This document shows positions 1 to 64,000 of a stretch of 64,000 bases of DNA, piece after piece (positions within the stretch are counted from its first letter, which is position 1; the number at the start of each line of letters is the position of its first letter). The DNA comes from an uncultured Coriobacteriaceae bacterium (GTDB lineage Bacteria > Actinomycetota > Coriobacteriia > Coriobacteriales > Atopobiaceae), in the NCBI GenBank assembly GCA_947426865.1, contig CANEFS010000001.1, forward strand, positions 62,001 through 126,000, given 5' to 3'. The notes under the pieces were generated by a model. That model did no database searches, was not told the origin of the DNA, and was given only the letters and a program-made list of their open reading frames with translations. A program made the position numbers and the translations under genes.

Positions 1-324
1 AGAGTGCGTGAAAATCATGGTTTTCACGGGGTCAATTCCTACGGCCAGATAGTCGAGAACCATGTCGTGGGTGTTTTGCTGAATGTGCTCGGTGGTGTCT
101 CGGTCGGTAATGACCTGGTAGTCAGCGATGAGGATGTTCGTGTTGACGCCCTTGTTTTGAAGGTCGACGCGCTCTTTTAGCGTTCCAAACCAATGTCCCA
201 GGTGGAGGTGTCCTGTGGGACGGTCGCCCGAAAGCATCTTGAAAGAGGAGGGATTTTCTTCCAACTTCTTCCAGGTCTCATCCGATCTGCGGAGCGCTTC
301 TGTATAACTTCCTTCGTTTGGCAT
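1..324 (-). CDS. trpS: Tryptophanyl-tRNA synthetase, N-terminal part (cut by window edge)
   Basis: The minus strand reads from an ATG at 324-322 through 108 codons to the window edge without a stop. The start of the protein contains SGDRPTGHLHLGHWFG, the class I synthetase ATP-binding region with the HLGH form of the HIGH signature as found in TrpS, followed by a Rossmann strand (residues NILIADYQVITD). The enzyme charges tRNA-Trp in the cytoplasm. A purine-rich AAGGA stretch lies upstream of the ATG. The gene is divergent from nrdD across an 800-base spacer. I found no T-box core (AGGGTGG..CCGCG type) in that spacer on the trpS strand. The C-terminal two thirds are outside the window. Confidence 0.9.
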   Translation of the reverse strand, partial: MPNEGSYTEALRRSDETWKKLEENPSSFKMLSGDRPTGHLHLGHWFGTLKERVDLQNKGVNTNILIADYQVITDRDTTEHIQQNTHDMVLDYLAVGIDPVKTMIFTHS

Positions 325-886
325 TTTCTATCCTTCAGTCTTACACCCTTTGTTTTGTGGGGCTTTATAGCTGTCTTGTCTATACTTTGTTTTATTCTCT
401 GGCCTTGTAGCCTTTTCTTCTTGTCTGTCTTGTAGCCTTTTCTCGTTTTCTGCCTTGAAGTTTTGTCCTCTCGTTTGCTCTTGCTTTGTTTATTTTTTCT
501 TTATTTTATAGGTTTTTGACGGGGCCGGAAGAATTTTTAGCTGCTTTTAAGAGAGCCCCCCACGGGTATCGATTCTTAGACCTTCTCTTTCGCCGATTCC
601 TGTGTGCTCCTTCGAATTGTGTTGAGAATGAGGGGGAATTGTGAAGATAGCTGATAGGAGCGGGGTTGCTTGAGACGAGATGAATGTTGTCTCTCCACAT
701 TTTTTTAAGCCTGCTCTTTTCACGCTTCAAAGCACCAGCTATTTCCCTTGCCTCAAGTTCAACTTTAATCTTGTGATTCAGCTAAAAAAGCTTCCAAAAA
801 CAACTTTTAAGGCCCTCTTGAGACGCACGCGTGGCCTGCTCTTTTAACATTTCTCAGAGAAATTTTTGAAGAAATTTTGGAAATGG
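325..886. other. Divergent intergenic region, no gene recognised
   Basis: This stretch between trpS (minus) and the NrdR boxes of nrdD holds only short open frames with no protein-like composition. The part next to trpS is strongly pyrimidine-rich on the + strand. I saw no tRNA, T-box or known riboswitch core. It must hold the trpS promoter, but I could not place it. Confidence 0.5.
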
Positions 887-933
887 GTACAACATCTAGT
901 AATTTTGGGTTGCAAAACCACCATACCTTGTTA
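887..933 (+). promoter_or_regulatory. Tandem NrdR boxes upstream of nrdDG
   Basis: Two 16-bp sites fit the known NrdR consensus acaCwAtATaTwGtgt. Box 1 is GTACAACATCTAGTAA at 887-902 and box 2 is CCACCATACCTTGTTA at 918-933. Each matches 10 of 16 positions. Box 1 has all the strongly conserved C, A, A, T, T, G positions; box 2 lacks one T. Their starts are 31 bp apart, which is the three-helical-turn spacing typical of paired NrdR boxes. Box 2 lies between the -35 and -10 of the proposed nrdD promoter, as expected for repression of ribonucleotide reductase genes by NrdR-ATP/dATP. Confidence 0.7.
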
Positions 934-937
934 CTAT
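910..937 (+). promoter_or_regulatory. Putative nrdDG promoter
   Basis: TTGCAA (910-915) and TACTAT (932-937) are 16 bp apart and overlap NrdR box 2. Each hexamer matches 4 of 6 consensus bases. A transcript starting near 944 would have a leader of about 185 bases before nrdD. The position inside the NrdR operator supports the call more than the hexamers do. Confidence 0.45.
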
Positions 938-1128
938 TAATGACGGCCAAAGAACTTTTCCAGGTTAAAAAACGCAGGAAAAACGAGGAAAATACGTGGA
1001 TTTTATAACTCAGATAATTTCTAATTTTATGAACAAACCTTTTATTCCTCTTGACAATACGGCCGTCTAACTGCGGCTTTAACTGATAAACGCACCAAAA
1101 ATGAAGCAGCTTACTTTAGGAGAGAAAA

Positions 1129-3351
1129 ATGAAAATTATTAAACGTAACGGCGCAGAAGTAACGTTCAACCCTCAAAAGATTATCGACGCTATCAAAAAA
1201 GCCAACGTCACGGTCGCAAAAAGCCTGCGTCTCACCGACGATCAAATCGAAGACGCCACCGCTGTCGTCGCCGCCGAGTGCGAAACGTGCGGCCACACCG
1301 TCACGGTTGAAGAAGTCCAGGACATGGTCGAAGATCAGATCATGTCTAAAGGGGCCTTCTCGGTAGCCCGAAACTATATTACGTATCGCTACGTCCAAAA
1401 TCTCAAGCGTCAGACGAACACGACTGACGACCGCATCCTCTCTCTTATTGAGTGCAATAACGAAGACGTTAAGCAGGAAAACTCCAACAAAAACCCCACC
1501 ATCAATTCGGTCCAGCGCGACTACATGGCAGGTGAGGTCTCAAAAGATCTGGCTAATCGCATTCTCTTGCCACAAGAGATTGTCGATGCCAACAAAGAGG
1601 GCCTCATCCACTTCCACGATGCTGACTATTACGCTCAACATATGCACAACTGCGACCTCGTGAATCTGGAAGACATGTTGCAAAATGGCACGGTTATCTC
1701 GGATACGTTAATTGAGAAACCCCACTCTTTCCCCACCGCCTGCAACATCGCCACTCAAATCATCGCCCAAGTCGCAAGCTCGCAATACGGTGGCCAATCT
1801 ATCTCTTTGACGCACCTTGCACCTTTCGTTGACGTTTCTCGCAAAAAAATTAAGAAGCAGTTCGTCGAAGAAATGGCCGAGCTCAACCTTGAGATGGACG
1901 AGGAAGCCGTCGACAAGATGGTGGAAAAGCGCCTGCTGGAAGAGATTCGTCGCGGCGTTCAAACGATTCAATATCAGGTCGTTACCCTCATGACGACGAA
2001 CGGTCAGGCTCCTTTCGTGACCGTGTTCATGTATCTCAACGAGGCGCGCAACCCGCAAGAGAAGCACGACCTTGCCCTCATCATCGAGGAAACGCTGAAG
2101 CAGCGCTACGAGGGCGTTAAAAATGAGGAGGGCGTCTGGATCACGCCCGCCTTCCCCAAGCTTATCTACGTGCTTGAGGACGACAACGTTCACGAGGAAG
2201 ACCCCTACTTCTACCTCACGAAACTTGCTGCAAAGTGCACCGCCAAGCGCCTGGTTCCCGACTACATTTCCGAGAAAATCATGCGCAAATACAAACTCTC
2301 TAAAGGCGAGAAGGAGGGCGAAGGCGACGTTTACACCTGCATGGGCTGCCGCTCGTTTTTGACCCCGGACCGCTCGGGCAACGGCTACAACAACATCGCG
2401 AACGCCGGCAACTACGAGCCGGGCAAGCCCAAGTACTACGGCCGCTTCAACCAGGGCGTCGTTACTATCAACCTGGTTGATGTTGCCCTTTCTTCCGAGA
2501 AAAACATGGACGATTTTTGGCGCATCTTCGACGAGCGCTTGGAGCTTTGCCATCGCGCTCTTCTTTGCCGCCATAACCGCCTGAAGGGAACAACCTCTGA
2601 TGCTGCTCCTATCCTCTGGCAGTTTGGCGCTCTAGCGCGTCTGGAAAAAGGCCAGGTTATCGACCCGCTTCTCTACGACGGCTACTCCACCATCAGTCTG
2701 GGCTACGCTGGTCTTTATGAGTGCGTCCGCTACATGACCGGCCACTCCCACACCGATAAAGAGGCGACCCCGTTTGCGCTTTCTGTTATGCAACACATGA
2801 ACGACAAGTGCAACGAGTGGAAGGCAGCTTCTAACATTGATTTCTCGCTTTACGGCACGCCCTTAGAGTCCACGACGTACAAATTCGCTCGCTGCTTGCA
2901 GAAACGATTCGGCATTATTCCGGGCATCACGGACAAGGGCTACATTACCAACTCCTACCACGTCCACGTTTCAGAGGAAATCGACGCCTTTACCAAACTT
3001 AAGTTCGAAAGTGCCTTCCAACAGCTTTCTCCCGGTGGTGCCATCTCCTACATTGAGGTTCCTGACATGAAGGACAATCTTGAGGCGGTAACGAGTGTGC
3101 TTGAGTTCATCTACGAAAATATCATGTACGCAGAGCTCAACACGAAAAGCGACTACTGCCAGGAGTGCGGCTTCGACGGAGAAATTCGCATTGTTGAAGA
3201 CGATGGCAAGCTCGTTTGGGAGTGCCCCAAGTGCGGCAACCGCGATGAGACCAAGCTGAATGTTGCTCGCCGTACCTGCGGATATATTGGAACGCAGTTC
3301 TGGAATCAAGGCCGCACCGAAGAAATAAGAGATCGCGTTTTGCATCTTTAG
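1129..3351 (+). CDS. nrdD: Anaerobic (class III) ribonucleoside-triphosphate reductase
   Basis: This 740-residue protein reduces ribonucleoside triphosphates to deoxy forms using a glycyl radical, so it works only without oxygen. Residues 1-95 form an ATP-cone, the dATP/ATP allosteric domain. The C-terminus has a zinc site (C677/C680 and C699/C702) followed by RRTCGYIG, in which G718 is the predicted glycyl radical residue. The length and order of parts are normal for NrdD. The ATG is preceded by TAGGAGAG. Its activase nrdG follows after 75 bases. Expression is probably repressed by NrdR through the boxes at 887-933. It marks the organism as an anaerobe or facultative anaerobe. Confidence 0.97.
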   Translation: MKIIKRNGAEVTFNPQKIIDAIKKANVTVAKSLRLTDDQIEDATAVVAAECETCGHTVTVEEVQDMVEDQIMSKGAFSVARNYITYRYVQNLKRQTNTTDDRILSLIECNNEDVKQENSNKNPTINSVQRDYMAGEVSKDLANRILLPQEIVDANKEGLIHFHDADYYAQHMHNCDLVNLEDMLQNGTVISDTLIEKPHSFPTACNIATQIIAQVASSQYGGQSISLTHLAPFVDVSRKKIKKQFVEEMAELNLEMDEEAVDKMVEKRLLEEIRRGVQTIQYQVVTLMTTNGQAPFVTVFMYLNEARNPQEKHDLALIIEETLKQRYEGVKNEEGVWITPAFPKLIYVLEDDNVHEEDPYFYLTKLAAKCTAKRLVPDYISEKIMRKYKLSKGEKEGEGDVYTCMGCRSFLTPDRSGNGYNNIANAGNYEPGKPKYYGRFNQGVVTINLVDVALSSEKNMDDFWRIFDERLELCHRALLCRHNRLKGTTSDAAPILWQFGALARLEKGQVIDPLLYDGYSTISLGYAGLYECVRYMTGHSHTDKEATPFALSVMQHMNDKCNEWKAASNIDFSLYGTPLESTTYKFARCLQKRFGIIPGITDKGYITNSYHVHVSEEIDAFTKLKFESAFQQLSPGGAISYIEVPDMKDNLEAVTSVLEFIYENIMYAELNTKSDYCQECGFDGEIRIVEDDGKLVWECPKCGNRDETKLNVARRTCGYIGTQFWNQGRTEEIRDRVLHL

Positions 3352-3426
3352 TCTCCTGCCCGTTACTGCGTTGCCGTCCCATCCGCGGCTGCGACATGAA
3401 GCAGCGAGAAAGCCTTTTGGTTTAAC

Positions 3427-3948
3427 GTGAACTACGCAAACGTCAAATACATCGATATTGCCAACGGCAGTGGTGTTCGTACCTCGCTTTTCGTAAGCGG
3501 CTGCACTCACCGGTGCCCTGGCTGCTTCAACGAGGAGGCCTGGGATTTCAACGCCGGTCTTCCTTTCGATGAAACCATCCAGAAAGATATTCTCGACTCT
3601 TTAGCGCCCAGCTACATTTCCGGTCTTTCCGTTCTTGGAGGAGAGCCTTTCGAGCCGGAAAATCAGCGCGCCCTTCTTCCGTTTCTCACAAAAGTGAAGG
3701 AGGTCTATCCCGAGAAAACCATCTGGGTCTACACCGGAGACCTTTTAGAAGATCTTCTCTCCGAAAAAAACCCGCGTCACACAGAAGCCACCGAACCCCT
3801 TTTATCTTTGATAGATGTGCTGGTAGACGGCCTTTTTGAGGAGGAAAAGAAAGACATTACCCTCAAATTTCGCGGCTCTTCGAACCAGCGCCTCATCGAC
3901 CTTTCGCAAACTCTTGCGTCTGGAACCGTTGCACTTTTGAAACCTTAA
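3427..3948 (+). CDS. nrdG: Anaerobic ribonucleotide reductase activating protein (radical SAM)
   Basis: This 173-residue protein is the NrdD activase. It uses a [4Fe-4S] cluster and S-adenosylmethionine to place the radical on the NrdD glycine. The cluster motif CX3CX2C is C26-C30-C33 (CTHRCPGC), and SVLGGEPFEP is the GGE SAM-binding motif. The start is GTG with only a weak ribosome binding site, suggesting translation partly depends on the upstream nrdD message. The length is normal for the family (about 155-175 residues). The stop codon lies inside the first copy of a 22-bp direct repeat. Confidence 0.95.
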   Translation: MNYANVKYIDIANGSGVRTSLFVSGCTHRCPGCFNEEAWDFNAGLPFDETIQKDILDSLAPSYISGLSVLGGEPFEPENQRALLPFLTKVKEVYPEKTIWVYTGDLLEDLLSEKNPRHTEATEPLLSLIDVLVDGLFEEEKKDITLKFRGSSNQRLIDLSQTLASGTVALLKP

Positions 3949-4005
3949 AGCGCGCCGTCAGAGTTTTGATGTGCGGGGGAGTTTTAAAGCGCGCCGTCAG
4001 AGTTT
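3945..4005 (+). repeat. 22-bp direct repeat spanning the nrdG stop codon
   Basis: The same 22 bases occur at 3945-3966 and 3984-4005 (period 39 bp), starting TTAAAGCGCGCC. The first copy contains the TAA stop of nrdG; the second is intergenic. No terminator-like T tract follows directly. Confidence 0.85.
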
Positions 4006-4023
4006 CCTTTTTTATCGCTATAC

Positions 4024-4048
4024 TTTAACGAGAGTTTTTTAACGAGAG
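4024..4048 (+). repeat. 11-bp direct repeat in the nrdG-tRNA spacer
   Basis: TTTAACGAGAG occurs at 4024-4034 and 4038-4048, 14 bp apart. It lies in the 258-base spacer between nrdG and tRNA-Arg, in which I see no gene and no clear terminator. Confidence 0.7.
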
Positions 4049-4206
4049 CTTTTGGTTCAAGAGATGTGCCCGATTAAAAGAAGCAAACAGGCATGCAAGC
4101 GTGCTCGAGTAAAATTACTATTGCCATAAAGCGAACACATTAGAGGCACTTGAAAGAGGCTTGCAGTCTCAGCGCTAAAAAGCTTAAAAATGCGTCATGG
4201 AAAAAC

Positions 4207-4283
4207 GCCGTCTTAGCTCAGTGGATTAGAGCGTTCGCCTCCGGAGCGAAAGGTCGCGGGTTCGAGCCCCGCAGACGGCACCA
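4207..4283 (+). tRNA. tRNA-Arg (anticodon CCG)
   Basis: The sequence folds as a cloverleaf. The acceptor stem GCCGTCT pairs with AGACGGC, the discriminator is A, and CCA is encoded at 4281-4283. The D arm reads AGCTCAGT..GGATTAGAGC. The anticodon stem TTCGC/GCGAA encloses the loop CTCCGGA, so the anticodon is CCG, reading the arginine codon CGG. The T arm has GGTTCGAGCCC. It lies 70 bases before the P-type ATPase gene. Confidence 0.97.
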
Positions 4284-4353
4284 CGCACTTTCTTTAAAAG
4301 GTATTAAGTGCCAGCCTAACAAGGCGCAAGACAAAGGGAAAAAAGAGGAATAA

Positions 4354-6927
4354 ATGCCCCAAGAAACTAACAGCATTTACGCCCAAATCCCCAAAGCTTC
4401 CGGCACGCCAGAGACGGGCCTTTCCACCCACCAAGCCCAACAACTTCTCGAGGCAGGGAAGAACAATATCGATGCCGACCCCAAGGCGAAATCGGTAACC
4501 AGGATTTTCTCGGAAAATATCTTCACGCTCTTCAATGCCATCAACATTCTTTTAGCCGCACTTGTTTTCGTCACCGGCTCGTTCCGGAACATGCTCTTTA
4601 TGCTGGTAGTTGTGTGCAATGTGGCCATTGGCATCGTGCAGGAATTGCGCGCCCGAGCAGCCCTTCAAAAACTTTCTCTTCTCGTCTCCGAGAAAATCTT
4701 TGTGCTGCGCGATGGCAGCGAACAATTGATAGCGCCTGACCAAATCGTTTTGGGAGACGTTTTGAAGCTTTCTTCCGGTATGCAAATTCCCTGCGACGCC
4801 CGAGTTATTTCAGGAAAATCCCAGATAAACGAGGCGCTTTTGACAGGGGAGGCCAACCTCGTTGAAAAAGCGCCCGGGGCAGCTCTTCTGAGCGGCTCTT
4901 TCATCGCGAGCGGGCACGTGCTTGCAGAAGCGGTGGCGGTAGGGGCCGATTCGTTTGCCTCCAAGCTTTCGGCCAGCGCAAAAACGTATCAGAAGCCCGC
5001 CTCGCAAATTATGGACACTCTGCAATACATCATTAAAATGGCGACTTTCTACCTCATTCCGGTAGGAATCCTTCTTTTTGTGCGGACGTTTTTTGCAGAA
5101 GGCGCCGCGGGCACCTTTTCCTTTGAGGATTTCCCGTGGGCAATGGGGAATCTTTCCACCTCGATTCTGACGACGACCGCTGCGCTTGTGGGTATGATTC
5201 CGCAGGGTCTCGTCCTTTTGACAAGTGCGGTACTCACCCTTTCCGTGATTCGCCTGGCCGCCAACAAGGTGCTCGTCAAACAGTTCTTCTCCATTGAGAC
5301 CCTCGCGCGGGTGGACGTGCTCTGTCTAGACAAAACAGGGACAATTACCTCGGGAAAGATGAAGGTCAAAAATATCTTTCCAGCAAAAAGTGGGGGCAAA
5401 GATACGGCAAAAACAAAAGATAAAGATAAAACAGAAACAGAGGATAAAAGCGCGAACAAGGGCACAGCAGTAACGATTGCCGAGAAAGACGTTTTAAAAG
5501 CAGCCGGATGGGTCATGGAGGCTAACAAAGCAGACGCCAACCAAACTGCTCTTGCGATTTTGCACAAATGGGAAGAGTCTCCTTATTCAGGAGATGATCG
5601 GAAGGGAGAGCTTTCAGAGAAAGGCTCCAGCCTCCCCCATACAAAAGCACCAAAGATTGCGCGCGCCATTCCCTTCTTAAGTGAAAGAAAGTATTCAGGC
5701 TGCACGCTTAAAAGTGGCGAGAGCTATGTGGTGGGTGCTTCGGAGTTTATTTTCTCGAAAGAAACGGGCGCGGACCCCATCTCTCCTCCCTCGCAAGAAG
5801 TTTCAGAAACGGCGCGCTTCGTGTGCGTCGCGAAAGTAGAGGGCTTCTCGGAAGAGGGAAGAATAGAAGGAAAACCCGAGCTCATGGGCTGGATTGCTCT
5901 AGGAGACGAATTGCGGCGGGGCATCCAAGACACGCTTGCTTTTTTTGAGCAGCAAGGCGTGCGCCTCTACGTTTTTTCCGGAGACGATCCCAAAACGGCC
6001 GCTGCCATCGCCGCCGCAGCAGGACTCAAACTGCAAAAGGGGGAGAGTAAGCTGAGCTATCTTGACGCCGGCGATATAGTCGATGTGCCAGAAGAAAAAA
6101 TCAGAGAGGTCCTTAAAACGACCACGGTGGTGGGACGCTGCACCCCTCAAATCAAGCAAAAATTGCTGAAAGTTTTGAGGTCAGAGGGCCACACGACGGC
6201 CATGACAGGAGATGGCGTCAACGACATTTTAGCCATGCGAGCTGCAGATACGAGTATTGCGATGGCGCAGGGGGCAGAGGCCGCGCGTGTCGTCGCTGAG
6301 CTCGTTTTGGTCGACAACGACTTCTCTCACATGCCCCACGTCGTCGACGAAGGGCGCCGCTCCATCAACAATCTCATCCGTTCCGCCTCGCTTTTTCTCG
6401 AGAAAACCGTGTTCTCGATGGCACTTGCCGCCTTCGCGCTTATCTTGCCGCCTTACCCCATACTGCCCATTCAGCTCACGCTGCTCTCGGGCGCGCTTAT
6501 TGGCATTCCTTCCTTTGCCCTTGCACTTGAGCCCAATCACAACCGTGTGGAAGGCGACTTTTTCAAGAAGGTTTTTTCCAAAGCGTTGCCCCCGGCCCTT
6601 GCTATCAGTATCTCGATTGCCGCAGCTATGATCTATTGCGAAGCCGCAGGTATTGGCTCTGCGACGCTTTCTACTATCGCAAGTTTTATCATTGCTGCGG
6701 TAGGCCTTGCGCTTCTGGTTAAAATTTCGCAACCGCTCAATCTCTTTCGAGCCACCCTCATTGTTTTGATGGCCGCCTTTTTGCTCGTGGGCTTTCTGGG
6801 CTTCGGGTGGTTTTTTGAAGTGGTGCCGTTCTCGCCTGATCTTCTCGGTCATCAAGTCATTTTTGGCGGAGTGGGTCTTCTTCTTTTTGCAATTTTTTCT
6901 CCTCTTTTTTCTCGTAAACCGCGCTAA
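4354..6927 (+). CDS. Cation-transporting P-type ATPase, CtpE-like
   Basis: This 857-residue membrane pump has the full P-type ATPase set. It has an actuator loop with LTGEA (TGE 164-166), the phosphorylated aspartate D326 in DKTGTITSG, and the hinge TGDGVND at 618-624, then about six C-terminal membrane helices. There is no heavy-metal CPC motif and no N-terminal metal-binding domain. The overall pattern (short N-terminus, EEGRRSINNLIRSASL-like hinge region) resembles mycobacterial CtpE and streptococcal Exp7-type pumps, for which Ca2+ uptake has been reported. The substrate here is inferred. A Lys/Asp/Thr-rich insert of about 30 residues follows the phosphorylation site. The ribosome site is AGAGGAA. 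Confidence 0.88.
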   Translation: MPQETNSIYAQIPKASGTPETGLSTHQAQQLLEAGKNNIDADPKAKSVTRIFSENIFTLFNAINILLAALVFVTGSFRNMLFMLVVVCNVAIGIVQELRARAALQKLSLLVSEKIFVLRDGSEQLIAPDQIVLGDVLKLSSGMQIPCDARVISGKSQINEALLTGEANLVEKAPGAALLSGSFIASGHVLAEAVAVGADSFASKLSASAKTYQKPASQIMDTLQYIIKMATFYLIPVGILLFVRTFFAEGAAGTFSFEDFPWAMGNLSTSILTTTAALVGMIPQGLVLLTSAVLTLSVIRLAANKVLVKQFFSIETLARVDVLCLDKTGTITSGKMKVKNIFPAKSGGKDTAKTKDKDKTETEDKSANKGTAVTIAEKDVLKAAGWVMEANKADANQTALAILHKWEESPYSGDDRKGELSEKGSSLPHTKAPKIARAIPFLSERKYSGCTLKSGESYVVGASEFIFSKETGADPISPPSQEVSETARFVCVAKVEGFSEEGRIEGKPELMGWIALGDELRRGIQDTLAFFEQQGVRLYVFSGDDPKTAAAIAAAAGLKLQKGESKLSYLDAGDIVDVPEEKIREVLKTTTVVGRCTPQIKQKLLKVLRSEGHTTAMTGDGVNDILAMRAADTSIAMAQGAEAARVVAELVLVDNDFSHMPHVVDEGRRSINNLIRSASLFLEKTVFSMALAAFALILPPYPILPIQLTLLSGALIGIPSFALALEPNHNRVEGDFFKKVFSKALPPALAISISIAAAMIYCEAAGIGSATLSTIASFIIAAVGLALLVKISQPLNLFRATLIVLMAAFLLVGFLGFGWFFEVVPFSPDLLGHQVIFGGVGLLLFAIFSPLFSRKPR

Positions 6928-7027
6928 AATACAGAGGCGCAAACGACGTTCGATGTACGCGTTATTGAGCGATTGCAAAACGAAGCACCACCACGCACTA
7001 TAAAAGCAGCATAAAAGGAGAAAATCA

Positions 7028-7996
7028 GTGGTTCCTCCCACCTTAAAAGCGCCCCGAGCTCCCTCCTCATCAAAGACGTATTGCCCAAGCTGTGGCACCC
7101 TTGTCCCAGAAGGGGTCGAGAATTGCCCTGTCTGCGGCATGCGTGTGCGCACAAAAGCGGCAAAGCAGCTAAAGCCAGAAAAGATTGAGGCAGGAGACGG
7201 GATTGAGGACGCGACCGATAAAACTGAAGCAGGAAGTTCATCCAAAAAAGGTGCCGCAGCCAAAAAGGGCACCGCAGCAAAAAAGGGCGTCGCAGCCAAA
7301 CTCGAAAGCGCCATTCCTGCGGAAAATGAAATTAAAGATCCCTACCATCACGAAAACCCCATGCACCTAAAGTCCGTGCTCGTGGCCTCTTTTGCCGCTC
7401 TTTTAGTATTGGGATCTGCCATCCTTCTTATCACGCACCCCTGGGATCCGCACGCTTTCGACACGAGGGCAACAACGCCTGCTGACCTCTCGCAAGAATA
7501 CGTGCCCGACCAAGTTGATGCCCTCAAGGGCCAAGATTCGGGAAACGCCGATTCTGGGGAGATTGAATCGGGTGACGAAGCGACGTACAAAAAGTTCAAC
7601 GAAACGTACAAGAAGTTTGGGGAATATTCGAAGTCTTTAGAAAGTTCCACCTCTGATTTGGAGAAGTTTGGATTCACAGGAGATGCCAAGGCCGTGGCCG
7701 AGGGCAAGAATAGCGCCAACCAGCTCGATATCGACATCTCCAACCTCATATCCGAGATTCAATCCACCGATGTTTCCAGCGGTAAGTACTATTCTCAACA
7801 GCAAGATCTGATAAAGATGGGAAATTACCTGCGCAACGAAGCCGACATTTTGCTTACGGCTTGGAAGAAGGCGGAACAATCGACCAATCCCGCAACCGAG
7901 AAAAGCTCGATTTTACAGCCAGTGAAAACGAGCGGGGCAAATTACGCGAATCTTTTCTCGGAAGCTTACGCTGCATTTTCAATTAGTGCCCCGTAA
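7028..7996 (+). CDS. Zinc-ribbon protein with one membrane segment, unknown function
   Basis: The 322-residue protein starts at GTG with a good site (AAAGGAG). Residues 19-36 form a zinc ribbon (C19xxC22...C33xxC36). A linker with KKGAAAKKGTAAKKG-type repeats is followed by one membrane segment near residues 115-138 (VLVASFAALLVLGSAILLI). The remaining 180 residues are predicted outside the cell and contain a helical, charged region (YKKFNETYKKFGEY) but no family I recognise. Its neighbour at 8105 has a similar plan (cytoplasmic module, basic linker, membrane segment, external domain), and the mre operon follows. A role in the cell envelope is possible but is only inference from position. Confidence 0.8.
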   Translation: MVPPTLKAPRAPSSSKTYCPSCGTLVPEGVENCPVCGMRVRTKAAKQLKPEKIEAGDGIEDATDKTEAGSSSKKGAAAKKGTAAKKGVAAKLESAIPAENEIKDPYHHENPMHLKSVLVASFAALLVLGSAILLITHPWDPHAFDTRATTPADLSQEYVPDQVDALKGQDSGNADSGEIESGDEATYKKFNETYKKFGEYSKSLESSTSDLEKFGFTGDAKAVAEGKNSANQLDIDISNLISEIQSTDVSSGKYYSQQQDLIKMGNYLRNEADILLTAWKKAEQSTNPATEKSSILQPVKTSGANYANLFSEAYAAFSISAP

Positions 7997-8004
7997 GGTA
8001 CAAT
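7976..8004 (+). promoter_or_regulatory. Possible promoter for the TPR membrane protein
   Basis: TTTTCA (7976-7981) and TACAAT (7999-8004) are 17 bp apart, straddling the stop of the preceding gene. The hexamers match consensus at 4 and 5 positions. A start near 8011 would give a 95-base leader containing the 17-bp repeat at 8050-8087. Confidence 0.35.
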
Positions 8005-8049
8005 AGAGGGCACTGTATATAAGGCATTAAAACAACAGAGCCCACGAAA

Positions 8050-8087
8050 AAGCAAGAAGCGACAAGTAAGAAGCAAGAAGCGACAAG
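8050..8087 (+). repeat. 17-bp perfect direct repeat before the TPR gene
   Basis: AAGCAAGAAGCGACAAG occurs at 8050-8066 and 8071-8087 (period 21 bp), ending just before the ribosome binding site of the gene at 8105. Confidence 0.9.
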
Positions 8088-8104
8088 CAAATTAAGGAGC
8101 AGAT

Positions 8105-9631
8105 GTGAATCAAGAAGCTTTTCAAGCAGGAAAAGAAGCGTACGTTAAGGAAGATTACGCCACCGCGATTGCTCGGCTGAAGTCGGCAAAGACGCCAGGG
8201 GAAGTGAACGGCGCACTGAATCACATGCTTGGCAATGCTTACATGCGCCTTCGTATGTTCAACGAGGCCACGCTTGCCTACCAAGACGCTCTTGCCGACG
8301 AGACGTACAACAAGCGCGGAGCAATCTACGCTAACTACGGTCGCGCCCTTGCTGGCACCGGCCACACTGACGAGGCTATTGCCGCTCTTGAGGCCGCAGT
8401 CTCCGACCCCATCTACGATGGCCACTACAAAGCTCAGGTCCTTTTGGGAAAAATTTTCGAGAAACAAGGCAAGATTCGGGAGGCCGGCGCTCAATACAGA
8501 AACGCCGCCATCGACGAGAACAACCCTGATCCTTCCGTCTCGCTTCTCGCTTTGGGCCGCTGCTTCATGAATCTGGGACGCCCCATCGATGCGATTGAAG
8601 CGTATCGTACGGCCCTCGACTTCTCAACGGAATCCGCTTCACAAGCTCAAATCTATGCTGACTTGGGAACCGCTTTCGTTGCGGCCAACCGCATGCAAGA
8701 GGCCATCGACGCTTTCCAAAAGGCGAGCACAGATCCTACTTTCACGATGAATGCCACACAGAAAGCGGCCGAGGCTGACGCACAAAAAGCCGTTGCCGCT
8801 TTGGCGAAAAACCGCGGAGGAGAAACGGACGCTTTGCTGGCGGCCGCCGGCTACGACCCGCTTGATCCTCTCGGCAAGTCGGGCGAATTTATTCCAAGCC
8901 CTGAAGACACCGGCTTTTTTGAAGTAACTGAGGCAGAAATTACCCAGCAAGACAAGGGTGACTCGGCTGGCAAAAAGGGCAGAAAGAAGGAGCTTAAGAG
9001 GGCCAAGAAGGCGAAGAAAAAGAAGGAAAAGAAGAGGAAAAAGCGCCATCCCGTGCGCGTCTTTTTTGTGACGCTTCTTTGTCTTGTCCTTCTTTGCGTA
9101 GGCGGTGGTGCGTGCGTTTACTGCCTCGGCTTTGGTATTCCTTCGCAAGAGATGGTTGTCACCGATCTTTTTAACGCCAAATCGAACAATCAAAATATGG
9201 ACGGCTACATTTCCGGAAGCGTGTCTGATACGCAACGTGCCATTATTGAGGCGTCAGTTCCTAAGGGAGCAACCGTTGAGATTAACGGCATTGACCGCTC
9301 GATGAGCCATTCGACGCTTTATTGCACCGCGCATCTGAACGAGGGTGGCAGCCAGTCGTACAAAGTGACATTTGCCCGCTCTGGTCTGGGCTGGAAAATT
9401 ACCGCCTTCGACAACACTTATCCTTCCGTTACCGACCAAAGTTTTAAACATGTGGAAAATGCCATAGACGACAATAATTCCAGCAATTCCGACAATGCGA
9501 GCAGCGATTCTAAGAGCTCGGATGACGAGTCTGCCAGCACGAGCGGAACGAGCGGCAGCGATTCAACCAGCTCTGGAGGCTCAAGCACGACGAACAAATC
9601 CGGCTCCAATTCCGGAAACACAAACAACTAA
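8105..9631 (+). CDS. TPR-repeat membrane-anchored protein
   Basis: The 508-residue protein begins at GTG 8105 with AAGGAG upstream; the overlapping ATG at 8103 runs straight into a stop (ATGTGA). Residues 1-240 are tetratricopeptide repeats (e.g. HMLGNAYMRLRMFNEATLAYQDAL), a protein-protein interaction scaffold. A very basic linker (about 295-318) precedes a membrane segment (about 320-345). The external part has a small alpha+beta domain of about 85 residues, perhaps an NTF2/DUF4878-like fold, and ends in a Ser/Asn/Thr-rich tail of about 55 residues. By the positive-inside rule the TPR part is cytoplasmic. It lies 47 bases before mreB and may belong to the same envelope programme; the function is unknown. 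Confidence 0.85.
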   Translation: MNQEAFQAGKEAYVKEDYATAIARLKSAKTPGEVNGALNHMLGNAYMRLRMFNEATLAYQDALADETYNKRGAIYANYGRALAGTGHTDEAIAALEAAVSDPIYDGHYKAQVLLGKIFEKQGKIREAGAQYRNAAIDENNPDPSVSLLALGRCFMNLGRPIDAIEAYRTALDFSTESASQAQIYADLGTAFVAANRMQEAIDAFQKASTDPTFTMNATQKAAEADAQKAVAALAKNRGGETDALLAAAGYDPLDPLGKSGEFIPSPEDTGFFEVTEAEITQQDKGDSAGKKGRKKELKRAKKAKKKKEKKRKKRHPVRVFFVTLLCLVLLCVGGGACVYCLGFGIPSQEMVVTDLFNAKSNNQNMDGYISGSVSDTQRAIIEASVPKGATVEINGIDRSMSHSTLYCTAHLNEGGSQSYKVTFARSGLGWKITAFDNTYPSVTDQSFKHVENAIDDNNSSNSDNASSDSKSSDDESASTSGTSGSDSTSSGGSSTTNKSGSNSGNTNN

Positions 9632-9659
9632 GAGCTGGAAAAAGAGCTAAAAAAGAGCT
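9631..9659 (+). repeat. Three AGAGCT repeats before mreB
   Basis: AGAGCT occurs at 9631, 9643 and 9654 (periods 12 and 11 bp), each followed by an A-rich stretch. It fills most of the 47-base spacer before mreB. Confidence 0.6.
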
Positions 9660-9678
9660 AGAAATTACAGGTTTAACC

Positions 9679-10722
9679 ATGTCCTTTCTCGACAGAATAT
9701 TAGGAGATTACGGACAAGATCTCGCTATCGATTTGGGTACGGCCAATACACTCGTTGCGGTGCGCGGGGAGGGAATCGTGCTGAACGAGCCTTCCGTTGT
9801 GGCTATCGACCAAAGTGAAGAGCGCGTTTTGGCCGTAGGCGTGGACGCCAAGCGCATGGTCGGGCGCACCCCCGGTTCCATCCAAGCCATTCGCCCGCTG
9901 AAAGACGGCGTCATCGCCGACTTCGATGTGACCGAGGTCATGCTTCGCTACTTCATCGAAAAAGCGCGCGAGAAAAGATACCCCTGGTCGCCGCGTCCGC
10001 GCGTTGTCGTGTGCGTTCCCAGTGGCGTGACCAGTGTCGAGAAACGCGCCGTTTTCGAAGCGACGATCCAAGCTGGCGCGCGCCAAGCCTATCTTATTGA
10101 AGAGCCAATGGCCGCAGCTATTGGTGCGAATTTGCCCATTGAAGACCCCACCGGATCGATGGTTGTCGATATCGGAGGAGGTACGACAGAGGTCGCCGTC
10201 ATTGCGATGGGCGGGATCGTTGTTTCCCAATCGATTCGCACAGCAGGCGACGAATTCGACCAGACGATTCTTGAGCACGTCCGCGGAACCTACAACCTCT
10301 CCATCGGAGAGCGCACGGCAGAAGACATCAAGATTAAAGTTGGAAGTGCCGCCCCGCTTGCAGAGGAGCTCGACGTCGAGGTAAACGGTCGCGACGTGAT
10401 GAACGGTCTCCCTAAAACGGTGCGGATTGAATCGGAAGAGATTCGCGCAGCTCTCAGCCGTCCTTTGGACGAGGTCTCAAAAGCGGTTAAGGATGCACTC
10501 GATGCCACACCCCCTGATTTGGCAAGCGATCTTATGTACTACGGCATTTTGCTGACCGGCGGCGGTGGCATGCTTCGCGGTCTTGATCAAAGACTCCGAG
10601 AAGAAACTGGCGTTCCTGTCAACGTGAGCCCCACTGCTTTGGAAAACGTGGTTACAGGATGCGCGAAGGTGCTCGAGGCAAACGCGCTCGGAGGCGGATT
10701 CGTCCAAGGATCTGCCCGCTAG
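9679..10722 (+). CDS. mreB: Rod-shape determining protein MreB (bacterial actin)
   Basis: This 347-residue protein is the actin-like ATPase that forms filaments under the membrane and guides lateral wall synthesis in rods. The actin motifs are visible: phosphate-1 AIDLGTANTLV (residues 15-25), phosphate-2 VVDIGGGTTEVAV, and the adenosine loop LLTGGGGMLRGLD. The length is normal. It opens the elongasome set mreB-mreC-mreD-mrdA-rodA, so the cell is expected to be rod-shaped. No unusual insert is seen, in contrast to the later genes of the operon. Confidence 0.98.
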   Translation: MSFLDRILGDYGQDLAIDLGTANTLVAVRGEGIVLNEPSVVAIDQSEERVLAVGVDAKRMVGRTPGSIQAIRPLKDGVIADFDVTEVMLRYFIEKAREKRYPWSPRPRVVVCVPSGVTSVEKRAVFEATIQAGARQAYLIEEPMAAAIGANLPIEDPTGSMVVDIGGGTTEVAVIAMGGIVVSQSIRTAGDEFDQTILEHVRGTYNLSIGERTAEDIKIKVGSAAPLAEELDVEVNGRDVMNGLPKTVRIESEEIRAALSRPLDEVSKAVKDALDATPPDLASDLMYYGILLTGGGGMLRGLDQRLREETGVPVNVSPTALENVVTGCAKVLEANALGGGFVQGSAR

Positions 10723-10724
10723 CT

Positions 10725-10782
10725 TTTCTCGGTCGGGGTTTCTCGGCCAGAGTATGCGGGCTATTAGAGTTTGCGGGCTATA
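10725..10782 (+). repeat. Two adjacent tandem duplications in the mreB-mreC spacer
   Basis: Two copies of the dispersed octamer TTTCTCGG lie 14 bp apart (10725 and 10739), right behind the mreB stop. They are followed by a 17-bp tandem repeat, AGAGTATGCGGGCTATT at 10749-10765 and AGAGTTTGCGGGCTATA at 10766-10782. The spacer thus looks built from short duplications. Confidence 0.85.
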
Positions 10783-10853
10783 AAAATTCGAATTGAAAAA
10801 GTTGAGCGCCCGGGCCTTAAGAGGGCAGGCGGCGCAGGAGGAAAAGGATTGAT

Positions 10854-11753
10854 ATGAAAAAGAAGGTAAACCTTTCCTCCTCTCATAAAAAACCAATCCC
10901 TACCTCGATTCTTTCTGTCATTATTTGCTGCGTTATCTCGCTGGCGGCGTTTACTCTGTCCGCTTCTACGGTGACGCGCGCACCTCTTGAAGGAGCTCGT
11001 GCTGTCACTCAAACCATCGTCAGTCCCGTTCGAGAAATTACCTCCTTTCTGTTCGCACCTTTTGCAGGCTTGAAAAATTTCGTAAAGAATGTGACCGCCT
11101 CGCAGGAGACGCTTCAGGACCTGCAAGACCAAAACGAGACGCTGACGGCAGAAATTACGAAACTGAAAGAAGAGTCGAGCGAGGCCGCGCGCTTGCAGGC
11201 ACTTCTTGACTTTAAGAGTGCCTATGCGCTGGAAGGAACCGGCGCGCGCGTGATTGCAGGATCTATCGATTCGTACAACTCGACGATTACGATTGACAAG
11301 GGGAGCGCTTCCGGTTTGCAGAAAGGGATGGCGGTGACCGATTCGTGCGGCGTGGTGGGAGAGATTTCTGAGGTTTCTCTCAACACGAGTGTAGTGCGCC
11401 TTATCACAGATGAGCGCTCTGGGATTTCTGCCCAGGTTCAAACGAGTCGCGCCCAAGGCGAGATTGAAGGGCAAGGAACCCTCGTGCTGAAAATGGATCT
11501 TGTCCGCGTTGACCAGCAGATTCAAGTTAATGACATGATTGTCACAAGTGGACTTGGCGGCATTTTTCCTAAAGGCCTTCCCATTGGAACCGTTATAAGC
11601 GTGAATCGTCCGCAGGGCGCAATGTATTATTTGGTTGCGGTTAAGCCGCTCGCTTCCGTGGGAAACCTTGAGGAAGTTTTCGTTATCACTTCGCTTAACA
11701 GCGACCAGCTGGCAACCGATGCCGACGCTGCTGCGGCGAACGCCCAGTATTAG
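10854..11753 (+). CDS. mreC: Rod-shape determining protein MreC
   Basis: This 299-residue protein has one membrane segment (about residues 15-37) and a coiled coil (about 80-118, SQETLQDLQDQNETLTAEITKLKEE in part). Then come the two beta-barrel-like domains of MreC (ARVIAGSIDSYNSTITIDKG and a second with GLGGIFPKGLPIG). It sits on the outer face of the membrane and links MreB/MreD to the penicillin-binding protein of the elongasome. The start has a strong ribosome site (GGAGGAAAAGG). It follows mreB after 131 bases of repeat-rich spacer. Confidence 0.96.
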   Translation: MKKKVNLSSSHKKPIPTSILSVIICCVISLAAFTLSASTVTRAPLEGARAVTQTIVSPVREITSFLFAPFAGLKNFVKNVTASQETLQDLQDQNETLTAEITKLKEESSEAARLQALLDFKSAYALEGTGARVIAGSIDSYNSTITIDKGSASGLQKGMAVTDSCGVVGEISEVSLNTSVVRLITDERSGISAQVQTSRAQGEIEGQGTLVLKMDLVRVDQQIQVNDMIVTSGLGGIFPKGLPIGTVISVNRPQGAMYYLVAVKPLASVGNLEEVFVITSLNSDQLATDADAAAANAQY

Positions 11754-11790
11754 ATTGAGAAGTTCAAGACAAGGATAACGCGCATAAGTC

Positions 11791-12732
11791 ATGGTTTTTC
11801 AAGATCAAAATAGACAAAAGACGTTCCTCATGGCAGCAGGCATTATCTGTGCAATCTTGCAGGTAGGATTCGCGCCTCATCTCCATCTTTTTAACGGGCA
11901 TCCTAATTTCGCGCTGATTTTTGCAGGGCTCGCTATGGCCGTTTTGCCGGGAAGTGCTTCTGTTCTCTGTGGCTTTTTCGCCGGCGTCTTCTTCGACCTT
12001 GTAGGAGCTGGCCCCTTTGGCCTCATGGCCTTTGCGCTTTCGTTCATGAATTTTCTCTGTGGCATCGACAGTGCTAAGCGCATGGGGGAGTCCTGGCTCG
12101 AGACGTTTTGCCTCTTTTGTTTGTGCGCAGCAGGCGTTGAGTTTTTTACGCTCTTAGGAGAAGTAGTCGCGGGAGCCCCGCTTTCAGCCTCGTTTTTCGT
12201 GGGCTCCTATCTCTTCGCAGTGTTGCTCGATTGTCTTTTTGCGCTGCCTTTTTTCTACGTTTTAGGCAAGCTCACCTCAACAGCCTCAACCGGTGCTGGT
12301 ACTTCTGGTGCGTCCAAGTATGCCGAGAATAACTATTCAATCGATTCGGCGACCCCCGTCTCTCCACCTCTTTTCGAGAAGAGCGTCTCTAGCGGGGGTT
12401 TCTCGAAAAAGAAGAAGGGTCTTTTTGGAGGAGAATCGCTCGCCAGAGGGCGTTCAAGCAGTGGAGGCAGCTCGTTTGGAGGCTCGGTGGGAGGAAGCTC
12501 GCTTGACGGTGCGCATTATTCGGGTCCTGGCACTTCGCAGAAAAAGACGTTTCGAAAGAAACCCTTTGCGAGCAGGGGGTCGCTTGGCGCGCCCGGCCAA
12601 AGCTTCAAAAGCGGCAGTGCTTCAAGAGGCGCAAACGCGCGCGGCTCTCGCAATAATGTGAGCAGCAGAAATGCAATCCGCAACGGGCGTGGCACTTCCT
12701 CAAGTTCACAGAGACGCTCCGGGAGGTTTTAA
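11791..12732 (+). CDS. mreD: Rod-shape determining protein MreD with long disordered C-terminal tail
   Basis: Residues 1-170 are the usual MreD membrane core of five to six helices (e.g. AGGIICAILQVGF, FALIFAGLAMAVLPG, DCLFALPFFYVLG). MreD is normally about 160-180 residues. Here a tail of about 140 residues follows, rich in Ser, Gly, Arg and Lys (RGRSSSGGSSFGGSVGGSS, then GSASRGANARGSRNN). The tail is likely cytoplasmic and disordered. The stop codon abuts the mrdA start, and the mrdA ribosome site lies inside this gene's last codons, so the two are probably translationally coupled. Confidence 0.92.
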   Translation: MVFQDQNRQKTFLMAAGIICAILQVGFAPHLHLFNGHPNFALIFAGLAMAVLPGSASVLCGFFAGVFFDLVGAGPFGLMAFALSFMNFLCGIDSAKRMGESWLETFCLFCLCAAGVEFFTLLGEVVAGAPLSASFFVGSYLFAVLLDCLFALPFFYVLGKLTSTASTGAGTSGASKYAENNYSIDSATPVSPPLFEKSVSSGGFSKKKKGLFGGESLARGRSSSGGSSFGGSVGGSSLDGAHYSGPGTSQKKTFRKKPFASRGSLGAPGQSFKSGSASRGANARGSRNNVSSRNAIRNGRGTSSSSQRRSGRF

Positions 12733-14775
12733 ATGAACCAGGTAGGGGTGGTTCTCGTTATTCTCGCAATTGTTGCGGTTATCCTTTTTGTTGTCCTTTG
12801 GCTTTTGTTTCTCGGAAAAAAGGGGCCGATTCGCCTGAGCGTTTCGAAGCCCAGGGTGAATACGGAAAGCGCAAACGAGGCGGGCACGAATAAGGACTTT
12901 AAAGGGCGCCTCTTTGGTCTTTCCATCTTTTCCGGCTCAATCTTTACGGTTCTCGCGGCCCGCCTTTGGTCGATGCAACTTCTGGGAAATCAAGACTACA
13001 GCAAAGCCGCGCAAGCTAACGCCACACGAACGGTAACCACGCCGGCTCCGCGTGGGCGCATTTTGGACAGAAATGGCGTTGAGCTTGTAGCGAACAGGCC
13101 TTCCCTCTGCGTTTTAGCATCTCCAGAAGTCGCAGACGATGCAAACGAAGTGGCTCATCTCGCCCTCGTTTTAGGAATGCCAAAGGAGGCGGCGGCCAGA
13201 AAAATCAAGGATACGACGAACGGCTCTTCCGGCTTTCGCTTGGTCGCAAGCGATGTTGACCGTCAATCGGTCGCCTACATTCAAGAACACATCGACTCGT
13301 TTCCTGGCATCTCTATTCAGGAGCGCGCAGAAAGATCGTATCCTCAAGCAGAAACAGCCGCCCACGTTCTTGGTTATGCGGGATCAATTACGCAAGAACA
13401 GCTTGATAAAAACAAGGAAAAGCAAGACAGTGACGAGGCTGAAGGTATCTCTTACCAGGCAGGCGACACGATTGGTCAATCCGGCGTTGAGTATCAATAC
13501 GAATCCGTTTTGGCAGGCGTTCCCGGCGAGCAAGAAATTTACGTTGACGCATCCGGAAAAGTCTTGGGCTACGGAAACGCCACCGATCCTACGCCCGGCT
13601 CGGATGTGACCCTTACGATTGATGTCAACATTCAAAAAGCAGCCGAGGAAGGCCTCAAGATTGCTATCCAAAAGGCGAAAAACCAAGGTAAAAAAGGCAC
13701 CGCTGGCGCAATATGTATCCTTTCTGCCAAGACAGGCGAAGTTCTCGGGATGGCCTCTTATCCCGAATACAACCCGGCTATCTTTAACGGAGGAATCTCA
13801 AGCGACGATTGGGAGGCTTTAGCAGGCGAGAAGTCCGGCTACCCGCTTATGAATCGCGCCGTATCCGGCACCTACGTATCGGCCTCAACCATCAAGCCCC
13901 TCTCGGCCTTAACCGCGTTGGATAACGAGCTTTTTACCTACGACACCGCCATCGATTGCGTTGGCCTTTGGACAGGCTTTGGAAAAGATTATGGCCAGTG
14001 GTGTTGGAAGCATTCGGGTCACGGCTGGATGAATCTGAGAAACGGCCTTGTCAACTCATGCAACAGCGTCTTTTACGAGATTGGAAAGCGCGTGTGGCTC
14101 TCGGACAATAAGGAAGCGCTCCAAGATAAGTTTAAGGAATGGGGCCTGGGCTCAAAGACCGGCATCGATCTCCCTGCCGAGGCAGAAGGGCGCGTGCCTA
14201 CCCCTGAGTGGAAATGGAACTACTTCACCTCCTCCTCTGATGAGGACCGCGCGTGGAAGGGCGGAGACAATACGAACCTTGCCGTGGGCCAGGGTGACAT
14301 TCTCGTGACGCCGCTGCAGATGGCCACGATTTATTTGGGTGTGGCCAATTCCGGCACCATCTACAAGCCGCACGTTTTGAAGTCGGTGAGTTCAAAGGAG
14401 GGGGAAGGTTCTGTCATCGAATCCCAAACCGAGGTTCTGAAGCAGATTGCAGAAAACCCTGGCTACATGCAACTTGTTCAGTCGGGCTTGCAGGGCGTTA
14501 TCTATGAGGAGGACCTCGCGGTCGCTGCACACTTTAAAAATCTTCCCGTTAAGGTGGCAGGAAAAACCGGTACGGGAGAGGTGAAAGGGAAAGATCCAAA
14601 CTCGTGGTTCTGCTGTTATGCGCCGGCCGATGACCCTCAATACGTTATGAGCGTCGTAATTGAAGAGGGCGGCTTTGGTGCGAACAGTGCCATGTTTGCC
14701 GCGCGAAACGTGCTTGGCCTTATCTACGGCGTCCCTGATTCCTCCAGCGCTCTTTCACAGAATGCCATTATGTAG
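12733..14775 (+). CDS. mrdA: Penicillin-binding protein 2 (elongasome transpeptidase)
   Basis: This 680-residue class B PBP cross-links peptidoglycan during elongation, paired with RodA. The transpeptidase motifs are S385-T-I-K388 (SxxK, nucleophile S385), S442-C-N444 (SxN) and K611-T-G613. The dimerisation region begins APRGRILDRNG. The N-terminus is unusual: a hydrophobic segment at residues 5-27 is followed by a charged linker and a second one near 62-80, where PBP2 normally has a single anchor. The start is well supported by GGGAGG six bases upstream. It begins at the base after the mreD stop. Confidence 0.95.
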   Translation: MNQVGVVLVILAIVAVILFVVLWLLFLGKKGPIRLSVSKPRVNTESANEAGTNKDFKGRLFGLSIFSGSIFTVLAARLWSMQLLGNQDYSKAAQANATRTVTTPAPRGRILDRNGVELVANRPSLCVLASPEVADDANEVAHLALVLGMPKEAAARKIKDTTNGSSGFRLVASDVDRQSVAYIQEHIDSFPGISIQERAERSYPQAETAAHVLGYAGSITQEQLDKNKEKQDSDEAEGISYQAGDTIGQSGVEYQYESVLAGVPGEQEIYVDASGKVLGYGNATDPTPGSDVTLTIDVNIQKAAEEGLKIAIQKAKNQGKKGTAGAICILSAKTGEVLGMASYPEYNPAIFNGGISSDDWEALAGEKSGYPLMNRAVSGTYVSASTIKPLSALTALDNELFTYDTAIDCVGLWTGFGKDYGQWCWKHSGHGWMNLRNGLVNSCNSVFYEIGKRVWLSDNKEALQDKFKEWGLGSKTGIDLPAEAEGRVPTPEWKWNYFTSSSDEDRAWKGGDNTNLAVGQGDILVTPLQMATIYLGVANSGTIYKPHVLKSVSSKEGEGSVIESQTEVLKQIAENPGYMQLVQSGLQGVIYEEDLAVAAHFKNLPVKVAGKTGTGEVKGKDPNSWFCCYAPADDPQYVMSVVIEEGGFGANSAMFAARNVLGLIYGVPDSSSALSQNAIM

Positions 14776-14829
14776 GCCGAAAAGAACCGAGTCGAGAAGA
14801 CGAAGATTAAAAAGAAAAGCAGGCAGTAG

Positions 14830-16044
14830 ATGCAATCCATGAACAAACAGAAAGGTTTCTCGAGAAAATACCGGAGCGCCGCTCCCAAGCTCTCGAAATC
14901 TGTCTACAAGGTTTCTTCGGGGAAAACGAGCCGTTTGGGCTCGAAGCTGTCGTTTCAGGTCTTTTTGCCCACTGTCTTTTTGACCATCCTTGGCCTCATT
15001 ACTGTTTGGAGCGCAAGCCTGACGATTGTTGATGCCTCAGTTCCTCGGCAGTTGCTTGCCGTTTTGATTGGTGGGGTGGCAGCCTATTTCATGTGGCGCT
15101 TTGACTACAGAGAGCTTTCCGATTATACGACCGCTCTTCTCATCACAGATATTATTCTCTTTATTTTGCCTATGATACCTGGGCTTTCGTATAGCGCTAA
15201 AGGTATGGAGGGATGGATCTCTATTCCGTTGATTGGGCTTCGCTTGCAGCCTTCGGAGCTTATGAAACTGGTGACCATATTTTATGTGGCCGGTCTTGGC
15301 ACAAAGTTCAACGGGCACATCAAAACGTTTGGAGACTACGTAAAAATCTGTGCGCAATTTTTGATTCCCGTTGCCCTTCTTATCACCCAGGATTTGGGAA
15401 CCGCCCTTATCGTTTTGGTAGCAGGAGCTGCCATTATCATTTGTTCAGGTGCAAAAAAAGAATGGGTCATCCCGACTATCGTCCTTTTCGTCTGTGTCGT
15501 AGCTCTTGTTGTCTTTACCTCTATGTTGCCGGGGCTTCCGCACCTTTTGCACGACTATCAAATCAAGCGTCTCCTCGTCTTCGTTGACCCCTCGCTCGAT
15601 CCGTCTGGCGACGGCTACAACTTGCAGCAAGCAAATATTGCGGTTGGGTCCGGGGGGTTTCTCGGCAAGGGGATTGGAAACGCGACGCAGGCAGGCCAGG
15701 GCTTTTTGCCCGAGGCTCACACCGACTTCGCCTTCGCGCTTTTCGCCGAGCAGTTTGGTTTTGTGGGCTGCGTTGGTTTGCTCGGCCTTTACGCCTGGCT
15801 GATTTTTGCAACGATTCGCCTGGCCTTCGACATCGAAGATATTTTTGCGAAGCTCGTGCTTGTGGGCATCGTGGCGATGTGGTCGTTTCAAATTCTCGAG
15901 AATATCGGGATGTGCATGGGAATAATGCCGATTACTGGTATTCCGCTGCCGTTTATTTCTTACGGGGCGACTTCGATGGTCGTGCAGCTTTTTTCGGTAG
16001 GTGTTGTAGAATCAATCTATCGACATCGCAAGAAAGCGGCGTAA
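14830..16044 (+). CDS. rodA: RodA, SEDS-family peptidoglycan glycosyltransferase
   Basis: This 404-residue polytopic membrane protein polymerises lipid II into glycan strands for wall elongation, with PBP2 (encoded just upstream). It has about ten membrane segments and SEDS motifs such as LQPSELMKLVTIFYVA, the extracellular loop DPSLDPSGDGYNLQQANIAVGSGG, and the end PLPFISYGATSMV. The first 40 residues are basic and Ser/Lys-rich. A second in-frame ATG at 14839 is an alternative start. Position after mrdA rather than in the dcw cluster favours RodA over FtsW. Confidence 0.93.
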   Translation: MQSMNKQKGFSRKYRSAAPKLSKSVYKVSSGKTSRLGSKLSFQVFLPTVFLTILGLITVWSASLTIVDASVPRQLLAVLIGGVAAYFMWRFDYRELSDYTTALLITDIILFILPMIPGLSYSAKGMEGWISIPLIGLRLQPSELMKLVTIFYVAGLGTKFNGHIKTFGDYVKICAQFLIPVALLITQDLGTALIVLVAGAAIIICSGAKKEWVIPTIVLFVCVVALVVFTSMLPGLPHLLHDYQIKRLLVFVDPSLDPSGDGYNLQQANIAVGSGGFLGKGIGNATQAGQGFLPEAHTDFAFALFAEQFGFVGCVGLLGLYAWLIFATIRLAFDIEDIFAKLVLVGIVAMWSFQILENIGMCMGIMPITGIPLPFISYGATSMVVQLFSVGVVESIYRHRKKAA

Positions 16045-16063
16045 GGCAATCAAAGGAAGTTAC

Positions 16064-17125
16064 ATGGCGAAAGCGAAAAAATCTTCAACTTCTACCTTGC
16101 AAAAATGGTTTGGCAAGAAGGGATTTTCCCTGAAGCGTTTGCGCGAACTGTTCATGACGGGAAAAGACGTGAACGAAGCTGCCTCCGAGCCCGTCCGCGT
16201 TGTGCTCAACCTGTCTCCTTCGGCCTCCTCCGCGCTTTTAAGTGGGCTGCACGGCGCGTTTCTCTCGCAGACAAAAAACGGCCTTATCCACGTGGAAGAC
16301 ATCGTTCCCGGGCGCCGTTTGCATATCAATCCCCAAGCCGATTTCTCCATCATTTTGGCCCCCGAAGACGAAGCGCTCGCAAAGGGAGCCGCGCAAACCG
16401 CCGCCGCTTGGATGCGCGCGGGAGTGCCAACGGTTGTGGTGGGTGCCTCGCAAACGGTCCTCGTCTCCATCAAGACCACGGTTGAGCTTAACCTGGCTCA
16501 AGCTGGCGTTTTTGGGGAGGACGCCACCACGATGCTGAATACGATTTGCTCAAGTTCGGCAAAAGCGATGCTGCCTCAACTTGCTAAATGGCTTCTCTCA
16601 GTTTCCGAGAAAGACCTCGCTCTTGGTGCCAACTGGCCTTTCATGAGGCAAACGGTGAGCAGAAAATTAATCCTCAACGCCTCCCTTGCCAACCTGGCCG
16701 CCGGCGGCATCGATATTATCCCGGGCGCCGATTTTCCGCTCATGGCGGTGACGCAGAGCCAGATGGCCATGAAGATTGCGGCCGTCTACGGCTACGAGGT
16801 CAATCTTGAGCGCATCCCCGAGCTTCTCTTCATTGTTCTTTCAGGCCTTGTGATGCGTGGCATTTCCAAGGGGCTGACCTCGCCTATGAGACATGGAAAA
16901 TTTCTGATAAAAGGCGCTATCGGTTTTGCGGGAACGTGGGCCGTGGGAGAAGCCCTCATCCAGCGCTTTGAAAACGGCCAGACCATCGATGAGGTGCTCG
17001 ACGACATGGGGCAAAATTCCAAGGTCGCTTTGAGTAAAGTTTCCGAGACCGTTTCTACCAAGTGGGGCGAGCTCACGGGGGCCCTTCTCGAGATTGAGCC
17101 GGGCGCAATCTACAAAGCGCTCTAG
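16064..17125 (+). CDS. DUF697-like membrane-associated protein
   Basis: The 353-residue protein begins with a basic helix. A central part (about 75-150) includes a small alpha/beta segment (FSIILAPEDEALAKGAAQTAA, VPTVVVGASQTVL). The C-terminal half contains IDIIPGADFPLMAVTQSQM and KIAAVYGYEV, the pattern of DUF697 (YcjF-type) domains, with hydrophobic stretches near 225-300. DUF697 proteins are often linked to GTPases or envelope stress, but no function is established for this one. It follows rodA by 19 bases with AAGGAAG as ribosome site, so it is likely co-transcribed with the elongasome genes. The DUF697 match is from pattern recognition only. Confidence 0.75.
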   Translation: MAKAKKSSTSTLQKWFGKKGFSLKRLRELFMTGKDVNEAASEPVRVVLNLSPSASSALLSGLHGAFLSQTKNGLIHVEDIVPGRRLHINPQADFSIILAPEDEALAKGAAQTAAAWMRAGVPTVVVGASQTVLVSIKTTVELNLAQAGVFGEDATTMLNTICSSSAKAMLPQLAKWLLSVSEKDLALGANWPFMRQTVSRKLILNASLANLAAGGIDIIPGADFPLMAVTQSQMAMKIAAVYGYEVNLERIPELLFIVLSGLVMRGISKGLTSPMRHGKFLIKGAIGFAGTWAVGEALIQRFENGQTIDEVLDDMGQNSKVALSKVSETVSTKWGELTGALLEIEPGAIYKAL

Positions 17126-17170
17126 TACGCACGCCCGCTCCTATCCCACAAAAGAGATAAAAAACACCGC

Positions 17171-17199
17171 TTGACGCGGCTTCTACGCTTGTATATTAT
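17171..17199 (+). promoter_or_regulatory. Strong candidate promoter of rplU-rpmA
   Basis: TTGACG (17171-17176) and TATTAT (17194-17199) are exactly 17 bp apart, each matching 5 of 6 consensus bases. A start near 17206 gives a 75-base leader before rplU. Confidence 0.75.
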
Positions 17200-17211
17200 T
17201 TAACGTCGCTG

Positions 17212-17240
17212 CTGTTTGCGTGAAAACGCAAGAAAAACAG
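17212..17240 (+). other. Hairpin in the rplU leader
   Basis: TTGCGT (17216-17221), a GAAA tetraloop and ACGCAA (17226-17231) form a stem-loop. Flanking CTGTT/AACAG can extend it with an internal loop. Its place in the leader of a ribosomal protein operon suggests a possible binding site for autoregulation. I cannot say it belongs to the known L21 leader family. Confidence 0.3.
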
Positions 17241-17280
17241 AGAATAAGAAAAGACAAAACGGACGATTTTAGGATTAAAA

Positions 17281-17589
17281 ATGTATGCAATAGTTACCAC
17301 CGGTTCTAAACAGTATAAAGTCGCCAAAGGCGATGTTATTGACGTCGAGAAACTCGATGCCAAAGAGGGCGATACGGTCGAGCTTGACGTGCTTCTTTGC
17401 GGTGGAGAAAAGACCGTTGCAGATCCTGCCAAGCTTAAGGGAAAGAAGGCGAAAGCTAAGGTACTTCGCAATTTCCGCGGCAAGAAAGTGACTGTTTTCA
17501 AATTCCACAAACGTAAGCGCTACCAGCGCACACGCGGTCACCGTCAAAGCATGACGGCCCTTGAAATCATTGCCCTTCCCGAGATTTAA
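17281..17589 (+). CDS. rplU: Large-subunit ribosomal protein L21
   Basis: At 102 residues this is the normal length for bL21. It contains MYAIVTTGSKQYKVAKGD at the start and KVTVFKFHKRKRYQRTRGHR, the RNA-binding basic region, near the end. It binds 23S rRNA domain I during assembly of the 50S subunit. It heads a conserved group with rpmA and, further on, obgE, as in many bacteria. The promoter at 17171-17199 drives it. Confidence 0.98.
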   Translation: MYAIVTTGSKQYKVAKGDVIDVEKLDAKEGDTVELDVLLCGGEKTVADPAKLKGKKAKAKVLRNFRGKKVTVFKFHKRKRYQRTRGHRQSMTALEIIALPEI

Positions 17590-17634
17590 TTCGAAATTGC
17601 TGGCAGGGCAAGCTGACACTATTGGCTCAAACTA

Positions 17635-17656
17635 ACATCAGATTGACATCAGACTG
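17635..17656 (+). repeat. 11-bp tandem repeat in the rplU-rpmA spacer
   Basis: ACATCAGATTG (17635-17645) is followed at once by ACATCAGACTG (17646-17656), with one mismatch. It lies 20 bases before the rpmA start. Confidence 0.75.
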
Positions 17657-17676
17657 ACTTACAAGGTAGGTAAAAG

Positions 17677-17925
17677 ATGGCACATAAAAAAGGACAAGGT
17701 ACTTCTCGAAACGGTCGTGATTCCAACGCACAGCGTTTGGGAACGAAGCGCTTTGGTGGCCAGACGGTAAATGAGGGAGAGGTTCTCGTTCGCCAGCGTG
17801 GCACCCACATTCACCCCGGCAAAAACGTTGGTCGCGGAAAAGACGACACGCTTTTCGCCCTTGCCTCGGGTAAAGTTCAATTTACCAAAGGCGCTAAGCA
17901 CAAAGTCCACGTGGTCGAGGGCTAG
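17677..17925 (+). CDS. rpmA: Large-subunit ribosomal protein L27
   Basis: At 82 residues, [20 protein letters not shown] is the mature-type N-terminus, whose tail reaches the peptidyl transferase centre. It has no N-terminal extension of the kind cleaved by Prp protease in Firmicutes. The rest ([19 protein letters not shown]) is typical bL27. The ribosome site is AAGGTAGG. It follows rplU by 87 bases. Confidence 0.98.
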
Positions 17926-17976
17926 GGCTTTTCGTCTTTCGGCCCCGCTATCTCTTGGCCGAGCATAGCTCAACCC

Positions 17977-18573
17977 ATGCAAAACCAATCTAAAACGCGA
18001 AGCCTTATCGCTTCTCTTTCCCAGCTTCATCTGCGCCTGAGCACAAAGATTTGGGCGACAGTTGCAGCTATCGCCTGTGCGCTGACGCTCCCCGAGGCTC
18101 TTCATGCCCTCGGTTTGCTGACGGGCACAGGAACTCTTTTGGGCCACGCTTTGCTTCCCATGCAGCTTCCCGTTATGCTGGCGGGCTTTATCGGGGGTCC
18201 GGTGGTAGGTCTTATAACCGGCATTTTCTCTCCGGTTTTCTCAACCTTGCTGACAGGAATGCCCACGGCAGACCGCCTTTTCTTTATGATGGCCGAGTAC
18301 GCTTGCTATGGCGCGCTCGCCGGTCTTCTCGTGAAAACGAAGCTTCCTCTGCTGGTCCAAATCGTCATCGTGCAGCTTTCCGGCCACGTTCTCTTGCTTG
18401 CTATCAACTTCGCCCTCGCGCTTTTTGGCGGCGCCGAGCTGGGCATAGGCCTTCTAAGCTACCAAATCATGAACCTATACAACGGCCTTCCCGGCCTCAT
18501 CATGCAGTGGGTTTTGATTCCCCTTTGCGCGGCCGGCCTTCTCAATCTTTTCTCGAGAAATAACGAGTCGTAA
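17977..18573 (+). CDS. ECF transporter S component-like membrane protein
   Basis: The 198-residue protein has about six membrane helices and the pattern GHALLPMQLPVMLAGFIGGP followed by LITGIFSPVFSTLLTGMP, typical of substrate-binding (S) subunits of energy-coupling factor transporters for vitamins and related small molecules. The ATPases and T subunit are not in the window and would have to be shared from elsewhere, as in group II ECF systems. The substrate cannot be read from the sequence. No riboswitch is recognised in the 51-base upstream gap, which holds only a 6-bp inverted repeat (TCGGCC/GGCCGA). Confidence 0.75.
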   Translation: MQNQSKTRSLIASLSQLHLRLSTKIWATVAAIACALTLPEALHALGLLTGTGTLLGHALLPMQLPVMLAGFIGGPVVGLITGIFSPVFSTLLTGMPTADRLFFMMAEYACYGALAGLLVKTKLPLLVQIVIVQLSGHVLLLAINFALALFGGAELGIGLLSYQIMNLYNGLPGLIMQWVLIPLCAAGLLNLFSRNNES

Positions 18574-18592
18574 ATCCACATCAAATCCTTAG

Positions 18593-20047
<1,455 letters not shown>

Positions 20048-20119
20048 GAACAGGGCGCGCGAGCTTACGAAGGAAAGAAAAGCTTACAAACGTTAATGGC
20101 AAGCCAAGCGCAAAACGCG

Positions 20120-20148
20120 CACACCGCACACGTCACACCGCACGTCAC
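20120..20148 (+). repeat. Overlapping short repeats before nadD-yqeK
   Basis: CACACCGCAC occurs at 20120-20129 and 20134-20143, interleaved with ACGTCAC at 20130-20136 and 20142-20148. Together they make a 12-14 bp imperfect tandem duplication. Confidence 0.75.
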
Positions 20149-20177
20149 TAATAAAAATCACGAAAGGGGAGAAGCAC

Positions 20178-21527
20178 ATGGCCGAGAAAACCGACCTCCC
20201 CATTCTTGGCGAGGACAAAACGAAAACGTATAGGCTGGGTATCATGGGCGGCACGTTCGACCCCATCCACAACGGCCACCTCGTTGCAGCCGAGCAAGCA
20301 AGCGATGAGCTCAACCTTGACCTCGTCCTTTTCATGCCCGCAGGCAGCCCCGCGTTCAAGCAAGACCGTGATGTTTCCTCGGCCAAGGACCGTTTTGCGA
20401 TGACGCTTCTTGCCACCGCCGACAACCCCAAGTTCATCACGAGCCGCGCAGAGATTGAGCGCGAAGGCATCACCTACACCGCCGATACGCTGCAGATTCT
20501 GCGCGCGTTCTATCCCAAAAACGTGGAGCTTTTCTTCATCACAGGCGCCGATGCCCTTCTCGAAATCGCTAAATGGAAAGATTCCGAGAAAATCGCGGAG
20601 ATGGTGACTTTTGTTGGCGCCACGCGACCGGGATACGATTTGGACAAAATCCAGGTAGAGCTTGAAAAATCTCCTATTCCGTTCAAAGTTTTCTATCTTG
20701 AGGTGCCCGCCCTTGCCATATCCTCCTCGGAGCTGCGCACGCGCCAGGCCGAAGGAAAATCGCTTCGCTACCTTACGAGCGACTCGGTTATCGGCTACAT
20801 CAACAAGCACCATCTCTACCGTGCGCGCAAAGACACCGGCTTTTCCTCGACGTTTCAAGCCGCGCTGAATAACCCCACAATTTTTTCGGAAGACGAACAA
20901 AAAGGGATTGAGCAAATCGAAAAAGATGCAGCTAAACAACTTGAAAAGAAGCCAAAACGCCTGGCACATTCGCTGGAAGTGGGAAGGGTCGCAGAGGCCC
21001 TCGCCAAGCAATACGGCGCCGATACAAAAGAGCAATTTAAAGCGCGCATCGCCGGTATTTTGCATGACTGGGAAAAGGCCGCAAGCGTAGAGGAGCTCTT
21101 CAAAAAGGCGAAAACGATTGGCCTTGAAAACGACCCACGCCTGGAAAATATCAAGCTTGAGGATGCCAAGCCCCTTCTGCACGGCTTCATCGCCGCTCAT
21201 ACGCTCAAACAGCGCTACCCAAACCTCACAGAGGACATGTTAAACGCGATCGCGCTTCACACACTTGGCGCCAAGGACATGGGGTTTCTCGAGAAAATCA
21301 TTTTCATCGCAGACACCATCGACCCCACCCGAGGTCCGTTGCCGCGCCTCGTGCTTTTACGCTGCCTCGTGGGAAAAGTGAGCCTCGATGAGCTTTATTT
21401 CTGCTGCTACCGCGAGAATATCGACTACGTGATTGCGACGAATCGCTACCTGCTTCCGCAGTCGCTCGACATTTTTAATGCTCTCGTAAAAAAGCGCTCG
21501 GAGCTCGATGTGAGCCCAAGCGCGTGA
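20178..21527 (+). CDS. nadD: Fused nicotinate-nucleotide adenylyltransferase and YqeK HD phosphohydrolase
   Basis: This 449-residue protein joins two enzymes usually encoded separately. Residues 15-215 are NadD, which makes deamido-NAD+ from nicotinate mononucleotide and ATP: GIMGGTFDPIHNGHL with the HxGH motif, and ISSSELRTR. After a charged linker, residues 255-445 are a YqeK-type HD domain, a family shown to hydrolyse Ap4A symmetrically. Its motifs are H in RLAHSLEVGRVAE, HD in GILHDWEKA, and IADTIDPTRG. In Gram-positive bacteria the separate genes are adjacent and followed by rsfS; no rsfS is present here. The start ATG has GGGGAG upstream. Confidence 0.92.
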   Translation: MAEKTDLPILGEDKTKTYRLGIMGGTFDPIHNGHLVAAEQASDELNLDLVLFMPAGSPAFKQDRDVSSAKDRFAMTLLATADNPKFITSRAEIEREGITYTADTLQILRAFYPKNVELFFITGADALLEIAKWKDSEKIAEMVTFVGATRPGYDLDKIQVELEKSPIPFKVFYLEVPALAISSSELRTRQAEGKSLRYLTSDSVIGYINKHHLYRARKDTGFSSTFQAALNNPTIFSEDEQKGIEQIEKDAAKQLEKKPKRLAHSLEVGRVAEALAKQYGADTKEQFKARIAGILHDWEKAASVEELFKKAKTIGLENDPRLENIKLEDAKPLLHGFIAAHTLKQRYPNLTEDMLNAIALHTLGAKDMGFLEKIIFIADTIDPTRGPLPRLVLLRCLVGKVSLDELYFCCYRENIDYVIATNRYLLPQSLDIFNALVKKRSELDVSPSA

Positions 21528-21556
21528 AAATAAAACTGCGTGCGCGCGTTAACGCA
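21527..21556 (-). terminator. Possible terminator of gpmA (minus strand)
   Basis: On the minus strand TGCGT (21556-21552) pairs with ACGCA (21541-21537) around a 10-base loop and is followed by GTTTTATTTT. It lies about 80 bases downstream of the gpmA stop and overlaps the end of nadD. The stem is short. Confidence 0.4.
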
Positions 21557-21634
21557 AAAGCGTACCAACACGCTCAAACCAGTTAATCGTTATCAGCTTG
21601 AGTTTTCTTTAACCAGGCGTTCCGTTCCCTTACG

Positions 21635-22405
21635 CTACTTTGCTTTTCCCTGATTGGCGACGGCGTCAATCTTGGCCGCAATCGTCTCCGGATCTCCTAC
21701 GTATTCTTTGCTGATGACATTGAAGTCCTTATCGAAGGTGTAGACGAGGGGCACCGCCGTAGGAATGTTGACATTGATAATCTCGTCGTCGGTAAGTTTG
21801 TCGAACTGTTTTACCAGAGCGCGCAAGGAGTTGCCGTGAGCGACAATGAGGATACGCTTTCCCTCGCGCATCTTAGGCTCCACCTCTTTTTCAAACCAAG
21901 GCCACACGCGCGCAATCGTATCCTTCAAACACTCTGCCATAGGAACATCTTCCGGATCAACGTTGCGATAGGCGGGTTGAGTGTGGGCATCTCTCTCGTC
22001 ACCGGGCTCAAGCGCAGGCGGACGCACATCGAAAGAGCGACGCCAAATTTTTACCTGGTCCTCACCGTACTTCTCGGCCGTTTCAGATTTGTTAAGGCCT
22101 TGCAGCGCTCCGTAGTGGCGCTCGTTCAGGCGCCAGGTTTTGTAAACGGGCAGCCAGTCGCGGTCAAGGGCATCCAGCACGAGGTTCAAGGTGTGAATGG
22201 CGCGCTTGAGGTAACTCGTGTAGCAAAGGTCGAAGTCGTAGCAAGCATCTTTCAGCGCGACACCGCCGTTGTAAGCCTCATCGCGGCCCAGCTCCGAGAG
22301 GTCGACGTCGGCCCAGCCGGTGAAGAGATTCTGCTTGTTCCACTCGGATTCGCCGTGGCGAACAAGGACGAGTGTCATGGTTTCAGGATTGGTTTCGTTA
22401 GACAT
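21635..22405 (-). CDS. gpmA: 2,3-bisphosphoglycerate-dependent phosphoglycerate mutase
   Basis: The 256-residue enzyme interconverts 3- and 2-phosphoglycerate in glycolysis. The histidine phosphatase motif LVRHGESEWN has catalytic H17 near the N-terminus, with KRAIHTLNL and the second catalytic histidine in VAHGNSLRAL. The length and the loop LNERHYGALQG are typical of dPGM rather than of broad-specificity phosphatases. It is a single gene on the minus strand, convergent with nadD-yqeK. A TATACT hexamer (minus strand, 22474-22469) may be the -10 of its promoter. Confidence 0.96.
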   Translation of the reverse strand: MSNETNPETMTLVLVRHGESEWNKQNLFTGWADVDLSELGRDEAYNGGVALKDACYDFDLCYTSYLKRAIHTLNLVLDALDRDWLPVYKTWRLNERHYGALQGLNKSETAEKYGEDQVKIWRRSFDVRPPALEPGDERDAHTQPAYRNVDPEDVPMAECLKDTIARVWPWFEKEVEPKMREGKRILIVAHGNSLRALVKQFDKLTDDEIINVNIPTAVPLVYTFDKDFNVISKEYVGDPETIAAKIDAVANQGKAK

Positions 22406-22855
22406 AGAAAACCCTTTCTTAAATAGCTTCGATAGCTTAAAAGCTCATCTGAACTTCGGATAGCTCAAAGTATACGGCAAAAAGCGCGAAGCGTCCTTCT
22501 CTGCCTTTATCTATTCTGAGAAAAACTTTTTAGGATGGGCCAAGAAGTGCTTCAGCGAGTGGGCCGAGAAGTGCTGGGCGAGTGAGCAGCGAAAAGGGTG
22601 AGGCAAACTGGCTCTGCGCTCGCACCGTCTGCCTTGAGTTCTTTGCAAGCTTTGTATGAGCTCGCTCATTTCGCGCCTGAGAAAGTAGCCGGTTCGGTGC
22701 TACTCCAAAAGCTTAAAAAAAGCTTAAGCGGATAGAATAAATGCGCTCGCCAATAGCAAACTTTCGGCCCTGTATTATCATTTGAAATTCCAAAAAGAAT
22801 TGGCTGGCAAAAGAGAGGCAGAAGGGCACAGCAGAAAGGAAACAAGTAAGGATTT
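22406..22855. other. Intergenic region between gpmA and the Cys-rich membrane protein
   Basis: This 450-base divergent spacer holds the candidate gpmA -10 (TATACT, minus strand, 22474-22469) and a possible -10 TATTAT at 22773-22778 for the downstream gene, neither with a good -35. A tandem duplication of 23-24 bp lies at 22536-22582. I see no coding frame with a protein-like composition and no RNA gene. Confidence 0.5.
22536..22582 (+). repeat. 23/24-bp imperfect tandem duplication
   Basis: The unit starting TGGGCCAAGAAGTGCT (22536-22559) is repeated at once as TGGGCCGAGAAGTGCT (22560-22582), both ending GCGAG. A partial third unit (TGAGCAGCG) follows. Confidence 0.75.
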
Positions 22856-23110
22856 ATGAGTTTTTTTATCGACATAATCATTCTTGTTCTTCTCGCCCTC
22901 TTCGTGCTTCTGATTGTTTGGAACAGCTGGAGGAGAAAAGGTTTATCTTGTGAGGGTTGCCCCCGTTGCTCGTCTCGTGCGCGAAACGCTTGTCAGGGGT
23001 GCGCCCAGGCAGAAGATTGCAAGAAAGAAGAGTTTCTCGGAAAAATTAATAACGTAAAATTAACGACGGTAAAAGACGAGAATAAACGACACGATTTTAA
23101 GCTTCGGTGA
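22856..23110 (+). CDS. Small cysteine-rich membrane protein, FeoB-associated-like
   Basis: The 84-residue protein has one N-terminal membrane helix (residues 4-22) followed by six cysteines: C32, C35, C38, C46, C49 and C55 (CEGCPRC, then CQGC and C). This is the layout of the small FeoB-associated Cys-rich proteins that often follow ferrous iron transporters in anaerobes. No feo gene is in the window, so the family link is by appearance only. A metal- or cluster-binding role is likely from the cysteine spacing. The start has AAGGA upstream; htrA follows after 32 bases. Confidence 0.75.
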   Translation: MSFFIDIIILVLLALFVLLIVWNSWRRKGLSCEGCPRCSSRARNACQGCAQAEDCKKEEFLGKINNVKLTTVKDENKRHDFKLR

Positions 23111-23142
23111 AACGACGAAGAATTCCCAAGTAAGGAGGGGTC

Positions 23143-24681
23143 ATGGAAGACGCAAAGCCAAAAACAACTAAAAAAGCAGCGAGCAATGCGAAAAAAGAAA
23201 AGACGAAAGGTGCCTCGGACGCAACGTTGAAAGGAACAAGCTCAGCTGCTCCTGCAGTTAAAGCGCCTGTATCTGAAACGCCTGCTCCCGATAGCTTTCC
23301 CTATGGCGCCAAGGTGCGCACAAAAAGGGGCGCGAAGCCAAACGCCGCTGGCGCGGCTGCTCCGGCCAGTCCGGCCGGAGCGCCAACAACCCCCAACGGA
23401 AAGACTGCTCAAGGAGCACCCGTCCAAAATGCGCCAGGTCCTAAGTTTGCCGTGGCCAAAAGCGGTGCCAAGAAATCCCCGGGCAACACCTTCTGGAAAG
23501 GGTTTCTCGGCGGATTTTGCGGAGCGCTTGTTGTTTGCCTTCTTGCCTTTGCGGTAGAGGGGATCGGCATTCTATCCGGTGTAGGAATGGGATCTTCTCA
23601 GACTGAAAGTTCTGCGGCTGGAAACGTCATCGACCTTAACCACATTGACAAAGACGCCTCGACCGCCGAGGTCGTTGCCGCAAAATGTCTTCCTTCCGTT
23701 GCTACGATTAACGTGACAACGTCGGATTCTACAGGTGTTGGCTCGGGTGTTGTCTACGATTCCGAGGGTCACATCATTACGAACTATCACGTTATTAATG
23801 AAGCGACCTCAGTGACCGTAACCCTCAATAATCAAACCTACGACGCGCAAGTTGTGGGATTCGATGAAAGCTCAGACCTTGCCGTTTTAAAGATTGCGGC
23901 CGATGCGAATACGCTTTCGCCCATGACGGTTGGCGACTCCTCGGAGCTCGTCGTAGGCGAGTGGGTTATGAGTATTGGTTCGCCTTTTGGCCTTGATCAA
24001 TCCGTGAGTGAAGGAATCGTGAGTTCGCTTTATCGCTCGACCATGCTTCAAGATTCCAACCAGAACACGATTTATACGAACCTGATTCAAACCGATGCCG
24101 CTATTAATCCAGGAAACTCCGGTGGTGCTTTGGTTAACGCTGATGGCGAGCTTGTGGGGATCAACTCCATTATCGAGTCGGCTTCCGGCTCTTCTTCAGG
24201 CGTTGGCTTTGCTATCCCTTCCAACTACGTTTCTGAGATTGCTGACACCATCATCGCCGGCAAGACCGTTGAGCATGCTTACCTGGGAGCAAACGTTATG
24301 AGTGTCACATCTCAGCTAACCACGCGCTTCAATCTTGGTGTAAACCAAGGCGCCTACGTTGACTCTGTCGTGCAGGGCTCTCCTGCCGCTAACGCCGGCC
24401 TTCGCCAAGGCGACGTTATCGTGAAAGTTGACGATGAAGAGGTGAGCTCGGGCGATGGTTTGATTCTTGCTATACGCGCCCACCACGTTGGAGATACCGT
24501 CACGATTACGTATTATCGCGGTGGTGTCGAGCAAACTATGCAAGTTCAACTTGGAACCGATGCCAGCGCGGTTGCTCAGCAAAACTTGAACGCATCGAAA
24601 CAGAACAGCCAGAATTCAAATTCGAATCAGAATTCGCAGGGCATTAACCCGCTAGATCTTCTTAACCAATTTATGCAATAG
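23143..24681 (+). CDS. htrA: HtrA/DegP-type serine protease with PDZ domain
   Basis: The 512-residue membrane-anchored protease degrades or refolds damaged envelope proteins. A 115-residue Lys/Ala/Pro-rich cytoplasmic part precedes one membrane segment (about 120-145). The trypsin-like domain has the triad H216 (NYHVI), D245 (SSDLAVLKI) and S326 (NPGNSGGALV). One PDZ domain follows (about 385-475, AYVDSVVQGSPAANAGLRQGD), then an Asn/Gln/Ser-rich tail. The ribosome site is a near-perfect AAGGAGGGG. The arrangement matches the HtrA proteins of Gram-positive bacteria. Confidence 0.96.
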   Translation: MEDAKPKTTKKAASNAKKEKTKGASDATLKGTSSAAPAVKAPVSETPAPDSFPYGAKVRTKRGAKPNAAGAAAPASPAGAPTTPNGKTAQGAPVQNAPGPKFAVAKSGAKKSPGNTFWKGFLGGFCGALVVCLLAFAVEGIGILSGVGMGSSQTESSAAGNVIDLNHIDKDASTAEVVAAKCLPSVATINVTTSDSTGVGSGVVYDSEGHIITNYHVINEATSVTVTLNNQTYDAQVVGFDESSDLAVLKIAADANTLSPMTVGDSSELVVGEWVMSIGSPFGLDQSVSEGIVSSLYRSTMLQDSNQNTIYTNLIQTDAAINPGNSGGALVNADGELVGINSIIESASGSSSGVGFAIPSNYVSEIADTIIAGKTVEHAYLGANVMSVTSQLTTRFNLGVNQGAYVDSVVQGSPAANAGLRQGDVIVKVDDEEVSSGDGLILAIRAHHVGDTVTITYYRGGVEQTMQVQLGTDASAVAQQNLNASKQNSQNSNSNQNSQGINPLDLLNQFMQ

Positions 24682-24766
24682 GGGGTAGAAGAGAGGCGAT
24701 GGTTCGGATGACGAGTCGGTGTAGCAGACCAGATATTTTTTCAACCAAATATTGAGTGGGTTTTAA

Positions 24767-26971
<2,205 letters not shown>

Positions 26972-27008
26972 ACTCACGCGCCTGCGTAAATTTGTTTAAA
27001 CGCCCAAA

Positions 27009-27482
27009 CTAACTCAAGTTCCTCAAAAGCCCCTCGCATCCCGCAACCACATCTTCATACGTCTTCTGAAAGTCGTGCGTCCACCAGGGATCAGCAACGT
27101 CTTTTCGTCCGCCAATGATCCGTTTGTAAGAGGCGGGGGCAAACGACAAAAGCGGTTTGAACTTCTCGGAATTAAGATGGCCAAAGATATGTTTCAAGTG
27201 CGCCTCGTTTTGACTGTCCATGTAGACAATCAGATCCCATTTATCAAGCTCTGATTCCTGAATGGGGCGAGAAGCGTGTGGAACGAGAGGAATGTGCTTC
27301 TCGGCCAACTTTTGCTGTGTCCCAGGATGTGGCGGATTGCCTTCCTCCTCATCGCTTGTACCTGCGGAATCGATGAGAAAATCGCGCTCAAGTCCCGCCT
27401 CATTGACGAGGTTTTGAAAGACGGATTGCGCCATGGTCGAGCGGCAAATATTTCCCAAACAAACGAATAAAACTTTTTTCAT
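27009..27482 (-). CDS. Low-molecular-weight protein tyrosine phosphatase
   Basis: This 157-residue protein has the phosphate-binding loop C8-LGNIC-R14-S at the N-terminus (CX5R) and the general-acid aspartate in DPWW near residue 131, the normal arrangement of LMW-PTPs. Such enzymes remove phosphate from tyrosine residues, often on proteins of capsule or stress control; the target is unknown here. It is on the minus strand with a fructosamine kinase-like gene upstream, 55 bases away, possibly one transcript. It converges with ligA. Confidence 0.93.
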   Translation of the reverse strand: MKKVLFVCLGNICRSTMAQSVFQNLVNEAGLERDFLIDSAGTSDEEEGNPPHPGTQQKLAEKHIPLVPHASRPIQESELDKWDLIVYMDSQNEAHLKHIFGHLNSEKFKPLLSFAPASYKRIIGGRKDVADPWWTHDFQKTYEDVVAGCEGLLRNLS

Positions 27483-27537
27483 GAATCGTCCCTTTCTAAA
27501 AGCCCTGTTCTAGGCCGTCTCAATTGCCATTTTTTCC

Positions 27538-28365
27538 TTATAAATACCTAGCAGCCGAGAAAATCGTTTGACTCACGTAACTCGAGCCAAAAAGAATACA
27601 ATGGTGCAATAAAGGTGCCAGTTGGTGGAGAGACATGCGTATCTGCCACCCGTCTGTCAAAGGCGAAACCTCGTTGTAGGCACCCAGCACGCGGTTAAGA
27701 TAGCTGAAGCCAAAAAGCTGAAGCATCGCAAGGTCGGTTTCTGCGTGGCCGCCGTGAGCCATCGGGTCAATCAACGCGCCGCGCGTGGGATTTTGCGGGT
27801 TCGCATCGTAGAGCACGTTTCCGGCCCAGAGGTCGCCGTGCAGCCGAGCGCACGCAATCTCCCCCTTATCGATGCCGTTCTGCACGAGCCTTGGTTGAGG
27901 TGCGTCGAAGGAGCCGGCTCTCAATTTCTCGCAGAGTTTCTCAAACATCGCTCTTTCTTTTGCCGAGAAAAGCCCCTCGTCAGTGAGCTCTTTTACGAAC
28001 GGCTCAATGCGCACTGCTGCAAAATAGGCGCCCCAGGTTTTCTTGGCCTGAGTCTTGTCCGCGACAATTTCTGTGACCGAGCCGTTGATGATGTAGCCTG
28101 CTCCGTGGAAGTTGGTAGGGGGTTGCCCAAACCAAGAAGCCCCGGCGGCGTGCATGTGGGCGAGGCCGCGCCCAATGGCCTCGGCGGCCTTTGGCGTGGC
28201 CGGAGCACTTGCAATCTTTTCTTCGACCAGTTCTGAGGATGTCGCTTTAATGACGGTGGAGATGTGGATGCCGCCGGTTTTCTCGGCAGCGGAAAGCCAG
28301 GTGAGAGCAGCCGCTTCGTTGAGAAGGTCGGTGCCCCCTGAGCTATATTTCGTGTGAGTCTGCAT
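27538..28365 (-). CDS. Fructosamine/ketosamine kinase family protein
   Basis: This 275-residue kinase belongs to the FN3K family, which phosphorylates sugar groups attached to amines so that they come off. Visible features are ARLHGDLWAGNVLYD (catalytic loop with D and N), LIDPMAHGGHAETDLAMLQLFG (metal-binding D) and GRGLAHMHAAGASWFGQPP near the start. I chose the ATG at 28365; an in-frame TTG three codons upstream (28374) is possible, and neither has a good ribosome site. The bacterial substrate is not known. It may share a transcript with the phosphatase gene. Confidence 0.85.
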   Translation of the reverse strand: MQTHTKYSSGGTDLLNEAAALTWLSAAEKTGGIHISTVIKATSSELVEEKIASAPATPKAAEAIGRGLAHMHAAGASWFGQPPTNFHGAGYIINGSVTEIVADKTQAKKTWGAYFAAVRIEPFVKELTDEGLFSAKERAMFEKLCEKLRAGSFDAPQPRLVQNGIDKGEIACARLHGDLWAGNVLYDANPQNPTRGALIDPMAHGGHAETDLAMLQLFGFSYLNRVLGAYNEVSPLTDGWQIRMSLHQLAPLLHHCILFGSSYVSQTIFSAARYL

Positions 28366-28596
28366 GCTTTTCAACGCGCCTTTTTTGATTATTGTCTTGT
28401 GTTTTTGTTTGGGCCTATGGGTTTGGGCTATCTTCTAGAAAGGGTACCACGAGAAAAGGTGGGTAGATATAATGAGCTCATGACAAAACGTATCGCGCGA
28501 ACTTGAACGTACCTCTGCGCATCGCAGCCGACACGGAGATTAAGCTCTCGCGCGAATTGTTTCCCGTATTTTTAGAGCGAAAAGAAAGGAATCGCT

Positions 28597-28827
28597 ATGG
28601 CAGAAAATTACGAAAAAAAAGAGATTACCCTCGCAATTGACGGAATGCATTGCGAGCATTGCGCGCAAACCATCGAGCGGGAAGTCGGTCGCTTGAACGG
28701 CGTCAGTAAAGTTTACGTCATCCTGAGAGACAACGCGGCCCAGGTCGTTTATGATCCCAACGAGACTTCTGTCGACGAGATTATTAAGACGATTTCTGAG
28801 GCGGGTTTCTCGGCGAAAGAGGCTTAA
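28597..28827 (+). CDS. copZ: Copper chaperone (CopZ-like, HMA domain)
   Basis: This 76-residue single heavy-metal-associated domain has the Cu(I) site GMHCEHC (C19 and C22). It carries copper in the cytoplasm to the export ATPase encoded three bases downstream. The ribosome site is AAAGGAA. In the 222-base upstream spacer a TATAAT (28468-28473) lacks a good -35. Two TCGCGCGAA-type sequences near 28493 and 28548 might be operator halves, but I see no copper regulator gene (CsoR or CopY) next to it. Confidence 0.92.
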   Translation: MAENYEKKEITLAIDGMHCEHCAQTIEREVGRLNGVSKVYVILRDNAAQVVYDPNETSVDEIIKTISEAGFSAKEA

Positions 28828-28830
28828 ACC

Positions 28831-31176
28831 ATGGCGCTTGATTCAAAGAAAGCCGGCGGTAAGACGGCGAGCGCTGCATCACTGGATTCTAAAACGCTTG
28901 CTCTGGAGGGCATGCACTGCGCCAACTGCGCCTCGGCCATCGAGCGCGAAGTGGCGCGCATGGAAGGCGTCGATTCTATATCCGTCAACCTTGCGGCAAA
29001 CAAAGGGCGTGTCACTTTCGATCCCGCGCAGGTCTCAGCCGAAAATATCGTTTCTTCCATTTGCGCGATAGGGTATGGCGCTCGCGTGCGCGAGGAAGGG
29101 GAGACGAGGAAGGAATTTCTCAAAAAGCGGCGGGAAAAAGAGGTCGCCCAGGAGAGAAAAGACCTAGTCACCTTCGTTATCTCGCTCCTTTTGACCATCA
29201 TCATCGTTGCGCTTTGCATGACGCCTCTGGGCATGGCTCTGTTCATGCTTTTATCGGGCGGAAATCACGCGCTGGCAATGCTTTACATGAACATCGTTTC
29301 GTTTGTGCTCTGCATTCCCGTGCAGTTTTTCTGCGGTGCGCGCTATTACAAAGGAGCCTGGGCGGCGCTTAAAAATCGAAGTGCCAACATGGATACTCTG
29401 GTGGCCGTGGGCACAACAATCGCTTTTATCTACGCCACCTACATCACGTTTGGCCCGCGCGCTCTCTCTGCTCAGATGGCTCCTTTCGAGACAAGCGCAA
29501 TGCTTATCACCTTCGTTTTGCTGGGCAAGATGCTTGAGTACCGAGCGAAGGGCAAGGCGGGAGCTGCCGTTGAGGAGCTCATGCAATTAGAGCCCGACGT
29601 TGCCCTTGTTAAGCGAGTCGGCAGACAGGATGCTGAGTTTGAAGAAGTGGATGCCACTGCTGTGAGTGCAGGCGATATCTGTCTTGTCCGTCCGGGCGAG
29701 AAAATCCCTGCCGATGGCGTGGTGGTCTCTGGCACAAGCTCTGTGGATGAGTCAATGCTGACAGGCGAGTCTCTCCACGTCGAGAAAACAGAAGGCGATG
29801 CCGTCACCGCAGGCACCATCAACGATACCGGAACGTTTGAGTTCAAAGTTATCAGTGCCGGCGCCGACACAGTGCTTTCACACATTGTGGATATGGTTGA
29901 GGCCGCGCAAGGCTCAAAACCTCCCGTGCAGCGCCTGGCCGATAAGATTAGCGCCATCTTCGTACCGACGATTCTCTCCATAGGTATGGCTACTTTTGTT
30001 GGTTGGATGATTTTTGCTGCCGTAACCGGTGCTTTTGCCGAGGGAGTGGCCACCTCAGACGCCGCTTTTGAAACCGCCCTGATGGCAGGCGTTTCGGTCG
30101 TAGTTGTGGCCTGCCCGTGTGCGCTTGGCCTTGCAACGCCCACGGCGGTTATGGTGGGCACAGGCCTTGGCGCAAAGGCGGGCATCTTGATTAAAGAGGG
30201 CTCTGCCCTTGAAGAAGCTGGAAAGACGACGTGTGTGGTCTTCGACAAGACAGGCACCCTCACGGTCGGTCATCCGCGCATAACGTCGGTGCGTTTGGTT
30301 GAGGCAGAGGGCTCGCAAGAAGATGCTATTCGCTTTGCCGCAAGCCTTGAAGTGCTTTCTGAGCACCCCCTTGGCGAAGCCTTTCTCGAGAAGCTCCAGG
30401 AGCTCAACCTTGAGCTTTTCAAGGTGAGCGACTTTTTTGCCTTGCCCGGAAAGGGCATTGCAGGCACCATCGAGGGCGCGCACTACTCTCTGGGGAATGC
30501 TGCGTTTGCTGAGGCGGAGTCGCAAAAGGGTTTCTCGGAGGCGGTTAGAGAAGCGGCGGCAGAGATTGAAAACACCGGCGCCACCGTGATGTATCTTTTG
30601 CGCAACGGCGAGGTCGCTTGCGTCTTTGGAGCCGAGGACGAAGAAAAGGCAACGGCCGCCCCCGCTATTGCTGCCCTTAAGAAGCAAAACGTGAAGCCGA
30701 TGATTTTGTCGGGTGATAAGCAAAAGGCTGTCGAAGAGCTCGCGAAGCGCATTGGGGTTTTGCCAGACGATGTCATCGCCGAGGTTCTGCCTGCCGAAAA
30801 AGCCGAGAAAATCATGGAACTTGTTGGTGCAGGAGAGCATGTTTGCATGGTAGGGGACGGCATTAACGACACGCCCGCGCTTGCCAGCGCAAACGTCGGA
30901 ATTGCGATGGCGGCAGGAACCGCGGCGGCTTTAGAGGTGGGACAGATTACACTCATGCACGACGATGTGCAAGACGTTCCGCGCGCGATTGCCCTCAGTA
31001 GAGCTACGATGCGAAAGATTCACCAGAACTTCGTTTGGGCGCTAGGCTACAACTGTCTTCTCATTCCTCTTGCCGTTGCAGGTATTTTGGCCCCGGAGGT
31101 CTCGGGGCTTTGCATGGCACTTTCCTCGGTGAGTGTCGTTTGCAATTCGCTTTTGCTCTACAGAAAGAAACTGTAA
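28831..31176 (+). CDS. copA: Copper-exporting P1B-type ATPase
   Basis: This 781-residue pump exports Cu(I). It has one N-terminal HMA domain (C30, C33 in GMHCANC), the actuator motif TGES (311-314), the transmembrane metal site C428-P-C430, phosphorylated D472 in DKTGTLT, H512-P513 of the P1B family, and GDGIND (675-680). The CPC with DKTGTLT and a single HMA is the CopA pattern. It is transcribed with copZ. It ends with the usual two C-terminal helices. The spacer behind it is filled with imperfect repeats. Confidence 0.96.
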
Positions 31177-31179
31177 AGA

Positions 31180-31330
31180 TGCCATGGTAAAGAGGCAACG
31201 GTAAAGAGACGGCAAAAAGATAGCGGCAAAGAAACGGTTGCGAGACGATAAAAGAACGATAAAAAAACGGTAGAGTGGAAACTATAAAAGGCGCTTTTCA
31301 GGGAACAAGTCCCTAGGGAAGGTTTCCCCG
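31180..31330 (+). repeat. Repeat-rich spacer with two small hairpins before desulfoferrodoxin
   Basis: From 31180 to 31280 the spacer repeats variants of GGTAAAGAG, CGGCAAAGA and ACGATAAAA with a period near 15-20 bp. It ends in two adjacent stem-loops: AGGGA (31300-31304)/TCCCT (31310-31314), and GGGAA (31316-31320)/TTCCC (31324-31328). No T tract follows, so they are not terminators. Confidence 0.5.
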
Positions 31331-31394
31331 AAAGAAAGTAAAAAAATAAGGGAAGTTAGAAAAGTCCTTGGTAAAAAGTTCAAAGGAGAACATG

Positions 31395-31784
31395 ATGGCT
31401 GAACCAGTATTTTGGCGTTGCAACACGTGCGGAAATTTCTTTTACGCGCTTCATGACAGCGGAGTGAATCCCGTCTGCTGCAGCAAAGACATGGAAAAGA
31501 TTGAGGCGAACACGGTGGACGCCGCGCAAGAAAAACACGTCCCCTTCGTGCAAAAAGAGGACAAGCATATCGTTGTCAACATTGGCGAGATTGACCACCC
31601 CATGGAAGATGCTCATTGGATTCAATGGGTCGCTCTTTTCGACAAGGCAGGAAATATTACCTTCAAGACGCTCGTTCCAGGCGATGCTCCCAACGTCAAA
31701 TTTTGTGGCAAGAATGTAGATGAGGGAACTATTTATGCCTATTGCAACGTGCACGGACTTTGGAAAAAGGAATTTAGATTTTAA
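31395..31784 (+). CDS. dfx: Desulfoferrodoxin (two-iron superoxide reductase)
   Basis: The protein reduces superoxide to peroxide in the cytoplasm of anaerobes without releasing oxygen. The N-terminal desulforedoxin-like site is CNTCG with a CC pair (VNPVCCSKDM). The C-terminal catalytic iron site has the EKHVP glutamate-lysine loop, HPMEDAHW and CNVHGLW. I chose the ATG at 31395 because AAAGGAG lies six bases upstream; the preceding ATG (31392) is only three bases away from it. The length (129 residues) is normal. The stop codon abuts the start of the NAD+ synthetase-like gene, suggesting coupled translation. Confidence 0.95.
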   Translation: MAEPVFWRCNTCGNFFYALHDSGVNPVCCSKDMEKIEANTVDAAQEKHVPFVQKEDKHIVVNIGEIDHPMEDAHWIQWVALFDKAGNITFKTLVPGDAPNVKFCGKNVDEGTIYAYCNVHGLWKKEFRF

Positions 31785-33872
31785 ATGAAAATAAAAATTG
31801 GTATCCCTCAAATCGATTCGATGCTGGGGGATTTTCAGGCTCAGTCCAAGCAGCTAATAGAACTCGATAAACACTTTGCAAAAGAGGGGGCAGATCTTGT
31901 CGTCTACCCCCCTTCTTTTTGGACCCCAAACCGAGAAGAAGGCTTTTACTTCGGCGTCACTTTCTACATCGACGCTTTCAACATGCTCTGTAAGCTTACG
32001 GATAATATTCAGGTCCCAACCGTAATCCCCGTTCCTCTTCCTGTCGGGGCTGAAGAAGACAGCACTCTTCTTTTCATACATAACGGATACCTCGACTACC
32101 TTGATGAAGAGGATCCAGATTATGACGAGCATGAGCCACATTGGAAGAGGAGTTCCGCTTCAGGCTTTAGCGCTCTTCGTTTGGAAGACAAAACAATCGC
32201 CTTTTTCCAAGGCTTTGACGATCTCTACGTGGCCTTGGATGTAGTGACTCCCTTTGGCAAATCCCACGGGGGTTTCTCGGAAAAGGTGAGGGGCAAAAGA
32301 GGCAGAAAAGGAAGGGCTAGAAAGGCTGATAAGTTATTTGATGCGGCCATATTTTTGCCCGAAATGGGATTTCGTAGCGACTTTGCGCCCTCTGCCTGCG
32401 GAGCCATGTATTCCCATCTCGGAATGGGAGACGTTGCCGCAGATTTTAATTCGTGGATTGTTGGTATAAACGGTGTGGGGGGATACGAGGAGGAGATTTA
32501 TACCGGCTCTTCCTTCGTTTTGACACCCTGGGGCGAGGCGCAAGACATTCTTCCTGCTTTCACAGAAACAATTCAGACGGTAGAGATTGATTTTTCCGCC
32601 GAAGGACCTCTTAAAAAGCCAGCCCCTTCTCCAAAACCCACGCCCACATCGCTCATTTATTCCGCTCTTTGTTTAGGTACCAAAGACTTTATTGAAAAGG
32701 ACGGCTATCAAGGAGCAGCCCTTTTGCTCACAGGAGATTTGAACTCCTCGGTCCTTGCTAAGCTTGCAGTTGATGCTCTGGGACCAACGCGCGTTCATGC
32801 CGTTTGCGCGCCTTTGGCAGGCACCACTCAGGCCGAGAAAACCGCCGCTTTCAAAGATGCCGCCTCTCTCGCGAAAGAGTTGCACATATCTTTTGAGGAG
32901 GTCTCGCCAGAGCGCCTGAAAGATTTCTCAAGCATGTTTAAAGAGGCCCCCAAAGACTACCCAGGCATATTTGGTCTTCGAGCCTACGTCGCAGAGGTTG
33001 GTGCAAGCAAAGGCTACGCCTCCCTTACCGCGGCAGACAAAACAGCCTATTGCTTGGGACATGACATCGACGGATGGCAAAATTGCGTCTGGTCTCCCTT
33101 TAAAGATCTCTATCGCTCAGAGGTGGAGGAGATGGCGCGAAATATTAATGCTCACAAAGAAACGCTTTCTAAAGAAATGCTTTCTCGGCTGAATATTTTG
33201 AAATCTTCCCAGCTCGCTCCCAATAAAAATATTTCAAAAAATTGGCGAGCAGACCTTTCGTATGTGAAAGAAATAGATCAATTGCTTCGCGATATTGTCC
33301 ATTGGGATACTCCCCTTGCGCTTTTGGATGAGAAGGTGTCTGATTATACGCTTGCTCAAGCGGTGGTGAAGCACTTTTATGAAAACGTGAAGCTTCGCCG
33401 AACTCTTCCTCTTGGACCTTGCCTCAAAATGGTTGGTTCCCAGAAGGCGATGTTTTCTTGGGTGGGAGTTTGGTACGACCGCTTTGCGAAAGATGAAGCA
33501 GACCGAGAAGGTATTAAAAACGCGTTCGAAGAAGAAAGAGCTCTGTCATTTCTTGCTGCAATGGGGGAGGAAGACGTAGATGATGAGGAAGACCCCCGCG
33601 AAGTGCTTGCGGCTTTAATGACAAAGGACGCTGGCCCCACTTCTGGTATGGAAAAGACTACGAGCCTGAACGTGGACGTCGATGTTGATGGAGAATTTGA
33701 TATCGATAAAGCCACGGACATTATAAAGAGCATTCTTGGCAAAGAAATTGCGGAATCGGATGAGGTGGCAGAGGCTCTCGGAGCTGTCTCCGACACGCTC
33801 TCCTCTGGCGCAATCGACTCTGACCAAGCTGACGATGATCTTTTTGCCCACGGCCTTTTCTCGAATAACTAA
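31785..33872 (+). CDS. Degenerate glutamine-dependent NAD+ synthetase-like protein
   Basis: The 695-residue protein has the two-domain plan of NadE: an amidase-like domain (1-270) and an ATP pyrophosphatase-like domain (290-590), plus an acidic C-terminal extension. The fold signature is clear (KIGIPQIDSMLGDF, INGVGGYEEEIYTGSSFVL, LAVDALGPTRVHAV, FKDLYRSEVEEMA). The active sites look lost. The expected glutamate of VVYPE is proline (YPPS, residue 43). The catalytic cysteine region reads FFQGFDD (140-146) with no cysteine. The PP-loop SGGxDSS reads TGDLNSS (316-322). TGNKSE reads as AADKTAY. It is probably a pseudoenzyme or has a new activity. It directly follows dfx and ends at a strong terminator. 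Confidence 0.8.
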   Translation: MKIKIGIPQIDSMLGDFQAQSKQLIELDKHFAKEGADLVVYPPSFWTPNREEGFYFGVTFYIDAFNMLCKLTDNIQVPTVIPVPLPVGAEEDSTLLFIHNGYLDYLDEEDPDYDEHEPHWKRSSASGFSALRLEDKTIAFFQGFDDLYVALDVVTPFGKSHGGFSEKVRGKRGRKGRARKADKLFDAAIFLPEMGFRSDFAPSACGAMYSHLGMGDVAADFNSWIVGINGVGGYEEEIYTGSSFVLTPWGEAQDILPAFTETIQTVEIDFSAEGPLKKPAPSPKPTPTSLIYSALCLGTKDFIEKDGYQGAALLLTGDLNSSVLAKLAVDALGPTRVHAVCAPLAGTTQAEKTAAFKDAASLAKELHISFEEVSPERLKDFSSMFKEAPKDYPGIFGLRAYVAEVGASKGYASLTAADKTAYCLGHDIDGWQNCVWSPFKDLYRSEVEEMARNINAHKETLSKEMLSRLNILKSSQLAPNKNISKNWRADLSYVKEIDQLLRDIVHWDTPLALLDEKVSDYTLAQAVVKHFYENVKLRRTLPLGPCLKMVGSQKAMFSWVGVWYDRFAKDEADREGIKNAFEEERALSFLAAMGEEDVDDEEDPREVLAALMTKDAGPTSGMEKTTSLNVDVDVDGEFDIDKATDIIKSILGKEIAESDEVAEALGAVSDTLSSGAIDSDQADDDLFAHGLFSNN

Positions 33873-33892
33873 AGAGAGTTTTTATTAATCTG

Positions 33893-33936
33893 TTGCCCCC
33901 GGAGCCTACCAAAGGCGCCGTGGGCCAATTGTTTTT
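33893..33936 (+). terminator. Intrinsic terminator after the NAD+ synthetase-like gene
   Basis: A long interrupted hairpin runs from TTGCCC (33893) through GCCT/AGGC at the tip to GGGCCAA (ending 33928). Its pairs are TTG/CAA, CCC/GGG, CGG/CCG and GCCT/AGGC with single mismatches. It is followed by TTGTTTTT. It lies 21 bases after the stop codon and separates the dfx pair from ruvCAB. Confidence 0.85.
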
Positions 33937-34041
33937 GTTCCGCCTCCAGCGCACCCCCTTGCCAATAGCTTGCGTTCTGTGAGCGCTTTCTCAATTCGAT
34001 AAAACTCTTACCGAATTTTTCTTTCAATCTGCTACACTAAT

Positions 34042-34055
34042 AGAACACTCGTTCG
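34042..34055 (+). promoter_or_regulatory. LexA (SOS) box upstream of ruvCAB
   Basis: AGAACACTCGTTCG matches the Gram-positive/actinobacterial SOS box CGAACRNRYGTTYG at 12 of 14 positions, with both GAAC and GTTC halves intact. It lies just downstream of a TACACT hexamer (34033-34038) that may be the -10. Placement 110 bases before ruvC fits the known DNA-damage control of ruv genes. Confidence 0.7.
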
Positions 34056-34163
34056 ATTGCCGAGCACATTACTTTCAAAGAAAGAGAAACGAAGGAAAGT
34101 TTTTGCCCGAGCCGGAGCGAGCTAAAAAAGACGAACAAAAAACGCGATAAAGAGGCTGATGGA

Positions 34164-34691
34164 ATGATTATTATGGGAATCGATCCGGGTTTGGCCAACA
34201 CGGGCTGGGCGATTATTGAGACGCGTGGCAACAAAACGTACGCCCGAGCATACGATTGCATCTCAACTTCTTCTAAAACCGTTTCCTTGGCCGACCGCCT
34301 TTCGACCATCTCCTTTCAAATAACAGCTGCCATGGAGCGCTTTCAGCCCGATGCCGTTGCTACCGAGAAAATCTTTTTCGGCCAAAACCATAAATCCGCC
34401 ATCGCGACCGCTGAAGCACGAGGCGCTGCCCTTGCCGCCTGCGGCGCTTTTCCAGCAGAGCTCGGAGAGTATACGCCGGTTCAAATCAAGCAAGCGGTTG
34501 TGGGAACCGGATCTGCCGACAAGGACCAGGTAACGTATATGGTGCGCTCTATTTTGGGCCTCGATCACGACCCAAAACCGGACCACTGTGCTGATGCCTT
34601 TGCCGCAGCTTTATGCCACTTCAACTTGGGTTGCTCGGCACAAAGAATGCACGAAAAGAAAAGCAAGACAATCGAAGGAATCGCCCTATGA
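34164..34691 (+). CDS. ruvC: Holliday junction resolvase RuvC
   Basis: The 175-residue nuclease cuts four-way DNA junctions as a dimer. The acidic catalytic residues of the RNase H-like fold are visible: D7 in GIDPGLANTGWA, E in ATEKIFFGQN, and the aspartates of DHCADAFAAAL. The length is normal. The stop overlaps the ruvA start as ATGA, so the genes are translationally coupled. It is likely induced by DNA damage through the LexA box. Confidence 0.97.
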   Translation: MIIMGIDPGLANTGWAIIETRGNKTYARAYDCISTSSKTVSLADRLSTISFQITAAMERFQPDAVATEKIFFGQNHKSAIATAEARGAALAACGAFPAELGEYTPVQIKQAVVGTGSADKDQVTYMVRSILGLDHDPKPDHCADAFAAALCHFNLGCSAQRMHEKKSKTIEGIAL

Positions 34692-35335
34692 TTGCTTTAT
34701 TAACAGGAACGCTCGCGGAAAAAGAAGGCTTCAGCATTGTTCTCGACGTAAATGGCGTTGGGTACGAGCTGGGGGTTTCTCAAACAACGCTCAATGGACT
34801 GCCGGAAGTGGGCACCCCTTCGGTCTCGCTTTTTTGCCGCATGCGCCTGACCGAGCAGGCGGTGACGCTCTACGGTTTTTCGAGGAAGGAAGAGCGCTCC
34901 GTTTTTGACAAACTCGTGACCATTTCTGGCGTTGGGCCTAAAGTTGCCCTTGCCATTCTTTCAACTTTTACGCCTGCCACCCTAGCCGGTGTGGTCGCCG
35001 CTCAAGATGAGGCGCGCATGCAGTCGGTGTCGGGCGTGGGAAAGAAAATGGCGGGTCGTCTTTTACTCGAGCTCAAAGGCCTTTTTGCATCCGACGACGA
35101 CTTGTCGCGCCTGGCAGGAGCCGCCGATGTTGCCGAAGCGCTCACGGAGGCTGAAACTTCCTCAAACGTCGAGGAAGCAACGATGGCGCTCATGGGCCTT
35201 GGATACAGCCCCAAAGAGGCTGAGATTGCCATAAAGCGTGCGATCAAGGAAAAAGGCAAAGGTGCTACGGTGGAGGATTTGCTCCGCTTCGCCCTCGGCC
35301 TTCTGGGAGGAGGAAAACATGTGGGAAGCAGATAA
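34688..35335 (+). CDS. ruvA: Holliday junction DNA helicase subunit RuvA
   Basis: At 215 residues, the true start is the ATG overlapping the ruvC stop; [14 protein letters not shown] is the normal RuvA beginning. The N-terminal OB fold (GVGYELGVS) is followed by helix-hairpin-helix motifs ([31 protein letters not shown]) and the C-terminal domain ([23 protein letters not shown]) that contacts RuvB. It binds the junction as a tetramer and loads RuvB rings. The ruvB start and its ribosome site GGAGGAGG lie inside its 3' end. Confidence 0.97.
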
Positions 35336-36458
35336 CGCAGACGATTTGTTTGAGTCCTCTCAAGCATCGCAGGCGTCTAAAGAATCAGGGGCAGCCAATA
35401 ACGCACTTGTTAATGCCTTTGGCGGAAAGCCTTCTCCACATTCCCGGGAAAACCCTCGCGAAAAATCTCCCGTTAATACCTCGCTTACTTCAGAAGATCT
35501 TGAGACCGACCGTTCCCTTCGCCCTCAAACTCTTGAGGAATATGCAGGTCAAACGCGCGTTAAAGAGAATCTGAAAGTTTTGATAGAAGCAGCGAACTCG
35601 CGCGGTGAGTCCCTCGATCACGTTCTTTTCTCAGGACCTCCGGGTTTGGGAAAGACGACCCTTGCGACGATTCTCGCGCACGAAATGGGGACCGAGATTC
35701 ACACCACCTCAGGTCCCGCTATCGAAAAAGCCGGAGACCTTGCTGCCATTCTGACGAATTTAGAACAGGGCGACATCTTATTTATCGATGAGATTCATCG
35801 CTTAAACCATGCCATCGAAGAAATCCTCTATCCTGCAATGGAAGACTTTGCGCTAGATATCGTGATTGGAAAAGGGCCTTCCGCGCGCTCCATTCGCCTC
35901 GACGTCCCTTCTTTCACGCTGGTAGGAGCGACAACGAGAACCGGTCTTTTAACGGGACCTCTTCGTGACCGCTTTGGAATTTCGTATCGGCTGGACTACT
36001 ACTCCATAGACGAGCTCGTCCAAATTATTATGCGAAGTGCTTCTCTTCTCGGCATGCAGATTGATGAAGAGGGAGCAAAAGAGATTGCCTCGCGCTCCAG
36101 AGGAACTCCTCGCTTGGCGAATCGTCTTCTTCGCCGCGTGCGCGATTATGCCCAGGTTAAAGCTAAGGATATGGTTTCTTGGGATGTGTCCAAAGAGGCT
36201 CTCGAGTTTTTTGATATTGACACGCTGGGGCTTGATTGGATGGATGCCAAGATTTTGGAGGCGCTGGTTCAAACATTTAAAGGGCGCCCGGTGGGCCTTA
36301 GCACCCTTTCCAGCGCAACGGGGGAGGACGCCTCAACGATTGAGGACGTTTACGAGCCGTATCTGCTCCAGCAAGGTCTTATCGTTCGCACGCCTCAAGG
36401 ACGCCAGGCCACCGCTGCCGCCTTCGCGCATCTGGGGCTCACACCGCCCGAAGACTAA
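35319..36458 (+). CDS. ruvB: Holliday junction branch migration ATPase RuvB
   Basis: The 379-residue AAA+ motor drives branch migration. Walker A is GPPGLGKTT, Walker B is [10 protein letters not shown], the sensor is GATTRTGLL and the arginine finger region is GPLRDRFGI. The C-terminal winged-helix domain ends with [17 protein letters not shown] chose the ATG at 35319 with GGAGGAGG upstream; it overlaps ruvA by 17 bases. A polar, Ser/Asn-rich extension of about 60 residues precedes the conserved start ([16 protein letters not shown]), so the protein is longer than most (about 335-350). Confidence 0.97.
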
Positions 36459-36691
36459 TTTCTCAATCCACAAAAGTTTACGTTAGGCGTTGCGTGTGCG
36501 CGCCCTGATCCGGTTGGAGCCTTCTACGCAGGTCAGCTTCGTTAGTTTTTGCGTTCGCATTTCGACCAAGCCTTTCTCCACAGCAATGATTTTTGCGCGA
36601 GGGTTTCTCGGAAAATATGCGAAACGGCGTTACAATGGAGTTTGTAAGAATGCAGAGCAATCTGCGAAGGATTTTCATTTAGTGAGGTCAA

Positions 36692-37102
36692 ATGCTTGAG
36701 AAAGACTACATTACTCGAATCATCGAGACTTTTGCCAAAAACATCGTGCGTGCCCTTCACATCACGCTCATCCTTGAAAATTACGAGGGTGTGACCGAGA
36801 TTGAAACCGCTGTTGGCGAGGCGCTGGAACTCGACCCCAAGATGCTCTTCGCGCTCGACCCCGAGTCTTTCGTCACCATGATGCGCCTCGGAGGAAATGC
36901 AGAGGCGCTGAGCGACTACGTGGCCTATTCGCTCGAGGGGCTGGCTGATGCTTATCGCGAGGCGGGTGACAACGACACCTCAAAGTTGCGTCGTGCTCAA
37001 GGAAGGGCGGTAGCTGCAGCTTTTGGCGTTTCTCGCAATAGCGTGCCAAAAGAATTTAAAGATATCGACCGAGAAATTCAAGCGAAAAAAGCGAACGCCT
37101 AA
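36692..37102 (+). CDS. Conserved hypothetical protein, mostly helical
   Basis: This 136-residue soluble protein begins MLEKDYITRIIETFAKNIVR, which recalls small helical proteins of anaerobic Gram-positive bacteria that start with a D-Y-I-x-R-x-I motif (DUF6483-like); I cannot confirm the family. There are no catalytic motifs or membrane segments. A TACAAT hexamer at 36631-36636 may be its -10, and one intergenic copy of TTTCTCGG lies at 36604. The 233-base upstream spacer shows no other gene. It lies nine bases before fhs, so the two are probably one transcript. Confidence 0.7.
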   Translation: MLEKDYITRIIETFAKNIVRALHITLILENYEGVTEIETAVGEALELDPKMLFALDPESFVTMMRLGGNAEALSDYVAYSLEGLADAYREAGDNDTSKLRRAQGRAVAAAFGVSRNSVPKEFKDIDREIQAKKANA

Positions 37103-37111
37103 GGAGATGGA

Positions 37112-38800
37112 ATGCTGAGCGATATTCAAATTGCGCAAACGGCAAAACCGAAGCCGATTGAAGAGGTTGCCAGAAAGCTTGGCATCAAAAAAAGCGAGCT
37201 TACTCCTTACGGCTGGGACAAGGCGAAAGTTTCGCTCGAAGTTCTGAAGAACGCGCGCGCGAAAACGGCCGGGACAAAGAAGACCGGCAAAGTAGTTCTT
37301 GTCACCGCTATTAACCCGACGCCTCTTGGGGAGGGAAAAACAACGACGGCCATTGGCTTGGCCGATGCCCTTTCACGCCAAAAAGTAAAAACGGCCCTTG
37401 CCCTTCGTGAACCTTCGTTGGGACCGGTGTTTGGCGTTAAAGGGGGAGCCGCAGGCGGCGGATACGCTCAGGTCGTTCCTATGGAAGATATCAACTTGCA
37501 CTTCACAGGCGACTTCCACGCTATAGGCGCTGCCAACAATCTTTTGGCGGCCATGCTTGATAACCACATCAAGCAGGGAAACGTCCTTGATATCGATTTG
37601 AAAAAGATTACCTGGAAGCGTTGCGTGGATATGAACGACCGTCAACTTCGCCACGTCGTGGACGGACTGGGAACCGCCGCTGACGGCGTTGTGCGCGAAG
37701 ACGGTTTCGACATCACGGTCGCTTCAGAGGTCATGGCCGTTTTGTGCCTGTCCACCTCTCTGACGGATTTGAAAAAGCGCCTGGGTCGCATCGTCGTTGC
37801 TTACACGAAATCAGGAAAACCGGTCACCGCTTCTGACCTTAAAGCTCAAGGGGCAATGGCTGCTCTTCTCAAAGATGCGATGCAGCCCAACCTCGTCCAA
37901 ACACTTGAGCATACTCCTGCCTTTGTCCACGGCGGACCTTTTGCCAATATTGCCCACGGTTGCAACTCGGTGCTTGCAACGAAGATGGCGCAAGCAACCG
38001 CTGACGTCGTCGTGACCGAGGCTGGCTTTGGGGCAGATCTTGGTGCCGAGAAATTCTTGGATATTACAAGCCGCGAGGGTGGTTTCAAAGCAGATGCAGT
38101 TGTTGTTGTCGCGACCATCCGAGCCCTGAAATATAACGGAGGCATGCCTAAAGACAAGTTGCAAAAGAAAGACTTGAAAGCTCTTGAGACAGGACTTCCC
38201 AACCTTCTTGTCCACGTTGAGAACATGACGAAAGTCTTCAACCTTCCCTGCGTGGTAGCCATTAATCAATTTCCCACCGATACCCCCGAAGAGATTGAAC
38301 TTGTCCAAAATGCCGTGCATGAAAAAGATGCGCGCGTTTGCCTTTCCCAGGTTTGGGAGAAAGGCGGACGCGGAGGCGTTGAACTTGCTAAAGAGGTTAT
38401 GCGCCTCTTAAAAGCCAAAAAGTCCACGCAAAAATATGCGTATGCAAAGGGAACGGATATCAAGAAAGCCGCCCAAGACATTGCGACAAAAGTCTATCAC
38501 GCTAAAAACGTCGAGTTCACGCCTGCGGCGAAAAAGCAGATTGCGCAGATTGAAAAAGCTGGATACGGAAAGCTCTTTGTTTGCATGGCAAAAACGCAGT
38601 ATTCGCTTTCTGATAATCCGCAGCTTTTGGGTGCTCCCGAAGACTTCACGCTTACTATCCGAGAAGTGAAGCTTTCGGCAGGGGCCGGTTTTGTTGTCAT
38701 GTTGACAGGCTCGATTATGACCATGCCGGGACTTCCTGTGCACCCTGCAGCAGAAAACATCAACCTCACAGAAAACGGGAAAATTACAGGGCTCTTTTAA
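37112..38800 (+). CDS. fhs: Formate-tetrahydrofolate ligase
   Basis: The 562-residue enzyme makes 10-formyl-tetrahydrofolate from formate, THF and ATP, supplying one-carbon units for purines or acting in the methyl branch of acetogenic pathways. The P-loop [10 protein letters not shown] is near residue 72, followed by [20 protein letters not shown]. The C-terminus has [19 protein letters not shown], typical of Fhs. The length is normal. The ribosome site is AAGGAG. It is common in anaerobes lacking an oxidative route to formyl-THF. Confidence 0.97.
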
Positions 38801-38836
38801 GCGCTAAGTATCCGCATGATCTCAGCATGAAAAAGG

Positions 38837-38891
38837 CACTATTAAGGCACGATTACAGCACGATTAAAACATGATTAAAGAACTATTAAAA
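38837..38891 (+). repeat. Five 11-bp tandem repeats at the start of the ABC exporter gene
   Basis: Units CACTATTAAGG, CACGATTACAG, CACGATTAAAA, CATGATTAAAG and AACTATTAAAA follow each other without a gap. The ATG of the exporter gene (38871) lies in the fourth unit. A period of 11 bp places equivalent bases on nearly the same face of the helix. There is no other recognisable ribosome site. Confidence 0.8.
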
Positions 38892-40640
38892 AGTCTCAGA
38901 CAATACAAGATATTCGCTTTTCTCACCCCGCTCTTCGTTTTAGGCGAGGTGCTTCTTGAGGTGCTCATTCCTTTTGCCACAGCCGACCTCATCGACACCA
39001 TCAACACAGGCGCCAATCTGAATCTTATCCTTCGCACGGGAGCCGCCCTTCTCATCATGGCGGTTGCCTCTCTTGCCTGCGGAGCGGCAGCGGGCGTTAC
39101 CTCTTCGACAGCCGCTGCTGGTTTTGGAAAGAACTTGCGTCACGACATGTTTTCGAACATTCAAACGTTTTCATTTGCCACGATGGATAACTTCTCGACA
39201 CCCACTTTGGTGACGCGCATGACAACTGATGCCACCAACGTACAGATGTCGTTCATGATGATTTTGCGCATCGGCATGCGAGCGCCCATGATGATTTCAA
39301 TCGCTCTCGTCACCTCCTTTATCATGGTGGGAAATCTTGCCTGGGTCTACGTTCTAGTTATGATTCCGCTTGCCTTTGGTCTCCTCTTCGTCGCTTTGCG
39401 CGCACTTCCCATCTTTCGCGTTGCCTTCAGAAAATACGACGTCCTCAATGAGTCGGTTGAGGAAAACATCAAAGGCATCCGCGTGGTGAAAAGTTACGTG
39501 CGCGAAAAGTTTGAAACTGCCAAGTTCGAAAAAGCATCGCGTGCGCTCAATCTTGACTTCACCAAAGCCGAGAAACTCTTGGCCTTAAACGGGCCCATGC
39601 TGAACGTCAGCGTTTCGATTTTCTCGGTGTCGATAATCTATTTTGTCTCGCAAAACATCATTCAAAACTTTGGCGCGCAAATCAATGTCGGCCAATTCTC
39701 AACAATGTTTACGTACGGTTACATGATTTTGATGAACCTCATGATGTTCTCGATGATCTTTACGCTCATCGCCATGTCTATAGAATCTTGCTATCGTATC
39801 CAAGAAGTTCTTGCGGCAAAAACGACCATTCACAATCCCGAAAACCCCGTCAAGCACGTGAAGGATGGGGCGATTGATTTCAACCACGTCAATTTCTCGT
39901 ACGCCAAAGATGCCGAGCAAGTCATCTTGAAAGATATCAATCTTCACATTAAGCCGGGGGAGACCATTGGCATTATTGGCGGAACGGGTTCAGCCAAGTC
40001 GACGCTCGTGCAACTTATTCCTCGCCTCTACGATGTGAACGGTGGGTCGGTCTGCGTAGGCGGCATTGACGTGCGCGACTACGATGTCGATGATTTGCGA
40101 GATGCGGTCTCGATGGTGTTACAGAAAAACGTTCTCTTCTCGGGCACGATTGCGGAGAATTTGCGTTGGGGAAATGAGCACGCAACAGATGACCAGATTA
40201 TAGAAGCGGCTCGTCTCGCGCAGGCCGATGAATTTATCGAAAAATTTCCAGAGGGCTACAACACGTGGATTGAGCAAGGTGGCGCTAACGTTTCCGGAGG
40301 ACAAAAGCAGCGCCTCTGCATTGCGCGTGCCCTTCTCAAAAAACCGAAGATTCTTATTTTGGACGATTCCACGAGTGCGGTCGATACGAAAACCGACGCC
40401 CTTATTCGCGCGGGCTTTAAGCGCTACCTTCCCGAGACGACCAAAATCATCATTGCTCAGCGCACCGGCTCTGTCGAAGATGCCGACCGCATCCTCGTGA
40501 TGCGTAACGGCGAGATTGTCGACATGGGTACGCACGAAGAGCTTCTCGAAATCTCCGAAATCTATCGCGAGGTCTACACCTCTCAGAACAAGCAATCGCA
40601 CGATGAGCGTTTCGCGAAGGGAGGTCAGAGCAATGCCTGA
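38871..40640 (+). CDS. ABC exporter subunit with degenerate nucleotide site
   Basis: This 589-residue half-transporter has six membrane helices (residues 1-310) and an ATPase domain. Walker A is GGTGSAKST (370-378), where the usual GSGKS has alanine. The signature is VSGGQKQR, and Walker B ends in D498-D499, where the catalytic glutamate is aspartate. This is the pattern of the non-catalytic half of heterodimeric exporters (LmrC or TM287 type), usually multidrug or peptide/lipid exporters. The partner overlaps it by eight bases. The substrate is unknown. Confidence 0.93.
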   Translation: MIKELLKSLRQYKIFAFLTPLFVLGEVLLEVLIPFATADLIDTINTGANLNLILRTGAALLIMAVASLACGAAAGVTSSTAAAGFGKNLRHDMFSNIQTFSFATMDNFSTPTLVTRMTTDATNVQMSFMMILRIGMRAPMMISIALVTSFIMVGNLAWVYVLVMIPLAFGLLFVALRALPIFRVAFRKYDVLNESVEENIKGIRVVKSYVREKFETAKFEKASRALNLDFTKAEKLLALNGPMLNVSVSIFSVSIIYFVSQNIIQNFGAQINVGQFSTMFTYGYMILMNLMMFSMIFTLIAMSIESCYRIQEVLAAKTTIHNPENPVKHVKDGAIDFNHVNFSYAKDAEQVILKDINLHIKPGETIGIIGGTGSAKSTLVQLIPRLYDVNGGSVCVGGIDVRDYDVDDLRDAVSMVLQKNVLFSGTIAENLRWGNEHATDDQIIEAARLAQADEFIEKFPEGYNTWIEQGGANVSGGQKQRLCIARALLKKPKILILDDSTSAVDTKTDALIRAGFKRYLPETTKIIIAQRTGSVEDADRILVMRNGEIVDMGTHEELLEISEIYREVYTSQNKQSHDERFAKGGQSNA

Positions 40641-42660
40641 GCCCACATGCAACTCCAACGACGCAATGCAAACGAACACCTCGCAAACGAATCCCATGCA
40701 AGCGAACGTTACGCAAAGTGACGCAATACAAAACAATGCAATGCAGAGCGCCGCTTCGCAGGAGGAGGTAAAAAAGAAGGTTGCGATTAACCCGCGCATT
40801 CTCTTTCGCCTCCTGAAAGATATCTTCCATTTCTATCCTGGTTGGACCGCCATCATCATTCTCTGCCTGATAATTTGTGCCATCCAAAACGCGCTTCCCG
40901 CTATCTTCATGCAGCAGGCCTTAAGCGTTATCGAGAAAACCTGGCAGCAAGGAAATTGGGCGGAAGCCGCAGGCCCTATTACAAGAATTACGTTTCTGTT
41001 CATTCTGGTTTCGGTGATAGGACTTATTGCCAACTTCACCTGGAACCGTATGATGGCCGTCCTTACGCAGGGCACCCTAAACAAGCTTCGAAATCGTATG
41101 TTTTCTCGGATGGAAATGTTGCCCGTAAAGTATTTCGATACAAACTATCACGGCGCCATCATGAGCTATTACACAAACGATGTCGACGCCATGTTCAACA
41201 TGATTTTGACGTCTCTTCCCCAAGTTACGCAGACACTTCTTATTCTTTTGCTTGTCTTCTGCATCATGCTGTATTTCAGTGTGTGGATGACGCTTTTGGT
41301 GATTGTGGGCGTGGGCGTGATGGTTTTCTCGTCAAAAAATCTTGCGGGGCGCTCAGCGAAAAACTTTATTCTGCAGCAAAAATCGATTGCGACGGTGGAG
41401 GGATACGTCGAAGAGATCATGAATGGTGAGCGCGTCGTTCAGGTCTTCAACCATCAAGCGCAAGTTCAAGACGCCTTCGATGACCTTAACGAAAAACTCT
41501 TCAAGGCATCTCGGCGTGCCAACACGTTTGCCAACATTTTGGCGCCCGTTTTAATCAACCTTGGAAATGCCACCTACGCTTTGGTGGCCATCGCAGGCGG
41601 CCTGGTGCTTTTGTTTAACGTTCCCAATTTGGCTCTTTCTGGCATGGCCTTTTCCATCTCTGTTATCGTGCCGTTTTTGACGATTACGAAGCAATTCTCG
41701 GCACAGATTGGACAAGTTTCCCAACAGGTGAACCCTATCGTCATGGGCCTTGCGGGTGCCGAGAGAATCTACAGCATCATCGATGAGCAGTCCGAGATCG
41801 ACGATGGTTACGTTACGCTCGTAAACGCTGAAATTGTTGACGGAAAGTTGGAGGAGGCGAAAGGCCGCACCGGCATTTGGGCGTGGAAGCATCCACACCA
41901 CAACGGCGAGACAACCTACACGCTTCTTTCGGGAGACGTTCGCTTTAAAGATGTCGACTTTGGCTACACGCCACAAAACACGGTCTTGCACGACGTTTCG
42001 CTTGAGGCGCGCCCCGGTCAAAAAGTTGCCTTCGTAGGGGCGACAGGCGCTGGAAAAACGACGATTACGAACCTCATCAACCGCTTCTATCCCATTGCCG
42101 ACGGAAAGATTCGCTACGACGGCATCAACATCAACAAGATTAAAAAGGCTGATCTTCGCCACTCTCTTGGCATCGTTTTGCAAGACGTGAATCTTTTTAC
42201 CGGAACGGTGATGGACAACATTCGCTACGGGCGTCTCTCGGCAAGCGATGAGGATTGTATTGAGGCAGCAAAACTTGCAGGTGCCCACGAGTTCATTCTG
42301 CACCTGCCCAAAGGATACGACACGCCACTTTCTGACAACGGCGCGCAGCTTTCGCAAGGCCAGCGCCAGCTCGTCTCTATTGCACGGGCCGCGGTGGCAG
42401 ATCCTCCCGTTATGATTTTGGACGAGGCGACAAGCTCGATTGACACGCGCACCGAGGCAATTGTTCAGCGGGGGATGGATGCCCTTATGCAAGGGCGCAC
42501 CACCTTCGTTATCGCACACCGTCTCTCTACCGTAAGAAACGCGGATGTTATCATTGTTTTGGACCACGGTCGCATTATCGAGAGGGGCTCGCACGAGGAG
42601 CTTATCGCTAAGCGCGGAACGTACTATCAGCTCTACACGGGCGCCTTCGAGCTTGAGTAG
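40633..42660 (+). CDS. ABC exporter subunit with canonical nucleotide site
   Basis: At 675 residues, this starts at ATG 40633 with GGGAGGT upstream, inside the end of the partner gene. A polar N-terminal extension of about 60 residues rich in Asn, Gln, Thr and Met (SQTNPMQANVTQSD) precedes six membrane helices. The ATPase domain has Walker A GATGAGKTT, signature LSQGQRQL and a normal catalytic E598 in ILDEATSS. It is the catalytic half of a heterodimeric exporter with the preceding gene. The repetitive N-terminus looks like a recent expansion. Confidence 0.93.
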   Translation: MPEPTCNSNDAMQTNTSQTNPMQANVTQSDAIQNNAMQSAASQEEVKKKVAINPRILFRLLKDIFHFYPGWTAIIILCLIICAIQNALPAIFMQQALSVIEKTWQQGNWAEAAGPITRITFLFILVSVIGLIANFTWNRMMAVLTQGTLNKLRNRMFSRMEMLPVKYFDTNYHGAIMSYYTNDVDAMFNMILTSLPQVTQTLLILLLVFCIMLYFSVWMTLLVIVGVGVMVFSSKNLAGRSAKNFILQQKSIATVEGYVEEIMNGERVVQVFNHQAQVQDAFDDLNEKLFKASRRANTFANILAPVLINLGNATYALVAIAGGLVLLFNVPNLALSGMAFSISVIVPFLTITKQFSAQIGQVSQQVNPIVMGLAGAERIYSIIDEQSEIDDGYVTLVNAEIVDGKLEEAKGRTGIWAWKHPHHNGETTYTLLSGDVRFKDVDFGYTPQNTVLHDVSLEARPGQKVAFVGATGAGKTTITNLINRFYPIADGKIRYDGININKIKKADLRHSLGIVLQDVNLFTGTVMDNIRYGRLSASDEDCIEAAKLAGAHEFILHLPKGYDTPLSDNGAQLSQGQRQLVSIARAAVADPPVMILDEATSSIDTRTEAIVQRGMDALMQGRTTFVIAHRLSTVRNADVIIVLDHGRIIERGSHEELIAKRGTYYQLYTGAFELE

Positions 42661-42709
42661 GCATCCTGTGGCCGTGCCTTTTGCCATTGAACAAAAGTAA
42701 AGCAAAAGC

Positions 42710-43624
42710 ATGAATATCGAAGAAGCCCTCCATCCTTTTCTCGATTTTGTTCAGGTCGAACGCGGAAGTTCCAAGAACACCATCGACGCATATCGTCGCG
42801 ATCTCAAGCGCTACATCGCCTGGCTCAAAAAGAAGAATCTTTCCGACCCCAAAAGGATTTCTCGGCAAGATATCGAAACCTACCTTGAGAGCCTTGCAGA
42901 AGATGGTCTCTCGGCTCGCTCAATAAGGCGCAACCTTTCTGCGGTACGTGGCTTTCATCGTTTTATGGTGGCCGAGAAAATCTGCAAAAACCATCCCTCC
43001 GTCTACATCGAGCCCCCTAAGATGCCCTCTCATCTCCCTTCCGTTTTGAGCGTGTCGCAGGTGGGAAACATTCTTGATCAGACTTGGCCCCAGACGGCGG
43101 TGGGGTTGCGCGACCGTGCCATTTTGGAACTTCTTTATGGCTGCGGTTTGCGCGTGAGCGAGCTTGTGGGACTGAATATTTTGCGCGTCGACTTCGACAA
43201 CGAGTTGCTGCGTGTTCTGGGGAAGGGGAGCAAGGAGCGCTTGGTGCCCCTTTTGGGAACGGCCAAAAAAAGCTTATTGGAATACCTTGAGACGGGCAGG
43301 CCTTCTCTTGTGAGCAGCTCGGGCGTACGCGCCAAAGAGGCCTTGAGCGAAGGGGCTGTTTTCTTGAATCAAAGGGGGGGACGCCTCACGCGCCAAGCTA
43401 TTTTTACAATTGTTGAGCGCGCGGGGCGAATAGGCGGCGTTGAGGGATTGCATCCTCATACGCTTCGCCACAGCTTTGCAACGCACCTTCTTGAAGGGAG
43501 AGCAGACCTGCGTGTGGTTCAAGAAATCCTGGGGCATGCCGATATTCAAACGACCCAAATCTATACGCACTTAGAACAGAGCCACATCAAAGGCGTTTAC
43601 TTTTCAGCGCATCCGCGCGCTTAG
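42710..43624 (+). CDS. xerD: Site-specific tyrosine recombinase XerD/XerC
   Basis: The 304-residue protein resolves chromosome dimers at dif during cell division. The catalytic set is R148 (CGLRVSE), a lysine near 170 (GKGSKE), H250 and R253 (HTLRHS), H276 (LGHAD) and nucleophile Y285 (IYTH). The N-terminal SAM-like domain begins FLDFVQVERGSSKNTIDAYR. XerD is the more likely label because of the position near other housekeeping genes, but C or D cannot be told for certain. No dif site was recognised nearby. The start has no clear ribosome site. Confidence 0.92.
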   Translation: MNIEEALHPFLDFVQVERGSSKNTIDAYRRDLKRYIAWLKKKNLSDPKRISRQDIETYLESLAEDGLSARSIRRNLSAVRGFHRFMVAEKICKNHPSVYIEPPKMPSHLPSVLSVSQVGNILDQTWPQTAVGLRDRAILELLYGCGLRVSELVGLNILRVDFDNELLRVLGKGSKERLVPLLGTAKKSLLEYLETGRPSLVSSSGVRAKEALSEGAVFLNQRGGRLTRQAIFTIVERAGRIGGVEGLHPHTLRHSFATHLLEGRADLRVVQEILGHADIQTTQIYTHLEQSHIKGVYFSAHPRA

Positions 43625-43918
43625 GGTTGCATCTTCGCATGCTCCCCAATTGTGGAGAAAAAATGAAGATTCGTTTTTTTAACTCTTTTCTTTAAAGGAA
43701 AACACCCTTTTACGTTCATTTTAGAGAAAAATATAAACTAATTTCACGTTCAGTCCTTTTTCTACCTGCACGTCCTTTTACGACCGAACAAAGTTTCGAT
43801 TGCCCTTTTTACAAGGCATTTCCTCCGCTAAAAAAAAGAAAAGAACGCACACACCACAATATATGGGGTTCTCTTGCATCCATACCACAAGAAGAGCCAG
43901 GGGATTAGGTGTCGATAG

Positions 43919-43943
43919 GTGGGGAGAAGTGTTGCTGTATGGG
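43919..43943 (+). promoter_or_regulatory. Candidate MraZ binding repeats
   Basis: GTGGG (43919-43923), GTGTT (43929-43933) and ATGGG (43939-43943) are spaced by exactly five bases. MraZ is known to bind direct repeats of about this sequence (TGGGN separated by N5) at its own promoter. The three repeats overlap the -35 region of the proposed dcw promoter, where binding would repress. Confidence 0.55.
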
Positions 43944-43960
43944 ACATACACCCATAGAAT
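43932..43960 (+). promoter_or_regulatory. Candidate promoter of the dcw cluster
   Basis: TTGCTG (43932-43937) and TAGAAT (43955-43960) are 17 bp apart; the -10 matches 5 of 6 consensus bases. It overlaps the MraZ repeats and lies about 80 bases before mraZ. Confidence 0.5.
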
Positions 43961-44045
43961 GCACTTACCAAAGCTGATGCATGCGCTTCTGCAGCGCTTG
44001 CTCTTCTCGGCATAAATGAGAAGAAGGCGAGGCAGGGGCGGCAAA

Positions 44046-44516
44046 GTGCGTTACAAGACCTACGCGAAAGAAAGAGATGCGGTGTATTTAACGGGCAGCA
44101 AAAAACATACGCTCGATGCAAAAGTGCGTTTGACGTTGCCTGCTGATTTTCGCCGTGAATTCGATCGCGAGGTTTGTCTCGTTCCTGCGCAATCAGCTTT
44201 GTATGGGTTCACTCCCGAGGGTCATAAAGCCTGGGTGGAAAACAGTTTTCCTGAGGGTTTTAATCCCAGGAGAGCTTCGGACGACAAGTTGCGTCGTTTT
44301 CTGAACGGACAGACGGTTCGTTTGGACATCGACTCGGCCGGCCGTATCGCTCTTGGCAAGATTCCCGAGAAGATCCGCGAACAGTTTGGTTTGGACCAAG
44401 ACGTCATGGTGGTTGGAAACGACGACCACTTTGAGATTTGGAATCCAGACCGATGGGAAGAAAGCCAAGCCTCCTTCGAGGAAGACTTCAGTTCCATCAT
44501 GTTTACGGAGGACTAG
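44046..44516 (+). CDS. mraZ: Transcriptional regulator MraZ
   Basis: The protein is a ring-forming regulator that binds the promoter of the division and wall cluster. It has the two SpoVT/AbrB-like motifs: KHTLDAKVRLTLPADFRREF and RLDIDSAGRIALGKIPEKI. I chose the GTG at 44046 because AGGGG lies seven bases upstream (156 residues); an ATG at 44016 without a ribosome site would add ten residues. The C-terminus (FEEDFSSIMFTED) is acidic. It is the first gene of the dcw cluster, as is usual. Confidence 0.94.
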   Translation: MRYKTYAKERDAVYLTGSKKHTLDAKVRLTLPADFRREFDREVCLVPAQSALYGFTPEGHKAWVENSFPEGFNPRRASDDKLRRFLNGQTVRLDIDSAGRIALGKIPEKIREQFGLDQDVMVVGNDDHFEIWNPDRWEESQASFEEDFSSIMFTED

Positions 44517-44550
44517 GCGCGAGCCTTAAGTCCCAGGAGGGGAGAACCCC

Positions 44551-45561
44551 TTGACAGTCGAATATCACCACGTAGCAGTTCTAAAAGAAGAAGTGCTTGC
44601 GGCCTTGGAAGTTGCGCCTTCCGACTGTGTTGTAGACGCAACGCTCGGGGGAGGAAACCACGGTCTTTCTCTCGCGCAAAAGCTGGGAAAAGGCGGCCAC
44701 TTTATCGGCATCGACCAGGATGAAGCGGCGCTTGTGGCAGCTAAGAGACGCTTTCAAGAGGCCGGTCTTCTCGGAAAAAAAGATGCCGAGAAAAACGCAA
44801 CGGACCTGAGCAAACAGACTTCCGAAGATCTGGAACCGAGAATAACTTTTGTCCACGGAAACTTCGCTGAGCTTGATCGCATTCTTTTAGAACAAAACAT
44901 TCCTGGTATCAACAAGATTCTTTTTGATCTAGGAGTTTCATCTTTCCAATTCGATGAGGGCTCGCGCGGTTTTTCCTATCGCGAAGACGCCCCGCTTGAT
45001 ATGCGGATGGATCCGGGGAAACACACCATAAACGCAGCTGAGGTTATCAACACTTACAACACAGCAGACCTCGCCCGGATTCTCACGATGTACGGAGATG
45101 AAAGGTACGCTTCCCGCATTGCTCGAAAAATTGTCGAGAAGCGCGCAATCGCTCCCATCAATTCCACTTTCGAGCTTGCAGAGATTGTCAAAAATGCTTA
45201 TCCAGCGCCTGCGCGCGCGAAAAAGCATCCGGCAAAAAAAACGTTTCAAGCTCTTCGCATCGAAGTGAACCAGGAGCTTAAGGCCCTGGAAATCGGTTTA
45301 GATGCAGGCGTTCGTTGGCTTTTGCCAGGCGGTCGCGTTGCAGTGATTAGTTATCACTCGAAAGAAGACCGCATCGTGAAGCAAACGTTTAAGGAGCTGG
45401 GCCAGGGTTGCACCTGCCCGCCCGACTTGCCTATTTGTACCTGCAATAACGTGGAGATAGTAGACGTCAAAACGAAGCACACCATCGTGCCAAGCGCCCA
45501 AGAGGTTGCAGTCAATCCTCGGGCGAGAAGCGCGAAATTGCGCGTCGCTGAAAAGCTTTAA
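44551..45561 (+). CDS. rsmH: 16S rRNA (cytosine-1402 N4)-methyltransferase
   Basis: The 336-residue SAM-dependent enzyme (formerly MraW) methylates C1402 in the decoding centre of 16S rRNA. The start is TTG, with AGGAGGGGAG upstream. Motifs are HVAVLKEEVLAAL, the SAM site DATLGGGNHGLSLA, FDLGVSSFQFDEGSRGFSYR and RVAVISYHSKEDRIVKQTF. The length is slightly above the usual 310 because of a polar insert near residues 75-95. It follows mraZ by 34 bases. Confidence 0.97.
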   Translation: MTVEYHHVAVLKEEVLAALEVAPSDCVVDATLGGGNHGLSLAQKLGKGGHFIGIDQDEAALVAAKRRFQEAGLLGKKDAEKNATDLSKQTSEDLEPRITFVHGNFAELDRILLEQNIPGINKILFDLGVSSFQFDEGSRGFSYREDAPLDMRMDPGKHTINAAEVINTYNTADLARILTMYGDERYASRIARKIVEKRAIAPINSTFELAEIVKNAYPAPARAKKHPAKKTFQALRIEVNQELKALEIGLDAGVRWLLPGGRVAVISYHSKEDRIVKQTFKELGQGCTCPPDLPICTCNNVEIVDVKTKHTIVPSAQEVAVNPRARSAKLRVAEKL

Positions 45562-45620
45562 GAAGCTTTATCTGGTCTCTTTTGAGGCTTAAAGATAAAG
45601 GCGCGGGTTTTAAACGAACC

Positions 45621-45682
45621 AGCACGCACCACCTATGCACCAAAAACGCAGCATAACGCACTACCAACGCACCACGCACATT
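45621..45682 (+). repeat. ACGCAC-rich imperfect repeats before ftsL
   Basis: The spacer repeats the hexamer family ACGCAC/ATGCAC/ACGCAG about every 8-12 bases (seven or so copies). An 8-bp inverted repeat CTTTATCT/AGATAAAG lies just upstream (about 45567-45600). Confidence 0.5.
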
Positions 45683-45711
45683 TTGTGCAACACAACTTAG
45701 GAGACGAGATA

Positions 45712-46146
45712 ATGGCAGCTTCTCAGGCACAAAGATGGGATTGGGATGGTTACTCGACCGCAGTCCCTCGCTATCACGAGCCTGTGTCTTCGCCTGTTGG
45801 CGAGGGCTATCAGGTTCTGAGAGGTGCTTCTCGAGATTCCCGTGCAAAGGAAGGTGTAAGCGCATCGATTGCAAACGCTTTTCGCCTTGCTCTCCTTGTG
45901 GGTGCTTGCATCTTAGTATTAGGGCTTGCCCGAGTTGGTATGTGTGCGGCGACCGTCAGCATGCTGGAGACGAACAACTCCTTAAAGCAGGAGGTTTCTT
46001 CGGCGCAGGATACGAACCGTGAATTGAAAATTGAAGTCAACGCCCTTTCGGACAACACACGTGTCACCAAACTCGCAACCCAGAAATATAATATGGTTTA
46101 CGCTGGCGCGGGAGAGACGCTTCACGTGGAACTTCCACAGAAGTAA
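45712..46146 (+). CDS. ftsL: FtsL/DivIC-like septum protein
   Basis: This 144-residue single-pass protein sits at the FtsL position between rsmH and ftsI. Residues 1-60 are cytoplasmic, the membrane segment is about 62-84 (ALLVGACILVLGLARVGM), and a short coiled coil follows (LETNNSLKQEVSSAQDTNRELKIEVNAL in part). FtsL forms a complex with FtsB/DivIC and FtsQ that activates FtsW-FtsI at the septum. Assignment rests on topology and position because these proteins have little sequence conservation. The start ATG has TAGGAG upstream. Confidence 0.82.
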   Translation: MAASQAQRWDWDGYSTAVPRYHEPVSSPVGEGYQVLRGASRDSRAKEGVSASIANAFRLALLVGACILVLGLARVGMCAATVSMLETNNSLKQEVSSAQDTNRELKIEVNALSDNTRVTKLATQKYNMVYAGAGETLHVELPQK

Positions 46147-46157
46147 AATGTTTAGTT

Positions 46158-48500
46158 GTGGGGCGAGAAAAAGACAACAACAAAACGGGACGCGAATTCC
46201 TAGGTAGAAGTAATGCGAGCGGGTCTCGCACGTCAAGCCGACAGGGAAGGTCTCCAGCTTCCTCTAAAGGGAACGCCGGCCGCGTACTTCGCATGTCCCG
46301 AGAAGAGATGGACAAAGCGTTCGCTCGTTCCTCTTCGCCTTCTTCAGTCTCCTCTTCGCACTCATCGGTGGGCGTCCGTAATGGAAAATCCGCAGGTAGA
46401 AGCTCTTCAAGCCGAGAAAATCCTCGCTCAAAGGGACGCGGTTCAAACAACGCCAGCAGGAATGCCGGTCGTACAAACGCTGACCGCACAGGCAGCCGCA
46501 ACTCCAAGGCTGGCACCTCAAGCACGGGCCGTTCAAGTTCTGGCTCATCCCTGACGTTTTCAATGTCCTCAAAGGGTCGCAACAGCTCTTCCGCTTCAAA
46601 AAAATTCACCCGTGCAAACTCTTCACAAAACTTTTCTGGGCGAGATACGTCGCCTACGACGGGGGCTGGCTCGCGCAACAATCGCTCAACGCATCCGGGC
46701 GGTCCGCACTCAACGAGCCAAAAAAATGAGCGCACAGCACGAACGAAGAAAGGGTTTCTCGGCGAGCTAAAAGCGGCAGCGAGTTTGGAGGGCACCTCGT
46801 TTGCGCGAGCAGCAGCGGGCGGGGGAGACGGCTCGGATTTTGCGGATAAAAGCTGGAAAATCCTCATGGTTCTTGCTGTCATCCTCTTTATTATGGTGGC
46901 TCGTCTTTCCTGGCTTCAAATTTTTGATGGCCCTACGCTTGCGCAGGCCGCAAAAGAAAACAGAACGAACACATTCGTTATTCAGGCGAAACGCGGAACG
47001 ATTTACGACAAAAACGGAAATGTCTTAGCGGCAAGTGTCGAATGCAAAACGTTTTACGCCAATCCCCGCGAAATTAAAGACGCTCAAAAAACCGCAGAAA
47101 TTCTTGCCGCCAACCTGGGAGGAAACGCCTCTGATTATTTGTCCTCTCTGACAAGGGACACCACGTTTGTCTATCTCAAAAAGAAAGTTGATGCGGATGT
47201 CGCTAAAAAAACGGTGGCGGATTTAAAAGACGCTGACATCAATGGCATCTATACGCTCTCGGATATGAAGCGCATCTATCCTTATGGCGCCGTAGCCGGA
47301 CAGGTCCTTGGCGTAGTGGGCGTTGACGGAGAAGGGTTGACCGGCCTTGAGCTTCAATACAACGATGTGCTGAGTGGAAAAAATGGCGAGAAGGTTATGG
47401 AAACGGGCCTTTATGGAACGCCCATTGCAGGAGGAGCCTACGAAGAGATTCCTGCAAAAAATGGCATGGACATCATGATTAGTCTCGACATCAACATTCA
47501 GCGCGTGGCCGAAGAGCAAATCTCAGAAGGAACAAAGAAGTACGGCGCAAAATCGGGCCAAGTCACCGTTATGGAACCGAAGACCGGAGAAATACTTGCG
47601 ATGTGCTCGACACCGCTTTTGGATTTAACGAACACAGCAAACGCAAATAGTGATGCGTTCACGCTTGCTAATGTAACCAAATCGTATGAGCCGGGATCGG
47701 TTATGAAAGTTCTCGTGGCAGGACTTGGTCTCTACAACCAATCATTCACTCCCGAAACCGTTTTTTCTGTACCCGCATCGATTAAGGTGGGAACCGATAC
47801 CGTTAAAGACGATGACAAGAGATCGGTACAACAAGACATGACCCCGGGAGAAATTTTAAGACGCTCCTCTAACGTGGGCGCGGTCATGATGGGAAAAGCT
47901 CTCGGCACGACGCCTCTGGTCGAAGGCTTCAACAAGTTTGGTATGGGTACGAAAACAGGCATCGATTATCCGGGTGAGACAGCAGGCATCATGACCGATC
48001 TCTCATCTATAACCTCTACGACAACAGGTGCCATGTCGTTTGGCCAAGCCATGTCTGTCCCCACGGTTCAAACCGTTCGCGCCTTTGGAGGCATTGCGAA
48101 CAACGGCGTTCTCGAGACGCCCCACTTTTTACTGTACGAAGGGGACAAAAAAGTGGACTGGCCGCAAGGCGAGCAAGTGATAAGTTCGGAGGCTTGCTCT
48201 CAAGTGATTGACATGATGCGAAACGTTGTCACATCCGGTACCGCAGTACCGGCACAAGTTCCAGGCTACGACATCGCCGCTAAAACAGGTACCGGTGAGC
48301 AGGCCTCAAGTTCGGGTGGCTATAAAAAGTACAACTTCTTCACGTCCCTGGTTGGTTTTGCGCCTGCTTCCGACCCTCAAATTCTTGTCTACGTTGGCTA
48401 CAACGGTGTTGGTAATGTTGCTTACTACAACGCAGCTCCCACCTTTAGTGTGGTCATGGGAGAGGCTCTTCTCGATTTGGGAATTGGGACGACACAGTAG
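46158..48500 (+). CDS. ftsI: Septal class B penicillin-binding protein with long disordered N-terminus
   Basis: This 780-residue transpeptidase of division septum synthesis pairs with FtsW. Motifs are S514-V-M-K517 (SxxK, nucleophile S514), S570-S-N572 and K709-T-G711, after the dimerisation region AKRGTIYDKNGNVLA. A single membrane segment lies near 234-254. The 230 residues before it are almost entirely Ser, Arg, Gly and Asn and must be a disordered cytoplasmic tail; typical FtsI tails are 20-60 residues. The start is GTG without a clear ribosome site; an ATG at 46293 inside the tail is an alternative. There is no PASTA domain at the C-terminus. Confidence 0.93.
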   Translation: MGREKDNNKTGREFLGRSNASGSRTSSRQGRSPASSKGNAGRVLRMSREEMDKAFARSSSPSSVSSSHSSVGVRNGKSAGRSSSSRENPRSKGRGSNNASRNAGRTNADRTGSRNSKAGTSSTGRSSSGSSLTFSMSSKGRNSSSASKKFTRANSSQNFSGRDTSPTTGAGSRNNRSTHPGGPHSTSQKNERTARTKKGFLGELKAAASLEGTSFARAAAGGGDGSDFADKSWKILMVLAVILFIMVARLSWLQIFDGPTLAQAAKENRTNTFVIQAKRGTIYDKNGNVLAASVECKTFYANPREIKDAQKTAEILAANLGGNASDYLSSLTRDTTFVYLKKKVDADVAKKTVADLKDADINGIYTLSDMKRIYPYGAVAGQVLGVVGVDGEGLTGLELQYNDVLSGKNGEKVMETGLYGTPIAGGAYEEIPAKNGMDIMISLDINIQRVAEEQISEGTKKYGAKSGQVTVMEPKTGEILAMCSTPLLDLTNTANANSDAFTLANVTKSYEPGSVMKVLVAGLGLYNQSFTPETVFSVPASIKVGTDTVKDDDKRSVQQDMTPGEILRRSSNVGAVMMGKALGTTPLVEGFNKFGMGTKTGIDYPGETAGIMTDLSSITSTTTGAMSFGQAMSVPTVQTVRAFGGIANNGVLETPHFLLYEGDKKVDWPQGEQVISSEACSQVIDMMRNVVTSGTAVPAQVPGYDIAAKTGTGEQASSSGGYKKYNFFTSLVGFAPASDPQILVYVGYNGVGNVAYYNAAPTFSVVMGEALLDLGIGTTQ

Positions 48501-48545
48501 AAAATCATTTCGTTTGAGACGAGTCATACGAGAAAAGCTAAAACC

Positions 48546-50042
48546 ATGTATCAAAAAAGTGCCGAGAAAACCTGCGCCCTTTCAACAGCTACGCTTATCG
48601 CAGGCGCGCCTGAGGGCATCGTAAAAGCTTTCACAAACGATACGCGCTCGATTGCGCCGGGTTCATGCTTCATTTGTTTTGTAGGCGAGACCCAAGATGG
48701 AAACAATTTTGTGCTTTCTGCTTTCGAGAAAGGCGCCGGCTGTGTCGTGATGACGCGCGCGGCTAAAGCAGCAGAAATTGAGGCAGCCAAAAAAGCTGGC
48801 GGCGTGATTTTGCGCGCGCATAACGATGATCCTTACGCCTTTTTGCAAGCGCTTGCCCGCGCATTTCGCAACGAAGAGGGTTGGCTCACGGTTGCTATCA
48901 CCGGTTCGGTTGGTAAAACCACCACACGGCAGATGACGCTTGCGGCGCTGAGTCCTTCCTTCAAAGCTTTCGCAAACGAGGGTAACTTCAACTCTGCTAT
49001 CGGGGTGCCGCTCACGATTTTAAATGCGCCTGCCGGAAAAGAACTTTTCGTGTGCGAGATGGGAATGGATCGGGTAGGCGAGATTGACCAGATTGCCTCC
49101 GCCGCACTTCCCAACGTTGGCTGCATTACGAATGTGGGCACCGCCCACATTGGCATCTTGGGCAGCCAAGAAAATATCGTCCGAGCCAAAGCGGAGATGG
49201 TGCATTGGCTAGGGCACCAAGAACCAGTCTCGCTTGCGGGAAAAACCATCGAACCCATGCTCCTTTTAGATGTGGCAGACAAACACACCTCCTTTATAGA
49301 GAAAACCTTCGCAGAAAAAGAAAACGTTGCCACACGCTACATCCAAAATATTGGTGAGGCAGCGCCGCCGCAAGTTAATGAAAAATTTGCAGGTGTGGTG
49401 GGGTGTGTCAAAGCACAGCCAGATGGTTCGACTTCCTTCATTTATCGCTCACATTCCGGAACGGACTTATCCATTGAGTGTCCTTTGTTGGGATTGCAAA
49501 TGGTTGACGATGCAATGTTTGCTCTGGGTCTTGCAGACTACCTGGGAGCCGACCTTGATAAGGCCGCTGCCGCTCTTAAAAACATGCACGCCACATCTTT
49601 ACGGGCAGAGATTAAACAGTTGAAAACAGGTGGGTGCCTCATTGACGATTCGTACAATGCGAACGCGGCTTCAATGACAGCCGCCCTAGATCTTCTCGAA
49701 AATATGAGTGCGCCAGGCGAAAAAATTGCGGTTCTGGGAGAGATGGGCGAGCTCGGTGACAGCGCCGAGGAGCTCCATAGAGAAGTGGGCGCCTACGCCG
49801 CTCAAAAAGCTTTTTCTCGCCTTATTTTTGTGGGCGAGAGAAATGCAGAAATCATGTATGAGGCAGCTATTGCCGCGGGAGAGAAAGAAGCAAATACGCT
49901 TCTCGTAAACAGTGCCCATGAGGCGATTTCTCAACTTTCTTCTATACTTAACGAGAATCAAAAAGCCCCCGTCCCCTTAATGCTTGTGAAGGGTTCGCGC
50001 TTTTTGCATTTGGATCAAATAGCGAAGGAGTTGTGCAAGTAA
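48546..50042 (+). CDS. murF: UDP-MurNAc-tripeptide-D-Ala-D-Ala ligase
   Basis: The 498-residue enzyme adds D-Ala-D-Ala to the peptidoglycan precursor in the cytoplasm. The ATP site is TGSVGKTTTRQM. Further Mur ligase motifs are EMGMDRVGEIDQIA and DDSYNANAASMTAALDLL. It is normally preceded by murE, which is missing here: ftsI is directly upstream. The start has no evident ribosome site. The stop shares a base with the mraY start. Confidence 0.96.
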   Translation: MYQKSAEKTCALSTATLIAGAPEGIVKAFTNDTRSIAPGSCFICFVGETQDGNNFVLSAFEKGAGCVVMTRAAKAAEIEAAKKAGGVILRAHNDDPYAFLQALARAFRNEEGWLTVAITGSVGKTTTRQMTLAALSPSFKAFANEGNFNSAIGVPLTILNAPAGKELFVCEMGMDRVGEIDQIASAALPNVGCITNVGTAHIGILGSQENIVRAKAEMVHWLGHQEPVSLAGKTIEPMLLLDVADKHTSFIEKTFAEKENVATRYIQNIGEAAPPQVNEKFAGVVGCVKAQPDGSTSFIYRSHSGTDLSIECPLLGLQMVDDAMFALGLADYLGADLDKAAAALKNMHATSLRAEIKQLKTGGCLIDDSYNANAASMTAALDLLENMSAPGEKIAVLGEMGELGDSAEELHREVGAYAAQKAFSRLIFVGERNAEIMYEAAIAAGEKEANTLLVNSAHEAISQLSSILNENQKAPVPLMLVKGSRFLHLDQIAKELCK

Positions 50043-51076
50043 TGTTCAGTATCGCCGCTTATCCCACCTATACTCTTTTTCTCTCCTTTGGTTTCTCGAC
50101 CGTTTTTACGCTCCTTGTTATGCCGTTCGTTATTCGCCTTCTAAAAAGAGACGGTATTGGACAACAAATCAGAGCCGACGGTCCGCAGTCTCATTTGACT
50201 AAACAGGGAACGCCTACGATGGGCGGAATCGTCATTCTTTTTTCTGCGTTTGTTACCTGTCTTCTTTTTGCACGGTTTAATACCGCGCTCGTTTTATTGC
50301 TTTTGACCATGTTTGCAACGGGTGCTCTTGGGTTTGCCGACGATGTCGAGTCGGTCTCGCGCGGCCGCTCGCTTGGCCTTACGCCGAAACAAAAAATGAT
50401 TGCGCTGACGGCCATCTCCGTTCTTTTTTGCCTTGCGGCGGTGAACTGGGTTGGAATAAGTCCTATCGTCAGTTTTCCCGGAGGCCTCTCGGTGGATTTA
50501 GGAGTTCTTGCTATTCACATTCCTGTGGGCGAGGCCGTTTTTTCTATTCCTTGGCTCTACGTGATTTTCGTCTTCTTTCTTCTCGCCGGTCTTTCAAATG
50601 CCGTTAATTTAACGGACGGTCTAGATGGGCTGTCTTCAGGCACGCTTCTCGTTGTGATGATTTTTATGGCGATGGTGTGCTTCATGTATGACGAATTGCC
50701 CCTCGGCATTTTTGCTGTCGCCATTGGCGGTGCTTGCGTTGGTTTTCTTTGGTACAACATCTATCCGGCTTCTATTTTCATGGGCGACACCGGATCTCTT
50801 GCGCTGGGTGCGAGTTTTGCAGTCCTTGCCGTTCTCACAAAAACAGAAATCATCTCCCTTGTCATGGGAGGCCTCTTCATTGTTGAGGCTCTCTCTGTCA
50901 TCATTCAAGTTGTGAGTTTTAAATACACCGGAAAGCGCGTTTTTTTGATGGCTCCCATCCATCACCATTTCGAGAAAAAAGGTTGGGGAGAAACGAAAGT
51001 CGTTATTCGTTTCTGGATAATTTCTGCTGCTTTTGCAGCGCTTGGCTTCGCGCTCTACTTCCAGTTAGGATCCTAA
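50042..51076 (+). CDS. mraY: Phospho-MurNAc-pentapeptide transferase MraY
   Basis: This 344-residue membrane enzyme makes lipid I by joining the precursor to undecaprenyl phosphate. It has ten predicted membrane helices. Active-site loops are DDVESVSRGRSLGLTPKQK (near residues 100-118), NLTDGLDGLSSG and MGDTGSLALGA, with APIHHHFEKKGWGE near the end. I chose the ATG overlapping the murF stop (TAATG), with AAGGAG eleven bases upstream. A GTG three codons earlier is possible. Confidence 0.97.
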   Translation: MFSIAAYPTYTLFLSFGFSTVFTLLVMPFVIRLLKRDGIGQQIRADGPQSHLTKQGTPTMGGIVILFSAFVTCLLFARFNTALVLLLLTMFATGALGFADDVESVSRGRSLGLTPKQKMIALTAISVLFCLAAVNWVGISPIVSFPGGLSVDLGVLAIHIPVGEAVFSIPWLYVIFVFFLLAGLSNAVNLTDGLDGLSSGTLLVVMIFMAMVCFMYDELPLGIFAVAIGGACVGFLWYNIYPASIFMGDTGSLALGASFAVLAVLTKTEIISLVMGGLFIVEALSVIIQVVSFKYTGKRVFLMAPIHHHFEKKGWGETKVVIRFWIISAAFAALGFALYFQLGS

Positions 51077-51077
51077 C

Positions 51078-52796
51078 ATGTTGGGGGAAGTGCTGATTTT
51101 AGGGGCAGGAGTTTCTGGCCTGGCGACGCTGGAATATCTGAATACTCAAGGAACCTCAGAGGTTTCTTCCTATACGTTGGTGGGCGGAAAAGAATCGCTC
51201 TCCTTAAAAAAACTTCCTCAAACAAACGTCGACGGTCGCATCGTTTTAGGGACAGATGAAATCCCTGACCCTGTTCGAGGAGATCTCTACGACATTGCGG
51301 TGGTGAGTCCTGGCATCTCTCCCTACTCTGAAATCTTTCAGGCCGCACAGAAAAAATCGAAGCGAATCATCTCTGAGGTTGAGCTTGCCTATCTCGAGTT
51401 ACCTATCCGCTGGATTGGAATCACGGGCACGAACGGCAAGACAACGACGACCACCCTCGTCGCACACATGCTAAACGAAATGGGCAGCTTTGCTATCGCT
51501 GCCGGGAATATCGGGCTCCCTCTGACATCCTTGGTGGCAAAGTTCAAGCAAGATTTTGATGAAGCGAAAAAGCGTGCAGATTGCGAGAAGAGCGAAACGT
51601 TTTACGCATTCTCAAACGGTCGCTACGAGGCGGTTGTAACAGATGAAAAACAGGAAGGGGCAAGCGAGGAATTTCCCGATGCCTTTCCTTGGATTGTCGC
51701 CGAGCTTTCCTCCTACCAACTTGAAAATACGTTTCTCTTTCATCCCAAAATTGCCTGCCTTCTTAATGTCGCCCCCGATCATCTTGCTTGGCACAAGGGG
51801 TTTGAAAACTATCGTTCGGCCAAGGCCAAAATATTTCAAAATCTCGAGAAGACCGATTATTGCGTAGTCGACATTGACGATGAAAGCACGCTCGAGATTG
51901 CCCGATCCCTTCAGGAAGCGGGAAAAACAGTATTCGTTGTTTCTTCTCGGCCAGAGGAGATTTTCGTAAATTTCTTTCAGGGAAAAACTGACGCAAGTAA
52001 TCTTAAAAATGCTGCCTATCTTGATCCAGATACGAAGCATCTCAATCTTGTTTTAGAGGGCGCGCACTACGACATAGGTGAGGCGGCCGCTTTTCCTCTT
52101 AAGGGCGAGCATAATGTGAGAAATATGTTGGCCGCGCTTTCTCTGGTATCGATTGCGACGAGAAACACTTCTCGCTTCAAAGAAATGCCTGCGCAAAACT
52201 TCGCGGACGCTCTCGCGAAAGCTCTTAAGAGTTGTCCTGCGCTTCCGCATCGCATCGAGGAAGTTGCAACCATCGACGGCGTGACGTTCGTTAACGATTC
52301 GAAGGCGACAAATTATGCTTCCACTCTTGTTGCCCTGAAGGCTCTGTCGAACGAAAGCAAAGTTTTGCTTTTTGGTGGCAAGGAGAAAGGAATCGAACTT
52401 ACCAAAGATATCTTGGACGCTCTCGGCAGCGAATGTGAAGCCATTGTCTGTTTCGGCGAGGCGGGTAAGCGTTGTCAGGCCGAGCTTGAGGCCTTTTTTG
52501 AAAGGGAACCAGGAGAGGCTGGCGAAATACAAAAAGAGAGCAAAAGCAAAAACAAAATATCTGCATCCAAAAGGCCGGAAATTTATGGGGCAAGCAACCT
52601 CGAAGAAGCCGTTTCAACGGCAGAAAAACTTGCGAAGAAACTTCGCGCTTCATGCATTCTTTTAAGCCCAGGGTTTTCCTCCTTCGACGAATTTTCCTCT
52701 TTTGAAGAGCGCGGCGATGCGTTTAATAAAATCGTTTATGGCTTGAAAAACAAAGATACAAAAAGCCAAAAAAAGACCGACAAGCCCATGAGTTAA
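51078..52796 (+). CDS. murD: UDP-MurNAc-alanine-D-glutamate ligase with inserts
   Basis: The enzyme adds D-glutamate to UDP-MurNAc-L-Ala. The ATP site is GTNGKTTTT; also visible are LNVAPDHLAWHKGF, HRIEEVATIDGVTFVNDSKATN and LLFGGKEKG. At 572 residues it is about 120 longer than typical. The additions are one insert of about 50 residues after the ATP-binding region (around 155-205) and a charged one near 475-505 (EIQKESKSKNKISASK), plus a Lys-rich tail. The core motifs are intact. It begins one base after the mraY stop. Confidence 0.95.
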   Translation: MLGEVLILGAGVSGLATLEYLNTQGTSEVSSYTLVGGKESLSLKKLPQTNVDGRIVLGTDEIPDPVRGDLYDIAVVSPGISPYSEIFQAAQKKSKRIISEVELAYLELPIRWIGITGTNGKTTTTTLVAHMLNEMGSFAIAAGNIGLPLTSLVAKFKQDFDEAKKRADCEKSETFYAFSNGRYEAVVTDEKQEGASEEFPDAFPWIVAELSSYQLENTFLFHPKIACLLNVAPDHLAWHKGFENYRSAKAKIFQNLEKTDYCVVDIDDESTLEIARSLQEAGKTVFVVSSRPEEIFVNFFQGKTDASNLKNAAYLDPDTKHLNLVLEGAHYDIGEAAAFPLKGEHNVRNMLAALSLVSIATRNTSRFKEMPAQNFADALAKALKSCPALPHRIEEVATIDGVTFVNDSKATNYASTLVALKALSNESKVLLFGGKEKGIELTKDILDALGSECEAIVCFGEAGKRCQAELEAFFEREPGEAGEIQKESKSKNKISASKRPEIYGASNLEEAVSTAEKLAKKLRASCILLSPGFSSFDEFSSFEERGDAFNKIVYGLKNKDTKSQKKTDKPMS

Positions 52797-52816
52797 TAAG
52801 AGGGGAAGAACGCAGT

Positions 52817-54184
52817 ATGGCAACGAAGAAAAAGGGTGGACGCCCACAAAAGGCCAAAACAACACCCGCAAAAAAGAGCGGAAAAGACCGCGGCGATGCG
52901 CCCATCAAACTACCTTCTTTCATACGCGCAATCTTTGGCGACCTCTTTCCTCAGGGAAGAAATGTTCCTGCCCCCATCATGCTTCCGCGCATGGTTTTAA
53001 TCATCGCCAGCTTTTTCCTCTTTGTTCTTGGACTCGTCATGGTTTACTCGGCCTCAATGATTAAGGGCCTATTACAAGACGGACAAGACCCTCATTCCTT
53101 TCTCGTCAAGCAACTTATTTTTAGCGCCATCGGAATCGTCTTTTTAATCATCACCTTCATGATTGGCTACAAAAAACTTGCAAAGAAATTTTTGCCCATC
53201 GTTTGGGGTTTATCGTTTATGCTGCTTATCACCGTAACGCTCTTCGGAAGAAGTAGTCACGGGGCTGCCCGTTGGATTCCTATCGGATCTTTCTCCTTGC
53301 AACCGTCCGAATTTGCAAAGATTGTCATCATCCTTACCGCCGCCAATTTACTTGCGAGCCAGGAAGGAAAGTACCGCCATGACCCTCACCATTTTTTCGC
53401 TCAATTCAGCGAGAATCGCAGGTTCTGGCTTCTCTTTGCGGGCGGGGTCTTTCTTCCTGCTGTTCTCATTCTTGTACAACCCGATAAAGGAACAACCCTT
53501 GTTTTAGGCGTAACAGTTCTTGTCATGATGTGGGTTGCCGGTCTTCCGCCGCTTCTAATTGGAGGAGCGGCTGTACTGGGAGTACTCGCATTTTTTGGGC
53601 TCTCCTTAAAAGATGACTATTCGCGCCAGCGCTTGTTGACGATGCTTGATCCCTTTGAAGACCCACAAGGCGACGGCTATCAACTGATTCAAGGATTCTA
53701 TGCGTTTGGCTCAGGCGGATTGTTTGGCGTAGGTCTTGGATTGGGCCGCCAAAAGTATTCGTATCTGCCCGAGGCGCACAACGACTTTATCTTTCCTGTC
53801 ATCGGAGAAGAGCTAGGCTTGATTTGGTGCTTAGGTGTGCTTCTTGCCTTTGCTGCCATCTTTTGGGCAGGGATTAAAATTGCCACTTATGCCCCAGATA
53901 GAGTGGGACAGCTCGTGGCGCTTGGCTGCACGCTCCTCATCATTGTGCAAACGCTTCTGAATATTTGTGGCGTCTTGGGCATTTTCCCGCTCACCGGAAA
54001 AGCCGTGCCCTTCTTAAGCTACGGCGGTTCCTCTGCGCTCTCCACACTCATCATCGTCGGACTGCTCTTGTCGGTTTCAGCCGCCGACGAGCTCTCCGGA
54101 GACCAAAACGCGCGCTCAAAAAGAGGCTGGAACGTTGTCCGAGGGTCTTCTCGGAACAATTCTCGTAGTAAAATAAATCGCTGA
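52817..54184 (+). CDS. ftsW: FtsW, septal SEDS glycosyltransferase
   Basis: This 455-residue protein with about ten membrane helices polymerises glycan at the septum with FtsI. SEDS motifs include SLQPSEFAKIVIILTAANLL, the loop DPFEDPQGDGYQLIQGFYAFGSGG, EELGLIWCLG and VPFLSYGGSSALSTL. The N-terminal 55 residues are Lys-rich and cytoplasmic. Position between murD and murG is the classic dcw location. The ribosome site is AGGGGAAG. It is the second SEDS gene in the window; the other is rodA. Confidence 0.96.
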   Translation: MATKKKGGRPQKAKTTPAKKSGKDRGDAPIKLPSFIRAIFGDLFPQGRNVPAPIMLPRMVLIIASFFLFVLGLVMVYSASMIKGLLQDGQDPHSFLVKQLIFSAIGIVFLIITFMIGYKKLAKKFLPIVWGLSFMLLITVTLFGRSSHGAARWIPIGSFSLQPSEFAKIVIILTAANLLASQEGKYRHDPHHFFAQFSENRRFWLLFAGGVFLPAVLILVQPDKGTTLVLGVTVLVMMWVAGLPPLLIGGAAVLGVLAFFGLSLKDDYSRQRLLTMLDPFEDPQGDGYQLIQGFYAFGSGGLFGVGLGLGRQKYSYLPEAHNDFIFPVIGEELGLIWCLGVLLAFAAIFWAGIKIATYAPDRVGQLVALGCTLLIIVQTLLNICGVLGIFPLTGKAVPFLSYGGSSALSTLIIVGLLLSVSAADELSGDQNARSKRGWNVVRGSSRNNSRSKINR

Positions 54185-54227
54185 AATGCAAGGCCTTAAA
54201 GTGGGCTTTTAGAAAGGGTCTTTTAAA

Positions 54228-55364
54228 ATGGATTCTCACGATCTTAAAGTTGCGATTGCGGCGGGAGGAACGGCCGGGCACATCAATCCCGCCCTTTCGC
54301 TCGCAGAAATTTTGAGAAAGCATGGCGCCTCGGTTACCTTTTTTGGACAGGACTCAAAGCTTGAAGGCACCCTCGTCCCCGAAGCGGGATTTCCTCTCGT
54401 CTCCTTGAAGATGCGCGGCTTCGACCGCTCTCGTCCCTGGACAGGAATCGTCGCTTTACACCAAGCGCACAAGGCTAAAAAAGCTATCGAGAAACACTTC
54501 AAAATGAACCATAAGCCAAACGTGGTGGTGGGCTTTGGCGCCTACGTCGAGACACCCCTCATCGCGTGGGCAAGAGAAAATTCGATTCCGGTCGTTTTGC
54601 ACGAGCCGAACTCGGTTCCCGGTCTTGCCACGCGCATGGACGCGAAGGCCGCCGATGTCATCACCTATGCTTTTCCTCAGGCCAAAGACGCGCTGAAAAA
54701 GAAAGCGGCTCACTACACGAAATTTGTCCAAACCGGCATTCCTGTTCGCGAGGCGGTGTTGGAAGAAATTTTCAAGGTGCAAAAAGAGAAGGAGAAGAGT
54801 GCGAAAAAGAGCACGGGAACACATCTTCTCGTGATGGGTGGCTCCCTTGGCGCTCAATCGATAAATAAGGCTATGGTCGGCTCAAAAGAAAAGCTTCTTG
54901 GCGTAAAAGACCTCCAAATTTTGCACATCACCGGTAAGAAAAATTTCGAGAAAACAAAGGCGGACTTGAAACTTTCAAAAGAGGAAGAGGAGCGCTGGGA
55001 AGTGCGCCCCTATCTTGACAAGGTAGGGGAGGCGCTTGAGCAAGCTGACGCGGTTCTTTCTCGCTCGGGAGCATCCACGGTGGCAGAGATTGCCGTTGCT
55101 GCCGTTCCTGCTATTCTCGTTCCCTATCCGCATGCCCGCGGCAACCATCAAGCGTTTAATGCTCGTCTTCTCTCCGATGTGGGCGCCGCTTTGATTGTGA
55201 AAGACGACATGCTTTCTTCAAAAGAATTTCAAGAAGAACTTCTCGGGCTTCTCGAGTCTAAAAAGCGCCGTGATAAGATGAGAAAAGCGGCGAAGAAATT
55301 ACGCACGCATGAAGCCGGAGACCTTCTTTTTGATGTGGTTCTCTCGGCAGCAGAAGAGAATTAG
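54228..55364 (+). CDS. murG: UDP-GlcNAc:lipid I N-acetylglucosaminyltransferase MurG
   Basis: The 378-residue peripheral membrane enzyme makes lipid II. The N-terminal loop GGTAGHINPALSLA and GFGAYVETPLI bind the lipid substrate side. The C-terminal Rossmann fold has GGSLGAQSINKA, RSGASTVAEIAV (UDP-GlcNAc binding) and PYPHARGNHQAFNA. The length is a little above normal because of a Lys-rich loop near 185-198. It lies between ftsW and murC. Confidence 0.97.
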   Translation: MDSHDLKVAIAAGGTAGHINPALSLAEILRKHGASVTFFGQDSKLEGTLVPEAGFPLVSLKMRGFDRSRPWTGIVALHQAHKAKKAIEKHFKMNHKPNVVVGFGAYVETPLIAWARENSIPVVLHEPNSVPGLATRMDAKAADVITYAFPQAKDALKKKAAHYTKFVQTGIPVREAVLEEIFKVQKEKEKSAKKSTGTHLLVMGGSLGAQSINKAMVGSKEKLLGVKDLQILHITGKKNFEKTKADLKLSKEEEERWEVRPYLDKVGEALEQADAVLSRSGASTVAEIAVAAVPAILVPYPHARGNHQAFNARLLSDVGAALIVKDDMLSSKEFQEELLGLLESKKRRDKMRKAAKKLRTHEAGDLLFDVVLSAAEEN

Positions 55365-55385
55365 AAGAGTTAGATTTAAATCGAA

Positions 55386-56819
55386 ATGCAAAAGAACACC
55401 CTCCCTTTTTCCCATGTTCACTTTATAGGAATCGGTGGCGTTGGCATGTCCGGCATCGCGCTCGTTTTGCACGAGCATGGCGTGTGTGTGACGGGCTCAG
55501 ATTTGAAAGAATCGAAATACGTGCGCGCGCTTCGCAGCCAGGACATCGATGTGCGCCTTGGTCATGAGGCTGCCACCATCGACGAGCTGCAACCTGAGAT
55601 TGTTGTCGTATCCACCGCCATTCCAGAGACCAATCCCGAACTCATGCGCGCCCGCGAGCTTGGCTTAGAGGTCTGGCCGCGCGCGAAGATGCTCTCGGCT
55701 CTTGCTAAGTCAAAAAAGACGATCGCGATTGCTGGCACGCACGGAAAAACGACAACGAGTTCCATGGCTGCCGACATGCTGGGCAACTTGAACCTTGATC
55801 CTTCGTTTTTAATTGGCGGCACGGTCGAGCGCTTTCACACAAACGGCCACGATGGAGACGGAGATTTTTATGTTGCAGAAGCCGACGAGTCGGACGGCTC
55901 ATTTCTGCTTCTTGAACCCCAAATCATCGTCGTAACAAATATTGAAGCCGATCATCTTGACCACTATGGAACCCTTGAGAATATCGAGAAAACCTTCGTG
56001 GCTTTCATGAAAAGTGCAACCGATGGAGGAACCGTCATCGTTTGTGGTGACACGGAGCGCCTCTTGCAACTTGCGCACCAAGCCGTGGAAGAAGCTGAAG
56101 AAAAAGGGGTGCACCTCACCCTCATCACCTACGGGCAGAACTCTTCGAACGACTTCGTTATGACGCCGAAAGCGCAGAAGGGCAAGCTTGAATCGACCGG
56201 AGAGATCCTGGCGCCAACGGGCGAGAAGCTTTCCGTTACCCTTGAGGGAAATCCCGGTTTGCACAACCTCTTAAACGCCACCGCCGTCATTGCGGTTGCT
56301 TCTGCCCTTGACTTCAATCTGCAAGACGCGGCCTCGGCGCTCTCAAGGTTTAAGGGTGTGCGCCGCCGCTTCACCCACATTGGAGACGTTGCAGGAATTA
56401 CGGTCGTCGACGACTACGGCCACCATCCCACCGAGATTGCCGCGACCCTCAAAGCAGCGGCAGGCCTTGGCTTCAATCGCGTGGTCACCGTCTTTCAGCC
56501 TCACCGTTACACTCGCACGCAAGATTTCGCCGAGGAGTTTGGAAAGTCTTTCGATGCGGCCGATGTGGTACGCATTATGGATGTTTTCTCGGCAGGAGAG
56601 ATGCCTATTCCTGGGGTTTCCGAGAAAACCATTGTGAACTCGATTCGTGCTAATGGAAACGTTAAAGATGTGGACAGCATTGGCGGACATGTCTCAACGA
56701 TAGAAACGCTTTGCAACCTTTGCCAAGAGGGCGACCTGCTCATTACGATGGGAGCAGGGGACGTTACGCTTGTGGGGCCTACGTTTATTGAAGAGATGAA
56801 CGCGCGTTTAAAGGGATAG
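55386..56819 (+). CDS. murC: UDP-MurNAc-L-alanine ligase MurC
   Basis: The 477-residue enzyme adds the first amino acid (usually L-Ala) to UDP-MurNAc. It begins with the dinucleotide-like site HFIGIGGVGMSGIA, then AGTHGKTTTSSMAADML (ATP site), EADESDGSFL and DDYGHHPTEIAATLKA, all typical of MurC. The length is normal. In many bacteria murB follows or is fused; here ftsQ comes next, so murB is elsewhere. Confidence 0.97.
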   Translation: MQKNTLPFSHVHFIGIGGVGMSGIALVLHEHGVCVTGSDLKESKYVRALRSQDIDVRLGHEAATIDELQPEIVVVSTAIPETNPELMRARELGLEVWPRAKMLSALAKSKKTIAIAGTHGKTTTSSMAADMLGNLNLDPSFLIGGTVERFHTNGHDGDGDFYVAEADESDGSFLLLEPQIIVVTNIEADHLDHYGTLENIEKTFVAFMKSATDGGTVIVCGDTERLLQLAHQAVEEAEEKGVHLTLITYGQNSSNDFVMTPKAQKGKLESTGEILAPTGEKLSVTLEGNPGLHNLLNATAVIAVASALDFNLQDAASALSRFKGVRRRFTHIGDVAGITVVDDYGHHPTEIAATLKAAAGLGFNRVVTVFQPHRYTRTQDFAEEFGKSFDAADVVRIMDVFSAGEMPIPGVSEKTIVNSIRANGNVKDVDSIGGHVSTIETLCNLCQEGDLLITMGAGDVTLVGPTFIEEMNARLKG

Positions 56820-56842
56820 AAAACTTTCTATAAGGTTTAGCT

Positions 56843-57937
56843 ATGATCCAAAAGCGAAAAGCGACAAAACGTCAAGAAAATCCAGCTCAGCTCCAGGACA
56901 AAAAATCCAAAAAATTAAAGGTTGCCAAAAAACCTTCTAAAAAGGTGGACAAGAAACAGAAGACTTCAGCCGCTCGCGCATCCAAGAAAAACTCTTCAAA
57001 GACGACGCGGCGCACAGCCTTGCAGGGTTCAGGCCCTTCTTCAAGGGCTCCGATGCCACGCTCTTCTCAACAAGGAGAAGTAAGAGGGAAGGCTCAAGGA
57101 AAACCTCAAAAACAGGGGAAGCAAAAGCGCAAAAAGCCCCTCATCTTCCGCATCTTTATTGGGATTTTGCTGACAGCTTTGTCAGGGTTTCTCGCAATCG
57201 TTATTTTGTCACTCACGCCTCTTTTTACTATTGAGCACATCGACTACATACCTTCTGCGCATCTCACCTCTGAAGACATTAAAAACCTCGTCGATATTCC
57301 TCAAGGGACCACACTACTTTCAGTGAATCCCTTCGTTGTAAATAGTGAGGCAAGAAGAAATCCTTGGGTGGAGTCGGCCGTTCTTAAACGAATCTATCCT
57401 TCCACCTTAGAGGTTTCTGTTAAGGAGAAAGATATTCTTGCGTTGGTTGAAACGGCGAGTTCCGAGACGGCCTGGTACATAAGCAGCGATGAACGCTGGA
57501 TTGAGCCTGCCTCACTTCCCACCGGTTCCAACACAGACAACGCAACTACCATCTTAAATCTAGCTGTGAGCGACCACGCCCTTCTTATAAAAGATGTTCC
57601 CGACACCGCCGCCCCCAAAGCCGGAGCACAGGTGGGCGACGCGGAAATCTTAGGCGCGCTTAAGGTGCAATCAAGTTTCTCGGACGCTCTTGCCGACCAA
57701 ATTGCGGTCTACTCGGTTCCAAACGAGAGTTCCTTCACGGTCACGCTTACAAATGGGGTGACGGTTGCTTTGGGAGACGACTCCGACCTTTCCTCTAAAG
57801 AGGCGGTCATCTTGAAACTTCTTGAAACGTATCCCAACCAACTCACCTACATAAACGTTAAAACTCCTTCGAAGCCCACCTTCAGAAAGGTTGATGGTGC
57901 GGCGACAGCTCAAGGAACAGGAGTAACGGGTAAATAA
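56843..57937 (+). CDS. ftsQ: FtsQ/DivIB-type septum protein
   Basis: This 364-residue protein has a 100-residue Lys/Ser/Gln-rich cytoplasmic tail and one membrane segment (about 101-124, IFRIFIGILLTALSGFLAIV in part). The outside part begins with a POTRA domain (FTIEHIDYIPSAHLTSEDI) followed by the FtsQ/DivIB domain (PWVESAVLKRIYPSTLEVSV). It joins FtsL and a partner to control septal wall synthesis. It is the last gene of the cluster; ftsA and ftsZ, which commonly follow, are absent and guaB is next. The spacer behind it has the repeat CTCTTCACGTC twice. Confidence 0.92.
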   Translation: MIQKRKATKRQENPAQLQDKKSKKLKVAKKPSKKVDKKQKTSAARASKKNSSKTTRRTALQGSGPSSRAPMPRSSQQGEVRGKAQGKPQKQGKQKRKKPLIFRIFIGILLTALSGFLAIVILSLTPLFTIEHIDYIPSAHLTSEDIKNLVDIPQGTTLLSVNPFVVNSEARRNPWVESAVLKRIYPSTLEVSVKEKDILALVETASSETAWYISSDERWIEPASLPTGSNTDNATTILNLAVSDHALLIKDVPDTAAPKAGAQVGDAEILGALKVQSSFSDALADQIAVYSVPNESSFTVTLTNGVTVALGDDSDLSSKEAVILKLLETYPNQLTYINVKTPSKPTFRKVDGAATAQGTGVTGK

Positions 57938-58141
57938 AAAGTTTGTCTTCACCAAAAACGGCAGGCGCGTTTCCGTTCCGTCTCTTCACGTCCCGTCTCG
58001 CCTCTTCACGTCACGCCATATCTCCTTACATTCTCTACTCCACCTGTCAGGATTTTTCCTCGCCAACGTGCAAAAAATCGTTTCTCGATTTCTGCTAAAA
58101 TGCCGTTTTATCAGTGCAAGTTCTATCCAAACGGAGATAAA

Positions 58142-59662
58142 ATGGCTCATTTTTTCAAAGATACCTCCCACACCTTTTCAGAATATCTGCTCGTACCAGG
58201 TTATTCTTCCTGCAAAGACACGCCTCAGGCAGTGAATCTTAAAACGGCGCTCGCTCGCTTTAAAAAAGGCGAGAAGCCCCGCCTCGTTATCAACATTCCT
58301 ATGGTTTCTGCCATTATGCAGGCTGTTTCCGGGCCTGATTTAGCAGTTGCTTTGGCGCAAGCCGGAGGCATGAGTTTCATTTACGGCTCGCAGCCCATCG
58401 AAGAAGAAGCGGCCATGGTGCGCTCGGTTAAAGCGTACAAGGCAGGTGTCGTTACCTCCGATTCCAACTTAAAACCAGACTCAACGCTGGCCGAAGTTTT
58501 GGCGCTGAAAGAAAAAACGGGCCACTCAGCCATGCCCGTTACCGATGACGGAACAGCCACCGGAAAACTGTTAGGTATCGTGACCTCCCGCGATTACCGT
58601 CTCTCGCGAGACCCCAAGGCCAAGCTTGTCAAAGATTTTATGACACCTGTCGACAAGCTCATAAAAGCCCCCTCTTCGGTAACGCTTGATGAGGCAAACG
58701 ACATCATTTGGGAATCGAAGATCAATCAGCTACCCTTGGTCGACAAAAAAGGGCATCTCGCGGGCATGGTTTTTCGCCGCGACTACGACGTTCACAAATC
58801 GAATCCGCATGAGCTTCTCGACGAGGATAAGCGTTACCGCGTAGGAGCAGGTATCAATACGCACGATTACGAAGAACGAGTACCGGCTCTCCTTGAAGCT
58901 GGCGCTGATGCGCTTTGTATCGACTCGTCTGAGGGTTTCTCGGAATGGCAAGAGAAAACGCTGAAATGGATTAGGAAAAATGCGCCCAAAGGCACGATCG
59001 TGGGCGCGGGAAACGTGGTGGATGCGGAAGGTTTTCGCTTTCTGGCAGACGCGGGCGCAGACTTTATCAAAGTTGGTATCGGCGGCGGTTCCATCTGCAT
59101 TACGCGCGAGCAAAAAGGTATCGGCCGCGGACAAGCCTCCGCTCTCATTGACGTCTGTAAGGAGCGCGACCACTACTTTAAAGAAACCGGTGTCTACGTG
59201 CCGGTTTGCTCGGATGGCGGTATCGTCTACGACTACCACATGACGCTTGCGCTTGCGATGGGCGCGGACTTTTTGATGCTGGGACGCTATTTTGCGCGCT
59301 TCGACGAGGCACCCGGCGCTCGCGTGACCGTTAACGGCAACTACATGAAGGAATATTGGGGTGAGGGATCGTATCGCGCCCGCAACTGGCAACGCTATGA
59401 TGCCGGAGGTGCACCCAACCTGAAATTTGCCGAGGGTGTCGACTCTTACGTCCCCTACGCCGGCTCGCTGAAAGAGAATCTAGGCACAACGCTTGCCAAG
59501 GTTTCCTCGACTATGGCCAATTGCGGCGCGCTCGATTTAAGAGATCTTCGCAAAAACGCCAAGCTTACGCTCGTGTCTGCTACTTCGCTGGTGGAAGGCT
59601 CGGCACACGATGTCGTGCTTAAAGACTCGAACGCTGACGTTATTGCAAACTACCACTCCTAA
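58142..59662 (+). CDS. guaB: IMP dehydrogenase
   Basis: The 506-residue enzyme oxidises IMP to XMP, the committed step of GMP synthesis. The catalytic C319 lies in [13 protein letters not shown], followed by [12 protein letters not shown], the active-site flap variant of a known IMPDH subgroup rather than the commoner GPGSIC form. Two CBS domains (about 95-225) regulate it. Other sites are [10 protein letters not shown] and [16 protein letters not shown] chose the ATG at 58142 because GGAG lies five bases upstream; an in-frame ATG at 58100 has none. TAAAAT at 58096-58101 may be a -10. Confidence 0.95.
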
Positions 59663-59712
59663 GGTGCGCTTCGTTTTGAGCGCGAAATAAATGGACGAAC
59701 GGGCGAAGTCTG

Positions 59713-59790
59713 CGAACCCAGAAAAAATACGAACTCAAGAAATTAGCAAACCCAGAAAAATACCGAACACAGAAAATCAACGAAGAAAGA
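59713..59790 (+). repeat. Imperfect repeats before leuS
   Basis: AACCCAGAAAAAATACGAACTC-like units recur (near 59715, 59748 and 59766) with the core CAGAAAA followed by TACGAAC/TACCGAAC/TCAACGAA. This forms an A-rich spacer of period about 18-33 bp with no clear promoter. Confidence 0.5.
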
Positions 59791-59803
59791 TTGCGAGAAA
59801 CCC

Positions 59804-62386
59804 TTGGAAATCCCTGCTTACAATCCAGCCGCCATTGAAAAGAAATGGCAGAAAAAATGGGAAGATGCCAAACTATTTACAGCTGGCAAGCGCAAAGGCG
59901 CTCCCAAAAAATACGTTCTCGAGATGTTTGCCTACCCCTCGGGCGACCTTCACATGGGACATGCCCGAAACTACAGCATCGGCGATGCGATGGCACGCCA
60001 CGCCCACATGAAGGGCTTCGACGTTTTGCATCCTACCGGCTTCGACGCTTTCGGTCTGCCAGCGGAAAATGCGGCTATCAAAAACAACACGAACCCCAAA
60101 GAGTGGACGTACAAGAATATGGAGACGGCCGTCGAAACGATGAAGACGATGGGGTTTTCCTACGACTACTCGCGTCTGATTGAGACGTGCAGTCCCGACT
60201 ATTACAAGTGGGGCCAGTATCTTTTTTTGAAAATGCTTGATATGGGTTTGGTCGACAGGAGAAAGTCCCCGGTTAACTGGTGCCCAAGTTGCAATACGGT
60301 CCTTGCAAATGAGCAGGTCACAGAGGGTGTTTGCTGGCGTTGTGGCTCCCATGTCGAAAAGCGCGATCTTACGCAGTACTACTTCCTCATCACGAAATAT
60401 GCCGAGGAACTCTTGGACGACTTGGATACGTTAAAAGGCTGGCCCGAGCGCGTCGTGCAGATGCAGAGAAACTGGATTGGAAAATCGGTTGGCGCTGAGA
60501 TTGATTTTGTTTTAGCGGATGCAGAAGGTGCTCCCACTGATGAAAAAATTACGGTTTTCACCACCCGACCCGACACCGTTTTTGGCGTGACGTTTTTTGT
60601 GTTTGCACCAGAGTCAGCTCTTGCGAAGCGCCTCGTGAAGGGGACGGATAAAGAAGAGGCAGTGCGGGCGTTGGCTGAGTCTGCCTCTCGCATGACCGGT
60701 GCTGAGCGTGCCTCCAACCCGACGAAAAATGGCATCTTTACCGGCCGCTACGTCTTCAACCCCATCAACCAGCGAAAAATTCCTGTATGGATTGCAGACT
60801 ACGTTTTAGAAGATTATGGAACCGGAGCCGTTATGGGTGTGCCTTCGGGCGACCAGCGCGACTTCGATTTTGCAAAGAAATACGGCCTTCCTATCGTGCC
60901 CGTTGTTATCTCAGAAGACGACCCGCTCTATCCCATTTTGAAAGAGGAGCGGGACTGGAAAGTAATAGAGGTTGATTGGGAAGAGGCGATGGATGCAGAA
61001 GGCATCCTTGTCCAATCGGATCGCTTCACAGGCCTGAAAGGCGGCAAGGATTCTGAGGCAACACGCGCCATCATTGATTTTCTCGAAGAGGAAAAACTGG
61101 GCCGCGCCTCCACAACGTTTCGCCTTCGTGATTGGCTCATTTCTCGCCAGCGTTTTTGGGGAAATCCCATCCCCATCATCCACTGCGAGAAGTGCGGAAT
61201 GGTGAAGGTTCCTTTTGAAAATCTGCCCGTCAAGCTTCCCGAAGATATCGATTTGGCTGCTGGAGAAACGCTTGCGGAATGCCCGGAGTTTTACGAGACG
61301 ACGTGTCCAAAATGCGGAGGCCCCGCTCGCCGCGAAACGGACACGATGGATACGTTTACCGATTCTAGCTGGTATTATCTTCGCTATTGTGACCCGCACA
61401 ACGACGAGGATCCCGTCTCAAAGGAAGCGGTCGACCACTGGATGCCCGTCGACTTTTACGTAGGCGGCATCGAGCATGCTATCCTTCACCTTCTCTATTC
61501 GCGCTTCTGGACGAAGGTGATGCGCGACGCAGATATGCTCGACATCTCAGAGCCCTTCGACACGCTTCTTTGCCAGGGAATGGTCAAGGACGCAAACGGC
61601 GAGGTCATGTCGAAATCGAAAGGCAACGTCGTCTCTCCCAAAGAGGTCATAGAGCCTTACGGAGCAGATACGATGCGCCTTGCGATTCTTTTTATCGCCC
61701 CTGTCGAGAAGGACTTCGACTGGGATCCCAATGCCGTTGCCGGCTGCCACCGTTTCCTGAAGCGGGTTTGGCAAGCGGTTTTCCAATTGGTTTCTCGGGC
61801 AAATGTGGACGTGAAAGATGTGGATTTCGAAAAGCTTCCCAAGGCGTTTGAGTTCGACCTGGCCAGGGCCACGCAAGCAGAAAAAGCAATCCTTGCTTCC
61901 CTCAATGAGCAGGGTTTGAAGACCTCTTTTGATTTTGAGAACCTGCAGTACAACACCGCCATTGCCCATTTGATGGAGCTGACTAATGATATCTATGCCT
62001 ACCTGAAGACGTCCGCGGGAAACACTCAAGAGGCGCGCGAGATTCCCCTTCGCGTGGCCTTCGATTTGGTAAGCATGCTGGCGCCCATCTGTCCGCACAT
62101 TGCCGACGAACTAAACGAGCAAGCCTTCAAAAATGAGGGAATGCTCGTCTCGCTCTACGACGGTGCCTGGCCGAAGTTTCAGGAAGGCTTTGCCGCCGAC
62201 GATTCGATTGAGATGGTGGTCCAGGTTAACGGCAAAATCAAAGGGCGCATATCCGTCCCCTCAGGCGCTTCTCAAGAAGAGATTGAAAAGACCGCGAAAG
62301 AAGCGGCGGCGGGCGCGCTTTCGGGAAAAGAAATCAGAAAAGTTATCGTTATCCCGCAAAAACTCGTTAGCATAGTCGAAGGTTAA
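59804..62386 (+). CDS. leuS: Leucyl-tRNA synthetase
   Basis: This 860-residue class I synthetase charges tRNA-Leu and edits mischarged tRNA. The HIGH site is H50-MGH53 ([13 protein letters not shown]) and the KMSKS site is VMSKS (MSKS at 602-605). The CP1 editing domain lies between ([12 protein letters not shown]). A zinc-like cluster CPSCNTV/CWRCG lies near 165-190 and a second CEKCG/CPKCGG near 463-510. The start is TTG with no convincing ribosome site. The length is normal for bacterial LeuRS. No T-box or leucine leader peptide was found upstream. Confidence 0.96.
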
Positions 62387-62438
62387 AGATTGAGAGACCG
62401 TCCCTTTCAGGTGGTTCAACGAGGATTAAGGAAGTTTC

Positions 62439-63752
62439 ATGCGTTGTCAAAATTGTAAGAGGGAGCTTGGCGACGGCCTTCTTCCCGCTCGTTGTCCTCA
62501 TTGCGGGCAATCGCCGAGAAAAGAAAGTCCCCACGGATCTCGTCGTTCAAAGCGAAACCTCGATCAAATCGTGTCTCATACGCGCATCTCGAAGATGCAA
62601 AAAGACAATGTAGATGCGTGGAAAATTTCACGCGTTGCAAAAAAGGCCGCTGACGATTCGAAGAAGCGCGCCAAAATTTTGTTGCTCTTTATTGGTCTCG
62701 TAGCCGCTCTTTTTGCGGCTTTCGCTCTTTTCTCTTATTCCTGTACCACGCCTCAAGTGCCTGACGTGGTGGGCTGGCAAGAAGCGCGCGCAAAGACGGC
62801 GCTGGAAGAGGCTGGTTACAACGTCGAGAGAACTGAAGAAACTTCCCAGACCATTAACGCCGGCATGATCATAAAAACAGATCCTCCTGCTTCTACGTAC
62901 GCGGCGCGGGGAACCAACGTAACGATGACGGTGGCATTAGCTCGAATCATGCCTGATGTTATTGGAAAAACGCAGGAAGAGGCAACCGCCGCCTGCGACA
63001 ACGCTTCAATTCCTTACAAAATTGAGGAGGAGGCTTCCGACAAACCCGAAGGAACCGTTTTGAACTCCTCGGTAAACGCTGGAGAGACGGTTGAGGCGAA
63101 CCAAACCGTTGTGCTCACGGTCGCAACTTCTCTTCGCGTGCCTCACGTGGTGGGCCTCACCCAGGCCGAGGCCGACTCTGCTTTAAGGGCGCTTAATCTC
63201 GTTCCGCAAGTGAAATATCAATACAGCGCAGACGAATCTCAGCAAGGAATAGTGCTTTCTTCCGACCCGACTGAAGGCGCGAAGGTAGCAGAAAACGCCA
63301 CCGTAACCATAACGATAGCGAGCTCAGAGCAAGGGCAAGCTCAGGCCACGGCAGATGCGGTGATTGATGCGGTGTATGGAGCAACACCTTCGGGTGATTC
63401 CATTGGGGTCGCCCTGGCGCCGTACCTTTCTCCAAGCTCAGGTTACGTGGGAAAAAGCGCCCATGACATTTGGTGGGGCCTCATTAAAAGGGGAGGTCTT
63501 TACCCTGATCAAAGCGCCGCTCTCCAATCCCTTCCGCGCTCGCTTATAAGCAAAAATATTACGATTTCTGCGGATGGAAAATCCGCCTCTGCCACGGTAA
63601 AAGTTCACTGGCTTTGGGATCCGATGGGTTCGCGTTATTCAGGCGTTACCTCAAACGATACTCACAATATCACGATGACCTTCGACGACCAGGGCCTGCT
63701 TGTCAGTTTCTACGATTCCAAAACCGACGTTCCCACCTTTAATTACAGCTAA
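62439..63752 (+). CDS. Zinc-ribbon membrane protein with three PASTA domains
   Basis: The 437-residue protein has an N-terminal zinc ribbon (C3, C6, C19, C22) and one membrane segment (about 83-105). Three PASTA repeats lie outside the cell (about 109-172, 173-238, 239-305; VPDVVGWQEARAKTALEEAG is the first). A C-terminal domain of about 130 residues (DAVYGATPSGDSIGVALAPY, VKVHWLWDP) is unrecognised. PASTA repeats bind peptidoglycan or lipid II fragments, usually on Ser/Thr kinases or PBPs; here no kinase or transpeptidase is attached. It could be a wall sensor or scaffold, which is inference. It follows leuS by 52 bases. Confidence 0.85.
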   Translation: MRCQNCKRELGDGLLPARCPHCGQSPRKESPHGSRRSKRNLDQIVSHTRISKMQKDNVDAWKISRVAKKAADDSKKRAKILLLFIGLVAALFAAFALFSYSCTTPQVPDVVGWQEARAKTALEEAGYNVERTEETSQTINAGMIIKTDPPASTYAARGTNVTMTVALARIMPDVIGKTQEEATAACDNASIPYKIEEEASDKPEGTVLNSSVNAGETVEANQTVVLTVATSLRVPHVVGLTQAEADSALRALNLVPQVKYQYSADESQQGIVLSSDPTEGAKVAENATVTITIASSEQGQAQATADAVIDAVYGATPSGDSIGVALAPYLSPSSGYVGKSAHDIWWGLIKRGGLYPDQSAALQSLPRSLISKNITISADGKSASATVKVHWLWDPMGSRYSGVTSNDTHNITMTFDDQGLLVSFYDSKTDVPTFNYS

Positions 63753-63803
63753 TTTTTGGTTTGAGCCAATCTCTTCACTTTCGGCGCGCCCTTCTCGGCC
63801 TAG

Positions 63804-63832
63804 TTGACTTTTTCGCCCATCCTTGCCATACT
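63804..63832 (+). promoter_or_regulatory. Candidate promoter upstream of the last gene
   Basis: TTGACT (63804-63809, 5 of 6) and CATACT (63827-63832, 4 of 6) are 17 bp apart. A transcript starting near 63839 would run at once into the terminator at 63859-63897, so this may be an attenuated promoter. Confidence 0.45.
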
Positions 63833-63858
63833 GATACCAATTGAAGACGCACCTTTTG

Positions 63859-63897
63859 GGGAGTCGAAGCGAGAAATCGCTCTCGAGTCCCTTTTTT
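63859..63897 (+). terminator. Intrinsic terminator with GAAA tetraloop
   Basis: AGCGA-GAAA-TCGCT (63868-63881) forms the tip, TCGA/TCGA (64-67 and 83-86 of this line) extends it past a single-base bulge, and GGGA/TCCC closes it, followed by TTTTTT (63892-63897). It either ends the leuS operon or acts as an attenuator for the next gene. Confidence 0.8.
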
Positions 63898-63948
63898 ATA
63901 CTCTTTTGGCGTGTATTTAGCACCCAGGCCTGGGGAGGAAAGGAAATT

Positions 63949-64000
63949 ATGGGTCTTGACCAGATAAAAGATGAGCTTTTTGAAGTTCTCGAGAAGAGTG
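63949..64000 (+). CDS. Start of an unidentified gene (cut by window edge)
   Basis: ATG at 63949 follows a strong GGGAGGAAAGGA and opens a frame MGLDQIKDELFEVLEKS that runs to the window end (17 codons). Seventeen residues are too few to name a family. It begins about 50 bases after a terminator, so it belongs to a new or attenuated transcript. Confidence 0.6.
   Translation, partial: MGLDQIKDELFEVLEKS

Follow-up and report, generated by a model that had tools for sequence, protein, structure and literature searches.

Among the glutamine-dependent NAD+ synthetases (NadE), the described systems closest to the one considered here are the dimeric two-domain enzymes of solved structure (5kha and 4f4h; also 3n05) and the octameric NadE of the M. 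tuberculosis type, which belongs to the same family and likewise has two domains. The catalytic residues of NadE, among them the Glu-Lys-Cys triad of the amidase, and its tunnels have been described (PMC6946656), as have the evolution of one- and two-domain forms (PMC3376133) and the regulation of NadE by PII (PMC7196632). A term search of PMC3376133 did not turn up an inactive NadE, and in the open-access literature (most subscription journals lie outside it) we found neither a description of a NadE pseudoenzyme nor anything that links a superoxide reductase (SOR) to a NadE-like protein. The protein that we describe here, "NadL", has the dimeric two-domain NadE both as its best match in sequence and structure and, by phylogeny, as its ancestral type. 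It shares the domain order and fold of that enzyme, whereas the amidase triad and all of the synthetase signatures are gone and a variable linker with a C-terminal F-S-x-N tail has been added.

The window analysed is a stretch of 64,000 nucleotides from a member of the Atopobiaceae with a reduced genome (1.04 Mb), and all of the features given below lie on its forward strand. The dfx gene (31395-31784; its start could also be an ATG 3 nt before 31395) encodes a 2Fe superoxide reductase, or desulfoferrodoxin, of 129 aa and is apparently complete. Its product has both Pfam domains of this protein family, Desulfoferrodox at 2.5e-19 (the PF01880/PF06397 pair is above cut-off) and Desulfoferrod_N at 1.5e-6, and scores 123 bits against TIGR00320, under the cut-off of 146.9; as read from the sequence, it carries the iron ligands of both centres (C-x2-C, CC, EKH, HPMxxxH and CNxHG), with CxxC...CC at centre I and His/Cys ligands at centre II. 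The nadL gene follows at 31785-33872, its ATG at 31785 abutting the dfx TAA and its own stop codon at 33870-33872, so that the preliminary description is right about the 695-codon intact frame, which begins immediately after the dfx stop. The normal codon use claimed there holds as well: nadL falls inside the range of the long ORFs of the window, near the low end. The "strong" terminator that was said to end the unit fared less well. By fold energy a hairpin followed by TTGTTTTTGTT at 33894-33930 is a probable terminator, but it is a moderate one (-19.6 kcal/mol, z -1.7), and the hairpin is absent from the list returned by a consensus terminator scan. Farther downstream lies ruvC (34164-34691), a conserved 3' neighbour, with ruvA and ruvB next, to 36458.

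The NadL of the window consists of a dead nitrilase/glutaminase-like domain (about residues 1-275, 31785-32609, delimited by alignments and an AF2 model), a dead NAD-synthetase-like domain (about residues 285-545, 32637-33419; Pfam 292-508), and a variable, acidic C-terminal extension (33420-33857), largely of low confidence or disordered by AF2 pLDDT, that ends in FSNN (33858-33869). The two-domain NadE fold is borne out by the Pfam architecture, with NAD_synthase at 4.4e-11 and CN_hydrolase at 3.2e-5, both above the gathering score, and by an AF2 model for which the top Foldseek matches are NadE; against the NCBIfam model PRK13981 (NAD+ synthase) the protein scores 107 bits and does not reach the equivalog cut-off of 479. 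A basic insertion (about KVRGKRGRKGRARKADK) at 32286-32330, in the nitrilase-like domain, is found in none of the aligned relatives.

The catalytic residues have disappeared from this fold, as the preliminary description had it. The amidase residues named there are gone, with YPPS at the position of the Glu (residue 43), and when the NadL profile is compared with the solved NadE 5kha all three columns of the amidase Glu-Lys-Cys triad pair with non-catalytic residues. The former PP-loop reads TGDLNSS (residues 316-322, 32730-32750), not SGGxDSS; intact relatives have SGGIDSS or SGGIDSA there. The NKSE, GD and YK signatures have changed as well, as has the Mg2+ Glu; DKT (residues 418-420, 33036-33044), which is invariant in the NadL of Atopobiaceae, stands in place of the NKS of NKSE. 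Among 121 aligned NadL sequences from the Atopobiaceae and Coriobacteriaceae, none keeps SGGxDS and none keeps the amidase Glu; the PP-loop variants in these two families are xGDLxS, DGSLxS and similar. We compared 27 pseudoenzymes with 12 intact orthologues column by column. Of the 94 conserved columns of the synthetase domain, 28 were well retained and 41 were missing in 90% or more of the pseudoenzymes; the lost columns are those of the PP-loop and of the NxQxRxR, TGNKSE, STLYGD, YK and KPPSAEL motifs, that is, the substrate and metal loops, and the retained ones belong to the core of the fold. The amidase domain retains 14 of its 16 conserved columns. The idea that other positions provide the catalytic residues can be set aside, as no copy has SGGxDS anywhere and, in the matches to solved NadE, equivalent positions are aligned. 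Chance or sequencing error can likewise be set aside because some 120 homologues show the equivalent loss. From these alignments we infer that NadL is a pseudoenzyme that has lost catalysis. In two genomes of one genus (G024 and G025; proteins L226 and L227) divergence of the synthetase domain has gone further, and in G025 Pfam fails to recognise it; the nitrilase-like domain persists.

The dfx-nadL pair exists in other Coriobacteriia. Among 140 genomes of Atopobiaceae, NadL was found in 134, the weakest of these matches being doubtful, and in 110 of the 124 that have both genes dfx and nadL are adjacent and on the same strand. The 101 good genomes divide into 91 with NadL and dfx, 8 with NadL only, none with dfx only and 2 with neither, a weak match in G017 being scored as absent. 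A Pfam search found no SOR in the 8 NadL-only genomes, each at least 90% complete; in those that we read, the tail is intact, decay is not apparent, and ruvCAB or dnaE are usually present as neighbours. In the Coriobacteriaceae, all 22 nadL loci read have dfx on the 5' side, the ruv genes on the 3' side and an FFSxN end. In Collinsella aerofaciens, to whose protein annotated "hypothetical protein" the Coriobacteriaceae protein L179 matches at 96.8%, the order is dnaE - SNF2 - dfx - nadL - ruvC - ruvA - ruvB. The nadL gene sits in an old syntenic block, dnaE-dfx-NadL-ruvCAB, with flanks that vary in length between loci. In a set of 100 loci, ruvC is a neighbour of nadL in 89 and dfx in 80, and in two genera (g9 and g28) dfx is located away from nadL. 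Another old neighbour is a DUF4012 gene, which lies between nadL and ruvC in several Atopobiaceae; two such proteins encoded beside nadL (L170:1-2238, +, in G141, and L084:7915-9945, +) are 31% identical to each other. Some genomes of genus g33 (G102, G106, G108, G109 and G110) have a tandem pair of dfx genes close together upstream of nadL. Single-sequence scans of genome contigs and viral contigs with the NadL of the window gave no match, and an alignment of the family did find homologues; the empty scans are probably explained by the position of the window protein, the longest branch in the tree of the family, among the most divergent copies.

That NadL is under selection, as had been claimed, is upheld by its presence in 99 of the 101 good Atopobiaceae genomes, by frames that are open over their full length in about 130 genomes and by a dN/dS of about 0.24. 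In 25 pairs compared by the NG86 method, among them a few in which one species pair was sampled twice, the median dN/dS was 0.24 for the whole protein, 0.16 for the N domain, 0.22 for the synthetase domain, 0.29 for the linker and 0 for the tail, where dN itself is about 0. The C-terminal extension is at once the fastest-evolving part of NadL, in its linker, and the site of its most constant feature. After this variable and flexible linker, F-S-x-N stands at the C-terminus of 120 of the 121 aligned sequences, the sole exception being a truncated frame of 527 aa from a metagenome-assembled genome (MAG), and it also ends 14 further NadL of Coriobacteriaceae; G024 and G025, with their strongly diverged synthetase domains, still terminate in GPFSEN. 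Elsewhere in the protein, invariant residues occur in the DVYR and W/GGSF motifs besides DKT. Two AF2 models of NadL recover the NadE fold and leave the tail disordered and unplaced, with pLDDT below 50 at residues 615-634 and 676-695 of the window protein, as expected of a docking motif. The conserved disordered tail could also act within NadL itself, or as a signal for degradation or localisation; a common sorting or degradation tag of these cells can be discounted, given that FFSxN before a stop occurs at about the background level in 11 genomes.

Searches of the genome of the window by profile and pattern show a separate NadE of the M. tuberculosis type (L001:1276-3348, minus strand, G000:C12), a distant branch from NadL with an intact SGGLDST synthetase site and no link to dfx. 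Because the synthetase site of this second enzyme is intact, NAD synthesis in the organism need not depend on NadL. Its amidase has kept the Glu and Lys and lost the nucleophilic Cys. Several relatives among the Atopobiaceae have Gly at the Cys site, so that loss of the glutaminase recurs there. A second NadE of this type is present beside NadL in genomes of both Atopobiaceae and Coriobacteriaceae, including nearly all of the good genomes of the former.

The sister families (f5, f6, f8 and f9) hold proteins orthologous to NadL (L171-L175, L177, L178, L183 and L223-L225) in which the amidase is dead and the synthetase intact, with no adjacent dfx and with FSxN in none of the 8 examined for it. 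In the genomes searched, such an orthologue is usually the sole NadE, and it is the only full NadE type in those examined of f5, f6, f8 and f9 and in G141 of a further family, f3; one genome of f5 (G243) has two copies. The two f3 genomes hold forms that combine features of both groups. In G141 the protein (L170) combines a dead amidase with an intact synthetase and is the sole NadE, and, like NadL, it has dfx directly upstream and a tail (GFPIFSKN); ruvCAB are not adjacent. In G149 the loop is degenerate (AGDLDSS), DKT is present and the tail reads PLFSKN; dfx lies 3.7 kb upstream in the same orientation, and the ruv genes are not adjacent; this genome has a separate single-domain NadE (L250, G149:C21, SGGKDSS), unlike the replacement found in Atopobiaceae and Coriobacteriaceae. 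The tree, for which the G149 gene, split across two contigs, was joined via a 3-residue overlap, has the form (sister families, (G141, (G149, (Coriobacteriaceae, Atopobiaceae)))), with supports of 100/99 for the pseudoenzymes with G141, 95/98 for G149 with the two families and 100/99-100 for the two families together. Because of the placement of G141 and G149, the tail and the link to dfx are, on this sequence tree, older than the loss of the synthetase, an order that turns on the single genome G141 and one branch. Loss of the synthetase has been observed solely in genomes with another NadE; a second NadE does not by itself force that loss, since G218, of a sister lineage, has both types and an orthologue with an intact synthetase.

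What NadL does can be approached through its neighbours, its ancestry or its own residues. The preliminary description had proposed a specific tie to SOR, with redox or NAD sensing, and this found little backing: 8 of the 99 good genomes with NadL have no dfx, and since NadL in those that were read keeps its tail, SOR cannot be obligatory for NadL. A role linked to SOR or to NAD sensing, in which NadL would be a partner or regulator of the reductase that senses redox state or NAD(H), is possible at a rather low probability. It draws on the upstream position of dfx at most loci of both families, including that in G141, where ruvCAB are not adjacent, and in G149, and on the finding that, in the good genomes, dfx never occurs without nadL. 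Yet the pair lies within a conserved block that also includes dnaE and ruvCAB, so that adjacency can be inherited synteny, dfx has moved away in g9 and g28, and the residues that bind ATP-pyrophosphate and Mg2+ are among those lost, which counts against an ATP sensor. The same block could be read in favour of the replication and recombination genes, with NadL serving DnaE and RuvCAB and its tail docking to a DNA-repair protein. In this vein, ruvC is found beside nadL more often than dfx and persists where dfx is lost, and the flexible linker with a conserved tip has a layout that we take to be similar to that of the SSB C-terminal tail; we consider this reading less probable still, as ruvCAB are not adjacent in the tailed G141 and G149, the flanks vary in length, and the tip itself presumably differs from the SSB tail and from clamp-binding motifs. 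Neither ruvC nor dfx is constant beside nadL, and gene order thus does not name a partner.

Pseudoenzymes frequently regulate their relatives, and the NadE ancestry of NadL, with a second NadE alongside it in nearly all good genomes, invites the view that it is a regulatory subunit of the other NadE, for example in mixed oligomers or by titrating a NadE regulator. We give this little credence, on a par with the DNA-repair role, because the second NadE, M. tuberculosis-like in the two families and single-domain in G149, is of too distant a type for mixed oligomers to be likely, and because G141 already has the tail on a protein that is its sole NadE. Retained or newly acquired catalysis through a rebuilt site would account for the invariant residues of DKT, DVYR and W/GGSF, but within the fold conservation is lowest in the loops of the former active site, and the residues at the PP-loop, Mg2+ and amidase positions differ freely among copies, so that we regard it as improbable. 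A decaying pseudogene, to which the strong divergence might point, above all that in the reduced genome of the window, is next to impossible: an artefact or pseudogene is ruled out by the conservation of full-length frames, the dN/dS and the invariant C-terminus.

The explanation that we favour, and consider reasonably probable, is that NadL derives from the housekeeping NAD synthetase ancestral to the Coriobacteriales and has been kept for a non-catalytic role that depends on its tail. Sequence comparison shows that, throughout the lineage sampled, the glutaminase half was dead from the outset, with an intact synthetase half that was the only NadE of the cell. One branch then acquired the C-terminal F-S-x-N tail, with dfx linked upstream, and those of its descendants that own another NadE lost the synthetase site entirely, while purifying selection holds the fold and the tail. 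The selected function would be non-catalytic, and this second role would have begun before NadE activity was lost and have outlasted it. Because NadL is kept across two families with an unchanging tail despite its lost catalysis, it now probably acts as a binding protein, most likely by tail-mediated docking of a NadE-like scaffold onto another protein. By analogy with NadE, the body would probably be a dimer or larger oligomer that displays flexible arms, the FSxN tips of which may dock into a partner and make NadL an adaptor, a scaffold or a regulator. At the least, the data require some non-catalytic role that depends on fold and tail. Superoxide reductase, although not required, counts as a candidate partner because the linkage is old.

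Pseudoenzymes as such are already known. The more general proposition is that a housekeeping NadE, still catalytic, gained a second job mediated by its tail and, once another NadE had assumed the chemistry, became a dedicated tailed pseudoenzyme in two families of gut bacteria, with living intermediates; we put the chances of this at about even. Living genomes here provide an unusual series, from a catalytic ancestor through an intermediate with a non-catalytic element to a fully dead form, which makes the order "moonlighting first, catalysis lost later" testable, and the C-terminus, with its three invariant residues, is a sharp handle in the search for a partner. NadL is common in Collinsella, Olsenella and Atopobium relatives of human and animal guts, where the C. 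aerofaciens record calls it hypothetical and automatic calls elsewhere may misread it as an NAD synthetase.
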